Both the position numbers and the translations under genes were made by a program. From IMG/VR virus record IMGVR_UViG_3300027743_000001, positions 22,543 through 86,542 of that record: a DNA stretch of 64,000 bases, one strand, 5' to 3'. Position 1 is the first letter of the stretch. Every line of letters starts with the position of its first letter. This DNA is from a virus. Below are positions 1-64,000 of the stretch, one piece after another. The notes under the pieces were generated by a model. It was not told the DNA's origin, ran no database searches, and worked only from the letters and a program-made list of their open reading frames with translations.

Positions 1-1468
1 CAGGCCCCTCTCCGCCGAACCCACCAGGCTCCGGACCTTCAGGAGGTGGTGGAGTAGTTCCGCCGCCGCCTTCCGCCGGTGGAGCCCCAGCCGCCGTGAC
101 CGCGTGCGCACCAGGCGCCCACGCCGTGCCGCTCCAGTTGAACGCGAACCCGCCGATGGTGAACTGTTCACCAGTGGACCAAGCAGCTGCGTTAGCCGCC
201 GCATAGCCCAGCGTTGCCAGCTTGTCAGCGTTCGTCTGGTCAGACGCCGTGATCGTCGGCTCAGCGGCGAAGCTGTCCAGCGGGTTGACCGCAGACTTGA
301 TCGGGCCGGCGTAGGGAACCCAAGCCGCCCCGCTCCACGTGACTTCCTCTGACCCCAGCTGTGCATACTGATCTGCCGCCCACGCCGTGGTGGGGTTGGC
401 CGTCACAGCCGGAACCATAGCGAGCAACTCCGCCAGCGTGTCCGGGATAGCGGAGTTCGTCGGTACCGGCGTAGCCGGCCGACCTGCCGTGAATGAGGTG
501 AGCACTGCCGGAGCCCGGCCCTGCACCCACGAATCCCCATCCCAGTACGCTTCCGAACCGTCTCCCAGGATCACGAACTGCCCAGGAGTCCACGCCGTGG
601 TATTGCCAAGAGCGCCGAGCCCCTGCAAGGCTGCCAGGTCTTCCGGCCGCGTCGCGTTCGAAGGCGACAACGTAGCCGGAGAGCCGGCAACGATGGTCAC
701 GAGCGGGATACCCAGGTTGGCAAAGCAACCCTTCAGCCCGACTGGAGCAGTAGTGGCCCGCGCGTACGCATACACGCGGTCCGCGTACTGCGGAAACTTC
801 CAGTCGAATGAGCCGGGAGGCGGAGGTGGAGCACCGCCGCCGGAGGTAACCCCGGCCAGGTCCAGGTTCGGGCCAGAGCCGTAGTTCAGGTTCCCCGTGC
901 CCAGGCCGGCGAAGACAGTAGCCAGGTTCCCATTCTCGACTACCCGGTCCCCGTCAAGCCGGAACTTGACCGAAGGGAACAAGTAATCCCAATAGGGACA
1001 CTGGTTGGCTGACTTGCCGTTGACGACAGCCGTAGCCCAGACCCGAATAGCCACCCCGTTGGGGTTGGCTTCCACGCCCGTCTTCTCGGCTGCGTAGCCG
1101 ACTGCATGGATGTCATCTGGGAGAGCACCGGGGAGCGGACAAAGCGCCCCCGTACTGTCCACAATGACCTCGCCACCAACCAGCAGCTGAGTGAGCACCG
1201 GGTCCGGGTCACACAGCTCAAGGCCGATGGTCGTGTTCTTCAGCGTGTCAGGAAGCTTGTACGTGACGCAGATTTCACCAGCAGCATTGATGATCTCGAT
1301 CTCTTCACCCTCAACGTAAACGGGGGTGAACGTGAAGGAGATATAGCCGCCGGTCAAGTAGTTGTCACACGGGCTTCCCGCAAGGGGTGCACCGTCCGGC
1401 CCGAGCCGAGTCGCCATAAGCGCCACGCCACGGACTGAAGCGGCATTGTCCTGTGTGTACTTAGCCAC
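1..1468 (-). CDS. Head-associated structural protein with three C-terminal W/G repeats (cut by window edge)
   Basis: This reading frame is open from a GTG start at 1468 to the left edge, so the C-terminus is missing; about 489 residues are visible. AGGAG lies 8 nt before the GTG. It directly follows the major capsid gene on the same strand, so a capsid-fibre, decoration or tail-tube role is likely (inference). The first ~230 residues look like a compact structural domain common next to actinophage capsid genes. A proline run follows, then three related units of about 60 residues (roughly 640-530, 430-310 and 230-110), each with the pattern TAW-x(4)-Q/F-x-x-LG-x(5)-W-x-G-x-x-W. The visible end is a Gly/Pro-rich linker. 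I do not recognise a named family with certainty. Confidence 0.8.
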   Translation of the reverse strand, partial: MAKYTQDNAASVRGVALMATRLGPDGAPLAGSPCDNYLTGGYISFTFTPVYVEGEEIEIINAAGEICVTYKLPDTLKNTTIGLELCDPDPVLTQLLVGGEVIVDSTGALCPLPGALPDDIHAVGYAAEKTGVEANPNGVAIRVWATAVVNGKSANQCPYWDYLFPSVKFRLDGDRVVENGNLATVFAGLGTGNLNYGSGPNLDLAGVTSGGGAPPPPPGSFDWKFPQYADRVYAYARATTAPVGLKGCFANLGIPLVTIVAGSPATLSPSNATRPEDLAALQGLGALGNTTAWTPGQFVILGDGSEAYWDGDSWVQGRAPAVLTSFTAGRPATPVPTNSAIPDTLAELLAMVPAVTANPTTAWAADQYAQLGSEEVTWSGAAWVPYAGPIKSAVNPLDSFAAEPTITASDQTNADKLATLGYAAANAAAWSTGEQFTIGGFAFNWSGTAWAPGAHAVTAAGAPPAEGGGGTTPPPPEGPEPGGFGGEGP

Positions 1469-1510
1469 TTCACCTCTCCTTGTCTCGTTACCGTCTCTGA
1501 CTGCCGGCCG

Positions 1511-3163
1511 TTACGGTGTAGCCGCACCGGCGCAGCAGTAGCCCGTGTCGTCGAGCGGAGAAGTGATCCACAGCGGCAGTCCGCCGACGTTGGCCACGCT
1601 CTCGAAGATCTCGGAGAACTGCATATAGTCGTTCGTCCGGACCAACGTGGAGTCCCGGATGAGACCGAGGTCCAGCGTGCCGCCGTCGAGCAGGAGCAGG
1701 GAGCCCTCAGGGTAGAGCGCCCACTGAACCTGGCTCGGGAAGTCCGGCAGAGGCACCGGAGTCGCCAGCGCGGCCTCATCGAAGGGCAGGTAGAACCCGC
1801 CCGGAGGAGCCGTAGTGGCGCCGCCGCCCGCGTCTGCCGCCGGCAGGGATGTGGTCGGCTGCCACGTGTCCAGGGACCACGTCACCGTGATGCCAAGATC
1901 GTTGAGGATACTGTTCAGCTCAGCCTCGGACATCGAGTAGTTGTCGGAGAGCCGGGCCGTCGAGTTCTCAGCCGTGACACTGTCGGAGACCATCAGGTCG
2001 CGGAACCACGACGGGATGATCGCGTGCAGCCGCTCGTTGTCAACCAGCCGGTTGACATCCCTCAGGTAGGCCGCCGCCCGGTGGACCGTGCGGATGAAGT
2101 CCCGGATCGCGCCGTACGCGACGGCCGGGCCGGTCACCAGCTTGGAGAGCGACTTGATCTGCGCCAGGAGCACCGACTCGGCGAACCGTGCCTGCTGAAC
2201 CCGGAGCATCTGGGTATTGGCCGTGACCATCTCCGGGAAGATCCGGGACTGGAGCACGCCGAACTTGATACACATCGTGATGGCCTGAACCTCGGCTGTC
2301 TGCTCCGGCGGGCAGTCCGCGCGGATACAAACCTTCCAGGTCAACTCGTCGGCCGGGTCAACGGCTTCGTCGTCATCACAGGTCCAGACAGCGACGCCGC
2401 CGGTCACGTCCGAGAGCTTAGGCCCTTGGAAGTACCGGATGCCGCCACGGTCTGCCTGAAAACCGGGGAGCGCGCCGCGCACCGGCCGGTCCGTGTCGCC
2501 GATCGTGTAGAGGTCGTAGCGGGTCTCCAGCGGAGCGCAGCAGCCGCCGGCCGCCACGATCGCCTTGGTGCTGGTCACTGCCTCGATCTTGGCCTTGTTG
2601 CCTTCCAGGTCACCGTTGTAGAGAATGCGGTCTTCCGGCGCCTTCGTTTTGATGGACGCCACGACCACCTTCTCGCCAGTGCCACCGCTCAGGCCGTGGA
2701 GGGTCCGAATGCGCTTGGTGAAAGCGTCAGCGAAGTCCTTCAGGGTCGGAATTACGGTTCCTGCCGAGTAGCCCGGGATGTCAGCACCAGCGACCACCGT
2801 ACTGGTGGGCGCCACGGTAACCGGCTCGCGGTCACGCGGAACGGTCAGAGCGCCGCCTGTCTGCTGCTCCACCGGGTCACCTTCCTTTACGTCGTTGTTC
2901 TCCTCCACAGCTGCCACCAGCTGCGGTTCCACTACTGCCGCCGGCATAGCCTCGGCCGGAGCTTCTTCCTCGCCGCCACCCTCAGCACGCTTAGCCAGCT
3001 CAGCCGCCACCTGGTCCAGCGCCTCAGCGAGGCTGGCCATGAGCGCGTCGTCGGCTGCCTGGTCGGCCGCGTCAAACGCGGCTGTGATCTCGGACTGAAG
3101 ATTGGTCAAGTCTTCGTCAGTGAGCGTGGCAAGAGCTGCGAGCTTCTCCGCGAACTCGTCCAT
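1511..3163 (-). CDS. Major capsid protein (HK97-type)
   Basis: A 550-residue protein with AAGGAGGG ahead of the ATG. The first ~110 residues are acidic, alanine-rich and probably coiled coil, like the delta/scaffold region of HK97-type capsid proteins that the maturation protease removes. The rest is a globular shell domain; the region around residues 300-420 (many hydrophobic and Gln residues, LLAQIKSLSKLVTG) fits the capsid spine. It ends with a Cys pair (GYCCAGAATP). The gene follows the capsid maturation protease and two small inserted genes, and precedes a repeat-bearing structural gene. This is the position expected for the shell protein. Confidence 0.85.
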   Translation of the reverse strand: MDEFAEKLAALATLTDEDLTNLQSEITAAFDAADQAADDALMASLAEALDQVAAELAKRAEGGGEEEAPAEAMPAAVVEPQLVAAVEENNDVKEGDPVEQQTGGALTVPRDREPVTVAPTSTVVAGADIPGYSAGTVIPTLKDFADAFTKRIRTLHGLSGGTGEKVVVASIKTKAPEDRILYNGDLEGNKAKIEAVTSTKAIVAAGGCCAPLETRYDLYTIGDTDRPVRGALPGFQADRGGIRYFQGPKLSDVTGGVAVWTCDDDEAVDPADELTWKVCIRADCPPEQTAEVQAITMCIKFGVLQSRIFPEMVTANTQMLRVQQARFAESVLLAQIKSLSKLVTGPAVAYGAIRDFIRTVHRAAAYLRDVNRLVDNERLHAIIPSWFRDLMVSDSVTAENSTARLSDNYSMSEAELNSILNDLGITVTWSLDTWQPTTSLPAADAGGGATTAPPGGFYLPFDEAALATPVPLPDFPSQVQWALYPEGSLLLLDGGTLDLGLIRDSTLVRTNDYMQFSEIFESVANVGGLPLWITSPLDDTGYCCAGAATP

Positions 3164-3270
3164 GAGTCTGTTCCCTCCTTATTCGGGCACACCTCAGTTG
3201 TTAGCTGAAGAGTTACGCCCGGTTGGGTAGGAGTTGTCACTACCCGGATGGAGGGTCACTCGGTTCCCAC

Positions 3271-3300
3271 AGAGTATGACACAGCGATCTGGGTCACAAG
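3271..3300 (-). promoter_or_regulatory. Candidate leftward promoter upstream of the major capsid gene
   Basis: Reading leftward, TTGTGACCCAGATC is followed 15 nt after TTGTGA by CATACT. The same TTGTGACCCAGA-C block occurs upstream of the leftward lipoprotein gene near 36530. This suggests a second promoter type, possibly late, distinct from the TTGACA promoters. The assignment rests on two copies only. Confidence 0.4.
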
Positions 3301-3312
3301 CCGGGCTGACAG

Positions 3313-3341
3313 TTGACAGGGGTTGACCAGCTGTGTATAGT
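3313..3341 (+). promoter_or_regulatory. Sigma-70-type promoter with duplicated GTTGAC
   Basis: TTGACA (3313-3318), a 17-nt spacer and TATAGT (3336-3341). The spacer carries a second GGTTGACC exactly 10 bp after the first copy and 7 nt before the -10 box. It drives the small rightward gene at 3383. Confidence 0.8.
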
Positions 3342-3382
3342 TGCCCTTGTACCGCCCACCACCACCACCCAAAGGAGTCCCC

Positions 3383-3691
3383 ATGAGTGAGAACAAGATC
3401 AACCTTGAGCCCATCCCAACCCAGCTTGACACCAAGCCCCGTCACCGGATCTATTTCCGCCTCTTCTCGGCGGCCCAGCGTCTCGTCGGAGTGCCCGGCA
3501 TGTCCCCGGCCCAGCGGGTAGAGAACCTTGAGGTCATCCGTGAGAGCCTGCTGGATGCTCTCGCGATGCTGGAGATCGACATCTCCACTCGTAAGGCTCT
3601 GGTTGACATTGAGGCGAACTTCCACCAGACGGCCGAGGAGCCCGAGCCGGCCCAGCCCGCCGAGGAGGCGGAGACCGAGCCAGACTTCTGA
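3383..3691 (+). CDS. Small acidic protein of unknown function
   Basis: A 102-residue protein. The ATG at 3383 is preceded by AAAGGAG, and an upstream in-frame TTG lies inside the -10 region, so the ATG is the better start. The middle is helical (residues 30-75) and the tail is a Glu/Pro/Ala-rich acidic stretch (EEPEPAQPAEE). It forms a rightward island with its own strong promoter and terminator inside the leftward head operon, typical of an independently expressed accessory (moron) gene. Function not recognised. Confidence 0.75.
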   Translation: MSENKINLEPIPTQLDTKPRHRIYFRLFSAAQRLVGVPGMSPAQRVENLEVIRESLLDALAMLEIDISTRKALVDIEANFHQTAEEPEPAQPAEEAETEPDF

Positions 3692-3703
3692 TCCACACGC
3701 AGG

Positions 3704-3738
3704 AGCGCCCACCGACTTAGGTCTGGTGGGCGCTTCGC
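3704..3738 (+). terminator. Hairpin after the 3383 gene
   Basis: AGCGCCCACC pairs perfectly with GGTGGGCGCT across an 11-nt loop; a weak T-containing tract follows. Confidence 0.65.
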
Positions 3739-3758
3739 TTATTGCCTAATGTACCCCC

Positions 3759-4073
3759 ATGAGGCTGAAGTTGCTCCTTGTAGCGCTGCCGCTCTTGTTG
3801 CTGGCCAACTGCGCACTGGCTACCCCCCTATCTTCGTGGGGATTCAGGATGCCGAACTTGGTTGGCACGAACCTGTCAAGTGCTAAGGGTCGGTTGACAG
3901 CCCTCGGATTTCCCGCCGAGAACATCGTGGTGTTTGCCGGGGACTCAGCCCCCGACCCCGTCATGGAATCCCGGTGGGTTGTGGAATCACAAGAACCATC
4001 GCCGGGGACGATGGTTCCTGTGTGTGAGGACTGCTATGTGAGCTTGGTGGTCATCCCTTTGCTGCCCGAATAG
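3759..4073 (+). CDS. Exported PASTA-domain protein, probably leaderless
   Basis: A 104-residue protein with an N-terminal signal (KLLLVALPLLLL) and a possible but non-canonical lipobox (LANC). One PASTA module follows: MPNLVGTNLSSAKGRL, then the typical PSPGT turn near residue 82. PASTA modules bind peptidoglycan fragments in bacterial Ser/Thr kinases and PBPs, so the mature protein may sit on the host cell wall (inference). TAATGT ends 6 nt before the ATG and there is no Shine-Dalgarno, so the mRNA is probably leaderless. Its 3' end overlaps the 3' end of the convergent protease gene by 23 nt. Confidence 0.75.
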   Translation: MRLKLLLVALPLLLLANCALATPLSSWGFRMPNLVGTNLSSAKGRLTALGFPAENIVVFAGDSAPDPVMESRWVVESQEPSPGTMVPVCEDCYVSLVVIPLLPE

Positions 4074-6465
4074 CGTTCACCCGCTCGCGGATCTGCTTCA
4101 TCCGCTGCTGCCGGGCCGCCTCGCGTGCCCGGGTGACTGCCTCTGACGCCGGCTGCTCCACGGGTGCCGCCGGCTCCGGCGTGGCTTCCTCCTGCTCGGC
4201 CTCCGGCTCCGGGACTGCCTCCACCTCAACCTCATCCGTCTCCGGGAGGGGCTCCGGCTCCGGGTCGGTCACCACGATCTCCTCAACCGCGTCTTCCTCC
4301 GGGGTGAAGAGTGCCGTCTCCACCGCGTTCAGCCTCTCCAGCACAGCTGCGTCGGCTGTCATGCTCGCCTTGAGCACAGCGAGGGACCGCGCGCCGGCCG
4401 CCACCAGTGCAGTTACCGCGCCACTAGCGACCCTGGCCCGAGCGATCGGGAAGCCCGGCACGTTGACCTGGCAAACCGCGACCAGCTCCAGCGCGCCGTT
4501 GATCGGCCGCCAGTCCCCCGATGGAGCCGACGCGCGGAGCGTGCGTACCTGCTCAGGCTTGATGTCCGGCCGGAGCGCGCCGGCCACCCAGATTCCGAAC
4601 TTGTCCTCGCCCACGACCACGTCAGCCACTGCACTGGCCGTGTTGTCGTAGTGCGCCACCGCGTGCCCAGCGTCCGCGTTCAGCGGTGCGTGGCCGCCGG
4701 CCAGTGTCAACTGGCCCACGTTCACGTCCTTGCCGCTGGCCGTGCGCAGGGTGCCAGTCATGAAGTAGCTGTAGTTCGAGCGGGAGCGCGGCGGTTTGAC
4801 GCTGCCGGGGAGCCCGATGTGCTGCTGGTGCCAGTCCGCGATGTGGCCGAACACCTGCCCGTCATCCGTGTGAGTGAGCGGTGTCAACCGGTCCAGCTTC
4901 TGATCCTGAAGCCACTCGTCGGGCGGAGCCACGGGGAAGCCGCCGGCCAGGACGGCGCGCACCAGGCCCACGTCGTCCAGTGCTTCTGTGTAAATGCCGT
5001 CCTTCAGCATGTTGACGTTCCTTCCTTGAGTGTCCATCCACGCTCCGGCCACCAGAGCCGCGAGCACAGCCTGCTCGGTTGACATGGCCGCTGAGGCGTG
5101 CACATGCCCACGTCCCCGGCCCCGGCCAGGCCACTTCCCTAGAACCCTCTTGTGGAGGTTCGCGCAGTAGCCCTCAGCCCGGCCAGGCATGTATTTGTTG
5201 AGCTGACGCACGCAGCGCTTGAAGTCCCCCTTGACGCCCCACTTGATCTTGGCAGCGCCCTTCCCGGATGCCCAGTAGCGCCGGAGCTTCTCGGCCCGTG
5301 GGTCCGGGGATACAGCAGCCGTGACTCCGTCGATCTGCGTGATCACGTCAGCCAGCGACGGATCATCCAGCTCCACGAGCGGGGGAGGGTTGACGCCGGC
5401 CAGCTCCGCCAGTAGCTCGGGGTCATCCACCCATGCCTTCTGGTCATAACGCTGAACTTTCGGCCCCGGCATGAGCCGGACCAGCGCGATCACAGCGCCG
5501 GGATCCAGATCATCGACCACTGCGAACGGGGTCCACTCCTCTTCCTCGGCCTCCGTGTCAACCGCTGCCGTGAGGGGGGAAACGATGGTGTCGTCCTTGA
5601 ACGACTTGGCCGCCTTCTTATACAGACCGTTGACCCGAGACTTGATCTTGTTCTGGTCAGCCTGCGGGATCTTGACTCCGCCCCGGGCGCCGGAGAGAGC
5701 ACCGGCCACCGCCGCCAAAGCGGAGTACACGATCTTGAGGTCCCCGTTGATCACGTCTGCGAACGGGAGTTTCCAGGCCGCCTGCGTCTGTGGGTCCGCG
5801 TCAGGGTCTCGGTAGAGGAATCCCTGCCCGAGCTTGCTCGTGTCGTAGGTGCCGTCCGCCTTGCGAGCCCGGGAGAACAGCCGGTTGGTGGCCGCGTCTC
5901 CGTCCCACTTCCGGCTGCGGTCCGCAAACGGCAGATCCGTGGAGCCGCTCACCGAGGACAGGAGAGCTAGGTCCGGGTGCCCTGAGTGCAGAAATGCCGA
6001 GGGAGCCAGCCATGCTTGCGGGGTGTAGCACCTCAGAGCCAGGCCCTCCGCCCCCGCCAGGAGAGCATCAGCCAGGTCCACAGCGTCTGGCATGGTGAGC
6101 AGGATCAGGGGGTCAGAGCCCTCCCAGGGATCCCAGGCGCCGGCCGCCGTCAGCACTTCGTAGGAAGCTTCCCCCACTCGCCGGACCAGCTGCCGATAGA
6201 GCATGTCGTCGGCCGGGTCCGCCGTGGCGTAGAACCCGACGTCCTCACAGTCCGAGTCGGGGCAGGAGAGTGTGTCCCGCGCCGGCCGGCTCAATGCCGA
6301 AAGGGCGGACTCCAGAGTGTCGTCCGCCCACTTGCCACTTTCACCGCCAGACGCAGAGAGCGCCAGCAGCTGCCAGGCTCCCACTTCGTGCTGGCTAACT
6401 TCCTCACGTAGGCGCCGAGGAACCGGGTAAGCCTTGTTATATCCACACATGACTAGTGATGTCAT
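4051..6465 (-). CDS. Capsid maturation protease
   Basis: 804 residues, GGGAGGC before the ATG. From about residue 545 to 710 it carries the recognisable core of actinophage capsid maturation proteases: LTPLTHTDDGQVFGH, PPRSRSNYSYF, GGHAPLNADAG, AHYDNTASAVADV, GIWVAGALRPD, LRASAPSGDWRP and VPGFPIARARV. The N-terminal half is unusual, with a DUF-like region and a motif near residues 400-440 (KIKWGVKGDFKRCV and GYCANLHKR). The acidic C-terminal tail (about 60 residues, Glu/Pro-rich) may act as scaffold. The protease should process the N-terminal arm of the capsid protein encoded just downstream. Catalytic residues were not assigned. Confidence 0.85.
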   Translation of the reverse strand: MTSLVMCGYNKAYPVPRRLREEVSQHEVGAWQLLALSASGGESGKWADDTLESALSALSRPARDTLSCPDSDCEDVGFYATADPADDMLYRQLVRRVGEASYEVLTAAGAWDPWEGSDPLILLTMPDAVDLADALLAGAEGLALRCYTPQAWLAPSAFLHSGHPDLALLSSVSGSTDLPFADRSRKWDGDAATNRLFSRARKADGTYDTSKLGQGFLYRDPDADPQTQAAWKLPFADVINGDLKIVYSALAAVAGALSGARGGVKIPQADQNKIKSRVNGLYKKAAKSFKDDTIVSPLTAAVDTEAEEEEWTPFAVVDDLDPGAVIALVRLMPGPKVQRYDQKAWVDDPELLAELAGVNPPPLVELDDPSLADVITQIDGVTAAVSPDPRAEKLRRYWASGKGAAKIKWGVKGDFKRCVRQLNKYMPGRAEGYCANLHKRVLGKWPGRGRGRGHVHASAAMSTEQAVLAALVAGAWMDTQGRNVNMLKDGIYTEALDDVGLVRAVLAGGFPVAPPDEWLQDQKLDRLTPLTHTDDGQVFGHIADWHQQHIGLPGSVKPPRSRSNYSYFMTGTLRTASGKDVNVGQLTLAGGHAPLNADAGHAVAHYDNTASAVADVVVGEDKFGIWVAGALRPDIKPEQVRTLRASAPSGDWRPINGALELVAVCQVNVPGFPIARARVASGAVTALVAAGARSLAVLKASMTADAAVLERLNAVETALFTPEEDAVEEIVVTDPEPEPLPETDEVEVEAVPEPEAEQEEATPEPAAPVEQPASEAVTRAREAARQQRMKQIRERVNAIRAAKG

Positions 6466-6493
6466 GATGTTGCCTCCCAGTGCCTCTCTGGCC

Positions 6494-6727
6494 CTAGACT
6501 TTCGTGTTGTCCTTGATCCACTCGTTCACGGTAGCTTCGTCGGTCTCTTTCCATCCTGGCTCATCGTGGATCTCCAGGAACAGCCGATCTTGATCTTCCT
6601 GCCACTTCCCATCTTTCCAGAACTCGGTCTCCGTGGTTTTCGGCCAGCCCCAGCGAGCCACTAACAGCGGCTCTCCGGTCTGTTTGCTCTTGTACATGAA
6701 CCATGCTGTCGGTTCCATCACCATCAT
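6494..6727 (-). CDS. Small protein of unknown function in the head operon
   Basis: 77 residues, starting inside the stop of the upstream gene (4-nt overlap) and preceded by GAGAGG. It is rich in Trp, Lys and Glu (ARWGWPKTTETEFWKDG). No membrane segment. Translational coupling with the RelA-like gene upstream suggests a partner or a head accessory protein, but no family is recognised. Confidence 0.7.
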   Translation of the reverse strand: MMVMEPTAWFMYKSKQTGEPLLVARWGWPKTTETEFWKDGKWQEDQDRLFLEIHDEPGWKETDEATVNEWIKDNTKV

Positions 6728-8748
6728 CCTCTCATCACTGCTGCTACATTTCCTACATCGGCAGGACGCTCCAAGGGTTTAGAGATTTCGAACATCTGCC
6801 GCTCCAGCTCCTCCCAGGGTGGGCTGTGCTTTACCAGCTTCCGCTGCCGCTCGTAGAGCAAATGCTGCCTGTCCTTGGCCCGTTGGGACTCAGGGGTGTG
6901 GAACTGGAGTTCAAACCGATGTCCATCGGGACCGGTGATGTCGGCGTTAATGCCCTTGTAAGCGCGTCCCTCGTTATTCCAGGAGTTGCTGACATCTACG
7001 TCATAGCCCTTGGCTCTCAGCTCGTTGATCACCCGCTGAGCGTTGGCCCCGAAGTTCTCCGGGTCATAATGCAGAGTATACCGCAAGGCATCACCGATCT
7101 CACCAGCGGCCTGCTCAGGCCCGCCGGGCAGCTTGGCCCCCTTGCTTGCGATCTTCCGGACTAGGCTGCCCTCAGTCTTCAGCCTGAACTCGCCGCCGTA
7201 GAACTGTCCATTGTCTCCGATGATCTTGCTCGGGTCATAGTCGAGACCATCAACACCGCTGATCTCACTAAGCAGGCGACTAACTACCGGTTCATCGGCC
7301 TCTACGCCAGCCAGGATCTTCCTAGCCTCGTCTTGACTCTCTGCTCCTCTTGTCACAAGCGAACGACCTGTTTCCTGCGCCCCAGTGTTCACGGGTTTTT
7401 TGTTCCTCAAGATCGCAATAGCTCGTGGAGCGTCTGAAAGTTTGTCTACGATCTGCTGTGTAGGGATTATCTCGGGGAACCCGGCTGCCGGGTCGGCTGC
7501 TTTGGGATTGCCTAGGGCATCCACGTATTCGAGCTTGGCCCCGTTCGGGGTTAGGTCAACCACCTGTGCCCGACGCCGGGCGGCGCTGCGATCACCAGGG
7601 AGTGAGTCCGGATCGGAGAACACGTTCACCATGCCGAACTTCTCGATGAACTTCCCATCCTTGCCACGGGGGTGCAGCCAATCTCTCCAGTCGATGGCCG
7701 CGATGATGGCCGGGTGATCCAGCAGCCTGTGCTCCCGCGCCCGCATGATGAAGGATCCGAAGAACCCCAGCGGCTCCGTGCCGTTGACGCACAGCTGCAC
7801 GTATTGCTTGGCAGCAGCCACGACAGCTGACGCTGCCGTGGCTTCCTCAAAAGGGAGGATGACCCCGTCATCAGCAGTAGGGAACTCCGGGAGCACCTCC
7901 GGGGCCACCTTACCCAGCTGCCACTCCTGCGGGATCTTGTCTAGCGCGCCGAGAGCATGAGCCCGTTTGACCACGTACCACCGGCTATCAGGGTGCATGA
8001 TGGCGTAGCGCACGGCTATCGGGAGATCTTCCGCCCGGTTGACAGAAGGGATGCTGTTACCTGCTGCCACGACTGCGGTCTCCTGTTCAAGCGGTGCCGG
8101 AACCTCTCCCGGCATCTCGATGGTCTCTACCTCGCCCTGCGTCTTGGTGGGCAGGTCTGCCACGCTGACCGTTGTGCCGCTGGCATCGCCCGCGTCCCAC
8201 ACCGCCAGGGCGGACGGGGCAACCTGCACCAGTGACATGTCATCCAGAGCCGTGTTGCCCTCAGGGAGCAGGATCCACTCCCCGTCATACCGCACGTAGG
8301 CTCCCATGCCCGTCTCGATAATCAGTGTGACTACTGTGTTGTCGGGTGCGACCACAGCGTCCAGTTGGAGTGCCAACATTCCTCCCCTCATTATGTGAGC
8401 CTCAACCACTGCGAGCGGCTGCGGTACACCGGCGTCTGGTGCCATGGTCACTGCGTCATATGGATCCAGCGGTCGGATCCGTAGTGTCTCATCCGCTGCC
8501 TCAGGGTTTGAGAAGATGGCCGTCGCCGTCAGGACACCGCCGCCCATGTCAACCGGCTCGGAGATAAAGGTGCCCCGGGTGTTGTCCTCATCTTCATCCC
8601 ACACCAGCATGAGACCGTTGTCGCCGGTCTGAATCTCGACGTTGGCCCCGTAGCGGATCGAGGTCGTGTCGTACCGCGCCGAGGTGACCGGATCAGTCCT
8701 GTGGATGGTCACCTCGATGATGGCCGGATTAGGGACTCTCATGATCAC
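6724..8748 (-). CDS. Head-operon protein with C-terminal RelA/SpoT-like nucleotidyltransferase domain
   Basis: 674 residues; a GTG start overlaps the stop of the giant gene. The N-terminal ~350 residues are a beta-rich region without recognised motifs. At 356-372 is HPRGKDGKFIEKFG, a linker motif shared with the giant protein next door. From about 500 to 660 the sequence matches the RelA/SpoT synthetase-like pattern seen in Streptomyces 3'-pyrophosphokinases and polymorphic toxins: DALRYTLHYDPENF, YDVDVSNSWNNEGR, YKGINADITG and FELQFHTPES. Known enzymes of this type transfer pyrophosphate to the 3'-OH of purine nucleotides. It may be packaged and injected (inference from location). Substrate unknown. 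Confidence 0.65.
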   Translation of the reverse strand: MIMRVPNPAIIEVTIHRTDPVTSARYDTTSIRYGANVEIQTGDNGLMLVWDEDEDNTRGTFISEPVDMGGGVLTATAIFSNPEAADETLRIRPLDPYDAVTMAPDAGVPQPLAVVEAHIMRGGMLALQLDAVVAPDNTVVTLIIETGMGAYVRYDGEWILLPEGNTALDDMSLVQVAPSALAVWDAGDASGTTVSVADLPTKTQGEVETIEMPGEVPAPLEQETAVVAAGNSIPSVNRAEDLPIAVRYAIMHPDSRWYVVKRAHALGALDKIPQEWQLGKVAPEVLPEFPTADDGVILPFEEATAASAVVAAAKQYVQLCVNGTEPLGFFGSFIMRAREHRLLDHPAIIAAIDWRDWLHPRGKDGKFIEKFGMVNVFSDPDSLPGDRSAARRRAQVVDLTPNGAKLEYVDALGNPKAADPAAGFPEIIPTQQIVDKLSDAPRAIAILRNKKPVNTGAQETGRSLVTRGAESQDEARKILAGVEADEPVVSRLLSEISGVDGLDYDPSKIIGDNGQFYGGEFRLKTEGSLVRKIASKGAKLPGGPEQAAGEIGDALRYTLHYDPENFGANAQRVINELRAKGYDVDVSNSWNNEGRAYKGINADITGPDGHRFELQFHTPESQRAKDRQHLLYERQRKLVKHSPPWEELERQMFEISKPLERPADVGNVAAVMRG

Positions 8749-11700
8749 ACCTCATAGCTTTCCGGCAGATCGAGCAAGTTGCGGAGGTTCGGAGGCATGT
8801 ACACGGGAGGCAGATCGGATGGCCGCATGGTCTTGGCCTTGGCTATGGTGACGATGTACCGCTCTAGCGGAACCCCGTTGATAGAGACAATCCCCTTGGC
8901 CTTCAGCTTCGCGATGGCCGAGTCGACTTCTTTCTGGCTCGGAGCCGCGATCATGCTGGCCTGCTCCGGAGCGATGCCACCGCTAATGTAGTAGTCCTTG
9001 ATGTTCTCCCATACCGTAAGGCTCCGCATGATGTTGCTGCCATTGTCAGGATTCCCGTACACATCCTCCAAGGAACCGCGCATGTCACCGATGCGACCGT
9101 AGAGAGCCTCAGGGTGGTGGTAAATCATGAGTCCACCGGAGATATATACAGCCTGGTCGTTGTGGTCCGGGAGGTAGTTGTACTTCTTGGCTGAGGCATA
9201 GGCGCCATGTCCGGCGTACACGCTGGAATCGTGGACTGCGGACTGCCCGAGTCCCTTACCAGTGGGAGCGTCCACGGCGCCCTGAAGCCGTTTGGTCATG
9301 CTGTTGACGTTGCCATACAGTGCTGTAGACGCAATGACATCCGCGTTGTTGCGCTTCGTGCCTTTGACCACAAGGTTCATCTTGCTCTTAGCCTTCATGG
9401 CAGCGATGGCTCGCTCAGACCAGAAGTAGGAAACCTTACCGATCGACTCATCAACGCCCACTCGAACGTCCTGCCAGCCCAGATCAGTGATACCCATCCA
9501 CTCTCCGGCCTTCTTGAACATCTGCTCATCCGACATGCCCTGTGTGTTGTCAGCGTTGGCCTGGTCGAAGCTGACCATAGTGGACAGGAAGACCCGCGCC
9601 TGCTGCTTGGCCGAAGACTGCGTCATGGGGGAGTAACCACCCAGGCCCAGCTCAGCCATGGCCGCCGAAAGATCCCCATCGGTTGCACCCTCAGGAAGGA
9701 AGATGTTGGTCATTCCAAACCGGGAGTCATTCTTGTACTCGCTGGCCGGGTCGATCACCTCTATGACAACCCCGTTGCTAGCTACCAGCCGCACATTGCG
9801 GGACGTGCCGAAGTCAGGAAATGCACTCTTCGCCAACGGGACACCCTGTCCCGGCTCCACATACAAGGTCCCGTCCGCCTGCATGCCAGACAGGCCGCCG
9901 TCTTGGGCGACGGTCCATCCCCTGGCCTGTGCCGACTGGCTCAATGAGAACTGGCCGGTCTGAAGTACCTTGATCTTGGTGGGGTCCCACGCGGTCACGG
10001 TGTAGGTGTGACCAGCAGACCACGGGGTAGTGACCGTGGACCCATCAGACAGGCTCTTGAAGGTCACTATCTTGCCGCCGGTAGCCGCGTCGTCCTGCAC
10101 GTCCACCACTTCGTAGTTCGGCGGGTTGACGCCAGAGTTGTCCGGCCGCCACTGGCTCTTGAGTTCCGGCTGGCTGCTGCTTGAAGGCCGGATAGATACC
10201 CTCTCGCCTACCGCGATGCTCTCCGTAGGCTTCTTGGTGCGTACCCAGTCGCCCTGCTCCTGTGTGTCACCACTAGCCAGGTTGCTGGCAAAGGTCGCAC
10301 GCTGCTCCTTGGAGAGAGCGAAGATCACCCGGTTGTACTTCTTACCGGACGGCCCGATCGCGCGGGTCGTGAACATCTCCCCACCCCGGATGCCGGTGGA
10401 GTTGGTGACGATCGCCCGCTGCTTGCCGTCCTGCAAGGTCTTGCCCAGCGCCTCGGCCGGCGTGTCAACCGCCAGCGCCATTCCCTTAGGAACCTCCAAC
10501 GGGGCCAGCGGCGCCTGGTAAGGGCCGTACTCTTCCGTGTCGAGCCGGAGCGCCGTGACCAGCCGTGTCGACTTCTCTCCGCTGCTGGTGAGGACCACCG
10601 CGCTCTGCTTGTTCTTGCTGAGGCTGATGATCTTGCCGTGCATCGGACCCTTGCCGGTGACGTGCATGCCCGCCGTAGGGATGTAGCCGTCCTTGGTGAG
10701 CGGGCCGCCCCACGCCAGCACCACGTCCTCACTAGGTGCGCCCGGCAGGCTGGGCTTTGGCTCGGCAACGGGAGGCTTAGCCGCGTAGACGGCATAGTTA
10801 GACGGCATCTTGTTGGTGAGGAACATGGAGTGCTTGCCTTGGTCAACTGCTACGGCGCCAGGCTCATGCCCCACAGAGTAGTGGTGGAAATCTATAAACT
10901 CACCATCTATCTGCACCATCTGCATGTATTCATTGGGCTTGTGGGGGTCCCCATAGGACACATAAATCCAGTCCCCAGGCTTCAGGTCCATACCCTTGAA
11001 GTCGGAGGCTAGGGTGATCTCCATGGTGCTCGGGTGGGGTGCCCCGATCGCGTCGTTGGCACCAGAGGCTGCCGTCTGAGGGAAGGCGCTCGGAGGAGCA
11101 ACTGACAGGTCAACCTTCTGCATGCCGGAGAAGTTGCTGCCATAGACTGCGAACTCAGCTTTCTCTAGCTTCTTGGTTTCGTAGTCCTGGTAGAGCTGGT
11201 ACATGAGCGGGTCGTCGGGGTCCGCGTTCGGGTCCGACACATAGACGTTGTACAGGGTCTTGTAGAGCTGCTCACCCGGCTGAAGCTCATACGTCTTGCC
11301 GTTGAACTCAATCCCAGTGACTGCCTCGACATCAACTATCTGCGGGCTGGCACTGACCGGACCAGGCCCGGAGAGGTCCGGGGGAGTCAGTGCGTCGTAC
11401 TCTCCCAGCGTTCCCTGCGCGACAGACATCTTGGCATCACCGATGCCGCCCTGCGCGAGGAAAGCCAGCACAGTGGACTCGTCATGGCCAACAGTGGTGT
11501 TGATAGTTCCGTCAGCGGAAATCGCGTTGTACTTGCCATCGGGCTGCTTGACCAGGTACTGATCCGGGATCGTCGGAGTCTGGATCTTGATGACGATGTC
11601 ATCCGGCTGAGTCGTCAAGCCGTTGAACGTGCCGCCCGTAGGTCCGACATTCGGGTCGGGGTTGAACAGCTTGTTGAACATCCCTTGAACGGAGGGGGCT

Positions 11701-14700
11701 TCAGCATCAGAAGCAGCCTGCGTGGGGAAGGGGGGCGGGTCACCCTCCGCCTGGTGGACCAACGTCTTCTTGTCGTTCGGCACCAGCCCCATGACGTGAT
11801 GGGTGATGGAGGCGCCGCCCAGCTGGCCGTCATCCTTGATCGGCCACCAGGATGCACCGGGAGCGGACTGGATGTAGTAGGTGTTTGAGTCAGATATGTA
11901 GACAACAGACTCCCAGCTGCTTACCTCATAGAAGCTGTTGATCTTATCGCCAGTGGCAACCTGATCCGGCACAGCAGGGGCGATGTCAACCACGTCAACC
12001 TGGTTGCTGAACGGGTCATGGTAGAGGTTGACCTGGTAAGGGCTGCCGTCTGAGTTGTACTTGTTGACGGTCGTGCTTACATCAATGGAGTCATCACCGT
12101 CTATGTGGTACCAGTTGGAGCTGGCCGGAGAGGCGATGTAATACTCATTGCCGATCTTGGCAACCTGGTTTCCGGACTGAACGGATACCTTGTACCCGTT
12201 CGGGAGAGTCAACTCCTCAGTGCCGGTCCCCTGGTGGAAGTTCTTCAGGCCCATGGGACCCTCTTGGTCGCCATCACCGACCCACGTGCCGCCCGTTCCG
12301 GCAGCGTTCACTGTCCACATCTGCCAGCCGGAAGTGGTGTGCCGACGCCAGAAGGTGCCCGACCCAGAGACAAAGATCGGATACTTCGCGTCGTCGTACT
12401 TGAGCGCCTGGTTGAGTGCCCAGCCGGCCGCGTCCTGGCCCTGGTTGCCGGTCAGCTTGTGGTCGTTTGTGGTACCCGGCCCGGCCTTCAGCTTCGTGGC
12501 CATATCATTAGCCGCGTCGATCTGGCCCTGCGTCAACTCAGCATCTATGTAGTCGGACCCCTTACGGGTCACCCGGATACTCACGTTCGGGCCGAAGTCC
12601 TGTTTGGACAGGAGCTGAGGTGAAACTGTGCCAGCGTCGACTACTACAGCTACCTTGTCATCTCCCAGAGGCAGGTTGTTCTCCACCACGACGAATAGGT
12701 ACTGGCCAGCTTCAACCTCATCTCCCGGTTCCAGGTGGGGGATGATCTGGTGAGCCGGAAGATAGGCACCGTCCTCATCGAAGATGCTGGTTTCGGTCTT
12801 CTCCACGAGCGGAGCATCTGCGTCGTACGTACCAACGGTGCCATCTGAGAAGGCCAGGTAAACAAGACTAGACCCTTCAGGGGCATCCACAAAGGTGACC
12901 ACTACGACGTCATCGCCGTTGTGCACCGACTCGCCCGGCTTCAGTCCCTGCGCGGGGACCATCGGGCCGCCGTGCGGACCCGTCGCCCCCGCAGACTCCG
13001 GCAAACCAGAAGACTCCGGGATGACCGTGGGGGTCGTGTCAACCGTGAAGTCATTCAGGACAGTTTTCAGTACGGTGAATGGAGTTTCGTTCTTGTCTAT
13101 CATCCGCACCGTCGTGTCGGTGATAGCGATGATCTCGTAGCTGTTGTCGGGGCTACTGATCGGGCTGACCTTGTGGCCGACCTTCAGCACGCCACTGTCG
13201 ATCCAGGCCGCCAGCGTCTTCGCCTCATCCACCTGGCTGACGGCCGTGACCGCCGGAGCCATGGGGGAAGGTGGCTCCGGCACCGATACCGGCTCAGGCT
13301 CAGGCTCCGGAGTCGTGTCAACCGTCGCTCCGGCTTCCTCCGTGATGGTCACCGTGCTGACTGACTTACGCTTGCGGACGCCGGACGTGTTCTCGATGAA
13401 CACGAACTTGCCGTCCGGGGAGATCATCACGATCTTGCCCTGGTGGCCGTCCTTGGCCAACGCCGTCATGCCGAGCTTAGGAACCTTGCCGTCCCCCGTC
13501 ATCGGGGTCTTGGCGCCCACCACGTTGGCCGCCGGGGTCTTGCCAGGCTGCGTCAGGGTTGACGCCGCCTTCATCAGCTCCTTGCCGTCTTCGTCCTTGA
13601 CGACAGCGCTGTAGCCCTTCTTCTTGACGTAGGTGTAGGTCTTCCCGTCCTTCTTGGAGACCACCTTCGCACCGGGTCCGGCCTCGGTACCGTCACCCAG
13701 AAGCATGCCCTTGTCATCGCTAACGACAGACTTAGCCTGCGCCTCGGCCGCCGCCTTGATGTCTTCCTTGACCTGCGTCTCTACGGTGGCAGCCATGCCG
13801 GTCTTCTGCGGCGGTTCCGATATCTCCACCTCAGGCTCCGGGACGGGCACCGGCTCCAGCAGCTGGACGATCTCCTCCACCTCGGCCTCGGCAGCCTCGG
13901 GGAGGTTCGGCTTCTGCGCTTCCGGCGGAGGCGGATCCCAGCGCTCCACGATGTAGGGGCCGGATCCCAGGGCGTAGGTGTCCAGGATTACCGATGTGGT
14001 GTTTCCCTTGTCCCGAAGCATGACCTTCTTTTTGGCGGGGGAAACTCCCATCACCTCATAGGTGTGGCCGTTCGGGTCGGTGATCGTGTCCCCGCGCTCG
14101 AACTTGATGGTGTGAAGATCAGCAGCATCCAGAGCGGCGCCATGGTGTGGCCGTTCCAGGTTGGTCAACGGGCTCTGGTAGTGGACATCCGTCTTAGAGC
14201 CGTACTTGTCCTTCAAGGCCCATCGCTGGTCTTGCAGCTCGTCCGGCTCCATCAGGCTGCCGTCAGTCAGGTCAACGCCGATCCTGATAGTTCCCGATCC
14301 GATCCGGACGTAGTCGCCAGGTGACGCCATATCCAGAGCTTGTCCGAGGTTCATCGGGAACCACTTGCGGGACAGGCCGTTGTTCTCGGCTACGTCCGGG
14401 ACGTTTATCGGCTTGGAGGCTTCCGGAAGCGGGAGTCCATAGTGGTCAGCAATGTACCTACGGCGCGACTTGAGCGTGTCAGCCAGGGACTGAGGTAGTC
14501 CACGCTCAGAAACCAGGTCATCAATTTCTTCCGGAGAGATAGCCAGAACCCGGACGGCGCCATCCAGCTCATCCTCCTTAGGCATCACGTTCTCGCCGAA
14601 GATGGCAGCCTTCTTACCGGACCGCATGGTCTCCAGCTCCATCACCTTGTTACCGAAGGCGCCGCCCTTAGGTTCGCCTTGAGCCCGGTAGGTGAGAGCC

Positions 14701-16937
14701 CCGCCGTTGTCGATCCGCCAGGACGTGCCTTCCTTGTCGACGAACACGTTGTCCCAACCGAGGCCGAAGACATCCCAGTTCGAGAGCCAAGCGTCAACGA
14801 CAAAGTTCTTGCGGATCTGTGTCAACCACTCCTTGTCCTTCAGCTTCTCATTGATCGTCTGGCTGAGTTCCTCGCCCTCCACGATCTCGGAGTAGATGTT
14901 CTTTCCGTCGTAGTCGACGTTCGGCACCGGGACGCCAGCCGCTGAGTACAGATCATTGGCCAGCTCCTCCACCTTGCCGTGATCTTGGCTCTTGGGCTTC
15001 TTGACGTAGAACTTCTTGGCCGGGCCGCCGGCAGGGTCCGGGATGCTGTACATCCCGCCTTCATTGCTGCCGCCCTGCCCGCCGATCTTCGTAGACCCAG
15101 CGTCATCCTTGGTGAGGTGGGCAATCTTCTTTGGCGCGCGGTAGACCTGGTTGGGGCGGAGCGTCAGCTCCTTCTCGCCCGGGGTCGGCGTGCCAGACAG
15201 GTCGGACGGCTGAACCTTCAACTCAGCTTTGTCGTCTGACCCCTTGAGTATGTCCTTGACCTGCCCGTACTTCCACTTGCCATTCTTCAGGAACTTGATG
15301 ATCCCGAACTTGTTAATGAACCGGCCGTCCGCGCCACGCGGGTGTTCCCACGGCTCGAAGGCAGGAGCGGCCACGATCGGTTCCAGGAGGGGTGTCACTT
15401 CGATGCTGTTGAACAGGCCCAGCTTCTCCCAGCCGGTACCGTCGTCAGCCAGGGAGGCGTACATGACGTTGTTGCCGTACTCGTCGTCAACCGTGATATA
15501 GGTCTTCTCGTCTTCCCAGCCGGGGCCATGTGTGACCTTCATGGAGACGGTGTTGGGGTCGTCGTGCGCTCCGGTAAAAGCGAAATCGAACTTGCTCTCC
15601 CCGACCCAGAGAGAGATCGTGTCAAAGGATACTGTGGACGGAAGATGGCTCGGGTCTGTGACCTCGATCAGGAAGTCGTTGCCGTAGCCCAGAGTGATGT
15701 GGGGTATCCACTCCGGGTGCTGCTCAACCGTGCTCATCTGGTAGGCAACAACCGGGTCTGCAACGACAGCATCCCTCACACACGACAGTGCCACGTCCTC
15801 AAGCAGGAGCACCGCCGCGTCGTGGTCCCCCAGCCGGCCCCGCCCGTTCACCTCGGTCTCGATCGGGGTGCACTGCTTGGCCAGGTCGCCGAGACACTTG
15901 AGCACGTGATCCAGTTCGTCGGTTGACATGTCAGCGCTGAGGTAAGCCAGGGTCACGTGCGGGTCGTCGTCCACTACGAGCGCATTGACCGGGTCGTCAG
16001 CTGAGGTACGGCAAACGATCACCGCCGTAGGCAGCTCCTCCACCGGCTCCATCTCGTCCAGGATCAGGTCCGCGAGCAGTGCCTGAGGGAAGTTGTGCCC
16101 GACCGGCGGCCCGTAGTCGTACCCCATCGTGTAGTCAAAGACGAACGGGGAGAGGTCGGCCGATCCGGTGATCGCGTTCAGCTCCTTGGTGCGCCGCTTC
16201 ACCTCATTAGATGCTCTCTTGACACGGGCTTTAGAGATCCTGACTTCTAGTTCCTGCATCTTCCTGCGGGCGCGTAGAGTGCGCAGCTCTTTGACCCCCT
16301 TGGGGGTCAATCCAGGTTGTCCGCTAGCGGTGTCAGACGCCTTCTCAAGCTCCTTGATCCGGGCATCATGTTGTCCAACCTCTGCTTGCTGCTTAACCAG
16401 CGACGCTTTCTGGATCTCCAGTGCGTCTTGCGCCCGTTCAATGCTGAGCTTGGCCTTTGCCTTGGAAGCCTTCAGTCTCTTCGCCTTGTTTGCTGCCGAG
16501 GTTCCGGAACCCTTGGAGGAGCCACCCCCGCCGCCGCCGCCGGACTTCTTCTTGACTCCGCCCTCATCCTTTGCCTTGGAGAGATCTTGGTTGAAGTATT
16601 TGGCCAGCACGTTGAGGGTCTGCACGTTGAGCGTGCCCGTGGGCTTCAGGCCCAGCCCAGTCTGATAGTCCTTGAGCGCCCGTGCGGTCTCCGGGCCGAA
16701 GTAGCCAGTGGCTGGCAGGTTGTAGCCGGCTCGCCGGAGCGCTTCCTGCAGCCGGGTGACGGCCGGCCCTTGTGCTCCGACCCCTAGGCCACCATCTTTT
16801 GTGCTGCCCTGACCGGACGTGCTGAACTTGCCGCCCGTGTCCCGCTTGACCTGTGACTCCTCGAAAGCGCGTAGCCGCTGGTTCGGGTCCTTGGCCCGAC
16901 TCGGCCGCTCCCGCCTCTGTTGGCCTGGTTGCGTCAC
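8745..16937 (-). CDS. Giant 2730-residue multi-domain protein, probable virion-associated polyvalent protein
   Basis: GTG start with GGAGG upstream. Visible order: RDTGGKFS linker (about residue 33-40); peptidoglycan-binding-1-type module (55-112, GYFGPETARALKDYQ); basic coiled coil (140-260); 2H phosphodiesterase-like module with two H-x-T-L motifs (HVTLAY near 327 and HITLGY near 412); a second linker HPRGADGRFINKFG (near 530); HipA/protein-kinase-like fold (610-850) with KKPK, NWDVFGLGWDNVF and IDNGGA; then many beta-rich repeats built on PGDxVxxGDxVxVV-like strands; and an unrecognised C-terminal domain (2290-2730). It lies between portal and protease, where internal virion proteins are often encoded. 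Such fusions fit the polyvalent-protein concept: several effectors injected in one chain. Confidence 0.8.
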   Translation of the reverse strand: MTQPGQQRRERPSRAKDPNQRLRAFEESQVKRDTGGKFSTSGQGSTKDGGLGVGAQGPAVTRLQEALRRAGYNLPATGYFGPETARALKDYQTGLGLKPTGTLNVQTLNVLAKYFNQDLSKAKDEGGVKKKSGGGGGGGSSKGSGTSAANKAKRLKASKAKAKLSIERAQDALEIQKASLVKQQAEVGQHDARIKELEKASDTASGQPGLTPKGVKELRTLRARRKMQELEVRISKARVKRASNEVKRRTKELNAITGSADLSPFVFDYTMGYDYGPPVGHNFPQALLADLILDEMEPVEELPTAVIVCRTSADDPVNALVVDDDPHVTLAYLSADMSTDELDHVLKCLGDLAKQCTPIETEVNGRGRLGDHDAAVLLLEDVALSCVRDAVVADPVVAYQMSTVEQHPEWIPHITLGYGNDFLIEVTDPSHLPSTVSFDTISLWVGESKFDFAFTGAHDDPNTVSMKVTHGPGWEDEKTYITVDDEYGNNVMYASLADDGTGWEKLGLFNSIEVTPLLEPIVAAPAFEPWEHPRGADGRFINKFGIIKFLKNGKWKYGQVKDILKGSDDKAELKVQPSDLSGTPTPGEKELTLRPNQVYRAPKKIAHLTKDDAGSTKIGGQGGSNEGGMYSIPDPAGGPAKKFYVKKPKSQDHGKVEELANDLYSAAGVPVPNVDYDGKNIYSEIVEGEELSQTINEKLKDKEWLTQIRKNFVVDAWLSNWDVFGLGWDNVFVDKEGTSWRIDNGGALTYRAQGEPKGGAFGNKVMELETMRSGKKAAIFGENVMPKEDELDGAVRVLAISPEEIDDLVSERGLPQSLADTLKSRRRYIADHYGLPLPEASKPINVPDVAENNGLSRKWFPMNLGQALDMASPGDYVRIGSGTIRIGVDLTDGSLMEPDELQDQRWALKDKYGSKTDVHYQSPLTNLERPHHGAALDAADLHTIKFERGDTITDPNGHTYEVMGVSPAKKKVMLRDKGNTTSVILDTYALGSGPYIVERWDPPPPEAQKPNLPEAAEAEVEEIVQLLEPVPVPEPEVEISEPPQKTGMAATVETQVKEDIKAAAEAQAKSVVSDDKGMLLGDGTEAGPGAKVVSKKDGKTYTYVKKKGYSAVVKDEDGKELMKAASTLTQPGKTPAANVVGAKTPMTGDGKVPKLGMTALAKDGHQGKIVMISPDGKFVFIENTSGVRKRKSVSTVTITEEAGATVDTTPEPEPEPVSVPEPPSPMAPAVTAVSQVDEAKTLAAWIDSGVLKVGHKVSPISSPDNSYEIIAITDTTVRMIDKNETPFTVLKTVLNDFTVDTTPTVIPESSGLPESAGATGPHGGPMVPAQGLKPGESVHNGDDVVVVTFVDAPEGSSLVYLAFSDGTVGTYDADAPLVEKTETSIFDEDGAYLPAHQIIPHLEPGDEVEAGQYLFVVVENNLPLGDDKVAVVVDAGTVSPQLLSKQDFGPNVSIRVTRKGSDYIDAELTQGQIDAANDMATKLKAGPGTTNDHKLTGNQGQDAAGWALNQALKYDDAKYPIFVSGSGTFWRRHTTSGWQMWTVNAAGTGGTWVGDGDQEGPMGLKNFHQGTGTEELTLPNGYKVSVQSGNQVAKIGNEYYIASPASSNWYHIDGDDSIDVSTTVNKYNSDGSPYQVNLYHDPFSNQVDVVDIAPAVPDQVATGDKINSFYEVSSWESVVYISDSNTYYIQSAPGASWWPIKDDGQLGGASITHHVMGLVPNDKKTLVHQAEGDPPPFPTQAASDAEAPSVQGMFNKLFNPDPNVGPTGGTFNGLTTQPDDIVIKIQTPTIPDQYLVKQPDGKYNAISADGTINTTVGHDESTVLAFLAQGGIGDAKMSVAQGTLGEYDALTPPDLSGPGPVSASPQIVDVEAVTGIEFNGKTYELQPGEQLYKTLYNVYVSDPNADPDDPLMYQLYQDYETKKLEKAEFAVYGSNFSGMQKVDLSVAPPSAFPQTAASGANDAIGAPHPSTMEITLASDFKGMDLKPGDWIYVSYGDPHKPNEYMQMVQIDGEFIDFHHYSVGHEPGAVAVDQGKHSMFLTNKMPSNYAVYAAKPPVAEPKPSLPGAPSEDVVLAWGGPLTKDGYIPTAGMHVTGKGPMHGKIISLSKNKQSAVVLTSSGEKSTRLVTALRLDTEEYGPYQAPLAPLEVPKGMALAVDTPAEALGKTLQDGKQRAIVTNSTGIRGGEMFTTRAIGPSGKKYNRVIFALSKEQRATFASNLASGDTQEQGDWVRTKKPTESIAVGERVSIRPSSSSQPELKSQWRPDNSGVNPPNYEVVDVQDDAATGGKIVTFKSLSDGSTVTTPWSAGHTYTVTAWDPTKIKVLQTGQFSLSQSAQARGWTVAQDGGLSGMQADGTLYVEPGQGVPLAKSAFPDFGTSRNVRLVASNGVVIEVIDPASEYKNDSRFGMTNIFLPEGATDGDLSAAMAELGLGGYSPMTQSSAKQQARVFLSTMVSFDQANADNTQGMSDEQMFKKAGEWMGITDLGWQDVRVGVDESIGKVSYFWSERAIAAMKAKSKMNLVVKGTKRNNADVIASTALYGNVNSMTKRLQGAVDAPTGKGLGQSAVHDSSVYAGHGAYASAKKYNYLPDHNDQAVYISGGLMIYHHPEALYGRIGDMRGSLEDVYGNPDNGSNIMRSLTVWENIKDYYISGGIAPEQASMIAAPSQKEVDSAIAKLKAKGIVSINGVPLERYIVTIAKAKTMRPSDLPPVYMPPNLRNLLDLPESYEV

Positions 16938-16939
16938 GG

Positions 16940-18439
16940 TCAGCCTCCAAGAATCTGCTGCGCTGAGTCAGGCATCGGGACTGGAGATTCTGCTACGTTC
17001 TGTTCCCGCTCGGCCTCCAGCACGTTGGGAAGCGCCACGTTCAGCAGGGCTACCGTTACGTCCGGTGGCAACATTCCCTTGGAGGCAACCAGCATGAGCG
17101 CCAGCTCCTGCTCCGTGGGAGCATCCGTCTCGGCCAGCCCGTTCTCCCGGCGCCATGCCTTGGGTCCGACCAGGAAGTGCTCAAACCCGATTGTCACTTC
17201 CTCGGACTGGTTGGGCCGGGTCACGATCTGGGAGGGGTCGTACCAAACCACAACGCGGCCGACAGCTGCCGGCTCGAACCCCTCGGCCAGCAGTCTGGTG
17301 CGGAGGTACATTTCCGTGGTTGCATCCGACAGCGCCAGCGCCAGCGGCTCAATGTTGGCCTTGTACAGGTTGTCATCGATGACCACCGCGTTGCTGTACT
17401 TGACGGCCGCCAGGCCGGCCACCATTTCCTTGGGAACGTCGATGCCCTGAAGGATGCGTTCCAGGGAGCGCTCCGCCCGGTTGACAAGCCACTCATCGCT
17501 GCTGCGCTCGAACGTCAGGTGTCGGATGGAGGAACCCTGATCGCTTGGCCCGGTCACCACCATGGGAACTACGGAGCTAGCACTGCCTTCGTCCGAGACG
17601 GGGGTGACCATAGCGTCCATCAGCTCGGCCACGAAAGCGTTGCCGGGGTCTACTACGGCCTGCTCACCATCTGTCTCGTCTGCGTTTGCCACGGTGGCCG
17701 AGGCGACCGTGATGCCATCCGGAACGAAAAGAAGGCCGGCATTCAGCCGGCTGCGGGTCGCCGAGCGGACCAGCCGCTGGAGCATCAGCAGCTCCTCGAT
17801 GGAGTCCGTGAGCGCCATCAGCGAGGAGTCCGGCTCCTTGGAATACTCCGGGTGCTCACGCCACACCCGAGCTATGTAGGTGCTTGTTGGCAGCGGCTTC
17901 TGTTCTCCACCACGTAGCGGCTGATACAGGACTGAGTTCTGTTCTACCTTGACTTCCTTTGTGGACTTGAACGCCCACTCTCCGCTGCCCGGCATCTGCA
18001 TGAAGTAGACCTCGCCGGCCACGTTCATGTTGAGAGCGAAGGACCGAACCTTAGAGCTGAAGTTGGAGGTCGTGAACTCCAGCATGATCTCCTGAGCGCG
18101 CTTGGCCAGGTCGTCGTCAACCAGGCCCTTCTCCGCTGCCTCCGTGATAGAGGTCGGTGCCTGCTCCGGGTCCAGCACCACGGCCGGGTAGAGTCGGATC
18201 CGGGAGAGGATGCTGCCGACCAGGTTGAACCCGTAGTGGATCTCTCCCACCCGCTCGTACCCGATCCAGGCGTCGGTCTGCCAGACCTCCCAGGGACGCG
18301 AGCCCGGCTGCATCTCTTTGACCTTGATGCGCTCGGTTGAAGCCGTAATAGGGCGTTGCGCGTTGTATGGCGCCGCTTTGGCCGGGCGCGCAGCTGACGG
18401 CTTGTCGGCGCGGGGATTATCGCGTGTGAAGAGGCCCAT
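16940..18439 (-). CDS. Portal protein
   Basis: 499 residues. It carries features of phage portal proteins: an N-terminal basic arm, YGFNLVGSILSRIRLYPA, repeated helices in the stem region, LEELLMLQRLVRSATRSR-like helix (about 215-235), and a C-terminal segment LAETDAPTEQELALML (about 445-460). It follows small genes and TerL/MuF and precedes the giant internal protein. No Shine-Dalgarno is seen; TAGTAT ends 6 nt before the ATG, with TGTCAACC just upstream, so a leaderless internal transcript may start here. Portal rings form the DNA entry channel and docking site for terminase. Confidence 0.8.
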   Translation of the reverse strand: MGLFTRDNPRADKPSAARPAKAAPYNAQRPITASTERIKVKEMQPGSRPWEVWQTDAWIGYERVGEIHYGFNLVGSILSRIRLYPAVVLDPEQAPTSITEAAEKGLVDDDLAKRAQEIMLEFTTSNFSSKVRSFALNMNVAGEVYFMQMPGSGEWAFKSTKEVKVEQNSVLYQPLRGGEQKPLPTSTYIARVWREHPEYSKEPDSSLMALTDSIEELLMLQRLVRSATRSRLNAGLLFVPDGITVASATVANADETDGEQAVVDPGNAFVAELMDAMVTPVSDEGSASSVVPMVVTGPSDQGSSIRHLTFERSSDEWLVNRAERSLERILQGIDVPKEMVAGLAAVKYSNAVVIDDNLYKANIEPLALALSDATTEMYLRTRLLAEGFEPAAVGRVVVWYDPSQIVTRPNQSEEVTIGFEHFLVGPKAWRRENGLAETDAPTEQELALMLVASKGMLPPDVTVALLNVALPNVLEAEREQNVAESPVPMPDSAQQILGG

Positions 18440-18456
18440 AAGGGAATACTACGGTG

Positions 18457-18705
18457 TCAACCGGTGGGGGTCACCACGCGCAAGCACGACTCGCAAATTG
18501 GCCCCTCGCCGAAGACAGGCTCCCACCAATCTGCGGCTTTTACCCGATAAGACAGGTCGGCCCCGCACATCACCTCGCCGAGAGGCATGGCCGGCAGGGC
18601 CACGTGGACCACTGGCTCACCGTCCTCACGCTGCCACTCGTCAACCACCCGGTACCAGCGCTCCCGACGATCTTGGAAATCCTGCTCGGTCAGCGGCTCA
18701 GTCAC
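18457..18705 (-). CDS. Small Cys-rich protein
   Basis: 82 residues from a GTG at 18705 that overlaps the upstream stop (GTGACTGA); a longer version from 18741 is possible. The C-terminal half has H-x-A-x(11)-CG...C-E-S-C, the same H/CG/CxxC layout as several small proteins at 37.8-41.4 kb, suggesting a single zinc ribbon. Function unknown. Confidence 0.65.
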   Translation of the reverse strand: MTEPLTEQDFQDRRERWYRVVDEWQREDGEPVVHVALPAMPLGEVMCGADLSYRVKAADWWEPVFGEGPICESCLRVVTPTG

Positions 18706-19114
18706 GGTGGTACCGGCCGGTGAACGGCGGCTGCTGCTCACGCAGTGCTGCTGACTTCTGCTGCATCTCGGGGGTGATCGGGGTTGATACGAGCACTGCC
18801 CCCGGGAAGGGATTCCAGCTCCGGATCATGCGCGCCCCGCACGACGGGCACCCGCCACGCTGTTGGACGGAGTAGCCGGAGAACACGCCGCCACGGTAAG
18901 AGGCATAGGGAGCGATCTCGGACGGGTCCAGCTCCATGTCAAACCGCTCGATACCCTGGCTGCCGGCCGCCCACCCGATGGTGATCGCGCGTTCGGTCAC
19001 GATGATCCGGAACTTGTAGCTGCTGTTACTCGGCACGCCCGGAGGAAGCGGACTGATCATCGCGGGGTAGATGTCGGCGTAGACCTTCACCCGCTCGCCC
19101 TGCTGGTAGATCAC
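18698..19114 (-). CDS. Head-operon protein of unknown function
   Basis: 138 residues; GTG start with AGGAGGAG 4 nt upstream. It contains one C-P-S-C pair (about residue 91-94) and beta-rich sequence (YKFRIIVTERAITIGW). It belongs to the leftward operon between DUF1360 and portal. No family recognised. Confidence 0.7.
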   Translation of the reverse strand: MIYQQGERVKVYADIYPAMISPLPPGVPSNSSYKFRIIVTERAITIGWAAGSQGIERFDMELDPSEIAPYASYRGGVFSGYSVQQRGGCPSCGARMIRSWNPFPGAVLVSTPITPEMQQKSAALREQQPPFTGRYHRD

Positions 19115-19293
19115 GTCTCCTCCTGAGGTGTTGCCGGTCGGCCGGCTACCGACGTGACTTGGGCCATGACCAGAGCGAAGGCTTGTGACTCGCTGAACCC
19201 TGCCTCTTTGTAGGACAAGTACAGCTCATGCAGAGCCAAGGCCGCCGTCCTCATGGTGGACGCGACGTTGGGGGACTTGTCTTTGGGGTCCAT
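19111..19293 (-). CDS. Small helical protein
   Basis: 60 residues, ATG at 19293 with GGAGAG upstream, overlapping both neighbours by 3-4 nt. It reads as two helices (MRTAALALHELYLSYKEAG and QAFALVMAQVT). Helical hairpins of this size occur as small regulators or chaperones, but nothing specific is recognised. Confidence 0.65.
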   Translation of the reverse strand: MDPKDKSPNVASTMRTAALALHELYLSYKEAGFSESQAFALVMAQVTSVAGRPATPQEET

Positions 19294-19619
19294 CAACTCT
19301 CCGGAATCTCGTCGATCTTGGACTGCACCGTAAGGATCATGGCCGCCGCCATCGAGAGCGCGCCGGCCTTTGTCAACCAGCGTCCCGACTTGAACCGGGA
19401 GGCGAACAGAACCGCCCCGCCGGCCCACATGGAAACGCACCAGGGGCAGTCAACCAGATACCCAGCCCTCTGGCGCAAGCCCCCGGCGCCAGGTTTCTCG
19501 GCCCAGGCCATGACCGCGTCGCGGATCGGGCGCGCGATCTCGTCGTCGGTAACCAGCCGTGTCAACCGGGCTACGGCCGCCGCCATGACGACGGCCGTCC
19601 CCGCGTCTTTGGAGTTCAT
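19293..19619 (-). CDS. DUF1360-like membrane protein
   Basis: 108 residues. The combination ARLTRLVTDDEIARPIRD, followed by YLVDCPWCVSMWAGG, matches the DUF1360 family found in actinobacteria and their phages. The C-terminal part (ALSMAAAMILTV) is hydrophobic. Function of DUF1360 is unknown. It is coupled to the zinc protein upstream and to the small helical protein downstream. Confidence 0.75.
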   Translation of the reverse strand: MNSKDAGTAVVMAAAVARLTRLVTDDEIARPIRDAVMAWAEKPGAGGLRQRAGYLVDCPWCVSMWAGGAVLFASRFKSGRWLTKAGALSMAAAMILTVQSKIDEIPES

Positions 19620-19786
19620 CGGCGCTGAAGGTGAGGAGTGAGCCGGATGCCGCCGGTCTTGGAGCGCTGGTCGACGCACATCTGGCCGGCCCCCGCCTGG
19701 CAGACCGGGCACACAGTGGACAGCCGGAGGTCGAACTTGACAGCCTTGCCACATTCGCAGTCGATATCCAGGAACCGCTTCGCCAT
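19616..19786 (-). CDS. Small zinc-ribbon protein
   Basis: 56 residues, ATG at 19786 preceded by AGGAGG with 8-nt spacing. Two Cys pairs (CEC near residue 10 and CPVC near 26), one further Cys at 37 and a C-terminal H suggest a zinc ribbon, as in short zinc-finger proteins seen near terminase genes of actinophages. It overlaps DUF1360 by 4 nt. Confidence 0.75.
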   Translation of the reverse strand: MAKRFLDIDCECGKAVKFDLRLSTVCPVCQAGAGQMCVDQRSKTGGIRLTPHLQRR

Positions 19787-19845
19787 CTCTTGTTCCTCCT
19801 GAGAAAGAAGTTATCAGAAGGAATCCTAGTAGAGAGAAGTCCGAT

Positions 19846-19896
19846 TTTACAACATAGAAAGAGCGGGTGACCTGCCGCGAAACAGGTCACCCGCTC
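19846..19896 (-). terminator. Intrinsic terminator, leftward
   Basis: A perfect 14-bp stem (GAGCGGGTGACCTG, 19861-19874, with its complement at 19883-19896) and an 8-nt loop. On the minus strand it is followed by TTTCTATGTTGT. It would end transcripts coming from the TerL/MuF region before the zinc-ribbon gene. Confidence 0.8.
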
Positions 19897-19942
19897 TGTC
19901 TCAGGTCCGCGTCACCACCGTCCACGGAACCTGAAGTTGTGT

Positions 19943-19984
19943 GGGGAGCTAGCAACTCACGGGGGTCGGCGTAGCTAGCTCCCC
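19943..19984. terminator. Stem-loop between the membrane peptide and the terminator at 19.86 kb
   Basis: GGGGAGCTAGC (19943-19953) pairs with GCTAGCTCCCC (19974-19984) across a 20-nt loop. No clear T-tract, so it may be a terminator or RNA-processing structure. The rest of 19787-19997 has no gene that I can support. Confidence 0.5.
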
Positions 19985-19997
19985 GACGCCGGAGACG

Positions 19998-20147
19998 CTA
20001 CCGGTTGAGGTCGCTCCGCGCAAGTAGCGCGAAGGTCACCGCAAGGACAGCGAGACCGAACCCAATGTTGGCCTGATCCCTGATGTAGAAGATGAGAGAC
20101 GCAATAGCGCCTAACACAGCTACCAGGGGAACCCACCTGAGGTACAT
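19998..20147 (-). CDS. Small membrane protein with two transmembrane segments
   Basis: 49 residues; GGAGGGAGG upstream of the ATG. Two hydrophobic helices (VPLVAVLGAIASLIFYI and IGFGLAVLAVTFALLA) are separated by a short polar turn (RDQAN), with a basic C-terminus. The topology resembles small phage membrane proteins including class II holins, but nothing else supports a lysis role. Confidence 0.7.
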   Translation of the reverse strand: MYLRWVPLVAVLGAIASLIFYIRDQANIGFGLAVLAVTFALLARSDLNR

Positions 20148-20166
20148 GAAACACCTCCCTCCACCG

Positions 20167-20832
20167 CTAGGGATGGAATGTCAACCAACACCGGCATCCG
20201 ATCACTTCGTCCAGCGGAGCGCTTGGGTCTCCAGGGAACCGAAGTTCGATCCCTTCTGGTGTCACAAAGTTGTCGGAGATCGGTACGGTACTACCGGGGT
20301 AGTTTCGCGATCCAAGTATTGCATGAGAGGTTCGTACCCTGGTATCCCCGACGTTATGCCACCGCTTACGGGTCAGCCCGATCTCGTCGGCCGCCGCCAT
20401 CTGAGCGGAGGAGATCACCGCGTGGGCTACCAGGTTGTGCAGCCGCTCCGGATCCAGGTAGTCGGGGGTCTCGCCCGGGGCCGGGGGGTCATCGTGAACG
20501 CTTCTCACAACTGCCTTGGCCGCCTTGACCAGCGTTTGCATCCCGGCATCATGGCCAGCCTCACGGCCTCGGTCAGAAGCGGCCAGCAGTGCCTCAGCGC
20601 GCCGTGCGGGGGAGGCGTCCCGCTGTCTGGCCAGAGCACGATCGGCCACCCCGTAGAGCGCACCGCCGATCGTCTCCGGGAGCCCGAGCGTGCCAGCGAT
20701 CTTCTGCCAGGATCCTGTCACCGTGCCGCTGGTGGCACCGTAAGCAGCGTAAGCCGCTAGTACCACAGCCAGCGCGGGGAGCAGAGAGTTGGCTTCCTCT
20801 TCCTGCTCCTCCGGTGGGTTTGGCTGTGTCAT
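20167..20832 (-). CDS. MuF-type head morphogenesis protein
   Basis: 221 residues. The C-terminal third has the Mu gpF-like pattern: ISSAQMAAADEIGLTRKRW, TRVRTSHAILG, DNFVTPEGIELRFPG, IGCRCWLTF. A hydrophobic stretch (ALAVVLAAYAAYGATSG) lies near the N-terminus. MuF proteins are minor head proteins at the portal. Here it is coupled to TerL by an ATGA overlap. It is short compared with usual MuF proteins, so its N-terminal part may have moved into the giant protein (inference). Confidence 0.75.
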   Translation of the reverse strand: MTQPNPPEEQEEEANSLLPALAVVLAAYAAYGATSGTVTGSWQKIAGTLGLPETIGGALYGVADRALARQRDASPARRAEALLAASDRGREAGHDAGMQTLVKAAKAVVRSVHDDPPAPGETPDYLDPERLHNLVAHAVISSAQMAAADEIGLTRKRWHNVGDTRVRTSHAILGSRNYPGSTVPISDNFVTPEGIELRFPGDPSAPLDEVIGCRCWLTFHP

Positions 20833-22352
20833 AGCTGTCTCCCGCGCCGCCGGTTCGGGATGCCCCGAGCGATCGTCAGGCTACCCGTGTTGCGCCCCTG
20901 GTGGGTGAACTTGATGAAGCCGGCCGGCCGCTGCGTAACCGTCCGGGTCGTGGCCGAGCCGGGAGCGCCGCCCTTCAGCGCATCGGGGAAGAGAGCCGCC
21001 GCCAGAGCCCAGCCGGCCGCGTCCATCCGGTCGGGGGAGTAGCCGGACTCTCCCGGCACCCAGCTGGTCTCCTGATCTTCCAGGTCCGTGAAGTATCCGA
21101 CGTGGTGAACGCGGCCTTTCTCGTATGCTGCAGCTACCGGGCCGAACCGCACAGCCTTCTGAGCGGTTGCCCATACCTCACGGACCGGCGGAGGAGTGGT
21201 GTTGGCGTGACTGGCAGCCTGACGGATCACCCGCTTGACCAGAGCGCCGCCCTGGTTGGTCTCTACGATCACCGTCGCTTGGTGCTCACGAGCCGCCTTG
21301 ATGACCTCATCACCCCACACCGATGGGGAGGCCCGGAGAGAGTAGTCGGCTATCACGTAAGCGTGCCGCTTGAGGACGGGGTGCGTAAGTGGCACCGCTA
21401 CCACGACGATGCCGCACTCATCGTTGGGCCTCTCGGCAACCGAGGGGTCGACGCCCACGTAGAAGGCCCATCGGACGCCCGGCAGAGTCGGCGTGTTGGT
21501 TACCCGGAACGCTTCTATTGTGGACTCGGATACCTGCGCTCCATCCACCTCATCCAGCATCACACCTTCCAGCTCCTGCTGGCCCAAGGTGGTGCCGTCG
21601 TAGAGGTCCATGAGCACGTCGAGATATACGGCGGACAGGTAAGGGTTGGACTTCGTTGCCATGTTCTTGAGCAGGATTCTCTTGGCTGGGTCCTTCGCGT
21701 CCGCGATCAGTTTGCGCAGCAGAGCCACCCGCTTAGGGGTGGTCGCCGCAAGGATCTGCGGAAGCCTTCCCATACGGGTGCCGATACGCAGGTTGTCCCA
21801 CGCTGTAAGGCCGTCCACGCCAGGCTTCCACTTGTGCGCGGCCAGTTCATCCGCCACGCCGATGTGGAACGCCGGGCCACGTAGCTGGTCAGGTTCCTCA
21901 GCCGAGAATGTCAAGAGGTTGCCACCGTAAGGGAGTTCCACGAGACGCCGGGACGGAATCCAGTTCAGTGCGTCTACTTCAGACGGTGGGTAGATGTTCA
22001 TGAGACCGGACGGACCCTCAAGCAAAATGTCCCGGACGTCGGCTGCAGTACGGCCGAGCAGCGCTCCCTTGAGCGGCCGGCCAGGGTCGCGGCCCAGCTT
22101 GGCCCAGTTCTTGTCCAGGTCCCGGATCCACTCGGTCATGGCCCGTGACTTGCCGGCTCCACGGCCGCCGAGCAGGAGCGCTACAGAGAAATCCTCGCCG
22201 CCGTCTTCCTTGCGGGTCGGCACGATCTGAGACGGCCGGCCCATGAACTCCCAGCTGTAGAGCAGCTCCATCGGATCCAGCCCAGCAAGAGCCTCGGCCT
22301 GCTCCTCCGGAGGAAGGGCCGCCAGCTGCTGCTCCAGCGAGAGATCTAACAT
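20829..22352 (-). CDS. terL: Terminase large subunit
   Basis: 507 residues, GAGGAGCAGGG before the ATG. Walker A at 61-69 (LGGRGAGKS), a Walker B-like VADELAAHK near 165, an ATPase coupling motif AATTPK near 210, and an RNase H-like nuclease domain starting with VGVDPS near 300, with ETNQGG near 380. TerL cuts concatemeric DNA and pumps it through the portal. It lies after the tail-fibre genes and is coupled to MuF. Confidence 0.9.
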   Translation of the reverse strand: MLDLSLEQQLAALPPEEQAEALAGLDPMELLYSWEFMGRPSQIVPTRKEDGGEDFSVALLLGGRGAGKSRAMTEWIRDLDKNWAKLGRDPGRPLKGALLGRTAADVRDILLEGPSGLMNIYPPSEVDALNWIPSRRLVELPYGGNLLTFSAEEPDQLRGPAFHIGVADELAAHKWKPGVDGLTAWDNLRIGTRMGRLPQILAATTPKRVALLRKLIADAKDPAKRILLKNMATKSNPYLSAVYLDVLMDLYDGTTLGQQELEGVMLDEVDGAQVSESTIEAFRVTNTPTLPGVRWAFYVGVDPSVAERPNDECGIVVVAVPLTHPVLKRHAYVIADYSLRASPSVWGDEVIKAAREHQATVIVETNQGGALVKRVIRQAASHANTTPPPVREVWATAQKAVRFGPVAAAYEKGRVHHVGYFTDLEDQETSWVPGESGYSPDRMDAAGWALAAALFPDALKGGAPGSATTRTVTQRPAGFIKFTHQGRNTGSLTIARGIPNRRRGRQL

Positions 22353-22364
22353 GTTCCCTGCTCC

Positions 22365-24167
22365 TCACTCAACAGCGAACATAATACGCGGCACGCTTCC
22401 CGAAGGGTTTTTCGTAGGGAACGTGCTAGGGAACACGGGACTAAGGGGCAGGCTATCTACGTATAGACCGCTATAGCCAGCGGCATTGACATCAGATGAG
22501 CCGATAATACCGGGATGCGATGTCGCGCCTGTAGCAATCAAGGTAGACGCTGCGGTGACAGATCTGCCGGCAATCCAGTATCGACCCGGCTGCAAGATTA
22601 CGCCGCCGGCCACGTTCGCTGTCCTAAGTCCGTTAACGGTGGTGTCGATAACACCTAGATCATTTAGCAGTGCATCAGGACCTACCAGCGCCTTATGTGA
22701 GTACACTGCCACGCGATAGCTAGCGCTCGCGACTGCAGCTGTAACGCGCACAGCGATTCTCGTTATCGGAGTGGGGTCATCAAGAGTTAGTGGCCAGGTA
22801 TAGATCGAGTCAGTAGGCGGGGGAAGTGTGGTGCCGCCAGGGTTTCCAACAAAGGGTTGTCCGTACCAAGCAACACCCATGCCGGTCATAGGGCGGATAG
22901 CTCCGCCTGCACTAGCGCCGCCGCCGGCCGCTGCGGGAGCTGAGGCCACCCAAGTACCAGGCGTGCCGGCAACCGTGCACATCCAGAACGCGCCAACGGA
23001 GTCCTGCACCGTCTCGTTGAGCAGCCACGCTCCGGTAGTAGGCGGACCAGGAGTAGTCAGGCGAGCGGCCAGGATTATCGAAGGATTGTTGTTCTTAGTG
23101 CCTATGTGTGCGGAGCCAGGAATTTCTGTCTTGCCAGTGACTTGAGGAGAATCCGTTAGAAACACGTTGAACAGAACCGTACCGTTGTAAGCCTGTAGCT
23201 GGAAGTTCCGGCCGCCGTTGCGAGCCTTAAAGGCAATGCCGTTGTTTGAGGTGTTCTGAACAATGTCAACCGACCCAGCGCTGGTCTGGAACCGCTCGAA
23301 AATCACATCCGGTGCGGGTGCCGTGGGGTTGACGATCACGGCAGGCACCGTGGTTGACGCTGCGGGTGAGAATGACTTCTGGCCGGTGAACGTCTCCGTG
23401 CCGGCCAGGTGTGCCACCCCCGTATCCGTTGGGTTGAACATGGCTACCCACACCCGCTGCGCGGGAACCGGATTACCACCTGCGATCCACGTGACCGGGT
23501 AGGTGAAGTAGCCCGCCCCGAAGTCCCACACAGGTGCACCTGTCACCCGATACTTCTCGTACCGGGTGGAGTCATCCTTGTCCTGCATATCGATCTCAGT
23601 GCCCACCGCGACATGCTCAAGGATTCGGGTCACGTCGTTACCGGGAGCCGTCTTAACATTGATATACATCTCTGTTACAGCCATGGGATCACTAGAGTTG
23701 GTGCGCACTTGGCCAGCTGCCGGAGGTGCCCCGGGGTTGGCATTGTAGGCGTACTCCATGAACGTGCCGTTAGAGCCGGACGGCCCCTGTGGACCCTCCG
23801 GCCCTGTCAACCCGATAGGACCTTGCGGCCCCGGTGCGCCGTCCGCGCCGGCCGGACCAGGAGCCCCGTCTGCGCCGGCCGGGCCTGTTGGACCTGGCAC
23901 TGTCGAGTCCGCGCCCGCCGGACCCTGCGGGCCGGGTGGACCTGTGGGACCAGGCTCACCGACTGCACCCGGTGCCCCGATCACGAACGGGTCGGTTGAC
24001 ACGCCAGTGCCGGTGATCTCGATGTTCTCGCCGGCCACCAGCGTGCACCCGCAAAACTCGGAAGCCTCGCCACACCCGATGCAGCGGGACGTTGGAGACG
24101 TGGGGCTCTCGAACGTGACCGGCGTTCCGGTGCCGTCTTCGTCCTCACACTCAACGCATCGAGACAT
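22365..24167 (-). CDS. Collagen-like tail or fibre protein with Cys-rich N-terminus
   Basis: 600 residues, GAGGGGAGGGG before the ATG. Residues 1-45 carry CVEC, CIGC and CGC groups, possibly a metal-binding head piece. Residues ~70-130 are Gly-X-Y repeats ([15 protein letters not shown] and related), which form collagen triple helices in phage fibres. The remaining ~470 residues are beta-rich and probably contain the receptor-binding tip. It precedes TerL in the leftward operon. Minor tail or fibre role is inferred from architecture. Confidence 0.8.
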
Positions 24168-24178
24168 GGCCCCTCCCC

Positions 24179-24754
24179 TCAGATCTTCATGATGTAGGCG
24201 AGAGCGAAGAACAGCGGCCGAGTTGGGACACCCGCTGAGGGAGCAGCAGTGGGGTTGATGACGTGGGTGTGAGATCCCCCGTCATCCGTGCCCACATCAG
24301 AAGTGAAAATCGGCGTTGCGTTTGATGTAGCCAGAGCCAGAGAAGATCCACTAATGGCGTAGATCTGCCGGTACCACGTGCCGTGATGGTGTGTTCCAGC
24401 AGCCTGCATGGTGTGGGTGTGCGCCGGCAGGTGCGAGGTGTTAAGCACCGTGGAGTCGGCTCCGCCCGTAGCGCCCTTGTTGTAGGACGCTCCGGAGTTC
24501 GTACCGCCGGTGTCCGTGGATGCGCCCACTATGAACCGACCGCGTAGGTCCGGAGTTCCGTTGGCGCCGTTGCACAGCGCCCACCCGGCTGGGATGGTGG
24601 CCAGCGTGCCGGACCACATGATGATGCCGCCCACCGGGAACGCCACCCCGAACGCCGCCTCGACAGCTACCGCCAGAGCCTGAATCTGGCTAGGTCCATT
24701 AGGCGGGTCAGTTAGCTCCGGATATGGAAGGTTGTACTTAGGTGTAGCGCCCAT
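24179..24754 (-). CDS. Tail-collar-domain fibre protein
   Basis: 191 residues. The middle carries a phage tail collar signature: [31 protein letters not shown], given here in parts as [17 protein letters not shown] and [11 protein letters not shown]. The N-terminal 35 residues ([11 protein letters not shown] followed by a helix) are shared with four other proteins of this window and probably attach the fibre to the baseplate. C-terminal HTH-x-HV and [10 protein letters not shown] fit the collar fold. Confidence 0.8.
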
Positions 24755-24773
24755 AGCCCTCTCCCTTTCCAGT

Positions 24774-25493
24774 CTAGGGGTTTCGTGATCCGGTAATTAC
24801 GTTCAGCCAGTTCGAGAAGTTCGGTATCACCCAGGCTCCCCACGTGGCGGGAGAGGGGTCTCCGGGCCTTGCTGGTGTTCCGGCTATCACATCAGACCAG
24901 ACCGGGTTAGCGATAGCGCCGGGTGCTGCTCTGTAGATAAAGAATGTGCTCAGCTTTTGGCCCACAACCCAGGGGTTGCCAGTGCCGCTCGCATCAACCG
25001 GGAAGGTCTGGTAACACGCCGGACTGCCAGCAGCCGACATGCCATTGATGCGTGCGTTCCCCACGGACGGTTCAATCGTCGTGGTGAATACCAGGTTGGC
25101 GGGAGAGAGTTGCGGAGCCGTGTACGCGCACAAGGCAGCCGCTGGGGCAACTGGGAGAGCCGGCAGGCTCAACAGCAGGGGCACCGATCCGGCGAACGCT
25201 GTAGTAGGAGCAGCAGCAGCAGCAGCTAGCTGGTAGCTGCAAAAGATCAAGTCCCCCGTGGTGAATGCGGAGTAGGTCTGCACGCCGTTGCCTAGCGTCA
25301 CCCCCGTGAGGACAGGTGACCAGAGGACAGTTCTCCACGCAGCCTTTCCTCCCAGCCCCTCGATCGTGCCCTGAATCAGGGACAGCACGCTGTCTATCTC
25401 CTGCGCGGTGTCTTGGATGATAGGGAACATGTAGGCCGGGTCCGACGCCACTGGATACGGTATGGCGAACCGCGTAGTTTCATCTGGCATCAT
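24774..25493 (-). CDS. Tail-fibre-like protein, paralogous N-terminus
   Basis: 239 residues, starting at overlapping TGATG with the upstream gene. The N-terminus (FAIPYPVASDPA, then a helix of Ile/Glu heptads) matches the attachment module of its neighbours. The rest is beta-rich (WSPVLTGVTLGNG, then LIFCSYQLA) and likely forms a receptor-binding tip. The same W-x-P-x-L/V-x(5)-GN-G motif occurs in the two upstream paralogues. Confidence 0.7.
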   Translation of the reverse strand: MMPDETTRFAIPYPVASDPAYMFPIIQDTAQEIDSVLSLIQGTIEGLGGKAAWRTVLWSPVLTGVTLGNGVQTYSAFTTGDLIFCSYQLAAAAAAPTTAFAGSVPLLLSLPALPVAPAAALCAYTAPQLSPANLVFTTTIEPSVGNARINGMSAAGSPACYQTFPVDASGTGNPWVVGQKLSTFFIYRAAPGAIANPVWSDVIAGTPARPGDPSPATWGAWVIPNFSNWLNVITGSRNP

Positions 25494-26083
25494 GCACCGC
25501 CCGCTGCGCTGGTGATATACAACACGCTTCCCTTTACGTAGCTATCGTTGGCCCAGACCGATGTGCCCCCAAGGCTCACCGAGGGGTGGTTATAAAGCCG
25601 CATGGCACCCTCGATAGCCACGAGAGCTAAGGCATTAGTCGTGGGGGAGATCTCTACTGCCATGTTCACGACATATGGATAGGTGGGAATCTTGGCTGTC
25701 ACCAAGTTGTGTCCGCCGGGATTCACTGTCAATGAGATTGGCAGAGATGGGGGCATGATGATGTTGGGGAACTGGTTGGCGAGCCACGCTGTAGTGGGAG
25801 GATTGGTGGGGTGCGGGAGTATCTCGAAATCTACCCACACCAGCTGCCCGAGACGGAATGCGCTGCCAGTGATAGACCCATTCCCTAGCGCCATGTTGGT
25901 AACGGTCGGAGCCCAGGTTGCTTGAGACCAGGTGATCTTGCCGGCTGAGTCTGCCGCTACCTCATCTAGAAGAATCCCCAGTTCTTCCTCCGAGTCTTCA
26001 GCGATGTGCTGCACAGCAACAATGTCGGCCGGGTCCAGCATTTCCGGATAACGGATGTCGTAGTTAGGCGTTTGCCCAGCCAT
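25490..26083 (-). CDS. Tail-fibre-like protein, paralogous N-terminus
   Basis: 197 residues from the ATG at 26083, which has ACAGGAGAG upstream and overlaps the previous stop (TGATGG). N-terminal YDIRYPEMLDPAD plus an acidic helix is the shared attachment module; WAPTVTNMALGNGS is the shared start of the beta-rich tip domain. Tandem duplication with divergence of the tips suggests a host-range function. Confidence 0.7.
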   Translation of the reverse strand: MAGQTPNYDIRYPEMLDPADIVAVQHIAEDSEEELGILLDEVAADSAGKITWSQATWAPTVTNMALGNGSITGSAFRLGQLVWVDFEILPHPTNPPTTAWLANQFPNIIMPPSLPISLTVNPGGHNLVTAKIPTYPYVVNMAVEISPTTNALALVAIEGAMRLYNHPSVSLGGTSVWANDSYVKGSVLYITSAAGGA

Positions 26084-26643
26084 CAGGCTCTCCTGTAATA
26101 AAATTGCCCGTACACGAGATTTCCGGAGGCCCACGCAGGTGTTCCTACGGTCTGATACACGGGTTGCTGGATAACACCTGCGCTGCTGCCTCCGCCCACT
26201 CCGCCGCCATACAAGGTCACCTGGCTAGCACCCGCCGCGAACAGCAGGCCGATCACCCAGCGCTGTCCGCTCGCTGAGAATCTCGCTAGAGAAGAACCTG
26301 CAGACGCGACAGGGAACGGCAAGGTAAAGGACGGAAAGCTGGTCCCCCACGACGTGGTTGGGCTAGCGACTCCAGTAACAGTGAACCGACATACCACTAG
26401 GCTAGAGAAGGTGTTGTACTGCGCCTTCACCGTGGCGTTGCCGATGATCCAACCGCCGCCGAATGTGGGGGTCCAGGTGCCTTCCGTGGGGGTGATCAAC
26501 TGGCCTTGTGTCGCGTCGTTGAGGTCGTGCAACTGGCCCAGCTCACGGTCCACATCCCGGGCCATAGTCTCCAGCACACGGATGTCCGCTCGGTCGGTCC
26601 CGAGAGGATAAGTGATCTGGTGCAGAGGTGTCTGGTCGGGCAT
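26083..26643 (-). CDS. Tail-fibre-like protein, first gene of the leftward fibre operon
   Basis: 186 residues starting at ATG 26643. TACGAT ends 6 nt before the ATG, so a leaderless start is likely; a longer upstream frame overlaps the divergent HNH gene and is not credible. N-terminal ITYPLGTDRAD plus helix is the shared attachment module, and WTPTFGGGWIIGN marks the tip domain. It heads the fibre-terminase-head operon. Confidence 0.7.
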   Translation of the reverse strand: MPDQTPLHQITYPLGTDRADIRVLETMARDVDRELGQLHDLNDATQGQLITPTEGTWTPTFGGGWIIGNATVKAQYNTFSSLVVCRFTVTGVASPTTSWGTSFPSFTLPFPVASAGSSLARFSASGQRWVIGLLFAAGASQVTLYGGGVGGGSSAGVIQQPVYQTVGTPAWASGNLVYGQFYYRRA

Positions 26644-26688
26644 GCTCTGATCGTACCGGTTACGGCCGCTCTGGTCTCCCTCCTCCCG

Positions 26689-26718
26689 TTGACACACGCG
26701 CGACTTCCCGTTTAGCCT
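26689..26718 (+). promoter_or_regulatory. Rightward promoter of the HNH gene
   Basis: TTGACA (26689-26694), 18-nt spacer, TAGCCT (26713-26718). The -10 box ends 6 nt before the GTG of the HNH gene. It is divergent from the fibre operon. Confidence 0.65.
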
Positions 26719-26724
26719 CCCCGT

Positions 26725-27327
26725 GTGTTGGAGATGACCACGAGGCTCGCCTACGCCGTTAGGAGCTGGCTCACCCACCGGACCCGACCGGCCGGGGATT
26801 GCCTGGTCTGGGAAGGCTCGATAGATATCCGGGGGTATGCCCGGATCCACCATGACGGCAAGGGCCACCGCGTGCACCGGCTCATCTACATGTTGATCAA
26901 CAATCTGGAGACGCTGCCGGATGACTTCAAGCTCACCAGGACGTGCGGCCGGTGGGGCTGCGTCAAGGCCCAGCACTTCAAGTTGTTCAACCCCAGCCAG
27001 CCGGCAGACCACTGCGGATACGGCCACCCGTTCACCCCGGCCAACACATACATCTTCTATAAGAGTGGTGGCAGACGTTCCCGGATCTGCCTGGCTTGCA
27101 CCCGAGCCCGGCGGAAGGGCACCGACCGCCGGCTGGAGCCGGTATGGGAGGAGAAGCGTCCGCACGGAACTAAGGGCTACTGCGCGCGGGGACACAACCT
27201 GCAGCTGCCACTTCCCAACGAGAACATCTATGTGCTACCCAACGGTGAGCGGCGCTGCCGGATCTGCCGACGACGTAGAGAGCGTGAGACGTATGGAGCT
27301 GAAGCGGAAACACCAACCGTCCATTGA
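26725..27327 (+). CDS. HNH endonuclease with tandem zinc ribbons
   Basis: 200 residues, GTG start 6 nt after a -10 box (leaderless). Residues 22-90 match HNH_3-type nucleases: GDCLVWEGSIDIRGYA, HRVHRLIYMLI, and CGRWGCVKAQHF, the usual C..P.H position being degenerate. Two similar ribbons follow (CGYGHPFTPANTY...CLAC and CARGHNLQLPLPNEN...CRIC), probably DNA-binding. HNH genes of this type act as free-standing homing nucleases or in packaging. Location at the divergent border of operons fits a mobile nuclease. Confidence 0.8.
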   Translation: MLEMTTRLAYAVRSWLTHRTRPAGDCLVWEGSIDIRGYARIHHDGKGHRVHRLIYMLINNLETLPDDFKLTRTCGRWGCVKAQHFKLFNPSQPADHCGYGHPFTPANTYIFYKSGGRRSRICLACTRARRKGTDRRLEPVWEEKRPHGTKGYCARGHNLQLPLPNENIYVLPNGERRCRICRRRRERETYGAEAETPTVH

Positions 27328-27598
27328 AGACCGCATCGCTACCTACGTGCTGACGGCCGATAGGTTCGGGGACTGCCTGGTGCACCGGGGGCCACTGATC
27401 ATGTGGGTTGGACCCCGCCGCCGCGAGCGCATCGACCGTCTGGTCTTTGAGATTGTCGGAGGGTACCCCCTTAAATCCTCTGAACAGCTGATCCCCACTT
27501 GCTGCTGCGGCGTGGAAGCTGGTTGCCCCAGCCGGAGCAGCTGCCTGCACGGCAAGCTGATGCACTGCCTCAACATCGAGCACATGAAAGTGTTGTGA
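27293..27598 (+). CDS. HNH-like protein, probable degenerate paralogue of the upstream gene
   Basis: 101 residues from ATG 27293, overlapping the upstream gene by 35 nt. It repeats the HNH plan: GDCLVHRGPLIMWVGP, RIDRLVFEIVGGY, LIPTCCCG and a final CLNIEHMKVL in place of C-x-P-x-H-L. The zinc ribbons are missing. Catalytic competence is uncertain. Confidence 0.7.
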   Translation: MELKRKHQPSIEDRIATYVLTADRFGDCLVHRGPLIMWVGPRRRERIDRLVFEIVGGYPLKSSEQLIPTCCCGVEAGCPSRSSCLHGKLMHCLNIEHMKVL

Positions 27599-27835
27599 GT
27601 GGAGACCTACGACATGCACCGGAGGATGACCATCCTGGCCATCCTGTATGGCTGCCCGGACGACGCGATCCAGCGAGTGGTTGACAGGGCTATGTCGCGC
27701 AACAACATCACCCTGGCAACTGCCGGAGACTACATCGCTCAGGCCATGTACGAGTTGAAGATCCGAGACGTCCACCTGACCAAGCACCGTTCCCGCAAGC
27801 GCGGACAGAAGAGGGAGACCAACTCGTATGAGTGA
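27599..27835 (+). CDS. Small basic protein, unknown
   Basis: 78 residues starting with the GTG directly after the previous stop. Helical N-terminal part (MTILAILYGCPDDAIQRVV) reminiscent of a helix-turn-helix, then a very basic C-terminus (KHRSRKRGQKR). DNA or RNA binding is possible; no family recognised. Confidence 0.6.
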   Translation: METYDMHRRMTILAILYGCPDDAIQRVVDRAMSRNNITLATAGDYIAQAMYELKIRDVHLTKHRSRKRGQKRETNSYE

Positions 27836-27962
27836 CGATGATGACGGAATCCTGTTCCCGGACAACTGGAATCCGGGGACCGGTTGCCTGGTCGCTGGAG
27901 TGATCTTGGCCTTCTGGGGTGTCGTGCTGTGGGCGATTATCTGGTGGCTGAACTCTGTCTAG
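27828..27962 (+). CDS. Small single-pass membrane protein
   Basis: 44 residues from ATG 27828, overlapping the previous stop by 8 nt. Acidic N-terminus (SDDDDG) then one transmembrane helix (LVAGVILAFWGVVLWAIIWWL). Function unknown. Confidence 0.7.
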   Translation: MSDDDDGILFPDNWNPGTGCLVAGVILAFWGVVLWAIIWWLNSV

Positions 27963-27978
27963 GCTTACGCTTGAAGCT

Positions 27979-28275
27979 GTGGGGGACAGCCAGAGCATAG
28001 AGGTCAACTGGTGCCGGCTCGGAGAAGAACCGACCAGTGAACCCTTCGTGTTCTGGCACTACGACGACGCGCTGAAGTTTCTCAAAGAAGAGTTTGAATA
28101 TATGGCCTACGCCAGCACCAAGCCCAGCGTGGCGCCGACACAGAGAAGCAACCTCATGAAGCTCCGCGACGCGATCACCTATATCCAGTTACGTCGGGGG
28201 AAGCAGCCGCTTCCTGAAGTTGAGGACTGTTCATTCACCATTGGAGATATATGCTACTGGCTGAAGGGAGTGTGA
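27979..28275 (+). CDS. Protein of unknown function, probably leaderless
   Basis: 98 residues. GTG at 27979 with TACGCT ending 7 nt upstream and no Shine-Dalgarno. Mixed alpha/beta, aromatic (FVFWHYDDALKFLKEEF). It starts a run of coupled genes ending at 28993. Confidence 0.65.
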   Translation: MGDSQSIEVNWCRLGEEPTSEPFVFWHYDDALKFLKEEFEYMAYASTKPSVAPTQRSNLMKLRDAITYIQLRRGKQPLPEVEDCSFTIGDICYWLKGV

Positions 28276-28523
28276 TGATCATCCTCAATAAGGAAGGCTG
28301 GTATCAGCACTCCTGCGGACACCAGGAGTTCTACTGGCCCGAAGAGTGGTTCCCGAACCGGTGCCGTAGGTGCCACAAGACGAACCTCCGGTGGCAGTGG
28401 GTAGACGGGTACGTCTTCCACCCTGGTGATGTCTACCGCGACGTGATGGTGTGGCTTATCAAGAGGGACAAAGATCTAGCGGCCGAGTTCTATATCTCCC
28501 TGACCGAGGGAAGATTTCTATGA
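28275..28523 (+). CDS. Zinc-ribbon-like protein
   Basis: 82 residues, TGATG overlap with the previous stop. HSCGH (residues 12-16) and CRRCHK (about 30-35) form a CxH/CxxC zinc-ribbon pattern, followed by Trp-rich sequence. Function unknown. Confidence 0.7.
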   Translation: MIILNKEGWYQHSCGHQEFYWPEEWFPNRCRRCHKTNLRWQWVDGYVFHPGDVYRDVMVWLIKRDKDLAAEFYISLTEGRFL

Positions 28524-28993
28524 GGGATATGGGGATGATGTCACCCGTGCAGTTCGGAGGAACCGAGCTTGGTTGGTGGAAGCATCTGGAGTGCAACCGC
28601 TCCTTCTTCTTCGCTCCAGCTGAGGGTCTGCTGCTCCACCCGGACGCCGAGGAGGCTGACAAGTGGTGCCACTGGTGCCGCCGGCAGTCCGACGCTTGGG
28701 AGAAGCTCCCAGGCCACCGCGTGCTGGAGCCGCAAGAGCACTGGCGGCTAGCGGTTGACAACGCTGCCAAGGCGCTCTACCAGGCCAGCCCGGTGAGCAT
28801 CCACGCTCCGCTGTGGGAGACGCTCAGCCCGAGCCGGAAGCAGGGCTACCGCTCCGTCGCCGAGCAGGTGCTGAAGGGGTGCTCCAACGACATCCGGGCC
28901 GCTGCGATATCCGAGGTGCTCCGGCTGCTGCACGGCCATCAGAAGGACGCCCTGCGGTACGTCTACGACAACATCCCGTTGTCTGCCGAGTAG
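28520..28993 (+). CDS. Cys-containing protein of unknown function
   Basis: 157 residues from ATG 28520 (GAGGGAAG upstream, 4-nt overlap). N-terminal half has CNRS...CHWCRR, a possible metal site; the C-terminal half is helical (AISEVLRLLHGHQKDALRYVY). No family recognised. Confidence 0.7.
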   Translation: MRDMGMMSPVQFGGTELGWWKHLECNRSFFFAPAEGLLLHPDAEEADKWCHWCRRQSDAWEKLPGHRVLEPQEHWRLAVDNAAKALYQASPVSIHAPLWETLSPSRKQGYRSVAEQVLKGCSNDIRAAAISEVLRLLHGHQKDALRYVYDNIPLSAE

Positions 28994-29022
28994 TTGACAC
29001 AGGTTGAGTGGGGTCGTACACT
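28994..29022 (+). promoter_or_regulatory. TTGACA promoter for a leaderless gene
   Basis: TTGACA (28994-28999), 17-nt spacer containing GGTTGAGT 10 bp after the first copy, TACACT (29017-29022). The -10 ends 6 nt before the GTG at 29029. Confidence 0.8.
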
Positions 29023-29028
29023 TCCCCC

Positions 29029-29406
29029 GTGATGACGAAAACCGCGAGTGCGTGGTGGTATGAGACCAGCCACGATGGGATCTTCTGGCGCCGGCTGGCC
29101 CAGGTCGATCAGCATGAGGCAGTGAGCATCCACCAGCAAGCGTCGCTGGCCACGCAGGCACGTCTGGTCAGCTGCGATGACGGGACTAAGATCCCCTTGT
29201 GGAAGGATGACCGCCCGGCGGACCTGGCCATCTTGATGATGAACCTGGCTTCTCTGGGTAAGGGCTACGGCAACAGCCGAGCACGCATCCCGCATGAGGC
29301 CAAGCAGCTGCTGCTGGAGTTGAGCTACCGGGTGGCCGGCAAGGAATGGGACCAGGCCAGGGAGGTCGGTCTTGCAGCGATGAAGTTGATGAAGGGCGAT
29401 AAGTGA
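29029..29406 (+). CDS. Protein of unknown function, leaderless
   Basis: 125 residues from GTG 29029 (or the ATG three bases later). N-terminal half is aromatic (SAWWYETSHDGIFWRRL), C-terminal half is helical (EAKQLLLELSYRVAGKEWD). It overlaps the next gene by 4 nt. No family recognised. Confidence 0.7.
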   Translation: MMTKTASAWWYETSHDGIFWRRLAQVDQHEAVSIHQQASLATQARLVSCDDGTKIPLWKDDRPADLAILMMNLASLGKGYGNSRARIPHEAKQLLLELSYRVAGKEWDQAREVGLAAMKLMKGDK

Positions 29407-29756
29407 TCGAGTACAAAGAGATCCACTTGCTCCCCGGCCAGGGAGCCTCGGAACAGTTCAGCGTCATGATGCTCACGGTGAACATGCTGTGGAACCGGGT
29501 AGCGCGCAGCTCACAGCGTGCCAAGGACTCCATCCCTCCGGACGTTGCCGAGGCTCTCCACGGATGGATGAGTGAGCTTGTTTGTTACCTCGATCGAGCC
29601 GACTGGCAGACAGCCCAAGCAGCAGCAGGTGGCCTGCTCCACCAGCTAGAGCACGCGATCTACTTCGTTGACAAGATTGATAGCGGCGGGCCTCGCGGTA
29701 ACAGTGGTACCGGTGAGAGAATCTCTCCATGGAAACACCCCCGCCGGACCTCCTGA
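29403..29756 (+). CDS. Helical protein of unknown function
   Basis: 117 residues from a GTG in the GTGA overlap. Helical, with Trp and Gln-rich segment (DRADWQTAQAAAGGLLHQLEH). The C-terminal ~20 residues are basic. It shares its general plan with the upstream protein. Function unknown. Confidence 0.65.
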   Translation: MIEYKEIHLLPGQGASEQFSVMMLTVNMLWNRVARSSQRAKDSIPPDVAEALHGWMSELVCYLDRADWQTAQAAAGGLLHQLEHAIYFVDKIDSGGPRGNSGTGERISPWKHPRRTS

Positions 29757-29953
29757 AGTGGGCCGCCATCACGCTCGGCGCCTGCGCGGGGATCTGGCTG
29801 GCGGTATGGATCATGGAAGGCTGGCACAGACAAAAGTGGCACTTGATGAGGACACTCTCGAACTCCCCGTTGTCTCCTCCTACTACTCTAACTACCCGGC
29901 TCGGCGTGCGCCGTCGAGCGGCCAAGCAGTGGCTACGGTGTCGGTCGCTCTGA
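29729..29953 (+). CDS. Possible small membrane protein
   Basis: 74 residues from ATG 29729. One transmembrane helix (WAAITLGACAGIWLAVWIM) at residues 11-29. The C-terminal half overlaps the frame of the next gene for 118 nt and has less natural composition, so the real product may end earlier by frameshift into the 29836 frame. Only the N-terminal half is well supported. Confidence 0.5.
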   Translation: METPPPDLLKWAAITLGACAGIWLAVWIMEGWHRQKWHLMRTLSNSPLSPPTTLTTRLGVRRRAAKQWLRCRSL

Positions 29954-29997
29954 CCATCGTGCTGGCTCTCCTGGCACTCCTCTGGGCTCTCATGTGA
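29836..29997 (+). CDS. Small C-tail-anchored membrane protein
   Basis: 53 residues from GTG 29836 in the frame that leads to a strong C-terminal membrane helix (VSVALTIVLALLALLWALM). The N-terminal 30 residues are polar with a Tyr/Arg patch. The start is uncertain; it might instead be expressed by frameshifting from the upstream frame. Confidence 0.5.
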   Translation: MALDEDTLELPVVSSYYSNYPARRAPSSGQAVATVSVALTIVLALLALLWALM

Positions 29998-30006
29998 GGA
30001 TCTGAC

Positions 30007-30384
30007 GTGGCTAGACATTCTCTGTCAACCAGGCACCGTCCCGTGCCCCGGTGGGCTGCCGCGATGCTCGGCGGGCTGGTCGGATTCCTCGCCGCCATGC
30101 TCATCCTGAGTGTGCCCATGACTGTCAACCAGTCCGCGAACCCGACCGCCGGGGATGTGGAGTGGGAGTGCACCCTGTCAACCGGTACCTTCCGGATGGT
30201 CTTGGAGAACGCGGGAGATGCCCCGCGCAGCTACGCGATCCTGTTGGAGATCTCCTCCGCGCGGAAGGAAGTGCTCAGCTCCCGTGCCGTGCACGTCGTA
30301 GACGTAGCAGCTGGAGAGCGTCGCATCGTCACCGAGACCTTGCCGGTCACGACCGGAAACGACTGTGACCTGTGGGTCTGGTAG
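30007..30384 (+). CDS. Membrane-anchored extracytoplasmic protein
   Basis: 125 residues; GTG start with GAGGA upstream. Basic N-terminus, one membrane helix (AAAMLGGLVGFLAAMLIL), then a beta-rich outer domain with two Cys (WECTLSTG and GNDCDLWVW) that could form a disulfide. The outer part has an immunoglobulin-like look. Three TGTCAACC sites lie in its first 180 bases. Confidence 0.7.
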   Translation: MARHSLSTRHRPVPRWAAAMLGGLVGFLAAMLILSVPMTVNQSANPTAGDVEWECTLSTGTFRMVLENAGDAPRSYAILLEISSARKEVLSSRAVHVVDVAAGERRIVTETLPVTTGNDCDLWVW

Positions 30385-30424
30385 TAAGATAGAGACATCC
30401 TCATACGGAGGGAGGGGAAAAGAG

Positions 30425-30547
30425 ATGCCGAAGTACGACGGTCCTGAAGTTGATGTTGACGTGAGTGGTGTCAACTGGGGCAACCTGCTGATCGGCGCCA
30501 TCCTCGGTCTGATTGCCGGGGTGCTCCTCGGGGTATTTGTGTTCTAA
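30425..30547 (+). CDS. Small glycine-zipper membrane peptide, copy 1
   Basis: 40 residues, GGAGGGAGGGG upstream. Acidic N-terminus, then a helix with regular Gly (GAILGLIAGVLLGVFVF). The same C-terminal sequence recurs in the next gene, and both genes are followed by near-identical terminators, showing a cassette duplication. Confidence 0.75.
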   Translation: MPKYDGPEVDVDVSGVNWGNLLIGAILGLIAGVLLGVFVF

Positions 30548-30575
30548 GTCCCGATAGCGCGCGCTGTGGATCGTG

Positions 30576-30601
30576 GAGCCGGGCATGAGCCCGGCTCTTT
30601 T
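30576..30601 (+). terminator. Intrinsic terminator, cassette copy 1
   Basis: GAGCCGGGC, loop ATGA, GCCCGGCTC, then TTTT. Stem and T-tract are perfect. Confidence 0.85.
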
Positions 30602-30661
30602 GCGTGCCCAGAGCGGCTACACTTGAGGGTGCTCCTACGCTGTGGGAGGGAGGGAAACATC

Positions 30662-30745
30662 ATGAGTTACGACTGGGGCGGCGTCTTCATCGGGCTGGTC
30701 ATTGGCCTTGTCGCTGGCATCCTTCTGGGTGTCTTCGTCTTCTAG
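30662..30745 (+). CDS. Small glycine-zipper membrane peptide, copy 2
   Basis: 27 residues from ATG 30662 with GAGGGAGGG upstream. The helix (GLVIGLVAGILLGVFVF) matches the C-terminus of the preceding peptide, differing by conservative changes, while the acidic N-terminal part has been lost. Such peptides may oligomerise in the membrane through Gly packing; role unknown. Confidence 0.7.
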   Translation: MSYDWGGVFIGLVIGLVAGILLGVFVF

Positions 30746-30763
30746 TGGATCCTGTGCGCACGG

Positions 30764-30790
30764 GAGCCGGGCTTAGGCCCGGCTCTTTTT
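30764..30790 (+). terminator. Intrinsic terminator, cassette copy 2
   Basis: GAGCCGGGC, loop TTAG, GCCCGGCTC, then TTTTT. Same stem as the 30576 terminator. Confidence 0.85.
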
Positions 30791-30826
30791 GTGGAGTTCT
30801 GGTTGACAGACCCTTATACTCCTCAG

Positions 30827-31183
30827 ATGGTCATACTCCACACCAACATCCGCGTGGGTGACAGGATCCAGGTGCGCGGCCCGAGAGACTGGGAAATCGT
30901 CAAGGTCGCTTGGATCTCAGACAACGGGCTGACGTTGTGTGACAACCAGGGGAGATACCACAACACCCTTCAGGTCGCCCTGGTGACCACCGGATTCACT
31001 CGCCAGTTGGCCATGATGCACTTCATCGACGGCTCGAAGCTGGCCATCCTGATCCACTCGCTCGGAGTCCAGGAAACCCCTGCCGGCGGCTATGAGCTGG
31101 TCTACTGGACCCCGGACGGGCATGAGGAGCAGCGCGTGCCGCGCGACGTCGTACGCTCGATCACATTCGGGGACACACCATGA
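30827..31183 (+). CDS. Protein of unknown function, leaderless
   Basis: 118 residues. TATACT (30815-30820) ends 6 nt before the ATG; GGTTGACA lies 6 nt upstream of the -10 box, and no Shine-Dalgarno is present. Beta-rich N-terminus (RVGDRIQVRGPRDWEIVKV) resembles an SH3-like barrel. It starts a four-gene coupled operon (30827-31783). Confidence 0.7.
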   Translation: MVILHTNIRVGDRIQVRGPRDWEIVKVAWISDNGLTLCDNQGRYHNTLQVALVTTGFTRQLAMMHFIDGSKLAILIHSLGVQETPAGGYELVYWTPDGHEEQRVPRDVVRSITFGDTP

Positions 31184-31386
31184 TCTCTGATCCTTTTCAG
31201 CAGGGCTACAAAGATGCGATCTACGCGGACCAGGATTGCCTGCAGCACGGATGCGACCCGGACGTGATGATCTATCTTCCGGTGGACCCCGACATGTCAA
31301 CCACGGACTTCGCTGACTACTCGCAGGGAGCTTACGCCGCGATCGGCTGGGAGCGCGTCGTGGTGATGGACAGGGACCTGGTATGA
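31180..31386 (+). CDS. Small acidic protein, unknown
   Basis: 68 residues, ATG in the stop overlap. Acidic (Asp-rich), with two Cys (DCLQHGCDPD). No family recognised. Confidence 0.65.
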   Translation: MISDPFQQGYKDAIYADQDCLQHGCDPDVMIYLPVDPDMSTTDFADYSQGAYAAIGWERVVVMDRDLV

Positions 31387-31682
31387 GTGAGGACACCCCG
31401 ACCGCCGTTGGTGGCTACTGGGAAGACTGGAGTTCCCCCACCGAAGGGAAGTGGGTCTACACCACGGAGCCGTTCGAAGAGATCGCTGTGATCGAGCTTG
31501 GCGGTCCCGGTGGGCGTTGGCGGATCATCATGGAGGACTACAACGATGCTCTCCCCGATGCCATCCCTCCCATGTCAACCGCTGACCTGAAGCGCTTCGC
31601 CGAGGGTCTCCACTCGCTGGGGTACTACGGCAACATCCAGTGGTCGCGCGACCAGCGCGAGTCCGGCGCCGGCTACATCTGA
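31383..31682 (+). CDS. Small Trp-rich protein, unknown
   Basis: 99 residues, 4-nt overlap. N-terminal aromatic part (GGYWEDWSSPTEGKWVY) and a central beta unit (GGRWRIIMEDY). No family recognised. Confidence 0.65.
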   Translation: MSEDTPTAVGGYWEDWSSPTEGKWVYTTEPFEEIAVIELGGPGGRWRIIMEDYNDALPDAIPPMSTADLKRFAEGLHSLGYYGNIQWSRDQRESGAGYI

Positions 31683-31783
31683 TGCGCTCCCCCTGGCTCT
31701 GGCTGTGGGTTTACCTGATCTTCGTGCTCGTGGTTGTGATCTCCTCTGCTCTTGAGCGCCTGCCGTTCCAGTTGTTCCGGTGA
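31682..31783 (+). CDS. 33-residue membrane peptide
   Basis: ATG in a TGATG overlap with the previous stop. One membrane helix (WLWLWVYLIFVLVVVISSAL) followed by LPFQLFR. One of many tiny membrane peptides in this phage. Confidence 0.65.
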   Translation: MRSPWLWLWVYLIFVLVVVISSALERLPFQLFR

Positions 31784-31799
31784 CCAAATACACAAACCG

Positions 31800-31829
31800 T
31801 TGCCACTCGTTGACATAGGTTGCTAGTGT
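31800..31829 (+). promoter_or_regulatory. Promoter of the secreted protease gene
   Basis: TTGCCA (31800-31805), 18-nt spacer carrying CGTTGACA, TAGTGT (31824-31829); the -10 ends 7 nt before the ATG. Confidence 0.75.
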
Positions 31830-31836
31830 TCTACCT

Positions 31837-32367
31837 ATGAAACTACGAAACCTTCTCATGACCCTGCCCCTGATCGTCGGCGCCGGACTGGTGGTTGACA
31901 GCGCGCCAGCGGCGGCAGCTGCCAAGCCCCGTGTCGTCTGGGTGTACGTGCAAAACAAGAACACGGTCACCAAATACTGGCCGATCCACCGCGCTCTCAA
32001 GTTCGTGGACCAGTACACAGGAACTCAGTTCAAGTACGGGAAGTGCCCGGCCAGCGGCAAGTACAAGTGCATCACGATCAAGGAAGACTGGAAGCTGCCC
32101 CCGCTCTATGCCGGCATGGCCAACTTCATAGGACCCTACGTCCAGCTCCCCAACGGAGAAACCGACTGGAGCACCGTCATCCAGCTCCAGCCTCGCGAGC
32201 GTGGCCGCTCCTGGTGGATACGTTACGACACCGTGATCCACGAGCTGGGGCACGCGATGGGGATCTACACCCACAACGCAGACTCCTCCCGGACCATGTA
32301 CTGGATGGTCCGAGACAACAAACCGTCGTTCAGCCCGTCCGAAAAGAGAATCCTGCGCAGGCACTGA
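31837..32367 (+). CDS. Secreted metzincin-like zinc metalloprotease
   Basis: 176 residues with a signal peptide (LLMTLPLIVGAGLVV, then AAAAA before a likely cleavage near residue 29). The zinc motif is HELGHAMGIYTH (about residue 136-147): HExxHxxG followed by H one position later than the metzincin consensus, so the third ligand may be shifted or lie in the loop. A Met is found downstream (MYWMV), as for a Met-turn. Two Cys near 71 and 79 may pair. It resembles Streptomyces small neutral proteases in size. Transcript is leaderless. Target could be host surface proteins (inference). Confidence 0.8.
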   Translation: MKLRNLLMTLPLIVGAGLVVDSAPAAAAAKPRVVWVYVQNKNTVTKYWPIHRALKFVDQYTGTQFKYGKCPASGKYKCITIKEDWKLPPLYAGMANFIGPYVQLPNGETDWSTVIQLQPRERGRSWWIRYDTVIHELGHAMGIYTHNADSSRTMYWMVRDNKPSFSPSEKRILRRH

Positions 32368-32380
32368 GCGGTTGACACAG

Positions 32381-32413
32381 GAAACCCCCCGGCACACCCG
32401 GGGGGTTTCTTCG
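32381..32413 (+). terminator. Intrinsic terminator after the protease gene
   Basis: GAAACCCCCC (32381-32390) pairs with GGGGGGTTTC (32400-32409), followed by TTCGTG. It lies between convergent genes and may serve both. Confidence 0.75.
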
Positions 32414-32418
32414 TGCAC

Positions 32419-32751
32419 TTACGGGTAGGTCGGCTCAGTCGGCTGAACCGGCATCGGCTCGGTCGGCTGCGGCTGCTCCGGCTGCTGCGGCTGAGGAATC
32501 TCTTCCTTAACCTCCGTCACGAAAAGCTCGTACGCCTCTTTCAGCGCGTCGAACCTCGCTTTGGCAACCTTCTTGGCCGTGTTCTTGGCGTCGGTCTTGT
32601 CCTCGGCATACGCCTCCTTGGCAGCCTCGAACTTAGCCTCCGCCGCTTTCTTCAGCTCCATGAGCTGAGCGATGGCACCCGCCGTGGGCGCCGGCTCCGG
32701 GGTGTCCCCGTTCTCATAGTCGCTGTGTGCATGCGTAGCGTCGTTACACAT
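32419..32751 (-). CDS. Coiled-coil protein with Pro/Gln-rich tail
   Basis: 110 residues, GAGGGGG upstream of the ATG. Residues 28-85 form a charged Ala/Lys/Glu coiled coil (KKAAEAKFEAAKEAYAED). The tail is Pro/Gln/Glu-rich (PQPQQPEQPQPTEP). Leftward gene within the rightward region. Role unknown, perhaps a structural or scaffolding protein. Confidence 0.7.
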   Translation of the reverse strand: MCNDATHAHSDYENGDTPEPAPTAGAIAQLMELKKAAEAKFEAAKEAYAEDKTDAKNTAKKVAKARFDALKEAYELFVTEVKEEIPQPQQPEQPQPTEPMPVQPTEPTYP

Positions 32752-32804
32752 TGATCTTCACCCCCTCTCAGATCACCCCTATAGTGTACGTCACACCCCC
32801 TGTG

Positions 32805-32833
32805 TTGACAGGCGTTGACCCACGAGCTACAGT
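32805..32833 (+). promoter_or_regulatory. Promoter with two GTTGAC copies
   Basis: TTGACA (32805-32810), spacer 17 nt with CGTTGACC 10 bp after the first copy, TACAGT (32828-32833). Drives 32864. Confidence 0.8.
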
Positions 32834-32863
32834 AGGGATGTACCCACTACTGAGGAGCCGAAA

Positions 32864-33055
32864 ATGATCCGCTGCGCACACTGCAAGGGCCGTCACCAGT
32901 ACGTTGCCGACGTCCGCTACTGCGCTGACATGGCCGCCCACTGGGCCGAGGTTCAGGCGCAGGAAGAGGCCGACGCCGAGGCTCGGCAGGAGCGCTGGAT
33001 CGAAGAGGCGGAGTACCGGCTGGCCTACGCCGAGAATGACCGTGAGGTCTGGTAG
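32864..33055 (+). CDS. Small zinc-finger-like acidic protein
   Basis: 63 residues; TGAGGAG upstream of the ATG. N-terminal C-A-H-C-x(5)-H plus a later C suggests a small zinc site; the rest is a charged helix (EVQAQEEADAEARQERW). Function unknown. Confidence 0.7.
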   Translation: MIRCAHCKGRHQYVADVRYCADMAAHWAEVQAQEEADAEARQERWIEEAEYRLAYAENDREVW

Positions 33056-33062
33056 CCCCCCG

Positions 33063-33081
33063 TTGACATCCGAGATATAGT
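33063..33081 (+). promoter_or_regulatory. Candidate promoter/operator for 33111
   Basis: CGTTGACA lies 7 nt upstream of TATAGT (33076-33081), the same operator-to--10 spacing as in other promoters here. The -35 box 17 nt upstream of TATAGT is poor, so strength is unclear. Confidence 0.5.
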
Positions 33082-33110
33082 CTAGCTATCACCACCACAA
33101 GGAGTCGATC

Positions 33111-33317
33111 ATGCAGAACCTCGCTCACGTTTTCATCGAGAAGCCCCAGTCCGAGATCGTGTCAACCATGGTCGCGCTGGCCAACCAGGCCCACGAGACA
33201 TGGCACCGGGCCAGCCAGGAGGGCGCGGCGCCGTCCTACATCATCGCGCTGCACGCGCGCTATCAGGCATTTCAGATAGCAGCTGAGGTCGCTCAGGGGC
33301 TGGAGTCCCGCGCATGA
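33111..33317 (+). CDS. Small helical protein, paralogue of the 33499 gene
   Basis: 68 residues, CAAGGAG upstream. Its core (ALANQAHETWHRASQEGA and the following helix) aligns with the protein at 33499 (LARQAEAVWEEAVNQEGM), showing a local duplication. Function unknown. Confidence 0.7.
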   Translation: MQNLAHVFIEKPQSEIVSTMVALANQAHETWHRASQEGAAPSYIIALHARYQAFQIAAEVAQGLESRA

Positions 33318-33502
33318 AGAACGACTGCAAGTCCGAACTACCTGCGCCGTTCTACGGGGTCCAGATCCATCACCAGTGCTCGGCCGGAGCAACCGGCCAC
33401 ACGGGCAATCACTACTGCGGGTGCTCGTACGAGTGGAACACCGAACTGATCATCTTGCACGCGCCCGACCAGGCGACTGCCAAACCGAGGACATCGATAT
33501 GA
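33314..33502 (+). CDS. Small Cys/His-rich protein
   Basis: 62 residues, 4-nt overlap. Pattern H-H-Q-C-x(7)-H-x(3)-H-x-C-x-C suggests a metal-binding finger. It lies between the two paralogous helical genes. Function unknown. Confidence 0.65.
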   Translation: MKNDCKSELPAPFYGVQIHHQCSAGATGHTGNHYCGCSYEWNTELIILHAPDQATAKPRTSI

Positions 33503-33756
33503 TGCAAGACCCCGTCCACCTGTGGAATCGCCTCTCGCAGGAAGACATCGCGTGTCAACTGGAGCACCTCGCCCGGCAGGCTGAGGCTGTCTGGGAGGAG
33601 GCTGTCAACCAGGAAGGCATGGCTCCCACCATCCTCGCTGCAATGCGGGTACGTGCGCACGAGACCAGGCAGGCTGCGCTGATCGCTGCCGGCCGGAACA
33701 ACATCATGTTGGACGTGATCCAGAGGACGGTGACCCGGGAGTGGGAAAAGGCATGA
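33499..33756 (+). CDS. Small helical protein, paralogue of the 33111 gene
   Basis: 85 residues from ATG 33499 in the stop overlap. Helical throughout; paralogous to the 33111 product. It directly precedes and overlaps the pilin-like gene at 33753, so it could be cotranscribed with it. Confidence 0.7.
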   Translation: MMQDPVHLWNRLSQEDIACQLEHLARQAEAVWEEAVNQEGMAPTILAAMRVRAHETRQAALIAAGRNNIMLDVIQRTVTREWEKA

Positions 33757-35201
33757 GGCGCCGGCTGGCTGACGATAGTGGCGCTTCTCTCATTATGGCG
33801 CTGATCTTCATCGTGGTCGTGGCCGTGGTGATGGGCGCTGTGCTTACCCTCACAGACGCGAACCTGCGCAACACCACAGCTCTGAGGGACCGAGCCGGCA
33901 AGGACTACGGCGCTGATGGCGCTGCCAAGATCGCGATCAAGCAGCTGGAGAATGACCACTACCTTGGAGGCGACTGCCCCGCGCTGAACGTCCAGGCTGG
34001 CTACGCGGTCCAGTGTGTGGCCGATGAGGGCAACTCCACCGTGGGGGACATCAACTCTGTCAACCGGCAGGCAACCGCGCTGCTCGCAATGGCTCCGGCC
34101 GGACAGGGCCTCTACTTCAACATTCAGGGCAACCCAGCTACACAGTCGATCAAGGTCAAGGGTGGGCTGTTCTCGCACTCTGACTTCGTGGTTGATCACG
34201 GCTGGCTGGATTCTCTCGGCCCGGTGACCGCGCGGGGTGACTGCCTGCTGCTGAACGACACGGCCAGGCTCACGTCTTCTAAGCAGGACTGCAAGATCAT
34301 GACGGCTGTCAACCGGCTGGGCAAGGATCCGAACTATTCCGTTCCGGCCGTGACCGGGGATGCCACTGTGCAGCCATGCACCAAGACCAAGAAGACCCCC
34401 TACGTGGTGACGCCCGGCATTCTCGACGCTGCCGACATGATCGTGCTGAACAAGCTGACCTCAAACCACGACGACTGCAAGGATGTGGTGATCTGGCTCA
34501 AACCAGGTGATTACCAGTTCAACGCGGTGTGGGAGATCAAGTCTGGCAAGGTGATTGGTGGAGGCAGCGGCGCGCCGCCGGACACTGTGGACCCCGAGAA
34601 GCAGGGATACTGCCCCGCTCCCATCCCGCTGGAGGGCCAGGAAGATACGTGGACCCCGCCGGCTGCCGACCTCGGAGTGACGATCACGTTCGGCCCATCC
34701 GCGCAGCTGTCAATGGTGCCTACGCCGACCAAGGTCACTCCCTCCATGGAGCTGTGCGGCGACTACGAGAAGAACAAGCCGCCGATCGTGTTCTATGGCA
34801 GGGCCGCTGCGCCAGATACTCTGGCCATCAAGACAGACGCTAACGCCGACTTCCGGCTGTACGTCCAGGGAACCACGTACCTGCCAACATCTGTGATTGA
34901 CCTTCACCTTAAGAAGGACGTGCTTCCGTTCTTCCGCTCTGGCATCACGTCCTACCGGTTCCGTGTAGACGGGGTTGGCAACGCCAGCTCGGTCACGCCG
35001 CTGGTGGAGACTCCGGACGCTGAGGGCACCAGCAACTCCGGCATGGTGTGGCTGGAGGTCCGTAGCACGGATGACAACACCGTTCGGCTGCGGGCCAAGG
35101 TGTACTTCTACATGGCCAAGCAGACCGAGGATGAGCCGCCGGTTCCGATTGACCCGCCCCAGTACGCCAGCAAGGTTGTCAGCTGGGCCACGCAACGATA
35201 G
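33753..35201 (+). CDS. Large exported protein with PilX/prepilin-like N-terminus
   Basis: 482 residues from ATG 33753. The N-terminus reads MRRRLADDSG followed by ASLIMALIFIVVVAVVMGAVL, then a polar helix (TALRDRAGKDYGADGAA). This is the layout of minor pilin/PilX-like proteins: short basic leader, Gly before the cleavage point, hydrophobic helix, then a helical spine. A Glu at +5 is absent, so processing by a prepilin peptidase is uncertain. The remaining ~420 residues are beta-rich with several Cys pairs, a possible tip or adhesin domain. A clear type IV pilin gene follows after a terminator. Confidence 0.7.
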   Translation: MRRRLADDSGASLIMALIFIVVVAVVMGAVLTLTDANLRNTTALRDRAGKDYGADGAAKIAIKQLENDHYLGGDCPALNVQAGYAVQCVADEGNSTVGDINSVNRQATALLAMAPAGQGLYFNIQGNPATQSIKVKGGLFSHSDFVVDHGWLDSLGPVTARGDCLLLNDTARLTSSKQDCKIMTAVNRLGKDPNYSVPAVTGDATVQPCTKTKKTPYVVTPGILDAADMIVLNKLTSNHDDCKDVVIWLKPGDYQFNAVWEIKSGKVIGGGSGAPPDTVDPEKQGYCPAPIPLEGQEDTWTPPAADLGVTITFGPSAQLSMVPTPTKVTPSMELCGDYEKNKPPIVFYGRAAAPDTLAIKTDANADFRLYVQGTTYLPTSVIDLHLKKDVLPFFRSGITSYRFRVDGVGNASSVTPLVETPDAEGTSNSGMVWLEVRSTDDNTVRLRAKVYFYMAKQTEDEPPVPIDPPQYASKVVSWATQR

Positions 35202-35210
35202 GCACACAGC

Positions 35211-35249
35211 AAGAAGCCCCCGGGTATTACTTCCCCGGGGGCTTCTTTG
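35211..35249 (+). terminator. Intrinsic terminator after the PilX-like gene
   Basis: A 14-bp perfect stem AAGAAGCCCCCGGG (35211-35224) with its complement (35234-35247) and an 8-nt loop, ending in a TTCTTT tract. Confidence 0.85.
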
Positions 35250-35337
35250 GTGTTTGCTCAACTTCACCACGCTGGGAGGATCCATGCCACCTCCTGCTCC
35301 CATCACTGTAGCTTGCCAGGTATCTAGTTTGCAAGTG

Positions 35338-35366
35338 TTGACATCCTGCGTACTACCGGCTAGGTT
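35338..35366 (+). promoter_or_regulatory. Promoter of the type IV pilin gene
   Basis: TTGACA (35338-35343), 17-nt spacer, TAGGTT (35361-35366). It lies 45 nt upstream of the start, with a normal Shine-Dalgarno (TGGAG). Confidence 0.7.
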
Positions 35367-35411
35367 GGTCCTACACGCGGTGCTTGACCGCCTCACACCA
35401 CTGGAGTATTC

Positions 35412-35759
35412 ATGCGTACCCGTCTCATGAAGCGCTACGCCGACCTTCGCAAGAAGGAAGACGGCTTCACCCTGATCGAGCTGCTGATCGTGATCGTCAT
35501 CCTCGGCGTGCTGGCCGGCGTCGTCGTCTTCGCCGTCTCCGGCATCAACAACAAGGGCGAGGTCGCAGCCTGCAAGGCCGAGGCTAAGACCATTGAGGTT
35601 GCCTCCGAGGCTTACTATGCGCAGAAGGGCACCTACGCCGCTGCCGTCTTTGGCGCTGCCCCCATCAACAGCCTTGAGGCTGCCGGCCTGCTTCACGCCG
35701 ACACGCTAGACCCCAAGATCACGTACACCGCTGGAGTCGTGACCAACACCTGCGGATAA
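35412..35759 (+). CDS. Type IV pilin / pseudopilin-like protein
   Basis: 115 residues; the second Met (residue 6) is an alternative start. The prepilin signature is unmistakable: basic leader ending KKEDG, cleavage expected before FTLIELLIVIVILGVLAG, with the +5 Glu. A pilin-like helix (ACKAEAKTIEVASEAYYAQKG) and a short beta region with one more Cys at the C-terminus follow, as in GspG or type IVa major pilins but shorter. Own promoter and terminator. Pilins are exported and assembled by host-encoded machinery; no ATPase or peptidase is in this window. Role in the phage unknown. Confidence 0.85.
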   Translation: MRTRLMKRYADLRKKEDGFTLIELLIVIVILGVLAGVVVFAVSGINNKGEVAACKAEAKTIEVASEAYYAQKGTYAAAVFGAAPINSLEAAGLLHADTLDPKITYTAGVVTNTCG

Positions 35760-35769
35760 GCAACAAGCA

Positions 35770-35804
35770 AAGGGCCGGACACCCGGGTGGGGTGTCCGGC
35801 CCTT
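35770..35804. terminator. Intrinsic terminator between convergent pilin and lipoprotein genes
   Basis: AAGGGCCGGACACC pairs with GGTGTCCGGCCCTT around a 7-nt loop; the stem itself provides T and A tracts on both strands, so it may work in both directions. Confidence 0.8.
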
Positions 35805-35813
35805 CTGTGTTGC

Positions 35814-36488
35814 CTAGAACTTGTCCCGGAACTTCAGGATGATGCCATTGCTCAGGGTGTCTGCCAGGTGAGCGATGTGATTCTGCGAAGCGTCGTAAGC
35901 CGTGAGGCTGTCCCCGAACCGCTTCTGCAGCTCGAACGTGATCTCAGAAATCAGCTGGCTGAGGTGGATCTGCATCGCGTCCCGCATGGCCTGTTGTGGC
36001 CAGTGCACCGGGTCCGCGTTGCTCAGGAAGTCCGCGATCTGGTTTCCGTTGATCCGCCACGCGGTAACGGCTGCCGAGAGCGCTCCCTGGTTGTTGGCCT
36101 TGGCTGCTGTCAGCACAGCTACCGCTCCCGCGATGTGCGCCTTCAGGAGCCCTGTCAACCGGGCTCCGTTCGTCTCCCCGTAGTAGGGGTTGATCGAACC
36201 GCCGATGTCCTCCTGGTTGCGCAGGAGCCGAGACGCCGTAGCGTTGAACCGCTCGTTCGGCTGAGGCTCAGCGATGAACTCCACAATGGCCAGTCGCGTG
36301 TACGCGACGTGCTCGAACCACAGCTGCCGCATCTTGTCGTGGAACACTCCCTCGGCCAGCGTCGCTGGAGGAGCCACTCGTGTGGGGGTTACAGCAACGG
36401 TGGGGGTCGGAGTCGGATTCGCTTTCGTGCAAGCGGCCATGGTCAGCGCGAGGCTAGCCACCACGAAAAGCGAGAGAATTTTTCTCAT
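35814..36488 (-). CDS. Exported lipoprotein of unknown function
   Basis: 224 residues from the ATG at 36488 (GAAAGGG upstream). Signal peptide with lipobox LTMAAC near residue 20, then a Thr/Pro linker (TPTPTVAVTPT). The mature domain is all-helical with a repeating pattern (LWFEHVAYTRLAIVEF, ITFELQKRFGDSL, HLADTLSNGIILKF) that I associate with an uncharacterised family in Gram-positive bacteria. Its promoter region shares TTGTGACCCAGA with the capsid promoter. Possible surface role or superinfection exclusion (inference). Confidence 0.75.
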   Translation of the reverse strand: MRKILSLFVVASLALTMAACTKANPTPTPTVAVTPTRVAPPATLAEGVFHDKMRQLWFEHVAYTRLAIVEFIAEPQPNERFNATASRLLRNQEDIGGSINPYYGETNGARLTGLLKAHIAGAVAVLTAAKANNQGALSAAVTAWRINGNQIADFLSNADPVHWPQQAMRDAMQIHLSQLISEITFELQKRFGDSLTAYDASQNHIAHLADTLSNGIILKFRDKF

Positions 36489-36515
36489 TGTCTGCCCTTT
36501 CGTCCGGGTTGCTGG

Positions 36516-36542
36516 AGCGTAACACGTGGTCTGGGTCACAAA
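36516..36542 (-). promoter_or_regulatory. Candidate leftward promoter sharing the capsid-promoter block
   Basis: Leftward TTTGTGACCCAGACC, then TACGCT 14 nt after TTGTGA. The first block matches the region upstream of the major capsid gene. Confidence 0.4.
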
Positions 36543-36555
36543 GAAGGCCCGTTTG

Positions 36556-36584
36556 TTGACACCCGTTGACAGACGAGCTAGTGT
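36556..36584 (+). promoter_or_regulatory. Promoter with two GTTGACA copies
   Basis: TTGACA (36556-36561), 17-nt spacer containing CGTTGACA 10 bp later, TAGTGT (36579-36584). Drives the operon from 36642. Confidence 0.8.
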
Positions 36585-36588
36585 TTGT

Positions 36589-36641
36589 CATGTGAGCGGG
36601 AAACACCGCTCCTCCCCTTCTCCCTTAAGGAGGTGGTCATC
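36589..36641 (+). promoter_or_regulatory. 5' leader hairpin, copy 1
   Basis: TCATGTGAGCGGGAAACACCGCTC forms, in parts, GAGCGG with CCGCTC; TTAAGGAGG follows. Related leaders occur before the genes at 37011, 38551 and 38900. Confidence 0.55.
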
Positions 36642-36893
36642 ATGACCGCCATCAACACCCTCCCCACCACCAACCTCCACTACACCTACAAGACCGTGGG
36701 CCAGCTCATCCTGGTCAACGTCGGAGACCTCAACGTGGGGCACATCGCGTGCTACCCAGAGGGCTTCAAGCTCTACTTCGCCGGGCAGGACGAGCCGGCC
36801 GGTGGCGGCGAGCTGCTGCCGACCCTGGCGGCGTGCGAGCACGTGCTCGGCCAGGCTGCGCTGCTGGCTCTGAAGGCCAAGCTGGGGGCGTGA
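36642..36893 (+). CDS. Small protein, paralogue of the 38900 gene
   Basis: 83 residues, strong TTAAGGAGGTGG before the ATG. The core GGGELLPTLAACEHVL matches GGGEPLPSLGAAEAVV in the protein at 38900, and the N-terminal strands (LILVNVGDL) are also alike. Expected to be abundant given promoter and ribosome site. Function unknown. Confidence 0.75.
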   Translation: MTAINTLPTTNLHYTYKTVGQLILVNVGDLNVGHIACYPEGFKLYFAGQDEPAGGGELLPTLAACEHVLGQAALLALKAKLGA

Positions 36894-36901
36894 CCCCCAC
36901 G

Positions 36902-36921
36902 GGGGCGGCGAAAGCCGCCCC
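36902..36921 (+). terminator. Hairpin after the 36642 gene
   Basis: GGGCGGC, loop GAAA, GCCGCCC. No T-tract; may stabilise the 3' end or mark processing rather than stop transcription. Confidence 0.5.
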
Positions 36922-36951
36922 AAGAATTCCTCAGACGCTCCGCTGCGGAGC

Positions 36952-37010
36952 CGATAGGTCAGTTGTGAGCGAGGGAAAAGCCCCGCTCCCCCAAACAAAG
37001 GAGGCCCATC
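36952..37010 (+). promoter_or_regulatory. 5' leader hairpin, copy 2
   Basis: CCGATAGG, a GTGAGCGAGGG/CCCCGCTC imperfect hairpin with an AAAAG loop, then AAAGGAGG. Same plan as copies at 38492 and 38841. Confidence 0.55.
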
Positions 37011-37259
37011 ATGGCCAGCAAGACCATCATCTCCAGCAAGGCCAACTACGCGGCGCAGGACGCGGCTGCAGCTGCGGTTCCGGCCGGCTCGCTGGTCAAG
37101 TACAGCTACCCATTCGGCGGCAAGATCTTCTTCGCCACCGGCAAGGTGGTCAAGGCTGAGGGCAGCCAGCTGCACGTCGAGATCCTGTCTCACGATGAGT
37201 TCCCGGAGTACGTAGGGAAGACCATGTCCTGGTCCGTCTGCTGGTGCTCCAAGGTCTGA
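37011..37259 (+). CDS. Small protein of unknown function
   Basis: 82 residues, AAAGGAGG upstream. Ala-rich start, then beta-rich (SLVKYSYPFGGKIFFATG) and a CWC near the C-terminus. A hairpin follows. No family recognised. Confidence 0.7.
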   Translation: MASKTIISSKANYAAQDAAAAAVPAGSLVKYSYPFGGKIFFATGKVVKAEGSQLHVEILSHDEFPEYVGKTMSWSVCWCSKV

Positions 37260-37267
37260 GCCCCCAC

Positions 37268-37289
37268 GGGGGAGCCGCCAGGCTCCCCC
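37268..37289 (+). terminator. Hairpin after the 37011 gene
   Basis: GGGGGAGCC, loop GCCA, GGCTCCCCC. No T-tract. Confidence 0.5.
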
Positions 37290-37314
37290 TCCACCCCTCC
37301 CGAGAGGAACCGCT

Positions 37315-37650
37315 ATGCAGATCCAGGTCACCGCCTACCCGAGCGTCAAGGTCCAGCTGGAGGGCAAGGAATGCACCGTCCCCGCGTGGATCGCCAACTA
37401 CGCCAGTGGCAACCCCAACGCTCGGGAGACCCTGGTCAAGAACACCCCGGAAGGCCCGATGATCGTGGACGTTCGGGTAATTTCCACCCTGGCCGACTAC
37501 AAGGAGCACACCACCTTGACCAGCAAGGACATCCTGGCCGCGATAGAGATCACTTACGGCAAGCAGCCCACCAAGGCTCGGCGCGCGGAGCTGGCCAAGT
37601 TGGGTGAGCTGCTCCGGGATGCTCTCAACGCCGAGGAAGAGGGCCAGTGA
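37315..37650 (+). CDS. Protein of unknown function
   Basis: 111 residues, GAGAGGA upstream. Beta-rich first half (VKVQLEGKECTVPAWIANY), helical basic second half (KARRAELAKLGELLRDALN). It overlaps the following zinc-ribbon gene by 4 nt. Confidence 0.7.
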   Translation: MQIQVTAYPSVKVQLEGKECTVPAWIANYASGNPNARETLVKNTPEGPMIVDVRVISTLADYKEHTTLTSKDILAAIEITYGKQPTKARRAELAKLGELLRDALNAEEEGQ

Positions 37651-37859
37651 CCTGCCGCCACTGTGGGGCCGCGCTCACGTACGAGCGCGGCCGGGAGGTC
37701 TACCTGGCCGCCGGGTCGATGCTGTGCACCCCGGCCGCTCGTGGAGCCCGCTGTGCTTTCGAGTCCTACCGAGCGGTTGACATCAACCCGCTGGAGCTGA
37801 AGTTCCACGATGGCTCGTGCAACTGCCAGGCCAGCATCCTGCACGTCCCGACCTTCTGA
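37647..37859 (+). CDS. Zinc-ribbon-like protein
   Basis: 70 residues, GTG start. CRHCG at residues 3-7, single Cys residues at about 27, 36 and a CNC at 58-60 suggest one or two metal sites. Function unknown. Confidence 0.7.
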   Translation: MTCRHCGAALTYERGREVYLAAGSMLCTPAARGARCAFESYRAVDINPLELKFHDGSCNCQASILHVPTF

Positions 37860-37871
37860 GGAGCCCCCCAG

Positions 37872-38084
37872 ATGACCGCCCCTACGCCCACCCTGCCGTA
37901 CCTCCGGCCACGTTCGAACGGCCACATCCTCCACATCCCGGTTGACATGGAAGCTTCCGGCTGGCAGCCAGCCCTGTGCGGCACGCTCGGCCGGGAGCCG
38001 GACGTCTACCGCCGCGTCGACAAGATCTGCCGGATCTGCACTAGTCGCCTGGTCAACGGCAATGTGAGCCACGCCACTGTCTAG
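37872..38084 (+). CDS. Small zinc-ribbon protein of the H/CG/CxxC type
   Basis: 70 residues, TGAGGAG upstream. Pattern H-I-P-V-D...A-L-C-G...K-I-C-R-I-C defines a recurring small family in this window (also 18457, 40651, 40827, 41202 and 60063). Two GGTTGACA/GTTGACA sites lie in this segment. Function unknown. Confidence 0.7.
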   Translation: MTAPTPTLPYLRPRSNGHILHIPVDMEASGWQPALCGTLGREPDVYRRVDKICRICTSRLVNGNVSHATV

Positions 38085-38087
38085 TGG

Positions 38088-38117
38088 TTGGCATCCGTTG
38101 ACACGGGCTGCTACAGT
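38088..38117 (+). promoter_or_regulatory. Promoter with TTGGCA and internal GTTGACA
   Basis: TTGGCA (38088-38093), 18-nt spacer with CGTTGACA, TACAGT (38112-38117). Drives 38156. Confidence 0.75.
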
Positions 38118-38155
38118 TCAGAGGTAAGCGAGAGTCACCACCAAGAGGAGCCATC

Positions 38156-38449
38156 ATGACCACCACCGCCGCGATCATCCGGGAGTTCGCCACCGTCAAG
38201 GCCAACCGGGCGGAAGCCTTCTCCCAGACCGACTTCGTGACCGAGGGTCTTCAGGAGCGGCTGGTCAACTTCGTGAACAGTGCAGCGATCTGGGCCAGCA
38301 GCCCGCGCTCCGTGCACGTCCGGGGCAACGTCGGCCCAGACACCTACATCCTGGCCGAGCTGCTCGATCACGCCGCTGGCAACGCGGGCATGGTCTCCGG
38401 TCTGATCACCACCGATGACGCCGCCGGGCTGGTCACTCTGAGCTGGTGA
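38156..38449 (+). CDS. Protein of unknown function
   Basis: 97 residues, AAGAGGAG upstream. Helical N-terminal half (VTEGLQERLVNFVNSA), beta C-terminal half ending LVTLSW. No family recognised. Confidence 0.7.
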   Translation: MTTTAAIIREFATVKANRAEAFSQTDFVTEGLQERLVNFVNSAAIWASSPRSVHVRGNVGPDTYILAELLDHAAGNAGMVSGLITTDDAAGLVTLSW

Positions 38450-38461
38450 CGCAGGCCACAC

Positions 38462-38483
38462 GGGAAGGGCTAAGGCCCTTCCC
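38462..38483 (+). terminator. Hairpin after the 38156 gene
   Basis: GGGAAGGGC, loop TAAG, GCCCTTCCC. No T-tract; directly followed by leader copy 3. Confidence 0.5.
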
Positions 38484-38491
38484 GGACCGGA

Positions 38492-38550
38492 CGATAGGAA
38501 TCATGTGAGCGGGGGAAAAGCCCCCGCCCCCGAGGCCCCAGGAGGCCGCC
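38492..38550 (+). promoter_or_regulatory. 5' leader hairpin, copy 3
   Basis: GATAGGAATCATGTGAGC, then GCGGGGG-AAAA-GCCCCCGC perfect hairpin, then AGGAGG. Nearly the same as copy 4 at 38841. Confidence 0.6.
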
Positions 38551-38799
38551 ATGAACACCACTGCCGCGCTTGAGGCCGAGGCCGCGAAGTACAAGAGCGA
38601 GATCGCCAAGATCTTCGAGGTTCAGCGGTTCGTGGCTGCCAAGCAGCCGATCCCAATGCAGCTGGCAGCTGCCGCGCGGGTGTTGGCCAACAGGGGCCAC
38701 CTGCGCTGGTCGGACCGGGCCGGCCGGTGGATGTTCACCCCGGAGGGCCAGAAGTTCGCGGCGCAGAGTCGGAAGTACGGCCGGCGGCTCGGCCACTAG
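38551..38799 (+). CDS. Small winged-helix-like protein
   Basis: 82 residues, AGGAGG upstream. Helical first half, then VLANRGHLRWSDRAGRWMF, which looks like the recognition helix and wing of a winged-helix domain, and a basic C-terminus. DNA binding is a guess. Confidence 0.65.
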   Translation: MNTTAALEAEAAKYKSEIAKIFEVQRFVAAKQPIPMQLAAAARVLANRGHLRWSDRAGRWMFTPEGQKFAAQSRKYGRRLGH

Positions 38800-38808
38800 A
38801 AAAACTTT

Positions 38809-38837
38809 CCGGGGGAATCCTCAGGTGGTTCCCCCGG
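38809..38837 (+). terminator. Hairpin after the 38551 gene
   Basis: CCGGGGGAA pairs with TTCCCCCGG across an 11-nt loop. Confidence 0.5.
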
Positions 38838-38840
38838 GTA

Positions 38841-38899
38841 CCGATAGGAATCATGTAGCGCGGGGAATGGCCCCGCCACCGAGGCCCCTTGGAGGAGCC
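38841..38899 (+). promoter_or_regulatory. 5' leader hairpin, copy 4
   Basis: CGATAGGAATCATGT, then GCGGGG-AATG-GCCCCGC hairpin, then TTGGAGGAG. Sequence of hairpin differs from copy 3 while pairing is kept. Confidence 0.6.
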
Positions 38900-39121
38900 A
38901 TGAACGTCAAGCCCATCAGCGCCAACAACGTCGCTTTCTACAAGTACGGCAAGGTCATCGCCGTTGCCAGCCCAGAGCGGGGCGGCTGGAAGCTGGTTGA
39001 CATGTACGGCGAGGCCGTGGGTGGTGGCGAGCCGCTGCCGAGCCTGGGGGCGGCCGAGGCCGTCGTCCTCTCGAAGACCTATCAGGAGTACGTAGACAAG
39101 GCCCACGCCATGGCCGGCTGA
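38900..39121 (+). CDS. Small protein, paralogue of the 36642 gene
   Basis: 73 residues, TTGGAGGAG before the ATG. Shares the GGGEPLPSLGAAEAVV core and preceding strands with the 36642 product. Last gene of the operon before a strong terminator. Function unknown. Confidence 0.75.
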   Translation: MNVKPISANNVAFYKYGKVIAVASPERGGWKLVDMYGEAVGGGEPLPSLGAAEAVVLSKTYQEYVDKAHAMAG

Positions 39122-39136
39122 GCAGACAAACTGGCG

Positions 39137-39169
39137 GCGCCGTCCCGGGAGGGGCGGCGCGGCCTTTTT
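39137..39169 (+). terminator. Intrinsic terminator
   Basis: GCGCCGTCCC, loop GGGA, GGGGCGGCGC (one G-T pair), then GGCCTTTTT. Confidence 0.8.
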
Positions 39170-39173
39170 GCAT

Positions 39174-39236
39174 TTACAGAACCCCGATGAGCAGAAGAAC
39201 TACCAGGACGACCAAGATCACGCCGAGGATCCACAT
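39174..39236 (-). CDS. 20-residue membrane peptide
   Basis: ATG at 39236 with AGGAGGGGG upstream. Almost entirely hydrophobic (MWILGVILVVLVVLLLIGVL). The strong ribosome site supports expression; function unknown. Confidence 0.55.
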   Translation of the reverse strand: MWILGVILVVLVVLLLIGVL

Positions 39237-39251
39237 GTAAATCACCCCCTC

Positions 39252-39638
39252 CTAATCAGGGACGATCTCCCCATCCACAATATCGGTATCCGCCGGCTGC
39301 GGCGCCGCCGGCTCGTGCGGCCGAGCTGCGATCTGTGTCAACCGGTCCCGCAGGGCCGCGATAGCTCCGTCGTTCTGTGGGCCGCTGTCGTCGGCGTTGT
39401 CAACCGGTGCCGCTAGGCGAACCGCCACGTCCACCCGCGCGGGCAGGCCCACGCGGTCCAGGACGGCCGTAGCGGCATTCACCCGGGCCAGGTCATTGCG
39501 GCCGTTCTGCATCACGTCTGTGAGCGTGTCAACCGACAGGCTCGCGGCGCTGGCCAGGCCGAGCCAGGTTTCGCGCACGAGCGCGACCGCCTCGGAGAAG
39601 TTCGTCGGGCGGTCTGGCAGATTGGCGCTGGTCTCCAT
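39252..39638 (-). CDS. Helical protein, possibly terminase small subunit-like
   Basis: 128 residues. TATGCT ends 6 nt before the ATG (leaderless; divergent from the 39671 gene). N-terminal ~75 residues are helical with a pattern seen in small terminases or HTH proteins (AVALVRETWLGLASA, VNAATAVLDRVGLPARVDV). C-terminal half is disordered, Asp/Pro-rich. No small terminase is otherwise seen in the window, but the distance from TerL makes this tentative. Confidence 0.6.
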   Translation of the reverse strand: METSANLPDRPTNFSEAVALVRETWLGLASAASLSVDTLTDVMQNGRNDLARVNAATAVLDRVGLPARVDVAVRLAAPVDNADDSGPQNDGAIAALRDRLTQIAARPHEPAAPQPADTDIVDGEIVPD

Positions 39639-39670
39639 CACTCCAGCATATCGCCTGTACGCTGTGGGCC

Positions 39671-40240
39671 ATGAATAGACGTTCTGTACTTCGTGCCGGA
39701 ATCCTGCTCCCCGTCGCCTCAGCTCTCGGCTCCGGCATGGCGGCTACGTCGTGCTCGCCGGTCGGGGGCAAGGTCACTGTCAACTGGCACCTGCCAAACT
39801 CAATCGTCGAGGTCCGCCACCCCGCGCAGGAGGTGTTCCCCCGGCTCCGGGAGATCTCCGCAGAGAACAAACGCGGGTTTGAGCGGGTGCGCTTCTGGTT
39901 TGACACGCGCATCCCGACCTACAACTGGGAGTACGTGCCGGCCAACGGCATCGTCGGGCCGGGCACGGGCGAGCCGGTCCCGATCGAGGGCCAGCAGTTC
40001 CTCCGCGTGCAGTTCGTGGAGTCCCTGGCCCACACGGATGAGGGAGCGCCTTCCATCACCAGCGCTCCCGGCCGGCCGCTGTTCGGGTTTGATCTTCTTC
40101 AGGACTGGGTGCTCGCCGGGGACTTCGAAGCTCAGGTAGATCTTGGCATCGGGCTCCGCTCGGCTGCCCCGCTGGAGGTCCGAACCGTGGAGGGCGAAGA
40201 TCGCGGCCTGAAGTGGGTGGCTTTCGACTTCCGCGCCTAG
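39671..40240 (+). CDS. Tat-type lipoprotein with AMIN-like domain
   Basis: 189 residues. Signal with twin arginines (NRRSVLRAG) and a lipobox-like AATSC near residue 28, so a Tat-exported lipoprotein is likely. The mature part matches the AMIN-like pattern of actinobacterial exported proteins: FERVRFWFDTRIPTYNWEYV, GPGTGEPVPIEGQQFL, LRVQFVESLAH. TACGCT ends 7 nt before the ATG (leaderless). A second AMIN-like secreted protein lies at 42004. AMIN-type domains are linked to envelope localisation; role here unknown. Confidence 0.75.
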   Translation: MNRRSVLRAGILLPVASALGSGMAATSCSPVGGKVTVNWHLPNSIVEVRHPAQEVFPRLREISAENKRGFERVRFWFDTRIPTYNWEYVPANGIVGPGTGEPVPIEGQQFLRVQFVESLAHTDEGAPSITSAPGRPLFGFDLLQDWVLAGDFEAQVDLGIGLRSAAPLEVRTVEGEDRGLKWVAFDFRA

Positions 40241-40401
40241 TCCCGCCAGTGCGTGTCAACCGCGTCTGTGATCTCCTGCCAGCACCTGATCAACTCGTCG
40301 TTCGTGATCACTGTCTTGTGGCCAGCCGACACGATGACAGCCGCGCTTGCCGCCTTCACGCTGAACTCGTTGAGTAGCGCGATGAACTCCGTCTTGGTCA
40401 T
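40237..40401 (-). CDS. Small protein of unknown function, leaderless
   Basis: 54 residues. TAGTCT ends 6 nt before the ATG. Alpha/beta (FIALLNEFSVKAASAAVIV then TVITNDELIRCW). Its stop overlaps the stop of the convergent 39671 gene; its promoter is divergent from the 40469 gene. Function unknown. Confidence 0.7.
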   Translation of the reverse strand: MTKTEFIALLNEFSVKAASAAVIVSAGHKTVITNDELIRCWQEITDAVDTHWRD

Positions 40402-40433
40402 TCCGCGAGACTAGCACGCGCTCGGCTGTGTGG

Positions 40434-40462
40434 TTGACACGTGTTGGCAAGACTGCTACTAT
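40434..40462 (+). promoter_or_regulatory. TTGACA promoter for a leaderless gene
   Basis: GGTTGACA with TTGACA at 40434-40439, 17-nt spacer with GTTGGCA 10 bp later, TACTAT (40457-40462). The -10 ends 6 nt before ATG 40469. Confidence 0.8.
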
Positions 40463-40468
40463 AGGTTT

Positions 40469-40654
40469 ATGACCAAGACAGAGATCGACGAGCAGCGGGA
40501 CGAGATCCTCCGGGACGCGCTGGATCAGTACGTGACCAACATCGACCTAGAAGATGAAGAGACTTCGCTGGCCGACCGCGTGAGGTACAACGTCGCCTCC
40601 GCCATGCTGGACGAGCTGAACAACGCTTTCGTGGTCAGGATGGGCGCGCTGTGA
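40469..40654 (+). CDS. Small acidic protein, leaderless
   Basis: 61 residues, acidic and helical (EQRDEILRDALDQYV). Starts a chain of seven overlapping genes (40469-41994) that share one promoter. Function unknown. Confidence 0.7.
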   Translation: MTKTEIDEQRDEILRDALDQYVTNIDLEDEETSLADRVRYNVASAMLDELNNAFVVRMGAL

Positions 40655-40830
40655 ACGAGCTACTTCTCCGGTCCGTGAGCGGCAACCGGACCCACATCTA
40701 CTCCCGCGAGACGGGCACGCGGTTCGGCCGCCGCTACATCGCGGTGTGCGGCGCCGCGATGTTCTCGTTGGCGGCAACCGGCCCGGTGGCAGACTGCCCC
40801 CGGTGCCTGGCAAAGAAGGGCGCAGCATGA
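40651..40830 (+). CDS. Small zinc-ribbon protein of the H/CG/CxxC type
   Basis: 59 residues, GTG in the 4-nt overlap. H near 15, CG near 35 and CPRC near 52 give the same layout as other members of this small family. Function unknown. Confidence 0.65.
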   Translation: MNELLLRSVSGNRTHIYSRETGTRFGRRYIAVCGAAMFSLAATGPVADCPRCLAKKGAA

Positions 40831-41048
40831 ACTACGCGATGTCGTCGACCGGGCTTTTCCACCTGGTTGACAAGGGAGCAGCGGCAACCCTGTGCGGCTC
40901 GGCCGTGGTGTGGGAGGTCTCGCAGATCAAGCACGAGACGGACGCCGTCGTGTCGGAGCGCCACCCGATCCAGGATGAACAGGCGCTGGACTGGCTGGCC
41001 GAGCACCCCTGGGATCTGTGCCGCACCTGCAAGGCGGCGGCGCCGTGA
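40827..41048 (+). CDS. Small zinc-ribbon protein of the H/CG/CxxC type
   Basis: 73 residues, ATG overlap. FHLVDKG, LCG, then DEQALDWLAEHPWDLCRTC. Clear paralogue of the 41202 product (same start, GLFH, DEQA, LAxxPxDLCxxC). Family role unknown. Confidence 0.7.
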   Translation: MNYAMSSTGLFHLVDKGAAATLCGSAVVWEVSQIKHETDAVVSERHPIQDEQALDWLAEHPWDLCRTCKAAAP

Positions 41049-41209
41049 GCGGGCTGGTGCACGTCGACTACCCGCACGAGCCGGGATATCTCTACGACTG
41101 TCCCGCGTGCGAGCGGGAGTGCAACTGTCCGGTGATGCAAGACGACATGATCTGTCTACACTGCTCTATCATCGTTATCCGCGAGATGGGGATGGCCAGC
41201 AATGACTAA
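41045..41209 (+). CDS. Small Cys-rich protein
   Basis: 54 residues, GTG overlap. CPAC-x(4)-C-x-C and CLHC: at least six Cys, probably one or two zinc sites. Function unknown. Confidence 0.65.
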   Translation: MSGLVHVDYPHEPGYLYDCPACERECNCPVMQDDMICLHCSIIVIREMGMASND

Positions 41210-41408
41210 CGGCTACAGCTACGCGATGTCCGGCACCGGGCTGTTCCACCACCTGGTGTTCCCGGACCGAACCCGTTGCGGCATCCGCCGGGTGGGGGAC
41301 GTTCCTCAGCAGACCTCAGACGAGCAGGCCAACAGTTGGCTTGCGCGCTACCCGCACGATCTGTGTCTGGCGTGCAAGAGGCTGGCCCGGGAACAGGGTG
41401 TGGCATGA
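41202..41408 (+). CDS. Small zinc-ribbon protein, paralogue of the 40827 gene
   Basis: 68 residues. GTGLFHHLVFPDRTRCG and PHDLCLAC repeat the pattern of the 40827 product. Tandem duplication separated by one gene. Confidence 0.7.
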   Translation: MTNGYSYAMSGTGLFHHLVFPDRTRCGIRRVGDVPQQTSDEQANSWLARYPHDLCLACKRLAREQGVA

Positions 41409-41641
41409 CCAACCTCTACGAAACCCTGCACCTGCGCTACGAACGCGGGTCATTCGTGGCAACCGTGCACAGGAAGATGACCGGCCGCCGGCCGTACTTT
41501 ATCGAGGTGGTTGACACGGGCACGGGAGACAAGAGCGTGTACGCGACAGACCTCAGTCGGGACGGCATGCGTATGGCCGTGGCCCGGATGCGGGCCGCCG
41601 GCTGGCGTTGGGCGCCGTCCGTTGGGCCGTGGTCGGGATGA
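41405..41641 (+). CDS. Small basic beta-rich protein
   Basis: 78 residues, 4-nt overlap. Beta strands (GSFVATVHRKMTG, YFIEVVDTGTG) then a basic Arg/Met helix. No family recognised. Confidence 0.65.
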   Translation: MTNLYETLHLRYERGSFVATVHRKMTGRRPYFIEVVDTGTGDKSVYATDLSRDGMRMAVARMRAAGWRWAPSVGPWSG

Positions 41642-41994
41642 CACACGTGCCGCCGGCCGCTGAGCTGCTGGCCGAGAACGTCAAGCTCCAGCAGGAGTTG
41701 CTCCGGGCACAGCAGGAGCTGCTCCGGGCACACGGGCTGCTCCGGCGGTTCGCCTCGGGGAACTACAACTTCCGCGCGTTGCGTCAGCTGTGCGAGGAAG
41801 CAGAATCGCTGGTGTCCGGGGCCGGGGCTTGGGTCTACGGCGCCGGCAACTCGTACGCCGATCTCGATGAACGGGTGGGTGTCAACCGGCAGGTCGTTGT
41901 CAACCAGGACGGGAAACCGAGCGTGTTGCATACGCCCAAGAATCCTGTCGAGGGCTGTCGGGGTTGCCGGGAGAACGGGTGGGCGGGGGCTTAG
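41638..41994 (+). CDS. Leucine-zipper-containing protein
   Basis: 118 residues from ATG 41638. Residues 9-40 form a coiled coil with two copies of QQELLRA; the C-terminus has CRGC. The 41.88-41.90 kb part carries two TGTCAACC sites 19 bp apart, coding VNR and VNQ. Function unknown. Confidence 0.65.
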   Translation: MTHVPPAAELLAENVKLQQELLRAQQELLRAHGLLRRFASGNYNFRALRQLCEEAESLVSGAGAWVYGAGNSYADLDERVGVNRQVVVNQDGKPSVLHTPKNPVEGCRGCRENGWAGA

Positions 41995-42003
41995 AATGCC
42001 GGC

Positions 42004-42549
42004 ATGAAACGCTCACTTGCGGTTATCGCGTCCGTAATCCTCCTACTTCTTGCTTTCGCTGTGCCGGCCGCTGGGGGCGGGCGCGTCGTCTGCCCTGGTG
42101 CCGCCGGCTTCCCGTCGTCCTCGCTCGCTAAGACGGGGGTGGGGGAGTCGTCGGCCCAGCTCGTGTCCGTGGTCGCTTCTCACGGGACGTGTTGGGACAG
42201 GATCACCTTCACATTTTCGGGTCCTGTGGTTCGCGGCTACCGCGTCGCCTACGAGACCGCCTTCACTCAGGGCCGTGGACTGCCGATGAACGGGTTTGTC
42301 GGGGGCGGGGAGCGGCTCAACGTCGTCCTGAACGGCCATGCCACGACCAACTACGCGATTCCGGTTGGTTCGCACGCCGCGTTCGGGCCGTCCTTGACCT
42401 TCCGCACGTTCCGGGACGGCATGTACGGCGGGACGTTCGAGGGCCGCACCACGTTCTGCGTCGGGGTACGCGCGCGACTGCCCATGCGGGTGATCGTGGC
42501 CACCTCGCCGCCCCGGATCATCGTGGATGTGCTGCACCTCTGGCCGTAG
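42004..42549 (+). CDS. Secreted AMIN-like protein
   Basis: 181 residues. Signal peptide (ASVILLLLAFAVPAA) followed by a domain with the AMIN-like pattern: CWDRITFTFSGP, YRVAYETAF, LNVVLNGHA. Cys at about 30, 62 and 152. TAGAAT ends 6 nt before the ATG, so it is probably leaderless. Second member, with 39671, of a pair of exported AMIN-like proteins. Confidence 0.7.
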   Translation: MKRSLAVIASVILLLLAFAVPAAGGGRVVCPGAAGFPSSSLAKTGVGESSAQLVSVVASHGTCWDRITFTFSGPVVRGYRVAYETAFTQGRGLPMNGFVGGGERLNVVLNGHATTNYAIPVGSHAAFGPSLTFRTFRDGMYGGTFEGRTTFCVGVRARLPMRVIVATSPPRIIVDVLHLWP

Positions 42550-42556
42550 GTGTGGG

Positions 42557-42585
42557 TTGCGGGTTGTTGACACCCTGTGTATACT
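42557..42585 (+). promoter_or_regulatory. Promoter of the GHKL ATPase gene
   Basis: TTGCGG (42557-42562), 17-nt spacer containing TGTTGACA, TATACT (42580-42585). Confidence 0.65.
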
Positions 42586-42641
42586 TCAACATGTGCCGGC
42601 AAGTAGCTGGACAAATTTCCTGACTAGACGGGAAGCAGTAA

Positions 42642-44723
42642 ATGGAATTCTCATACGACATGTGTAAGCCCATGGGTGTCAGCAACCACTACATGGACGT
42701 TCAGCTCCGGTACCTCACGGTGGCCCCCTTGCAGTGGGCACGTGAGTTGATGGTCAACTCCCACCAGGCCGGCGCCAAGGAGATCAAGTTCACCACGGAG
42801 TGGGTCGGCGCCAAGGAGCAGGGTATCCACCGCCGCGTTGTGGTCGATGACGGCCGTGGCATGACCGGCGAGGAGCTGGTGAACTTCTTCAACTCCTGGG
42901 GCAACAGCGGCCAGCAGATCGGCGGCACCTTCGGCAACTTCGGTATCGGCGCTAAGCTCTCGCTGCTGCCGTGGAACAAGTACGGCCTGATCGTGATCTC
43001 CCGGTCCGAGTTGACTCCGGATGAGACCAACATGATCTGGTTGTTCTTCCAGGAGGGCACTGACAAGCACGAACCTCGGTTCGGCGTCCGTCTCTTGAAC
43101 CAGAGCGTCACTGAGGCTCCCGACATGGTTGACACCATCAACTTGGATGAGTGGGAGGACTACCCTGCTACTCCTCTCAACGGCCTTGACATGGTGTCGG
43201 TGGCCAAGTCCGCTCTAGGTACCCGTCCGCACGGGACCGCCGTTCTGATGCTCGGAGGTTCGCCTGATGAGCACACCATCAAGGGCGACCCGACGCGCGA
43301 CGCGGAGAGCAGCAAGTATGCCATCGAGCAGTATTTCTCGAACCGCTTCATGAACCAGTTCCCGAACCTGAAAGTCTCGGTCGGAACGTACGCTGCCTAC
43401 ACCATCGGGACGGGCGACAACAAGCGGTACAACGTAGCTGGCTGGCCTACGTCTCCGTCCTCTGATCTCTACAACGAGCGGTACAACCTGGCTTCCCTGG
43501 CTGAGGCCATCGAGAAGTCCGGCGGGAAATCCAGCAAGAATCCAGACCGGGAGATCGTGTCCGGCGAGATGATCATCCCGCGCGGCGGGAACATCCGGTT
43601 GGGAGCCAAGATCCGTTGGTACATGTCAACCGGCTCTGAGGTCGGCAGTGCCTCTGGCCAGCACGACTCCGGCCAGCGCGGCGACATGGTCGGTCTCCCG
43701 ATCACGGCCACGATCTTTGAGGACAAGCAGGGTCTGCCCGGAGTCGTTGAGGTGTTCAACCTTGAGGCTCGCGGCGCGGTCGGGTCCGGCAACACTGCCA
43801 AGTCCGTGGCGGAGAAAGCGATGACCCGCTGGATCCCGCTGAAGGATGTGGGCAAGCGGTGCGCCATCATCGTGGAGCCGCTTCAGGATGAGGACGCGAC
43901 GGTTTTCGTGGAGCACACGCGCCGTTACCTCAACTACTCCGTTGGTGGATCCTCCGAGCACATGCCGATGACTGACTGGATCAGCTACTGGCGTGAGAAC
44001 ATGCCTGAGCCGATCCGCCAGGCCATCAAGGAGTTCTACAGCAAGGCGGCCGGGGAGTCTTCCCCCGAGATCGATCACGTCGCGCTGAGTCTGGATTACC
44101 TGCCGTACCTCAAGGCGGAGGGCTTCCGCTGGAAGCCGACCAGCAGCAGCACCGCTGTGTCGATGACGGCCGACGTCATCCCCCATGGCAAGCGCAAGGC
44201 CCCGGCGGCTGAGCCTAAGTCCGTTGTGGACCCTGAGCGCATCCTCCGGACCCGCAAGGACAACGAGAGCCAGGGCGACAACAAGGCTGAGCTGAAGCGC
44301 GCAACCGGTGGCCTGGTTCAGGTGGATATCCTCCCGCGTGGTGTCGGAGAATGGGCAGTCACCTACGATGATGTCAACGGTGTAGCTCTGGTCAACTCCG
44401 ACTCCCGGTCCTACCAGCGGCTGTGGAATCGGATGGTCAACAAGCTGGAAGCGCAGGGCAAGATCTGCGGGGACGACGACGACAAGCTGCCCCTTGTCCG
44501 GATGGGCATGAATCAGGCTGTCATGACCCACATCACCCTGGCCGTGACCGAGATCCTGATGTCGGCTAAGGAACGCCCGGAGGACAAAGACGATATTCTT
44601 TCGTCCGCCGCCCTCTCCAACTGCTTCAAGGGGATCCGTGCAATAGAGGAGCTGGCCTCCGGCTACGTCGGGCACCGCCTGGCGGGTCGCGGGCTCAAGG
44701 CTAAGGCGGGTGGCAAGTCATGA
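42642..44723 (+). CDS. GHKL (Hsp90/MutL-type) ATPase
   Basis: 693 residues, GGGAAGC upstream. Bergerat ATP-binding fold in residues 30-110: N-box ARELMVNSHQAGA, G1 box VVDDGRGMTGEEL and G2 box GNFGIGAKLSL. The middle (about 240-440) and C-terminal parts are not recognised; a linker near 510-560 is basic and disordered. Phage GHKL ATPases include the rIIA-like group, so a role in membrane-linked exclusion or DNA transactions is possible. It heads a three-gene operon with a small protein and a methyltransferase. Confidence 0.8.
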   Translation: MEFSYDMCKPMGVSNHYMDVQLRYLTVAPLQWARELMVNSHQAGAKEIKFTTEWVGAKEQGIHRRVVVDDGRGMTGEELVNFFNSWGNSGQQIGGTFGNFGIGAKLSLLPWNKYGLIVISRSELTPDETNMIWLFFQEGTDKHEPRFGVRLLNQSVTEAPDMVDTINLDEWEDYPATPLNGLDMVSVAKSALGTRPHGTAVLMLGGSPDEHTIKGDPTRDAESSKYAIEQYFSNRFMNQFPNLKVSVGTYAAYTIGTGDNKRYNVAGWPTSPSSDLYNERYNLASLAEAIEKSGGKSSKNPDREIVSGEMIIPRGGNIRLGAKIRWYMSTGSEVGSASGQHDSGQRGDMVGLPITATIFEDKQGLPGVVEVFNLEARGAVGSGNTAKSVAEKAMTRWIPLKDVGKRCAIIVEPLQDEDATVFVEHTRRYLNYSVGGSSEHMPMTDWISYWRENMPEPIRQAIKEFYSKAAGESSPEIDHVALSLDYLPYLKAEGFRWKPTSSSTAVSMTADVIPHGKRKAPAAEPKSVVDPERILRTRKDNESQGDNKAELKRATGGLVQVDILPRGVGEWAVTYDDVNGVALVNSDSRSYQRLWNRMVNKLEAQGKICGDDDDKLPLVRMGMNQAVMTHITLAVTEILMSAKERPEDKDDILSSAALSNCFKGIRAIEELASGYVGHRLAGRGLKAKAGGKS

Positions 44724-44932
44724 CCACAGAAAAGAGCCGCGAGGTTCGCATACGCAGGCAGCTGGCCAAGCAGGGCGAGGCGATACTGAGGAAGATCCGC
44801 ACCGACAGCCGTTGGTACCACCAGTACGGCCCGTACATGATCGTGGACGACAGCAACTTTGTCATCCACAAAGGTCTTGACCTTGATCAGGCTGAAGCTA
44901 TAGCTGCTGCTGCCAAGGCCGACCGCTCCTGA
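44720..44932 (+). CDS. Small basic protein between ATPase and methyltransferase
   Basis: 70 residues, ATGA overlap. Basic helix (REVRIRRQLAKQGEAILRKI) then a small beta unit (GPYMIVDDSNFVIHKG). Coupled on both sides, so perhaps an accessory of the neighbours. Confidence 0.65.
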   Translation: MTTEKSREVRIRRQLAKQGEAILRKIRTDSRWYHQYGPYMIVDDSNFVIHKGLDLDQAEAIAAAAKADRS

Positions 44933-45738
44933 TGAGTAGCGGCAAGTACGACCCCGTCAACCCTGTAGCGTTCGGCGCCCCTGTGCGGGCGCCGAACGCC
45001 GGGGTTGGTGGCGCAGATGGAGATCCGCTGGTGCTGTCCGCCGTGGTCGGCGCTAATCATGACCTGGTCTCCGAGGTGATGCGCCTGTGGGTGCGCCCGG
45101 GGGACTTCGTGGTTGACATGACCTGGGGGCAGGGCGCGTTCTGGTCGGGTAACCCCAAACAGCCCGACATCCGAATGGACATCGCTCCTACGGCCGCGCA
45201 GCTCGCAGACGGCGTGCTCGCCCGGGACTGTCGTGCTACCGGGTTGGCTTCCCGCTCAGCAGACGTCGTGGCGTTCGATCCGCCCTACCGTGCCTCGCAT
45301 GGCGGGTCGCTCGGTCAGGGCGCCTACTCCGGCTACCGGCTCGGCGGCTCTCTGGACTCAATCAACGACGTGCTGGACCTCTACCGCCTTGGAATCAAGG
45401 AAGGCGCCCGCCTGCTGCGCCCGGGGGGCCGGCTGTTGGTCAAGTGCCAGGACCTCACCTACTCCAGCTCGCTGCACCTGGTGCACCTCGACATCCTGCG
45501 CTACATGGTTGACGCCGGTCTGGAGCTGGCCGACATGTTCGTGCTGGTGAACCTGTCCCGCCTCGGCCACAACACGCGGGCTGTCAACCAGGGGCACGCG
45601 CGACGTAACCACTCCTACATGCTGGTGGGGGCCAAGCTCTCGGGTCGGGGGTCGGATGAGGCCCAGCTGCTGAAGCTGGTCCGCAAGGTCGGGCTCAGTA
45701 CGCTGCTGGAGATGCTGGACGCGGACGCGGCCCTATAG
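44932..45738 (+). CDS. DNA methyltransferase (DPPY type)
   Basis: 268 residues, TGATG overlap. SAM-binding motif I DFVVDMTWGQGAFW (about 61-74), catalytic FDPPYR (about 115-120) and a motif near LLRPGGRLLVKCQDL fit N6-adenine or N4-cytosine methyltransferases. HARRNHSYMLVGAK near the end is typical of small phage enzymes of this class. Probably protects phage DNA from host restriction or modifies regulation; target unknown. Confidence 0.85.
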   Translation: MSSGKYDPVNPVAFGAPVRAPNAGVGGADGDPLVLSAVVGANHDLVSEVMRLWVRPGDFVVDMTWGQGAFWSGNPKQPDIRMDIAPTAAQLADGVLARDCRATGLASRSADVVAFDPPYRASHGGSLGQGAYSGYRLGGSLDSINDVLDLYRLGIKEGARLLRPGGRLLVKCQDLTYSSSLHLVHLDILRYMVDAGLELADMFVLVNLSRLGHNTRAVNQGHARRNHSYMLVGAKLSGRGSDEAQLLKLVRKVGLSTLLEMLDADAAL

Positions 45739-45848
45739 GGGGGTATCGAGAGCGGCGCTTAGGCATTTGCGGGGGTCGATGGGCACGGGAATGTCGTGAG
45801 ACGGGAATGGTGGCCCGGCGACCTGGGGGGTAGGCCGCCTTCCATTCC

Positions 45849-45879
45849 AAAACGAGAGCGCCTCCGGCGCTCTCGTTTT
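45849..45879. terminator. Strong bidirectional intrinsic terminator
   Basis: AAAACGAGAGCGCC, loop TCC, GGCGCTCTCGTTTT: a perfect 14-bp stem with built-in A and T tracts. The remaining 45739-46002 region holds this terminator and the next promoter, with no gene seen. Confidence 0.85.
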
Positions 45880-45928
45880 GGTTGTGGCCCAGCTCACAAA
45901 AATCAGGGCCAAGGCGAGGCCCTTTTCG

Positions 45929-45957
45929 TTGACATGTGTTGAGATTGCAGCTAGGCT
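45929..45957 (+). promoter_or_regulatory. TTGACA promoter
   Basis: TTGACA (45929-45934), 17-nt spacer with TGTTGAGA 10 bp later, TAGGCT (45952-45957). Drives 46003. Confidence 0.8.
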
Positions 45958-46002
45958 AGGGACATCAGGCAGGACAAGCACTCAAGAGAAAGAGGCTCAG
46001 AG

Positions 46003-46755
46003 ATGCAAGAGCACAAGCAACTAGACGAGATGACAGAGAAGCAGGAAGCTTATCTCAATGCCCTGCTTGCATCTCGCGTCTGCCCCTCGCAGGTTCAGGG
46101 AGAGCACGACTTCCTCAAGGCCCTGTCTGTCAAGCCTGACAAGCAGACTGCCACGCGCTGGATCAGTGCCCTTGCCTCTGCTCCCTACGTGCCCAAGGCT
46201 TACGGTGCACAGGCTGCAGCTCCTGCCCCTGCTCCTGCCCCTGCTCCTGTGTCAACCTACGTCCCGGCCAGTGTGTCCGGCGGCGCGCACGTCACCGTAA
46301 AGCCTTACGGTGCAGACCTCCCCGCCGTTACGGTGCAGCCCGCTGCCCCCGTTAGCAAGTGGGCGCAGTTCGAGGCCCTGCCGCTGGGGTACTACACCGT
46401 AAGCGGTTCGTACTACAGCTACGGTGACACAGGCGTTGCGGTGTACCTGGTCAGCATGCAGAAGAAAAAATACGGTGCACCCCGCAAGATCGTGCGGCGG
46501 TTGTGGCGCTCGTACGAAGGCAAGCCCAAGTGGCAGACCCTGAGCTACGTGAGCGGCCTTCAGGCTATCGGTGCACAGTCGCCGGTTGACATCGCCACCG
46601 TAGCCAAGCTGGGGCTGAACTTTGGCTTCTGCTGCTGCTGCCTCCGGACCCTGACCGACCCGTTCTCGGTTGCCAACGGTATCGGCCCGGTGTGCGCCAA
46701 GACCTGGGGTTACACCCCGGCCACGGCGCTTACGACCCCCGAGTGGACTATCTAG
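46003..46755 (+). CDS. DUF6011-like zinc protein with Pro/Ala hinge
   Basis: 250 residues, GAGAAAGAGG region upstream. N-terminal helical domain (residues 1-65), a Pro/Ala hinge (AAPAPAPAPAP), a beta domain (140-195), and a C-terminal zinc knuckle FCCCCLRTLTDPFSVANGIGPVC, here split as FCCCCLRTL, SVANGIGPVCAKTWG, matching DUF6011. Repeats of TTACGGTGCA and its complement CACCGTAA are scattered through the gene (see findings). Function unknown; possibly nucleic-acid binding. Confidence 0.7.
   Translation: MQEHKQLDEMTEKQEAYLNALLASRVCPSQVQGEHDFLKALSVKPDKQTATRWISALASAPYVPKAYGAQAAAPAPAPAPAPVSTYVPASVSGGAHVTVKPYGADLPAVTVQPAAPVSKWAQFEALPLGYYTVSGSYYSYGDTGVAVYLVSMQKKKYGAPRKIVRRLWRSYEGKPKWQTLSYVSGLQAIGAQSPVDIATVAKLGLNFGFCCCCLRTLTDPFSVANGIGPVCAKTWGYTPATALTTPEWTI
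46206..46581. repeat. Cluster of TTACGGTG/CACCGTAA motifs inside the 46003 gene
   Basis: TTACGGTGCA or one-base variants at about 46201, 46303 and 46327, TACGGTGCA at 46470, CGGTGCACAG at 46569, and the complement CACCGTAA at about 46290 and 46394. At 46290-46310 the two orientations form the inverted repeat CACCGTAA-AGCC-TTACGGTG. Occurrences are in different codon phases. Confidence 0.55.
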
Positions 46756-46791
46756 CAGGTACGGGGTGTGGCCCACGCCACACCCCTGCCG

Positions 46792-46821
46792 TTGGCACTC
46801 GTTGACATACGGTGCTATGGT
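46792..46821 (+). promoter_or_regulatory. Promoter with TTGGCA and internal GTTGACA
   Basis: TTGGCA (46792-46797), 18-nt spacer with CGTTGACA, TATGGT (46816-46821). Confidence 0.75.
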
Positions 46822-46858
46822 TACAGAGTAAGAGCGGCCACCACAACGGGGAGTCATC

Positions 46859-47047
46859 ATGAGCTACGCAGTCGGGGACATCATCAAGTACAAGACCTTC
46901 GGCGGGTACGAGACCCGGACCGTGCGGGTCACCGCCAAGTACGACGACGTGAAGAACGGCCGGCCGGGATTCGACGGCATGGCCGGGGAGCAGCCCGTGT
47001 GGGGTTACGACGACCAGATCGTAATGCCTGAGCGGTACCGCTTCTAA
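46859..47047 (+). CDS. Small protein of unknown function
   Basis: 62 residues, CGGGGAG upstream. Beta-rich (VGDIIKYKTFGGYETRTVRV), perhaps an SH3-like fold. Monocistronic between its own promoter and terminator. Confidence 0.7.
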   Translation: MSYAVGDIIKYKTFGGYETRTVRVTAKYDDVKNGRPGFDGMAGEQPVWGYDDQIVMPERYRF

Positions 47048-47060
47048 GTCCCGGTTGACA

Positions 47061-47087
47061 GGCCGCCCCACGGGGGCGGCCTTTTTT
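47061..47087 (+). terminator. Intrinsic terminator
   Basis: GGCCGCCCC and GGGGCGGCC around a short loop, then TTTTTT. Confidence 0.85.
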
Positions 47088-47111
47088 GTGGCCCACGCCA
47101 CACTCCCCGTG

Positions 47112-47141
47112 TTGGCATCCGTTGACAAGAGCAGCTAGACT
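47112..47141 (+). promoter_or_regulatory. Promoter with TTGGCA and internal GTTGACA
   Basis: TTGGCA (47112-47117), 18-nt spacer with CGTTGACA, TAGACT (47136-47141). Drives 47187. Confidence 0.75.
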
Positions 47142-47186
47142 AGAGATGCGCGGCCGGCCGGTCGCCCCTCCCGGAAGGAGCCCGTC

Positions 47187-47369
47187 ATGAAGAACCACCT
47201 CGCAGAGACCACCGCCGCCACCGTGTGGCGCAACGGGGACCGTGCCGAGGCCCTGGCCACCCTCCGCCGGTGCGGCTACCACGAAGGCGCCGTGTGGCAG
47301 TGGCTCACCGGCCGGATGGGGTTCGGCTCGGCCATGGCAGTCACTCTGGCCGCCCGGTACGGCGCGTGA
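47187..47369 (+). CDS. Small helix-turn-helix-like protein
   Basis: 60 residues, GAAGGAG upstream. Helices (DRAEALATLRRCGYHEG, VWQWLTGRMGFGSAMAV) resemble a small HTH or sigma-like fold. DNA binding is a guess. Confidence 0.65.
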   Translation: MKNHLAETTAATVWRNGDRAEALATLRRCGYHEGAVWQWLTGRMGFGSAMAVTLAARYGA

Positions 47370-47707
47370 GCGGCCCGCTCCCGGCCCCACCGGCTGCCGC
47401 CCGCCCGCCACACGCAGGAAGGTTCGCCCCAAACGTGAACAACGCGGCAATAGAGGCCCTTTTCCGACGCTCGCCCGTCCCGCTGGAGGAGCCCGCCCGC
47501 CGCGCAGCTCGTACGGCCGCCCGCAGTGGCGTTGAAATAGCGCCGCTAGTGGCACTCAGCGCCACGCTGGCGCTCTCACGCGGCTCGCGGGTAGTCCAGC
47601 TGGGGGATTGGGACCACGCTGTGGTCACGAGCCTTCTCCGCCGCCTCGATTGGGGCACTGGCAACCCTCGCAGTGGACCTGAGCGGCAGGATCCAGCGGC
47701 GCGATGA
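47366..47707 (+). CDS. Protein of unknown function
   Basis: 113 residues from the GTG in a GTGA overlap. Pro/Ala-rich start, then an Ala/Arg helix (EEPARRAARTAARSG) and LVALSATLALSRG. Its last 83 nt overlap the 3' end of the leftward gene at 47625, so one of the two ends may be mis-set. Confidence 0.55.
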   Translation: MSGPLPAPPAAARPPHAGRFAPNVNNAAIEALFRRSPVPLEEPARRAARTAARSGVEIAPLVALSATLALSRGSRVVQLGDWDHAVVTSLLRRLDWGTGNPRSGPERQDPAAR

Positions 47708-48041
47708 GCGCCTGAATCAGCCGCAACGCACCCGGACCCGTCCGAACCCCCTTGATCAGCGTGTCCGCCGCGTCCGAGAGGCCGCGAGCGAGCTTGTCAA
47801 CCGCCTGTTGCCCGATTGGGGACGCGATCGCCTCGGTAACCAGGTCCTTCGCCGGCATGATCGGCGGTTTCTCCAGCTGGAGTGGCTCGGTTCGGATGAT
47901 CTTGCGGCGATTTGGGCTGTGAGCGGCGCAAAGTCCCGTCTGTCCTATTGCTATACCGGCGCACTCAGCCCGACCACCACGTTGCCCCGTGCACCCGTTC
48001 GGTCCCACGACCCACGCACCAATGCCCGACAGTGACGCCAA
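47625..48041 (-). CDS. Cys/His protein, possibly leaderless with TTG start
   Basis: 138 residues from TTG 48041: TAATAT ends 6 nt upstream, as for other leaderless genes here. The first 45 residues carry C-T-G-Q...E-C-A-G-I-A-I...G-L-C-A-A-H-S, a zinc-like pattern common in small phage proteins. A shorter product from ATG 47858 would keep only the helical part (IGQQAVDKLARGLSDAADTL) and the C-terminal CEGCQC. Confidence 0.6.
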   Translation of the reverse strand: MASLSGIGAWVVGPNGCTGQRGGRAECAGIAIGQTGLCAAHSPNRRKIIRTEPLQLEKPPIMPAKDLVTEAIASPIGQQAVDKLARGLSDAADTLIKGVRTGPGALRLIQALIAPLDPAAQVHCEGCQCPNRGGGEGS

Positions 48042-48102
48042 TGTACGATATTACCGAATCCTACCCACATGCTCCCAGACCCAGACCCCCATCCTACCAA
48101 GA

Positions 48103-48273
48103 TCACTCCCAGTGCTCCCGATACCTGGCCCGTCCTGCCACCGGCTCCACGGTCTCCACGAGATCCCACGCCCCGTTGGCCCGGTCCCACCGAACCCGGT
48201 ACCGACGCCCGGTCACCCAGGCCCGCCGCGAAGCCTCCGCGACCGCATCCTCGAACGTCATGAACCAAGCCAT
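48103..48273 (-). CDS. Small protein of unknown function
   Basis: 56 residues from ATG 48273 with GGGAGTGG upstream. Helix (FEDAVAEASRRAWVTG) then strands (RYRVRWDRANGAWDLV). Last leftward gene before the AT-rich segment. Confidence 0.65.
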   Translation of the reverse strand: MAWFMTFEDAVAEASRRAWVTGRRYRVRWDRANGAWDLVETVEPVAGRARYREHWE

Positions 48274-48293
48274 GATCCACTCCCAAATCACGT

Positions 48294-48488
48294 GTCTAAC
48301 GTCTAACACTGTCTAACAGTAGCGGCTCCCCCCGTCTACATCCCTATATACGGAAGGGTCAAATAACATTTATTAAGATTAATATACGCTGGTCACCCCC
48401 CTTTATTGATGATCAAGGATTAATCACCGGTTCATTTTGATCTTGCCATTTTGACAGGCCCCCGACGTTAGACGGTTAGACGTTAGAC
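48294..48488. repeat. AT-rich segment flanked by inverted triplets of GTCTAAC: candidate replication origin
   Basis: Left side: GTCTAAC at 48294, 48301 and 48311. Right side: the reverse complement GTTAGAC at 48467, 48475 and 48482. Between them, about 48345-48460 is strikingly AT-rich for this genome (TAACATTTATTAAGATTAAT). The region contains no gene, lies next to the primase-polymerase gene and has iteron-like structure. Origin function is an inference. Confidence 0.65.
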
Positions 48489-48498
48489 GCAACACCCA

Positions 48499-51042
48499 TC
48501 AATGTCCCGTGCCCTCCGGCAGGCCATACCGGACCGCGCCGCCGTCTTCTTGGATCTTGACAAGCCACTTCTCCCGCAGCGCATGCAACAGCGCCGGCTC
48601 CACGAACGTCGACCCGTCCCGGCCCAGGCCCTTCTGTAGGTCGCGCCGCGTGCACGGCCCTTTCCGGCCGACCAGAGCCACCAGACGCTGCGCGCAGCTG
48701 GTTACCTTGTTCGGAGCCTGCTTGACCGCCACGTGTGCCGCCACGGCCCTGTCTGCGAACTCCTGTTTCTTCTCGTCAGACTCTTGGATCTTGTACTGAC
48801 TGGCCAGGTGGAGCAGATCGTCGCGATCCTGACACGAGACCGACCACACCAGCTTGGCCAGCTCCCAGTCTTCAGCTCCCACATGCTCCCGGCCGACCGC
48901 GAGCACCATGACCACCGCGATCTTGCAGAGCGTGACCATCTTGTGCGAGTCGAAGTCGGAGACCGAGCCCGAGCCCATGTCAACCGCCCGGCCGCGCTCT
49001 GCCCGCAGCTTCTCCTGCCGCCACTCACGCAGCTCCCGCGTGATCTCCTCCGCGAACGTGACTATCCCCGGACAGTTGGCCGGGCCGCCCTCCAGATCTA
49101 TGAACCCCTCGCCCGGCCAGTTCGGCAGGTCCCCAAGCGCAGGGGCGAACGGGTTGTTGACCCACCCGTACAGGAAGCGCTGAGGCGTACCCAGCCCCAC
49201 CTCAGCCGCTAGATGCCGGGCCACGTGGGGTTGGAGGTAGAGCACCAGGCCGGTATGCAGCATGCCGGCCGGCACCAGCCGCGTTGTGTCCTGACTAGCG
49301 TTGGCCTGACCTATCGTCGACCCCGACCAGGCCGCCCGGAGGTAGGCCATAGTCGTGGACGCTTTGCGCTCTTGTGCCTTGAAGATCGCTTCTGCCTCAT
49401 CTGAGTTGAAAAAGACGTTATAGCGAACCTGCTCACGCACCACCTTCGCCGGAGCCCCCGCGCCGGCCGCGATCTCCCGCTTGCCCATGACTGACTCGGC
49501 CACGCCTTCCCCGGAACCCAGGCCGATGCCGTCGTAGAAAGCGCCCTCCGCACGCAGCCGAGCAGGGGTCTTGATCAACCCACGGGCCACGTTGTAGAGG
49601 ATCGACTTGCCGTCTGCCGAGTCCCCCGCCAGCACCACGAACAGGTTAGGCGTACCAATGCCACCGAACCCCGAGCGGAACTTACGTTCGTGATGGATCA
49701 TGCTGGAGAGCCGAGCCAGCTGGAACAGGAAGGTTGCCTTAGGCCCAGCCATCTCAGCCTCAGCTGCCTGTTTGACCTTGGCCCAGATCTCATGCGAGCG
49801 CCACACCGGCTCCAGTGGATCTTGTGACACCCAGCTAGGCGGAGATTCTCCCGGAGGACCCACGGGAGGACCGGTTGACACGGCCACCTGCTGCCCGGCC
49901 GGCTCCACGACCACGGCCGTGACCACCTGAGCCGCGAGCTTCTTCTGCTCCAGCTGCTCCAGCTTCTCCCGGACCTTGGCCACGGCCGGCACAGCTGGAG
50001 ACAGTTCGTCATCCTCCAGCAGCACATCCTCGCCCAGAGACTCGTACAGCGCCTCCGGCACATCACAAGGATCCGACTCCTCACCGGCCGCCTCCAGTGC
50101 CTCATGCAGCGGCCTCCCGAGAGACCGGCCGAACTCCGCCACGACCCCGCGACTCTCGCCGGCCATGACCAGCTGCCACTCCGCGTACAGCGTCGAGAGC
50201 GCCTCGTGCAGACCGGGATGCCCTTCCTTCCTGAGCCTGCAGAGGTTGAGCTGCGCAGCGATCATGGTGTCGTGCCGCGTGCCGCCGTGTGCGGCGCCGA
50301 GCTTGTCCAGCCACACCCCGAGCGCGGTTGACATGCGATGGCAGGGACCCTCACCGTCCCCGCCACCAGCGAGCCACGCGAGCCCGTCCTCTGCGCCGGC
50401 CCAGTCCTGAGCGTCCGAGGCTGTCTGGCCATGCAGTGCCATGTAAGTCAACAGCTTGACCCGGACGGCCGCCGGCAGCACGGGTATGTCAACCACGCGC
50501 GGGATGCCCACGACCGAGTTGCCCTGCAGCCACTGGTAAGGATTGCCTAACCCCGGGTGAACCGAAGGCCCTACCATCGCGTACCTGTGATGCCGCTGAA
50601 TGACCTCCACGCCCGAGCCAGGCCCGAAGTTGGTAGGCCACCGCGCCGGCTCGGCCAGCCGGTAGAGGTAGATCCCAGAGAGCGAGTCCCACCCACGGGC
50701 GGAAGTCCGGAACGTCTCCGGCAGCCACGCGCCGTCTAACGCTTCCTCTATCGTCTCGGCCCCACGCTTCGCGTCGTAGGCGTCCACGTCTATGCCGATC
50801 ACGTCCGGACCCAGCCGAACGGCCACGTTGTAGGGAGCGCCCCAGTATTCCTCTCGCAGGACCTTGGCCACGTACTTGTCTACGTAGGAGCCATCGTTGC
50901 CGGTCAGATCAGCAGGTACGCCCGTCTTGCCGTCCAGCACAGGGATAGGTGACCACCCGCGCGCAGCATAGGTAAGAGCGACATCAGAGTAAAAACGGGG
51001 TGTTGCGCCTGAGGCGCCACCAGCTACACTACTATCTGTCAC
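48499..51042 (-). CDS. Primase-polymerase with DUF3987/helicase-like C-terminal half
   Basis: 847 residues, GTG start with GGAGC upstream. N-terminal bifunctional primase-polymerase (AEP) domain: YAARGWSPIPVLDGKTG, catalytic VIGIDVDAYD (near 90), SGIYLYR, and HHRYAMVGPSVHP. From about 400 a P-loop ATPase of the DUF3987 type: FVVLAGDSADGKSILYNV (near 465-482) and NVFFNSDEAEAIF (Walker B-like, near 550). C-terminal ~80 residues look like a winged helix. Likely primer synthesis coupled to helicase activity for phage replication, next to the origin candidate. Confidence 0.85.
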   Translation of the reverse strand: MTDSSVAGGASGATPRFYSDVALTYAARGWSPIPVLDGKTGVPADLTGNDGSYVDKYVAKVLREEYWGAPYNVAVRLGPDVIGIDVDAYDAKRGAETIEEALDGAWLPETFRTSARGWDSLSGIYLYRLAEPARWPTNFGPGSGVEVIQRHHRYAMVGPSVHPGLGNPYQWLQGNSVVGIPRVVDIPVLPAAVRVKLLTYMALHGQTASDAQDWAGAEDGLAWLAGGGDGEGPCHRMSTALGVWLDKLGAAHGGTRHDTMIAAQLNLCRLRKEGHPGLHEALSTLYAEWQLVMAGESRGVVAEFGRSLGRPLHEALEAAGEESDPCDVPEALYESLGEDVLLEDDELSPAVPAVAKVREKLEQLEQKKLAAQVVTAVVVEPAGQQVAVSTGPPVGPPGESPPSWVSQDPLEPVWRSHEIWAKVKQAAEAEMAGPKATFLFQLARLSSMIHHERKFRSGFGGIGTPNLFVVLAGDSADGKSILYNVARGLIKTPARLRAEGAFYDGIGLGSGEGVAESVMGKREIAAGAGAPAKVVREQVRYNVFFNSDEAEAIFKAQERKASTTMAYLRAAWSGSTIGQANASQDTTRLVPAGMLHTGLVLYLQPHVARHLAAEVGLGTPQRFLYGWVNNPFAPALGDLPNWPGEGFIDLEGGPANCPGIVTFAEEITRELREWRQEKLRAERGRAVDMGSGSVSDFDSHKMVTLCKIAVVMVLAVGREHVGAEDWELAKLVWSVSCQDRDDLLHLASQYKIQESDEKKQEFADRAVAAHVAVKQAPNKVTSCAQRLVALVGRKGPCTRRDLQKGLGRDGSTFVEPALLHALREKWLVKIQEDGGAVRYGLPEGTGH

Positions 51043-51092
51043 GTCAGCTCCGCATAAGCTGTAGTGGACCAGTCAACCAAGCGACTGATTAC

Positions 51093-51122
51093 CGGCCGGG
51101 CCGCTCCCCCAGAGCGCCCGGC
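51093..51122. other. Hairpin in the 51043-51243 intergenic region
   Basis: GGCCGGGC and GCCCGGCC around a 14-nt loop. The region also carries one TGTCAACCGG (51139) and GATTGACAG (51170) but no clear -10 box. No gene seen apart from the one starting at 51244. Confidence 0.4.
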
Positions 51123-51243
51123 CAAATCATTTGCGAGGTTGTCAACCGGATGTGAGGTTCGCCCCACAGGATTGACAGCCTACTCCCCACCAACACCGCG
51201 CGGAACCCCTAAGGTCCCGACCCGCCGAGCCGATTTGAGGGGC

Positions 51244-51453
51244 ATGAGCACAACACATAACCCCAACGCCAGCAGCATGTTTCAGCAGCTGATCGCCAGC
51301 CGTCCAGTCACCCAGGCCACCAAGCTTGAGCGCCTCCTAGACCTGATCGACACCGCGCACAACCGTTGCCGGAACACAGTGCAGCACCTGCCGCACGAGC
51401 ACTACCGCCTCGACACCACCGGAGTTGAATACCTATACTGTGACGGTCGCTAG
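51244..51453 (+). CDS. Small protein of unknown function
   Basis: 69 residues, GAGGGG upstream of the ATG. Helical (FQQLIASRPVTQATKLERLL) with His/Cys near the end (HLPHEHYRL, YLYCDGR). A strong terminator follows. Isolated rightward gene. Confidence 0.6.
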   Translation: MSTTHNPNASSMFQQLIASRPVTQATKLERLLDLIDTAHNRCRNTVQHLPHEHYRLDTTGVEYLYCDGR

Positions 51454-51492
51454 CCGGTCGCTCCGGAACGATCCGATCACCTGCACCGCGAG

Positions 51493-51524
51493 AGAGGTCC
51501 CCAGCCGAAAGGGTGGGGACCTCT
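51493..51524 (+). terminator. Intrinsic terminator
   Basis: AGAGGTCCCCA and TGGGGACCTCT with a 10-nt loop, then TGCTATG. Ends the 51244 transcript. Confidence 0.7.
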
Positions 51525-51616
51525 TGCTATGCTGGCCAGACGACAGGCCGAGTCGGAAGCACCCCAGCCCGGTTCACGTGCACACGTAGGATCATGGACG
51601 AGCTGGGTTGCCCAGC

Positions 51617-51650
51617 AAAACGGCCGGCCCCGAAAGGGACCGGCCGTTTT
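51617..51650. terminator. Bidirectional intrinsic terminator
   Basis: AAAACGGCCGGCCCC, loop GAAA, GGGACCGGCCGTTTT. It ends the leftward membrane-protein operon; the 90 nt between this and the terminator at 51493 hold no gene that I can support. Confidence 0.8.
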
Positions 51651-51662
51651 CGCTTGTGTCAA

Positions 51663-52004
51663 CTACGGGGCAAGCCGCCGAGCCACATACCCGAGGCCCA
51701 TCATGAGCACCGCGAGGATGAGCAGCAGCGCCGTGTAGAGCGTGCCGACCATCAGCCCCAGGCCCGAGCCGATCTCCTCCAACTCAGAGCTAGGGTTGGA
51801 CATCGCGACGACGTTGATGACGTAGTTCATCAGCGCGTAGACGAACAGCGCCGCGCCGATCCCGACCCCGGCCGAGCCGACCCACTTCCCGACCCGCAGC
51901 CGAGCGGCAGGCGCAGCCGGAGCCAACCGCGCGGGGGACACGTACTGCTCCTGAGCTGCCATCTGTTCCTGACTCATACCCTGACCTACGTAGTTCGGAC
52001 CCAT
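51663..52004 (-). CDS. Membrane protein with two transmembrane helices
   Basis: 113 residues, AAGGAG upstream. Polar N-terminus rich in Gln/Ala, then two helices (AGVGIGAALFVYALMNYVI and LMVGTLYTALLLILAVLMM). Downstream of the 52072 gene in the same operon. Function unknown; size and topology would also suit a holin. Confidence 0.7.
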   Translation of the reverse strand: MGPNYVGQGMSQEQMAAQEQYVSPARLAPAAPAARLRVGKWVGSAGVGIGAALFVYALMNYVINVVAMSNPSSELEEIGSGLGLMVGTLYTALLLILAVLMMGLGYVARRLAP

Positions 52005-52071
52005 GTGATTACTCCTTTAGTGTTCGAGGATAGGCCGGCCGGCCCCAGGCAGGAGCCGGCCGGTACTACTG

Positions 52072-52593
52072 CTAGCGACCCGCGTTCGCCGCGTCGCCGG
52101 AAGCCGTTGCCGCGTCCGAGCCCCAGTTCTTGAGGGTCCCCGTGTGCGACTCGCACAGCCGGACAGTGTCGCCCTTGGACAGGGCAGGGATCAACGGGAA
52201 CACCGAGTCGATGAACTCGCAGCTAGCCTCATTGACCCGGGCAGCCTTGTCGAACCCCGTGCTGGCAGCCGAGAGCGCGTTGCTGGCATCCATCAGATCC
52301 AGCTTGAGCCCGTCAACCGTTGCCGCGTTCGCGGACAGGCGACGCTGCGCGTCGGACAGGTCAGTGCGCGACTTGGCCAGGTCTGCCGTAGCCGTAGTTG
52401 CCTTCTCCTGCGCCGCGTTACCAGCGATGGCCGAACCCATCCAGCCGAAGGAAGACACGGCCAGGCCCACGCCGAGGACCGTGGGAAGGATCCAGCCACG
52501 CTTGCGCGGAGCCGCCGCCGGGGGAGCCCCGTTGATGATGACGGCGGGCTCTGGCGTAGTTGGGTCGAACTCAGTAAGGAAGGGCTGTGTCAC
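52072..52593 (-). CDS. Single-pass membrane protein with periplasmic-type coiled coil
   Basis: 173 residues, GTG start with GGAGCC upstream. Cytoplasmic Pro-rich N-terminus, basic patch (RKRG), membrane helix (ILPTVLGVGLAVSSFGWMGSAIA), then a long coiled coil (TATADLAKSRTDLSDAQRRL). Two Cys in the C-terminal part (ASCEFI and VRLCES) may pair outside the membrane. Driven by a consensus promoter. Function unknown. Confidence 0.7.
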   Translation of the reverse strand: MTQPFLTEFDPTTPEPAVIINGAPPAAAPRKRGWILPTVLGVGLAVSSFGWMGSAIAGNAAQEKATTATADLAKSRTDLSDAQRRLSANAATVDGLKLDLMDASNALSAASTGFDKAARVNEASCEFIDSVFPLIPALSKGDTVRLCESHTGTLKNWGSDAATASGDAANAGR

Positions 52594-52634
52594 GGTGGCT
52601 CCAGTGTTTGACGGGTGACTTGCTTACATGGGCA

Positions 52635-52663
52635 ACTATACACAGCCTCCCAACCACTGTCAA
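52635..52663 (-). promoter_or_regulatory. Consensus leftward promoter
   Basis: Leftward TTGACA (52658-52663), 17-nt spacer, TATAGT (52635-52640). Drives the 52072 and 51663 membrane-protein genes. Confidence 0.85.
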
Positions 52664-52754
52664 CAGATCCCACCAACCAATCTCCCGGTTGTGCCTGTGA
52701 CTGGAGAGCTGTAAGTTGCCTGTGTAAATCCCCCCTACGAGAAGGGCAACACCC

Positions 52755-52916
52755 ATGTCAGGAAACAAAGTGGTTGGCTCCGCTGGAGCTGCCACTGCCA
52801 CACTGCCCATCACCGGCAGTCCCACCATCACGCTGGTCATCGGATCCATCGCGATGCTGGCAACCGGACTGCTCCTGTTCAGGGCTGGCCGAATCCGTAA
52901 GAGCGACATGGCCTAG
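52755..52916 (+). CDS. Minimal LPXTG-type sorting-signal peptide
   Basis: 53 residues, AGAAGGGC upstream. LPITG at residues 17-21, then a hydrophobic helix (TITLVIGSIAMLATGLLLF) and a basic tail (RAGRIRK). This is the layout of a sortase cell-wall sorting signal, but no N-terminal signal peptide or mature domain is present. It may be a sortase decoy, an orphan sorting tag or simply a membrane peptide (inference). Confidence 0.65.
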   Translation: MSGNKVVGSAGAATATLPITGSPTITLVIGSIAMLATGLLLFRAGRIRKSDMA

Positions 52917-52920
52917 TTGG

Positions 52921-52949
52921 TTGACAGGCCCGAGATACCGAGCTAGTCT
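52921..52949 (+). promoter_or_regulatory. Promoter of a candidate small RNA
   Basis: GGTTGACA with TTGACA at 52921-52926, 17-nt spacer, TAGTCT (52944-52949). No credible gene follows before a strong terminator. Confidence 0.75.
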
Positions 52950-52955
52950 GAACGA

Positions 52956-53072
52956 GTCCTTTTCGAGGGGACAACGGTTATAAGAGGGATGGCAGCCCCC
53001 GATCGTGGCGAGAGGTGGCTGCAAGGAGAGGGACGTACCCGCGCGACACGGGGGTACGTCCCTTTCTTATTT
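52956..53072 (+). ncRNA. Candidate phage small RNA of about 115 nt
   Basis: It runs from the expected start 7 nt after the -10 box to an intrinsic terminator (AGGGACGTACCC, 53029-53040, with its complement 53052-53063, then TTCTTATTTCTTG). An internal hairpin GCAGCC/GGCTGC (about 52992-53022) is visible. The only frame with an ATG (52989) reads straight through the terminator stem, so coding is unlikely. Confidence 0.6.
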
Positions 53073-53144
53073 CTTGTTGAGCACGACGTAGGCCCACAGG
53101 GAGCCCACCGCTATGAGTAGCAGTACGCCAGACGTTGCACTCAT
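53067..53144 (-). CDS. 25-residue membrane peptide
   Basis: ATG 53144 with GGGAGGTAAGCG upstream. One helix (GVLLLIAVGSLWAYVVL) and a C-terminal NKK. Its start overlaps the stop of the next peptide upstream (ATGA). Confidence 0.65.
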   Translation of the reverse strand: MSATSGVLLLIAVGSLWAYVVLNKK

Positions 53145-53221
53145 CGCTTACCTCCCGCCGAGCTGAGTACGTACAACCAGAAGGCTATGGCCGCGATTGC
53201 CATCCACTGGAGCAGCTCCAC
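53141..53221 (-). CDS. 26-residue membrane peptide
   Basis: GTG 53221 in a TAGTG overlap with the upstream stop. One helix (LLQWMAIAAIAFWLYVLSS) and GGKR end. Coupling on both sides supports it as a real gene. Confidence 0.6.
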   Translation of the reverse strand: MELLQWMAIAAIAFWLYVLSSAGGKR

Positions 53222-53637
53222 TAGGGAACCCGCTTCAGCGCAGCCGCGAGGTCCACTCGATCATTCCCGCCGGGAGACCGGTGCCACACCTTGCCGCTGT
53301 CAACCGCGATGACAGTGCTAGGCGTAGCCCCCATCACCCCGTGCAGATGCACCTGATCCCCCGGCTTGAGCTGCGCTTCCTCCAGCGACCTGGCACTGAG
53401 GGTGTATGGAGTGTGGTAGTCGGTACCCATCGGGTAGTCGTTGTGTGTCTCCACCACCCAGCAGAAGGTCCCGTGACACGCGACCACCTCCACCTCCACG
53501 CCACGGTGTATGTAGATCTTCCCCGGCTGAGGTCTGTCAACCACGTCTCTACTCCTAAGGATCTCTTCCATCCGGACCACGGCTTCCGTGTAGCTCTCGG
53601 TCAGCTGCTGCACAAACTCGCTAATCACTGCCACCAT
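53221..53637 (-). CDS. Protein with SH3-like repeats, unknown function
   Basis: 138 residues from ATG 53637; an in-frame GTG at 53628 in a GTGA overlap is an alternative. N-terminal helix (FVQQLTESYTEAVVRMEEIL), then beta-rich sequence with PGKIYIHRGVEVEVV and PGDQVHLHGVMG, similar to the PGDxV units of the giant protein. Lies within the membrane-peptide cluster. Confidence 0.65.
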   Translation of the reverse strand: MVAVISEFVQQLTESYTEAVVRMEEILRSRDVVDRPQPGKIYIHRGVEVEVVACHGTFCWVVETHNDYPMGTDYHTPYTLSARSLEEAQLKPGDQVHLHGVMGATPSTVIAVDSGKVWHRSPGGNDRVDLAAALKRVP

Positions 53638-53744
53638 CCCACATCAGGCCAGAGATCCAGCCCGAACGCGCGGCCCAGCATCAGGACCACGACCAGCACG
53701 ATCACGGCAACCAACAGCCCGAGCCCGAACCCTAACCGCCTCAT
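53625..53744 (-). CDS. 39-residue membrane peptide
   Basis: ATG 53744. One long helix (GLGLLVAVIVLVVVLMLG) with basic N-terminus (MRRLG). Overlaps the previous stop (ATGA). Function unknown. Confidence 0.65.
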   Translation of the reverse strand: MRRLGFGLGLLVAVIVLVVVLMLGRAFGLDLWPDVGWWQ

Positions 53745-53851
53745 CTCGTCCACACCCAGACCAGCGCGGCGCCGATCATGCAACCCCAGAGCAGGCATAT
53801 GGCCACGGTCCACCACAGCAACCGCATCAGATCCCGGCCGAAGTTGTCCAC
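53741..53851 (-). CDS. 36-residue membrane peptide
   Basis: GTG 53851 in a TAGTG overlap. Trp-rich helix (LLWWTVAICLLWGCMIGAALVW). Part of a run of tiny overlapping membrane genes. Confidence 0.6.
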   Translation of the reverse strand: MDNFGRDLMRLLWWTVAICLLWGCMIGAALVWVWTR

Positions 53852-53940
53852 TACTTCTTACTCCCCGCCACGAGGATGACCACCCACGCCAGCGCTGCCA
53901 GCATCCCGATCAGGAGAACGTCCTCGCCGCTCAGGTTCAT
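53851..53940 (-). CDS. 29-residue membrane peptide
   Basis: ATG 53940. One helix (VLLIGMLAALAWVVILVAG) and a C-terminal KK, much like the peptide at 53067 (both end with a small residue plus lysines). Confidence 0.6.
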   Translation of the reverse strand: MNLSGEDVLLIGMLAALAWVVILVAGSKK

Positions 53941-54218
53941 TAGAATAGATCCAGTTCAAGAGACGTCAGTTTGTCGGCCGGCACCCACTCGCCGTCCTTC
54001 TTGGCAAAGCAGTCCGGCGCCATCACGCCCACGACCTTAGTCTCCAGAGACATCACCTCATGGATACGTAGGCAGGTTACGTGTGTCGAGTGGTTCAACC
54101 AGACGAAGAACAGCAGGACCAGAGGCCCGATGAACGCGACCCGAACCAGCGTCTTCTTAGCGAACGACCCTGTGTAGTAGCTGTCGGCCCAGTCGCCGAG
54201 GTCCTCGATCAGGTGCAC
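53940..54218 (-). CDS. Single-pass membrane protein
   Basis: 92 residues, GTG start. Membrane helix (VAFIGPLVLLFFVWL) after a polar N-terminus, then an outer domain with two Cys (THVTCLRIHE and APDCFAKK). Function unknown. Confidence 0.65.
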   Translation of the reverse strand: MHLIEDLGDWADSYYTGSFAKKTLVRVAFIGPLVLLFFVWLNHSTHVTCLRIHEVMSLETKVVGVMAPDCFAKKDGEWVPADKLTSLELDLF

Positions 54219-54224
54219 GTGCTC

Positions 54225-54470
54225 TCATCCAGTGATCTTGTAGTTGGTGTGGTCACCCCGTGGTCGCGGCGGAAGCACGCTGCCAAGGAGTAGAGACGCC
54301 ATGACGGACACCCCCACCCACCCGAGCACCCACCAGAGTTTGTGGTCATGCACAGCGAACGCGATAACGAGCGCTCCAGCTATCTGGAGCAGCCACACTG
54401 CCACACGTCCCCGCCAGTTAGCACGCCAGGCTGTGACCACCGCGTCTAGGTACTCCCGGTTATAGTCCAT
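54225..54470 (-). CDS. Small two-helix membrane protein
   Basis: 81 residues. Helices (VAVWLLQIAGALVIAFAV and LWWVLGWVGVSVMASLLLG) joined by HDHK. Polar ends. Function unknown. Confidence 0.65.
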   Translation of the reverse strand: MDYNREYLDAVVTAWRANWRGRVAVWLLQIAGALVIAFAVHDHKLWWVLGWVGVSVMASLLLGSVLPPRPRGDHTNYKITG

Positions 54471-54801
54471 CCCCGGATCTTACGCTCGCCGGAGCCCATT
54501 CCTCCCGCCACCCGAGAGCCCAGCGGTAGCCATAGGCCACCACCCGGAGCGTCTCGCAGGGCCACGTGACCGGGTACGTGTACGGCTCCCCGCTCCCACA
54601 GGCTCCGCAGTAGTGGCCCGCGTCGTAAGTGCCGTTACCGTCGCTGTAGCTGCCCCCCGGCATGTGCAGCTGGAGCAGCTCGTAAGCCATGCGCAGCTGC
54701 GCAGCAGCGCGTAAGTACGTAGGCATGTCGTGTTGGGCAGCCATTGCCTTCTGAGTTTCCTTCTCCAGCACGCCGGCCAGCCACTCGTCGATCCGCCTCA
54801 C
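54460..54801 (-). CDS. DUF6221-like protein
   Basis: 113 residues, GTG start. Pattern WLAGVLEKETQKA at the start, CGACGS in the middle and YPVTWPCETLRVVA...WREEW at the end fit the DUF6221 family of actinobacteria and their phages. CxxC suggests a metal site. Function of the family unknown. Confidence 0.75.
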   Translation of the reverse strand: MRRIDEWLAGVLEKETQKAMAAQHDMPTYLRAAAQLRMAYELLQLHMPGGSYSDGNGTYDAGHYCGACGSGEPYTYPVTWPCETLRVVAYGYRWALGWREEWAPASVRSGDGL

Positions 54802-55388
54802 CGGGGGATCACCCCGTCACACTCGGTTGACAGGACCGCCAGCGTTTCGACCGGCACGGTCAGCCCGTACTTCTGCGCGACCTCCACGAAGCGTTGCGTG
54901 TACGCGCACGTGTCCACGTCTGGCAGCCACTCTTCAGGCCCGCGCCCGTCCTTGACCACCTGGACCCCGGCCTCTACGACCAGGAGGTTGTCAAGATCAT
55001 TGTAGAACGATTGCCGAGCTGAGCGCTCCCACTTCCAAGCGCCATGCTCCCAGGCCCAACGCTCGGAGACCACGTGGTTGACAACCACAGGTATGTCGTG
55101 ACCAGGCTCCAGCAGGATGCCTGTGTATGGCGAGACCAGCCACCCACCGGCCAGCTTGCACCCATCCTGCTTCTCATTGTGAATATCCCTCACGAGCGCG
55201 TCGATCATCTGGTCACAGCCATCGTCGCCATCAGTCTCGGCCCAGTCCCCGAAGGCTCCCTCTTGGTAGGGGGGAGCGGCTGAGATGTCTCGCGACGTGT
55301 TCGACAGGAAGGCCGACCAGATCCCCGCCGTCATCACCATCAACAGGCCCACGACCAACACCGCGCGCCACCACCACTTGCCTGCCAA
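54798..55388 (-). CDS. Membrane-anchored DUF1524/HNH-like nuclease
   Basis: 196 residues from TTG 55388, GGAGGG upstream. Membrane anchor (AVLVVGLLMVMTAGIWSAF), then an outer domain resembling the GmrSD C-terminal/DUF1524 HNH family: IPVVVNHVVSERWAWEHGAW, FYNDLDNLLVVEAGV, then EEWLPDVDTCAY and YGLTV. In secreted actinobacterial members the HNH fold cleaves DNA outside the cell. An outward-facing nuclease could attack competing phage DNA (inference). The NHV step replaces the usual H-V-P, so activity is uncertain. Confidence 0.7.
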   Translation of the reverse strand: MAGKWWWRAVLVVGLLMVMTAGIWSAFLSNTSRDISAAPPYQEGAFGDWAETDGDDGCDQMIDALVRDIHNEKQDGCKLAGGWLVSPYTGILLEPGHDIPVVVNHVVSERWAWEHGAWKWERSARQSFYNDLDNLLVVEAGVQVVKDGRGPEEWLPDVDTCAYTQRFVEVAQKYGLTVPVETLAVLSTECDGVIPR

Positions 55389-55391
55389 CTC

Positions 55392-55532
55392 TCAGCCCTC
55401 CAGAAACTTGATGAACCACCAGTTCCGAGCCATAAACATCATGTCGTGTACGACCAGGAGAATCGCAGCCGCGAACGCAAGCAGGGTGATTGCGAGCATC
55501 GTGAACCGGAGCCACCAAGGCCAGTGCCTCAT
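55392..55532 (-). CDS. 46-residue membrane peptide
   Basis: ATG 55532, overlapping the previous stop (ATGA). One helix (FTMLAITLLAFAAAILLVV) between Trp-rich ends (HWPWWLR and NWWFIKFLEG). Coupled to the nuclease gene, so perhaps its partner. Confidence 0.65.
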   Translation of the reverse strand: MRHWPWWLRFTMLAITLLAFAAAILLVVHDMMFMARNWWFIKFLEG

Positions 55533-55804
55533 GCCGCCGGCTTGCGCTTCCGAAGGCGCAGCTTCCCGTCGTTGTAGCGCGCCCGATACCGCGCCTCCCA
55601 GACGATGTCAACCGCCTCGGCCAGCGTCGGAACCTCGGCCAGCAGGACCGGGCTGTCGACGCCGTACAGATAGGCCCGCCAGCCACCAGTGTCTAGGTTG
55701 ACCAGCGCCGAGCCGATCCCCACGACCTTGCCCGGCGCCTGCGAGACATAGATCGTGTTGTAGTTCTTGGAGACCTGGCACACGAACCGCTGATCTTCAT
55801 TCAC
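55529..55804 (-). CDS. Small basic-tailed protein, unknown
   Basis: 91 residues, GTG overlap. Beta-rich with a helix (TLAEAVDIVWEARYRA) and a very basic C-terminus (GKLRLRKRKPAA). Function unknown. Confidence 0.65.
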   Translation of the reverse strand: MNEDQRFVCQVSKNYNTIYVSQAPGKVVGIGSALVNLDTGGWRAYLYGVDSPVLLAEVPTLAEAVDIVWEARYRARYNDGKLRLRKRKPAA

Positions 55805-56036
55805 CAGCCGGCTCCACGGTCACGCGCCATACCCAGCCGCCGCCCTCGCCGATTTCCTCGCGCCGCTCCACAGTGACCTTCTCGTCCGGACTGTAGGCGT
55901 TGAAGATCCGCCGCATCACCACAGCCTTGTGTGGATCTTCCACGTTGGGAACCGGGACGGTTGTCTGCCGGATGCCGTAGGGAGGTGTGACCCGGATCCG
56001 GTCACCCAGTTGCTGTGTCACCCACACATGGATCAC
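55797..56036 (-). CDS. Small beta-rich protein, unknown
   Basis: 79 residues, GTG start. Beta strands (IRVTPPYGIRQTTVPV and WVWRVTVEPAGE). No family recognised. Confidence 0.65.
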   Translation of the reverse strand: MIHVWVTQQLGDRIRVTPPYGIRQTTVPVPNVEDPHKAVVMRRIFNAYSPDEKVTVERREEIGEGGGWVWRVTVEPAGE

Positions 56037-56038
56037 GG

Positions 56039-56263
56039 CTAGACCTCGCTCTGTTTGTTGATGTGGACCGCGTTAGGTATAGCGCCAGTCTGGCCCAGAG
56101 ACACCAGCCCGACCCCGAAAGCAATCATGTCGAGACGTGACAACAGCGGGCAGGTACTGACAGTGAACGTGCCCACCGCGAACGTGCCACCAGGCGTGTC
56201 AACCACGATCTCATCCACGTACTGGTCATCCTGCTCGATCACGTAGACGTGGTAGAACGTCAT
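56039..56263 (-). CDS. Small protein of unknown function
   Basis: 74 residues from ATG 56263; no good ribosome site, so the start is uncertain. Beta-rich (HVYVIEQDDQYVDEIVV). A longer frame reaches into the zinc gene upstream but is less likely. Confidence 0.55.
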   Translation of the reverse strand: MTFYHVYVIEQDDQYVDEIVVDTPGGTFAVGTFTVSTCPLLSRLDMIAFGVGLVSLGQTGAIPNAVHINKQSEV

Positions 56264-56294
56264 GCCGTACCGCCAGCGGCGCCGCTCCCAGTGA

Positions 56295-56450
56295 CTAGCC
56301 ACTTTCCCCAGCCCGCTTAAGCTCCCGCTGCCCGTCCTTGCTGGGAGCGCACTTCCGGCAGACGCCGGCCGCATTGTCACCCAGCCAGGTTGTGGCCACC
56401 ACGCCGCGTCGCTTGTAGCAGACAACGCAGATCCCCAGGACCAGACTCAC
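56295..56450 (-). CDS. Small zinc-ribbon protein
   Basis: 51 residues, GTG in a GTGA overlap. CVVC and CRKC 24 residues apart form a four-Cys ribbon, followed by a basic helix (GQRELKRAGE). Probably nucleic-acid binding. Confidence 0.7.
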   Translation of the reverse strand: MSLVLGICVVCYKRRGVVATTWLGDNAAGVCRKCAPSKDGQRELKRAGESG

Positions 56451-56638
56451 TCCGGCTCCTCCACCTTCTCAGGGTTGTGTGGGCAATGATCCAGCGTCAG
56501 ACCGCGATCCTTGGGATCCCAGCTAGGGATCAGGACGCCGCACCCACACACCACCGGCCACGGAGGTCCGAGCGGTGTGTAAGGAATCAGGCCGCCGCAC
56601 CCGCAACTACATGTCTCTGGACTCGATGGCAGTTTCAT
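56447..56638 (-). CDS. Cys-rich metal-binding peptide
   Basis: 63 residues, ATG 56638. CSCGCGG, VCGCG and CPHN give seven Cys and two His; likely two metal sites. Coupled to the zinc ribbon downstream. Confidence 0.65.
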   Translation of the reverse strand: MKLPSSPETCSCGCGGLIPYTPLGPPWPVVCGCGVLIPSWDPKDRGLTLDHCPHNPEKVEEPE

Positions 56639-56820
56639 GGAGCCAGCGTAATCCTGCCGACGAACATCAGATCCCCGTGCACGTGCACCCGCTTGCGCAG
56701 CTCCTCCTGTACGGCCGCTTCAGGCAGTGCCTTGTACGCCATCCAGACGCCTTCATTCTCGTCCGCCGCCTCAACGAACACCTCGGGCAGTCGGTCGAAT
56801 TTCACCCTGTAGCGCGCCAT
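56635..56820 (-). CDS. Small YRV-type protein, paralogue of the 56820 gene
   Basis: 61 residues from ATG 56820 with GGTGGAGGA upstream. Begins MARYRVKFDR and continues VFVEAADENEGVWMAY, parallel to MPKYRVNYRT and VTVEAEDEEAAEQEAY in the upstream neighbour: a tandem duplicate. Function unknown. Confidence 0.7.
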   Translation of the reverse strand: MARYRVKFDRLPEVFVEAADENEGVWMAYKALPEAAVQEELRKRVHVHGDLMFVGRITLAP

Positions 56821-57050
56821 CAGTCCTCCACCAGCTCCACGGCCTTGATGCCGTACTCCGGGTTGTCGTCGATCATCTCCCACTCGCCGATGTCCCGGCT
56901 CCAGCCCTTGGAACCCCAGCCCGTGCACTGCGCGCAGATCTGGTGTGGCATCACGTTGTAAGCCTCCTGCTCGGCCGCCTCTTCGTCCTCCGCCTCCACG
57001 GTCACGTACATGTCCAGTTGGGTCCGGTAGTTCACCCGGTACTTAGGCAT
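56820..57050 (-). CDS. Small YRV-type protein with CxxC
   Basis: 76 residues, TGATG overlap with the upstream stop. Same N-terminal fold as the 56635 product plus HQICAQC, possibly metal-binding. Acidic C-terminus. Function unknown. Confidence 0.7.
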   Translation of the reverse strand: MPKYRVNYRTQLDMYVTVEAEDEEAAEQEAYNVMPHQICAQCTGWGSKGWSRDIGEWEMIDDNPEYGIKAVELVED

Positions 57051-57232
57051 CACTTACCATCCCAGTTCAAGAAGTTGGTCAGGAAGCGGATGATGTCTTT
57101 CGCTTCCTCATGGTTGACACGGAGCCGAATGCTCCGGTCCGGCTCCCGCTCCAGGTTCACGTGCAGCCGAGCGTCCTGCGAGTTATACCAGGCACCGCCC
57201 CCGTACGAGACTTCCCACGACCTCTTAGACAT
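57050..57232 (-). CDS. Small protein of unknown function
   Basis: 60 residues from ATG 57232. Its ribosome site is supplied by a GAGGAA repeat that codes poly-Glu in the upstream gene. Basic-acidic mix with HVNLEREPDRSIRLRV strands and a C-terminal helix (KDIIRFLTNFL). Confidence 0.65.
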   Translation of the reverse strand: MSKRSWEVSYGGGAWYNSQDARLHVNLEREPDRSIRLRVNHEEAKDIIRFLTNFLNWDGK

Positions 57233-57341
57233 CCTCTTCCTCTTCCTCTTCCTCTTCCTCGGGTAGGTCGGCGTACTCACCCAGTCCCATGAGCGCGTCG
57301 AAATACTCCGCGTCGTCGAGACTCTCAGCCCAGCGGATCAC
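57225..57341 (-). CDS. Short acidic protein with poly-Glu tail
   Basis: 38 residues, GTG overlap. Helical start (WAESLDDAEYFDALMG), then nine Glu in a row from a GAGGAA hexanucleotide repeat (57233-57259). The repeat could vary in length by slippage. Confidence 0.6.
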   Translation of the reverse strand: MIRWAESLDDAEYFDALMGLGEYADLPEEEEEEEEEDV

Positions 57342-57535
57342 AGTGCGAACACCGAGACATCCAGCCCGGCCGCCTGTGCCAGAGCGATGATCAGCTTCTC
57401 TGTTTCGGCAGGAGTCAGCTTGACCGCCGCCGAGTTGCCCCGCGCGTTCTCCAGTGTTAGGTGAGTGCCCGGCTCCATAGCCAGAGCATCCACGTAGATG
57501 TAACCGCTGCTGTCGAGTGCGATGATGTTTTCCAT
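57338..57535 (-). CDS. Small protein, leaderless, first gene of the 57.5-53 kb leftward operon
   Basis: 65 residues from ATG 57535. TACTGT ends 7 nt upstream; an in-frame start further upstream would lie in the promoter. Beta start (IIALDSSGYIYVDALAM) then a helix (TEKLIIALAQAAG). Heads a long chain of overlapping small genes. Confidence 0.75.
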   Translation of the reverse strand: MENIIALDSSGYIYVDALAMEPGTHLTLENARGNSAAVKLTPAETEKLIIALAQAAGLDVSVFAL

Positions 57536-57542
57536 ACCCCGT

Positions 57543-57571
57543 ACAGTACACCCCTGGTCAACGACTGTCAA
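57543..57571 (-). promoter_or_regulatory. Leftward TTGACA promoter
   Basis: Leftward TTGACA (57566-57571), 17-nt spacer with GTTGACC 10 bp later, TACTGT (57543-57548). Confidence 0.85.
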
Positions 57572-57585
57572 CTACCAGTTTCTCG

Positions 57586-57614
57586 TTGCTACTCGTTGAC
57601 CGTGCTGCTATAGT
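57586..57614 (+). promoter_or_regulatory. Rightward promoter, divergent
   Basis: TTGCTA (57586-57591), 17-nt spacer with CGTTGACC, TATAGT (57609-57614); the -10 ends 6 nt before the ATG at 57621. Confidence 0.8.
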
Positions 57615-57620
57615 AGGGGC

Positions 57621-57974
57621 ATGACCACCACACAGATCACCCAGTCTCAGATCCAGCTGACCCCCGCCGACACGGTTGTGGCCGGCTCTACCATCATCCG
57701 CAACCGGTACGACAACGGCGTGATGATCGAGCCGTCCTCTCACCTGGTTGAGCGCGCAGGGTTTGACGCCAAGGAAGGCCGCGTTGTTTTGAAGTGCGGT
57801 TACCGAGTCTTCACCCTGCGCCCGAACGACCTGGTGATGGTCGTAGCTGGTGCCACCGCCCCGGACCCCCAGTTGGAAGATCTGGTTGACATGACCCTAC
57901 GCGGCGCCGGGATCACCGAGGAGACTCTGACCAAGGCCGACGAAAACCTTGACGACGTCTGGCACGTCGGCTAG
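57621..57974 (+). CDS. Protein of unknown function, leaderless
   Basis: 117 residues. N-terminal Thr/Gln-rich segment, then a beta unit (GYRVFTLRPNDLVMVVAG) and an acidic helical tail. Divergent from the 57338 gene with paired GTTGAC promoters. Confidence 0.7.
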   Translation: MTTTQITQSQIQLTPADTVVAGSTIIRNRYDNGVMIEPSSHLVERAGFDAKEGRVVLKCGYRVFTLRPNDLVMVVAGATAPDPQLEDLVDMTLRGAGITEETLTKADENLDDVWHVG

Positions 57975-57985
57975 TTTTCATCTCG

Positions 57986-58123
57986 CCGGTCACCGCGAAC
58001 CCCACAGGAACAGACCGCCTGTGGTCCACGCGGAACGCACTCACAACGCGGTGACCGGCACCTAAGTCCTTACTCCCGGGGGAGAGAGGCGGAGGACTAC
58101 GGACGGGTGATCCTCCGCCTCTC
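57986..58123 (+). other. Two stem-loops in an untranslated region
   Basis: A long-range pair GCCGGTCACCGCG (57986-57998) with CGCGGTGACCGGC (about 58038-58050), then GAGAGGCGGAGGA with TCCTCCGCCTCTC (58083-58123). No gene is seen in 57975-58265. This could be a structured 3' end, an antiterminator or an RNA. Confidence 0.5.
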
Positions 58124-58135
58124 GCCCCCACAGAA

Positions 58136-58163
58136 GAAAGCCCCCGGTTACCCGGGGGCTTCT
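58136..58163 (+). terminator. Intrinsic terminator
   Basis: GAAAGCCCCCGG, loop TTA, CCGGGGGCTTC. Third structure of the 58 kb untranslated region. Confidence 0.65.
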
Positions 58164-58265
58164 CCACATGTAGTAGCCGCGCCAGGACATCCACGACTGG
58201 CCTCTGCTACTGATATGACTATGTAGTTGTGAAGGGAGCTTACCATCCTGGACCCTACAGACAAG

Positions 58266-58448
58266 ATGGCTGTGCACCCCGTACGCTCCTGGTTGCCTCA
58301 GCACCTCAAGCCTGTCACGACCAGCCTTTGCAGTGATTGCTACCGGCTGTGCCACCACGACCCGCCGACCGAGCAGGGCTGCTTTGTGCTACCGGGCCGG
58401 TACGGAGAGAACCTCTACGTTGTAGTTGAGATGGGAAGATTGACGTGA
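58266..58448 (+). CDS. Small Cys/His protein
   Basis: 60 residues from ATG 58266; no clear ribosome site. LCSDCYRLCHH and QGC suggest a zinc site. It overlaps the next gene by 4 nt. Confidence 0.6.
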   Translation: MAVHPVRSWLPQHLKPVTTSLCSDCYRLCHHDPPTEQGCFVLPGRYGENLYVVVEMGRLT

Positions 58449-58726
58449 GCGAATCAGCCGTGATCACCTTTACGGACGGCAAGACTGCTGAGGCTATGCC
58501 TACCAGCATCACGGTAGCCGGCATCCCAGGTGACCGACCGGGGGATGTCAACTACCAGTTCGTCTACCGGACCCCCGGCTCCAGCCTCTGGTACGTGCCT
58601 CTGTCCTCTGTGCTCTCGATCGTGTTCCACATGGAACGGCCCAAGCGTTCCCGCCGGCTCCGCCGGAAGCACTCCCAGGTTAGCCCGACCCAGGTAAAGC
58701 TGGCAGTTGACAAGGATCCAGCCTGA
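58445..58726 (+). CDS. Small basic protein of unknown function
   Basis: 93 residues, GTG overlap. Beta-rich first part (AVITFTDGKTAEAM), then a basic C-terminus (RPKRSRRLRRKHSQ) that could bind nucleic acid. Confidence 0.65.
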   Translation: MSESAVITFTDGKTAEAMPTSITVAGIPGDRPGDVNYQFVYRTPGSSLWYVPLSSVLSIVFHMERPKRSRRLRRKHSQVSPTQVKLAVDKDPA

Positions 58727-58745
58727 ACCCTAGTGTGTTGCCATG

Positions 58746-58786
58746 AGGCTGAGCGCCGACCTCGGAGGGGTTGCGCTCAGCCTTTT
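58746..58786 (+). terminator. Intrinsic terminator
   Basis: AGGCTGAGCGC pairs with GCGCTCAGCCT across a 16-nt loop, followed by TTTCC. Confidence 0.75.
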
Positions 58787-58810
58787 CCTTGTGCGGCGAA
58801 AGGGACGACG

Positions 58811-59083
58811 ATGACCATCCTGGACCAGTCCGACGTTGTGCACACGCTGCTCCAGCAGCGGGACAAGCTAACCAAGTCGGTTGCCGCCATGGACTCCATA
58901 GCCCGAGCCGAGCAGGCTCGCTACGCGCGTCTCCTGGTGCTGGCCCGTGACCTGGTTGGCTCGTGGGGGGTAGGGCCGCTATCCGCAGTGGAGCAGCGGT
59001 TTGCCACTGCGCTGGAGGAACTTGACACTCCAGTCAGCTTGGCCGAGCTGGCTCAGATCTCCAGTGTCAACCGGGGACGGTAG
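58811..59083 (+). CDS. Small helical protein
   Basis: 90 residues, GAAAGGGA upstream. Helical throughout, with a coiled-coil start (VVHTLLQQRDKLTKSVAAM). Its 3' end overlaps the convergent gene at 59053 by 31 nt. Function unknown. Confidence 0.65.
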   Translation: MTILDQSDVVHTLLQQRDKLTKSVAAMDSIARAEQARYARLLVLARDLVGSWGVGPLSAVEQRFATALEELDTPVSLAELAQISSVNRGR

Positions 59084-59364
59084 TTGCGCCGAGCCATGTA
59101 GATCCTGACCTGCCGGCGGGTGTCCTCGTCTACGCAGCCCACGAACACGACCTCATCATCCGGCTGGTACTTAGTCCGGGGGTGGTGCTCCTGCCCGTTG
59201 ACGTGCAGCCAGAATTGATCGTGTGTGAGCTTGCGCCGTTGGATGTACTGGTGCCCGCGCTTCAGGGTGTCCGCGTAGATGTAGACCACTGCTGCCCTCT
59301 CCCGCTGCTCCAGATGCTTCCACCGCGTGCCTATCCGGTGGCCCTCAAACTCAAGTTCTTCCAC
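59053..59364 (-). CDS. Small basic protein of unknown function
   Basis: 103 residues, GTG with GAGGATG upstream. Rich in Arg, His, Tyr (RRKLTHDQFWLHVNG). Possibly nucleic-acid binding; no family recognised. Confidence 0.65.
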   Translation of the reverse strand: MEELEFEGHRIGTRWKHLEQRERAAVVYIYADTLKRGHQYIQRRKLTHDQFWLHVNGQEHHPRTKYQPDDEVVFVGCVDEDTRRQVRIYMARRNYRPRLTLEI

Positions 59365-59393
59365 AGCTAAACATCCTCGCGTAAAACAGAAGG

Positions 59394-59699
59394 CTAGATA
59401 GGAGCCACTTCAACAGTCCGCTCATCATCATCATCTTCTTCAATGTGATCGAAGGAATTGTTGATCTCTTCTACAGCTGCCTTGGTCCGCTCCACCCAAG
59501 GCCCCAGGTGGTTGACACCCAGCGAGCCCAGTTTACCCAGCGTGCCGGCCGCTATCTTCACACTGCTCTCCAGCACATGCGCAGTCAGTCCGACCAGCGC
59601 GCCTATGGAAGAGACAGCCACCTCCAGCCGGGTGACACGGACGGACAGGTTGAGCAGCGCCTCATCCACGGGATCCATGGGAGCCTCGGGATCCGCCAT
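59394..59699 (-). CDS. Small protein with amphipathic/hydrophobic centre
   Basis: 101 residues from ATG 59699 in a TGATG overlap. Central helix (VAVSSIGALVGLTAHVLE) may be membrane-associated; acidic C-terminus (HIEEDDDDERTVE). Function unknown. Confidence 0.65.
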   Translation of the reverse strand: MADPEAPMDPVDEALLNLSVRVTRLEVAVSSIGALVGLTAHVLESSVKIAAGTLGKLGSLGVNHLGPWVERTKAAVEEINNSFDHIEEDDDDERTVEVAPI

Positions 59700-60007
59700 C
59701 ACTCGGCCGCCAGGTACCGCAGGAACAGCTCCACACGCTCGCTGGCACCCTCACGCTCATCCGAGCTGGCCACGTACGCCTCCCAGCTGCCCGAGTCGAC
59801 TACGAACGCCGCCAGCTGGCCGCGCCGGATACGCCAGGCAGTTTGAGAGATCACGCGCAGCCGCTCCTTAGGGCCGGCCCCCACCAGATACCACTTGCCA
59901 GGCGTGGCCTTGCACTTGGTTGCGACAGCTACATACGGCTCGAAGAGGATAGTGGCGCGCTGCGATGCTCGCGCCGGAGGGTTGGCTACCTTGGTGATTT
60001 TGTCCAT
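59699..60007 (-). CDS. Protein of unknown function, leaderless
   Basis: 102 residues from ATG 60007. TACGCT ends 7 nt upstream; a longer frame would cross the promoter. Beta-rich with PGKWYLVGAGPKERLRV. Divergent from the 60063 gene, sharing an interlocked promoter. Confidence 0.7.
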   Translation of the reverse strand: MDKITKVANPPARASQRATILFEPYVAVATKCKATPGKWYLVGAGPKERLRVISQTAWRIRRGQLAAFVVDSGSWEAYVASSDEREGASERVELFLRYLAAE

Positions 60008-60014
60008 GCCAGCT

Positions 60015-60055
60015 AGCGTACGTCTCTTGCCAACGTTTGTCAACCGGGGTAGTGT
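60015..60055. promoter_or_regulatory. Interlocked divergent promoters
   Basis: Rightward: TTGCCA (60027-60032), 17-nt spacer, TAGTGT (60050-60055). Leftward: TTGACA (60038-60043), 17-nt spacer, TACGCT (60015-60020). Each -35 box lies inside the other promoter's spacer, so only one can be occupied at a time and a protein on TGTCAACC would cover both. Confidence 0.8.
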
Positions 60056-60062
60056 ACGACAC

Positions 60063-60374
60063 ATGCCTGAGCGACGCTTGGTCCGGATCTGGTGGGGGAG
60101 CTACGTCGCCTTCCGGGAGGTTGAAGACGTCCGCATACCGATCCTGGAAGGCAAGCCTGTGATCACGACCCACCTGTACTACCCAGAGGACGGCAAGGCA
60201 CTGTGCGGAGTAACGCTCGCCGGCCGGCAACAGGCATCTTTCACTACCTGTGAGTGCCAGCTGTGTTGGTTGACAGCCCAGCGGATACAGGAAGGACCCC
60301 GCAAGCCGTTGCTGGCTCCGCGCTGGAAGCCATACGCCTACGGGGACCACTGGTCATACCGGTTCGTTCAGTAA
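60063..60374 (+). CDS. Small zinc-ribbon protein, leaderless
   Basis: 103 residues; -10 box ends 7 nt before the ATG. H-L-Y-Y-P...A-L-C-G...C-E-C-Q-L-C repeats the H/CG/CxxC layout of the 38-41 kb family. Its 3' end overlaps the fibre-like gene at 60368 by 7 nt. Confidence 0.7.
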   Translation: MPERRLVRIWWGSYVAFREVEDVRIPILEGKPVITTHLYYPEDGKALCGVTLAGRQQASFTTCECQLCWLTAQRIQEGPRKPLLAPRWKPYAYGDHWSYRFVQ

Positions 60375-61042
60375 GCTGCGTCGTTCGCCCGCGCCTGCAT
60401 GACAATCCCGTGCACCCAGGTAGCCGGGATGCCCTTGTCCATATGCGCCGTGGTTCGGATATCCAGCCAGGTGGTACCTCGGTTCAGAACCGACACCAGG
60501 CAGTCCACGTTCCACGGTGTGATGACAACAATGGGAGGCTGCGTAAACCTGCCCCCCGGGAAGTTGACTCGGGTGGTAGCTGTCCTGCCCGCGCCGGCCG
60601 TGATCGCTGGAGTCTGCACCGTGAACGTGAAGACAGCGAACGGGAAGTATTTGTACTGAGTCCCGTTGGCCACGACTCTGGCCACGTCTCCGTCTGCTAT
60701 GAGATGAAGCTGGTTGGCGAGTGTGGTGCCCCGGATCTGCTGCATGACAGCTGTGCCGGAACTGTCCACGTACTGGCGGTAGGTTGTCGCTACGCCGCCC
60801 GCGTTCCTCTTGATATCGAATAACGTATCTTTGTTGACGGCCGTGCTGCCCAGTGAGATCCAGTCAGAGACCGTTAGCGTCTTGGTGGCAGCAGCAGTGT
60901 TCAGCGCGGTGAGCTGATTCTGCAGCCCCTTGAGAGCCGCGTCGGTAGCCTGCGCGAGATTCTTGAAGGCATTAGGCCCGTCCGCGTCGTCCGTATAGTC
61001 CGGCCATGGGAGGTTATTCGGTGCGCCGGTAGTCTGTGCCAT
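60368..61042 (-). CDS. Tail-fibre-like protein, orphan member
   Basis: 224 residues, GAGAGG upstream. N-terminal NLPWPDYTDDADGPN plus helix is the attachment module of the fibre genes at 24-26.6 kb, yet this gene lies in the replication region. A coiled coil (LKGLQNQLTALNTAAA) leads to a beta-rich tip (FAVFTFTVQTPAITAG, PPIVVITPWN). It may be a displaced receptor-binding protein. Confidence 0.7.
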   Translation of the reverse strand: MAQTTGAPNNLPWPDYTDDADGPNAFKNLAQATDAALKGLQNQLTALNTAAATKTLTVSDWISLGSTAVNKDTLFDIKRNAGGVATTYRQYVDSSGTAVMQQIRGTTLANQLHLIADGDVARVVANGTQYKYFPFAVFTFTVQTPAITAGAGRTATTRVNFPGGRFTQPPIVVITPWNVDCLVSVLNRGTTWLDIRTTAHMDKGIPATWVHGIVMQARANDAAY

Positions 61043-61046
61043 CTCG

Positions 61047-62933
61047 TCACCTCTCTTTGCCTAGGATCAAGTCTATAAGGCCCTGCCGATCCTTGTCCCG
61101 GATCACCTGCTCGATGGCCGTTTCGTTCTGATCGAGCCGCTCCAGCTGCGAGAACTCCACGGTCCCCTCCGTGAAGTAGTCGACCACGCTGAGGGAGCTG
61201 TGCTTCTCCGCCCCCGGCCGGTGGAACCTGGCCATGGCCTGCGTCATGGTGGGGGACGACCAGGAGCGCTGAACCATCAGGATAGTGTCGGCCGCCGTCA
61301 GCGTGATCCCCTCGGCCGCCGCCCCGAACGTGCAGAAGATGTACTGCCGCTTCCCAGACTGGAACATCTCCATTGCCCGTTTGATCTCGTGGTCCGGGAG
61401 CCCGCCCGCGATCACCGCGATCTCATTCCAGTTGGTCCCCATACGGGTGCGCAACACGTCCTCTGTCAACCGCAGGAGCTTCTTGCTCTCGAAGAACACG
61501 ATGCACTGCGAGTCGCCGAAGTCGCCCGAGGCGATATCGTCCACTACCGCGTCGACCTTGCACGACGGCATAGCCAGGTTGATGGTCACGCGGGGTGTCT
61601 CCTGGCCCGGGACGACCGAGGTGATCACCGAGCCGTGCGCCTGAGCCAGCATCATCAGCCGGCCGGTCTTGATCATGATGTTCTGCGCTGTCAACCGGTC
61701 TACCGAGCCGTCCGGCTGCCGGAGCCACGCGACCATCTGGTCCCGCATCTCGACGTAAGCCTTCTCCTGCGCCTTGCCCATGGCCACCGTCCGGACCAAC
61801 GAGCCGCCGCGTTGGATCTCTGGCAGGTTGAGAACGTCCGCCTTCAGAACCCGGCGGGTGATCGCCTGGAACGTCGCCTGGAACTCCTGCTCCCGCTCCT
61901 GCTTCAGACCCAGGACCCGCTCGAACCCCGCGTTGTCGAATCCCTTCCGGCAATACCAGTCCACCCAGCTGCTCTTGACCGGCCACGCAACCGGGTCCAG
62001 CCAGTGCAGCGGGGACCAGCAATCGTCGGGGGTACGAGATACCAGGGTGCCCGAGAGCCCCCACCTACGGGCTTCTGGACGGGCTGCGGAAAGACCCCAT
62101 AACGCCTGAGCGTTCACAGTCTTCGCATTCCGGATTCGGTGGATCTCGTCCGCGACGATCACCGACCAGGGAATCGCGTTGAGTTCCTTCTCGTGTGCCT
62201 GGCACTGCGCCGGCTTGACCGAGCCCTCTTCAGAGAGCTTTGGCCCGCCGCACTTCTCGCACTTCTTCAGCGCGTGGCCCGGGAACGCACGTAGCCGGGT
62301 GTGCGTGCGCATGGCCTCCCAGCCGATGATCACGATGTCGCCCGGCCCCACCTCGGCCAGCTGCTTGCGCCGCTGCATCAGAGTCCCACCGACCACTACC
62401 GCCCGAGCCCCCGGCCCCAGGTACTCCGCGATCTCAGACTGCCACCCCCAGCGGACCTTGTTCGGGCAGACGACCAGGACCGGCCCCGCCTCCAGCAGAT
62501 CGTCAGCTGCCAGAGCCGCCAGGACCGCCCGGGTCTTGCCGACCCCGACCTCACTCAGCAGCAGCCGGCCCGGGATCTGAGCCTGCTCTGTCAACCACAG
62601 CGCGTCCTGCACCTGGTGCGAGTAGAGGCGACCCCCCACATGGACAGCCTCCCGCTGCGCGGACTGCTCCAGCAACTCAGACCAGCGCGCCTTGTCCTCG
62701 GCCACCCACATCCCCACGGCAACGTCCGGCTGCAGCGGGATCCGGAGGTAGCGCGCGATGTCACCCAGCGCCAGGACCGCCGGCCGCTTGGCCGGGATAG
62801 TCCAGCACGCCCCGTCCTTCCAGTAGAGCGCGCCAGGGATCTCCTTGATCCTGCCCAGCGTGGCCGGGGGAGACTTCACCGCCAGCCGGCCGGAGTAGCG
62901 GTTGCCATCAGGGACGAACGAAACGTTGATCAC
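61047..62933 (-). CDS. SNF2-like SF2 helicase
   Basis: 628 residues, GTG with GGGGAG upstream. Motif I LLLSEVGVGKTRA (near 130), motif Ia VVCPNKVRWGW, motif II VADEIHRIRN (near 258), motif III GLSGTLVS, and in the C-terminal lobe DTILMVQRSWSSPTMTQAMARFHRPG, here split as LMVQRSWS and QAMARFHRPG (motif VI). The first ~100 residues resemble a HARP-like module. An embedded Cys group (KCEKCGGP) may bind zinc. Likely a replication or recombination translocase, next to the RuvC-like nuclease and polymerase. Confidence 0.85.
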   Translation of the reverse strand: MINVSFVPDGNRYSGRLAVKSPPATLGRIKEIPGALYWKDGACWTIPAKRPAVLALGDIARYLRIPLQPDVAVGMWVAEDKARWSELLEQSAQREAVHVGGRLYSHQVQDALWLTEQAQIPGRLLLSEVGVGKTRAVLAALAADDLLEAGPVLVVCPNKVRWGWQSEIAEYLGPGARAVVVGGTLMQRRKQLAEVGPGDIVIIGWEAMRTHTRLRAFPGHALKKCEKCGGPKLSEEGSVKPAQCQAHEKELNAIPWSVIVADEIHRIRNAKTVNAQALWGLSAARPEARRWGLSGTLVSRTPDDCWSPLHWLDPVAWPVKSSWVDWYCRKGFDNAGFERVLGLKQEREQEFQATFQAITRRVLKADVLNLPEIQRGGSLVRTVAMGKAQEKAYVEMRDQMVAWLRQPDGSVDRLTAQNIMIKTGRLMMLAQAHGSVITSVVPGQETPRVTINLAMPSCKVDAVVDDIASGDFGDSQCIVFFESKKLLRLTEDVLRTRMGTNWNEIAVIAGGLPDHEIKRAMEMFQSGKRQYIFCTFGAAAEGITLTAADTILMVQRSWSSPTMTQAMARFHRPGAEKHSSLSVVDYFTEGTVEFSQLERLDQNETAIEQVIRDKDRQGLIDLILGKER

Positions 62934-63223
62934 TAGTCTCCCCGGAACTCTTCATCAAGGTCTTCATCAGACTTGGCCTTGGCCGGAGGCAGCGGCAGGA
63001 ACCGTTCTTCGATCTCTCGCTCCTCCCGAAGCTTGGCCTTGATCCGGATGTGCGCAGTCGAGTCCGTGAACGTGAGCCCCTGTAGCCGGCCCCGCCACGT
63101 GATCTCCGCCTTCTTGATGTACCTGGCCCCGTAGAGATCCGCCATGTCCAGCGCAGCCTTCAGCTCATCGACTGTCATACCCACGTCGCGGTTACTGGCC
63201 GACGCTGTGAACTCAACTCCCAC
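62933..63223 (-). CDS. Small protein between helicase and RuvC-like gene
   Basis: 96 residues, GTG start, overlapping both neighbours. Alpha/beta start (VDELKAALDMADLYGAR), beta centre (ITWRGRLQGLTFT), acidic C-terminus. Probably a replication accessory; no family recognised. Confidence 0.65.
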   Translation of the reverse strand: MGVEFTASASNRDVGMTVDELKAALDMADLYGARYIKKAEITWRGRLQGLTFTDSTAHIRIKAKLREEREIEERFLPLPPAKAKSDEDLDEEFRGD

Positions 63224-63644
63224 GGCTGAACTCCCCTACATGATTGCTTGCCCACAATAGACAGTGACGTAGCGCGTCCCGCGCGTGGCCCCGCCCCTTA
63301 GGGACAGGATAGTGTTTCATGCGCTCCTCAGTCGCGAACGCCTTCGCATCTCCCGGATCCTGTAGCCAAATCTTGTTCCCATTCAGGTGGCACTCGCCCT
63401 TCATCCAGCCGATCATCTCAAGGCTGGCCGGTTGCCAGGTCTTGTACCCGGGTCGCGGCTTGAAGGACTCAGTGACCACGCACAGACTCGCGAGGGATGT
63501 GCTGAGCACCTTGTGAAAGTAGTCGATGAACTGAGTCTGCGTGTGCTCGTGCCACTCCAGCACGCTGATCTCTTCAGGGCCATAGGCCACTGCCCGGATG
63601 ACCCCCGTCATGACCCCCGGATCAACAGCCACGATCGTGACCAT
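63213..63644 (-). CDS. RuvC-like Holliday junction resolvase
   Basis: 143 residues from ATG 63644 (AGGTGGTCAGG upstream). RNase H-fold signatures: VAVDPGVMTGV at the start, VTESFKPR near 70 and HARDALRHCLLW near 125, giving the expected Asp, Glu and Asp residues. Phage members resolve branched replication intermediates before packaging. It lies between polymerase and helicase genes. Confidence 0.8.
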   Translation of the reverse strand: MVTIVAVDPGVMTGVIRAVAYGPEEISVLEWHEHTQTQFIDYFHKVLSTSLASLCVVTESFKPRPGYKTWQPASLEMIGWMKGECHLNGNKIWLQDPGDAKAFATEERMKHYPVPKGRGHARDALRHCLLWASNHVGEFSRGS

Positions 63645-63661
63645 CCTGACCACCTGCCTTC

Positions 63662-64000
63662 TTACTTGCAGTCTGCCCATGTTCGGCCGATCACTGGAGT
63701 TGCCGTGATGGAGACCCCGTACTCCTGCTTGTCAACAACAGCGTTCATCACCTCGCGGATCGTGTCAACCGCCTCGATGACTGCCCACGCCGGCATCTCG
63801 AACAGGACCTCATCGTGCACCGGCAAGATCATGTACTCCTCCAGCCCGGCCTGCTGGAGCCCGATCAGCGCCTTCTTCAGGATCTCAGCCGCGTGGCCCT
63901 GCGTGGCCCAGTTGGGGAGCTTCCGGATCTCCTGCCGACGCTTGAGCTTGAACCGCCGGCCGGTCGGGGTGGTCACGTAGAAGCCTTCAGGGTTGAGCTT
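63662..64000 (-). CDS. DNA polymerase I (family A), C-terminal part only
   Basis: The reading frame is open to the right edge, so only the last ~112 residues are visible. They contain LPNWATQGHAAEILKKA (O1-type helix end) and motif C MILPVHDEVLFE with the catalytic HDE, as in family A polymerases. The protein is the likely replicative polymerase of this phage. Confidence 0.85.
   Translation of the reverse strand, partial: KLNPEGFYVTTPTGRRFKLKRRQEIRKLPNWATQGHAAEILKKALIGLQQAGLEEYMILPVHDEVLFEMPAWAVIEAVDTIREVMNAVVDKQEYGVSITATPVIGRTWADCK

What the first reader, a model, noticed from the sequence alone, without database searches (positions are those of the whole stretch)
33753..35759. Phage-encoded type IV pilin and PilX-like protein
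The 115-residue product at 35412 has a textbook prepilin signature (KKEDG, then FTLIELLIVIVILGVLAG with +5 Glu). The adjacent 482-residue product has a prepilin-like hydrophobic N-terminus and a large Cys-containing outer domain, like a minor pilin with an adhesin tip. No pilus ATPase or peptidase is in the window, so host Tad or type II/IV machinery would have to process them. Pilins in a phage could alter host adhesion or receptors, mediate superinfection exclusion, or be a novel virion appendage. I know of no described phage system of this kind.
Basis: partly seen in the sequence, partly recalled or inferred. Interest (0 to 1): 0.82.

Follow-up and report, generated by a model that had tools for sequence, protein, structure and literature searches.

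The report
Phage-borne type IV pilus subunit pair
A complete virus of actinobacteria carries two genes for parts of the bacterial type IV pilus, the shaft subunit and a large probable tip protein, but none of the assembly machinery, so it probably builds its own subunits into its host's hair-like pili and so changes the cell surface.

Summary
The 35412-35759 product is a textbook type IV major pilin (Pfam N_methyl 1.4e-9; 45-52% identical to most major pilins of actinobacterial pilus clusters). The 33753-35201 product matches no Pfam or PHROG family. By profile it is a homologue (6.9e-43) of a large pilin-like protein encoded in the same actinobacterial clusters, beside the pilin, PilT, PilB, PilC and prepilin peptidase. 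So both genes come from one kind of host pilus system. The 86.5-kb circular phage has no PilB, PilT, PilC, peptidase or tyrosine integrase. A collinear relative (G001) keeps both genes in swapped order. Between the two phages the large gene evolves like the major capsid gene (omega 0.16 and 0.15; dS 0.41 and 0.42), so it is under selection. The pilin's promoter and helix are conserved, but its exposed head has diverged strongly (dS 1.4), and the relative's head is nearer to bacterial heads than to its sister phage's. Best explanation: a module whose subunits are processed and assembled by the host's machinery and remodel its pilus. The consequence (superinfection exclusion, adhesion or other) is inferred. 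Twenty-one other capsid-related contigs lack the pair. No described phage system of this kind was found in the papers searched.

The parts
33753..35201 (+). Large pilin-like (probable tip) protein, 482 aa: basic N-terminus, hydrophobic pilin helix without Glu5, large beta-rich exposed domain; GTG start at 33741 also possible; start overlaps the stop of the upstream ORF
   Evidence: homologous to actinobacterial T4P-cluster proteins, E 6.9e-43; omega 0.16 between two phages; AF2 long helix 9-67 then beta-solenoid-like domain and C-terminal sheet
35213..35245 (+). Terminator-like hairpin between the two genes (12-bp perfect stem GAAGCCCCCGGG/CCCGGGGGCTTC, then TTT); a similar hairpin precedes the pilin in the relative
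   Evidence: read from sequence, weaker form in scan, alignment with relative
35338..35366 (+). Pilin promoter TTGACA-N17-TAGGTT, conserved in the relative
   Evidence: one of 11 TTGACA-N17-TANNNT sites in the window against 0.12 expected
35412..35759 (+). Type IV major pilin, 115 aa: 18-residue leader ending KKEDG, FTLIE with Glu5, conserved Cys54/Cys114
   Evidence: AF2 pLDDT 76, long helix plus two short strands
35769..35805 (.). Strong hairpin (16 pairs) closing the pilin unit, terminator-like on both strands

Best explanation
A two-gene host-derived module encodes the shaft subunit (major pilin) and a large, probably tip-located, pilin-like protein of an actinobacterial type IV pilus. The phage supplies subunits only. 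During infection (or as a lysogen or episome) they are inserted in the membrane, the pilin leader is cut and methylated by the host prepilin peptidase, and both are polymerised by the host PilB/PilC machinery. The infected cell then displays phage-specified or hybrid pili. The most likely benefit is changing what binds the pilus: blocking or diverting competing pilus-dependent phages, or changing adhesion and aggregation of infected cells. Shown: gene identity, bacterial kinship, absence of machinery, selection, conserved promoter-like sequence, divergence of the head. Inferred: head replacement by recombination, processing, assembly, tip location, benefit.
For: Pilin identity; PDB relatives Geobacter geopilin, MshA, GspG. 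The large protein's homologues lie in the same clusters as the major pilin, PilT, PilB and PilC in 11 of 13 bacterial loci examined (PilB/PilC not seen in the 7,990-bp L031; PilT not in L038), with a prepilin peptidase about 1-2 kb further on in several. The phage pair thus mirrors one cognate pair; in L031, L038, L041 and L114 the bacterial order is large protein then pilin, adjacent, as in the window. The phage protein nests among Actinomycetota homologues in a tree. Complete circular genome without machinery. Large gene omega 0.16, dS 0.41, the same as capsid 0.15, 0.42, and at 87.6% nucleotide identity it is the most conserved stretch of an otherwise 67-84% accessory region. Pilin head dS 1.43 against 0.22 for its helix (p 6e-5) and against capsid (p 3e-5); G001 head 57% and 54% identical to two bacterial pilins but 47% to the sister phage. 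Own promoter-like sequence with flanking hairpins. Capsid relatives are actinophages.
Against: No host is assigned, and only about 2-3% of sampled Actinomycetota genomes carry a recognisable homologue of the large protein, so it is not shown that this phage's host has the matching pilus. Only two phages carry the pair; 21 other capsid-related contigs do not, though most are fragments. Head replacement rests on about 60 codons. Tip location rests on architecture and a non-significant structural match to ComZ. Nothing tests processing or assembly.
Confidence: 0.6

Rival explanations
1. Poison subunits: the phage pilin and short tip protein enter the host machinery but block elongation or retraction, removing the pilus as a receptor for other phages or stopping motility (same route, opposite outcome).
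For: Phage proteins that shut down T4P are known (Pf4 pVII, an inhibitor of the PilB ATPase, Gp21; reviewed in PMC11436027). The phage large protein lacks the roughly 200-aa insert of most bacterial homologues.
Against: Insert-less bacterial homologues exist (L040, L041, L218), so the short form need not be a phage truncation. The cysteines, Glu5 and helix are intact. A poison subunit does not need a large conserved exposed domain under capsid-like constraint, nor exchange of the head for bacterial-like heads.
Confidence: 0.15
2. DNA-uptake pilus: the pair acts like Thermus ComZ-PilA2, a tip DNA receptor, so that infected cells import DNA for nucleotides or recombination.
For: Architecture (pilin helix, beta-solenoid-like region, C-terminal sheet) resembles ComZ, a proposed tip DNA receptor that binds its cognate pilin PilA2 (PMC6561018); ComZ 6qvi appears in the Foldseek list, rank 9. 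The bacterial cluster type includes PilT.
Against: The Foldseek match is not significant (E 0.56, prob 0.10), there is no sequence match to any PDB chain, and no com genes or DNA-binding residues were tested.
Confidence: 0.12
3. Virion appendage: the pilin pair forms a fibre on the phage particle.
For: Both are exported, filament-forming protein types; no direct evidence.
Against: Type IV pilins are extracted from the cell membrane by an ATPase machine that the phage lacks. The genes lie in the accessory region on the opposite strand to the structural genes (capsid, portal, terminase, tail fibre all on minus). No viral structural match.
Confidence: 0.04
4. Passenger host DNA: captured bacterial genes without function in the phage.
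For: Lineage-restricted presence.
Against: omega 0.16 over 482 codons with dS equal to that of the capsid gene; conserved promoter-like sequence; kept in both relatives despite rearrangement.
Confidence: 0.05

Closest known systems
Actinomycetota type IV pilus clusters (e.g. Nocardioides halotolerans L033, Amycolatopsis L039, Actinokineospora L032)
   Same: Major pilin (mostly 45-52% identity overall) and the large pilin-like protein are both encoded there, with PilT, PilB, PilC, other minor pilins and prepilin peptidase.
   Different: The phage has only the two subunits, the pilin under its own promoter; its large protein is 482 aa without the ~200-aa insert of most bacterial forms and sits on a long branch (1.64).
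PHROG 3433 'pilin' (moron, auxiliary and host takeover) and related PHROGs 13280, 10597, 27437
   Same: Pilin-like proteins already catalogued in phages; the window pilin matches them at 6e-7 to 4e-8.
   Different: Matches cover mainly the shared N-terminal helix. No described function was found, and no large partner pilin is catalogued. 110 IMG/VR loci encode a prepilin-like N-terminus, but no match to the large partner was found in 24 such records.
Thermus thermophilus ComZ-PilA2 (proposed tip DNA receptor)
   Same: Large pilin-like protein with a beta-solenoid in a pilin framework, lacking standard pilin motifs, paired with a small cognate pilin (PMC6561018).
   Different: No detectable sequence similarity and non-significant fold match; DNA binding not tested.
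Phage proteins that act on host T4P (Tip, Aqs1, Pf4 pVII, Gp21)
   Same: Phage genes that alter the host type IV pilus, often linked to superinfection exclusion (PMC11436027; the names Tip and Aqs1 are from my own knowledge).
   Different: Those inhibit or down-regulate the machinery or pilin; none is a pilin subunit pair.
Claimed VPI phage encoding the toxin-coregulated pilus (Karaolis 1999, cited in PMC3244431)
   Same: A claim of a phage that encodes a type IV pilus.
   Different: That claim concerns a whole pathogenicity island and, from my own knowledge, was not reproduced; here a tailed actinophage carries subunits only.

Membership tests
Type IV (class III) pilin | Short basic leader ending in G with GFTLIE motif and Glu5 | tested here: met
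   KKEDG|FTLIE; Pfam N_methyl 1.4e-9 and NCBIfam TIGR02532 over curated cut-offs
Type IV (class III) pilin | Hydrophobic helix then globular head with a cysteine pair | tested here: met
   AF2 helix 21-72 and two strands; Cys54 and Cys114 invariant in 20 pilins; the disulphide itself is inferred
Type IV (class III) pilin | Cleaved by prepilin peptidase and polymerised into filaments | not testable with these tools
   No peptidase or PilB/PilC in the phage; host machinery would be needed
Large pilin-like protein of actinobacterial T4P clusters | Full-length homology and genomic link to T4P genes | tested here: met
   hmmsearch 6.9e-43; N-terminus, middle region and C-terminus all align; bacterial homologues lie in T4P clusters
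PilX (Pfam PilX_N) family | Match to the Pfam PilX model | tested here: not met
   No Pfam match at E <= 1
GspK (T2SS tip pseudopilin) | Match above the curated cut-off of NCBIfam GspK | tested here: not met
   19.6 bits against 130, N-terminal 60 residues only
ComZ-type beta-solenoid tip pilin | Solenoid inserted in a pilin fold | tested here: inconclusive
   AF2 model suggests it (mean pLDDT 73); ComZ match E 0.56
Phage moron | Extra gene with own promoter and terminator, variable among relatives | tested here: met
   Met at sequence level for the pilin: hairpins on both sides, conserved promoter-like sequence, position swapped between relatives, absent from distant relatives; transcription not measured

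The most novel reading that the evidence does not exclude
A virus that specifies the composition of its host's type IV pilus: a phage-encoded shaft and tip subunit pair replaces or decorates the host filament, with the exposed pilin head swapped among alleles while the tip protein is held as tightly as the capsid, so that infected cells show a phage-chosen surface filament.
Probability: 0.4. Interest if true: 0.8.

Novelty: new variant of a known kind. Interest (0 to 1): 0.62.

Why it matters
Phages are known to switch type IV pili off; a phage that supplies its own pilus subunits would be a constructive takeover of the same organelle. Type IV pili of actinobacteria are little studied, and this gives a natural minimal pair (shaft plus probable tip) to test which subunits define pilus function. 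The head-swap pattern gives a direct evolutionary prediction about receptor diversification or host matching.

Tried and rejected
tblastn of both proteins in INPHARED and of the large one in PLSDB: no match. A generic pilin query also found nothing, so low-complexity masking weakens the negative for the pilin. First genome scan with leader-biased patterns found nothing; a helix-centred query worked. L005 (the second viral hit) is an unrelated contig with a planctomycete-like pseudopilin. PDB sequence search with the large-protein profile: nothing. Viral fold library: nothing. Further viral scans with bacterial large proteins: nothing new. Assembly artefact rejected: a second collinear contig from another metagenome carries the same genes.

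Full report
**Observation.** The small one is a type IV prepilin above curated cut-offs (Pfam N_methyl 37.5 bits, E 1.4e-9; NCBIfam TIGR02532), with an 18-residue leader ending KKEDG, Glu5, and two cysteines invariant across 20 aligned pilins. Solved relatives are Geobacter geopilin, MshA and GspG. The large one has no Pfam or PHROG match.

**Setting.** The window is bases 22543-86542 of an 86,542-bp IMG/VR record. Its first and last 28 bases are identical, which fits a circular assembly. It encodes capsid, portal/protease, terminase and collagen-type tail fibres, a tape-measure-like protein and a probable glycoside-hydrolase lysin (my reading). The capsid is 37-40% identical to Arthrobacter, Gordonia and Microbacterium phages and to Actinomycetia phage DSL-LC01, so this is an actinophage. 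No tyrosine integrase was found, so lifestyle is unknown. No PilB, PilT, PilC or prepilin peptidase was found anywhere in it.

**A relative with the same pair.** IMGVR_UViG_3300027743_000025 (86,173 bp; G001) is collinear over the whole genome, circularly permuted. It carries both genes but in the other order: pilin then large protein, whereas the window has large protein then pilin. The unit that moved includes a terminator-like hairpin, a conserved promoter-like TTGACA-N17-TAGGTT and the pilin. The window has 11 TTGACA-N17-TANNNT sites against 0.12 expected, so the pilin appears to use the phage's usual promoter type. This is moron architecture.

**Selection.** Between the two phages the large gene has dS 0.41 and omega 0.16, the capsid gene dS 0.42 and omega 0.15. 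At the nucleotide level the large gene (87.6%) stands out from its accessory neighbours (67-84%). It is not decaying, and its dS gives no sign of a separate recent arrival in either phage. The pilin is mosaic: the first 46 residues are 93.5% identical with dS 0.22, the rest 43% with dS 1.43; the difference in synonymous change is significant against its own helix (p 6e-5), the large gene and the capsid (both p 3e-5). The head of the G001 pilin is closer to bacterial pilin heads (57% to L034, 54% to L033) than to its sister phage's (47%) over about 60 columns. I read this as replacement of the exposed head by recombination, but it rests on few sites.

**Where the genes come from.** The best genome matches of the pilin are Actinomycetota (Frankiales MAG, Actinokineospora, Nocardioides, Kribbella, Amycolatopsis). 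Profile search of those same loci with the two phage large proteins finds a homologue in the same cluster, E 6.9e-43 in Amycolatopsis, 1.2e-33 in Actinokineospora. The Nocardioides cluster reads pilin, PilT-type ATPase, PilB (with MshEN), PilC, two N_methyl minor pilins, large protein, and a prepilin peptidase follows 1-2 kb on in several genomes. Of 13 loci checked, 11 hold all of pilin, large protein, PilT, PilB and PilC; L031 (short contig) shows only the PilT-type ATPase and L038 lacks the PilT match. In L031, L038, L041 and L114 the large protein directly precedes the pilin, as in the window. A tree puts the two phage proteins inside the actinobacterial family with full support for their own clade, next to another insert-less homologue with weak support (82/63), on a stem of 1.64 changes per site. 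The family is patchy: 11 of 397 genomes sampled across the phylum, 9 of 395 in the class.

**Architecture of the large protein.** The N-terminus is a pilin-type helix without Glu5. AlphaFold2 (mean pLDDT 73) gives a helix 9-67, many short strands that look like a beta-solenoid, and a C-terminal sheet. Foldseek has no match at E <= 0.001; the best are beta-solenoid ice-binding proteins (E 3.4e-3) and, further down and not significant, ComZ (E 0.56). ComZ is a proposed tip DNA receptor with a solenoid in a pilin frame that binds its partner PilA2 (PMC6561018). I take tip location as likely by analogy only. Most bacterial homologues have an extra ~200-aa insert; some lack it, so the short form need not be a phage truncation.

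**Mechanism.** The phage supplies subunits and borrows the machine. The pair is cognate, intact at every testable feature, driven by a phage-type promoter and selected. The host peptidase and PilB/PilC would process and assemble them, giving phage-specified or hybrid pili. Why is open: receptor change and exclusion of pilus-dependent phages, adhesion, or DNA uptake. A conserved partner plus a replaced head fits a surface whose exposed face must differ among phages or match different hosts. Poison-subunit, DNA-uptake, virion-appendage and passenger rivals are weighed in their sections.

**Novelty.** Pilin-like genes in phages are catalogued (PHROG 3433; 110 confirmed IMG/VR loci in one scan). 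Phage inhibitors of T4P are well known (PMC11436027). A phage module of shaft pilin plus large cognate pilin, without machinery, under selection, was not found in the papers searched nor in other viral contigs. The searches cover open-licence papers only, and the contig scans need short exact matches, so more distant cases could be missed. I rate it a new variant of a known kind.

Noticed in passing
window:31837-32367 (+) and L002:6790-7323 (+): Two secreted small zincin-like metalloproteases (HELGHAxGIxxHN; weak Matrixin/Peptidase_M10 matches, E 0.003-0.006) in one phage; the first lies near the pilin module and is conserved in G001 (80% identity, omega 0.25).
   Followed up: partly
window:39671-40240 (+): Twin-arginine/lipoprotein-type secreted protein with an AMIN-like domain (Pfam PF24837, 2.1e-16), another envelope protein in the accessory region.
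   Followed up: no
window:35814-36539 (-): Predicted lipoprotein convergent with the pilin, present in G001 but fast evolving (60% identity, dS about 1.0 against 0.42 for capsid).
   Followed up: partly
window, e.g. 3313, 28994, 32805, 36556, 45929, 57543: Family of TTGACA-N17-TANNNT promoter-like sites (11 against 0.12 expected), most with an internal GTTGA or GTTGG repeat 3 bases after the -35 box, perhaps a phage regulator site; the pilin's own site lacks it.
   Followed up: partly
window:8745-16937 (-): 2730-aa protein with N-terminal peptidoglycan-binding domain and a 2'-5' RNA ligase-like domain (PF13563, 7e-7), possibly an injected multidomain protein or anti-defence enzyme.
   Followed up: no
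IMG/VR loci L134-L212: Scores of unrelated viral contigs up to 250 kb encode prepilin-like proteins; phage-borne pilins look commoner than described and deserve a survey.
   Followed up: partly
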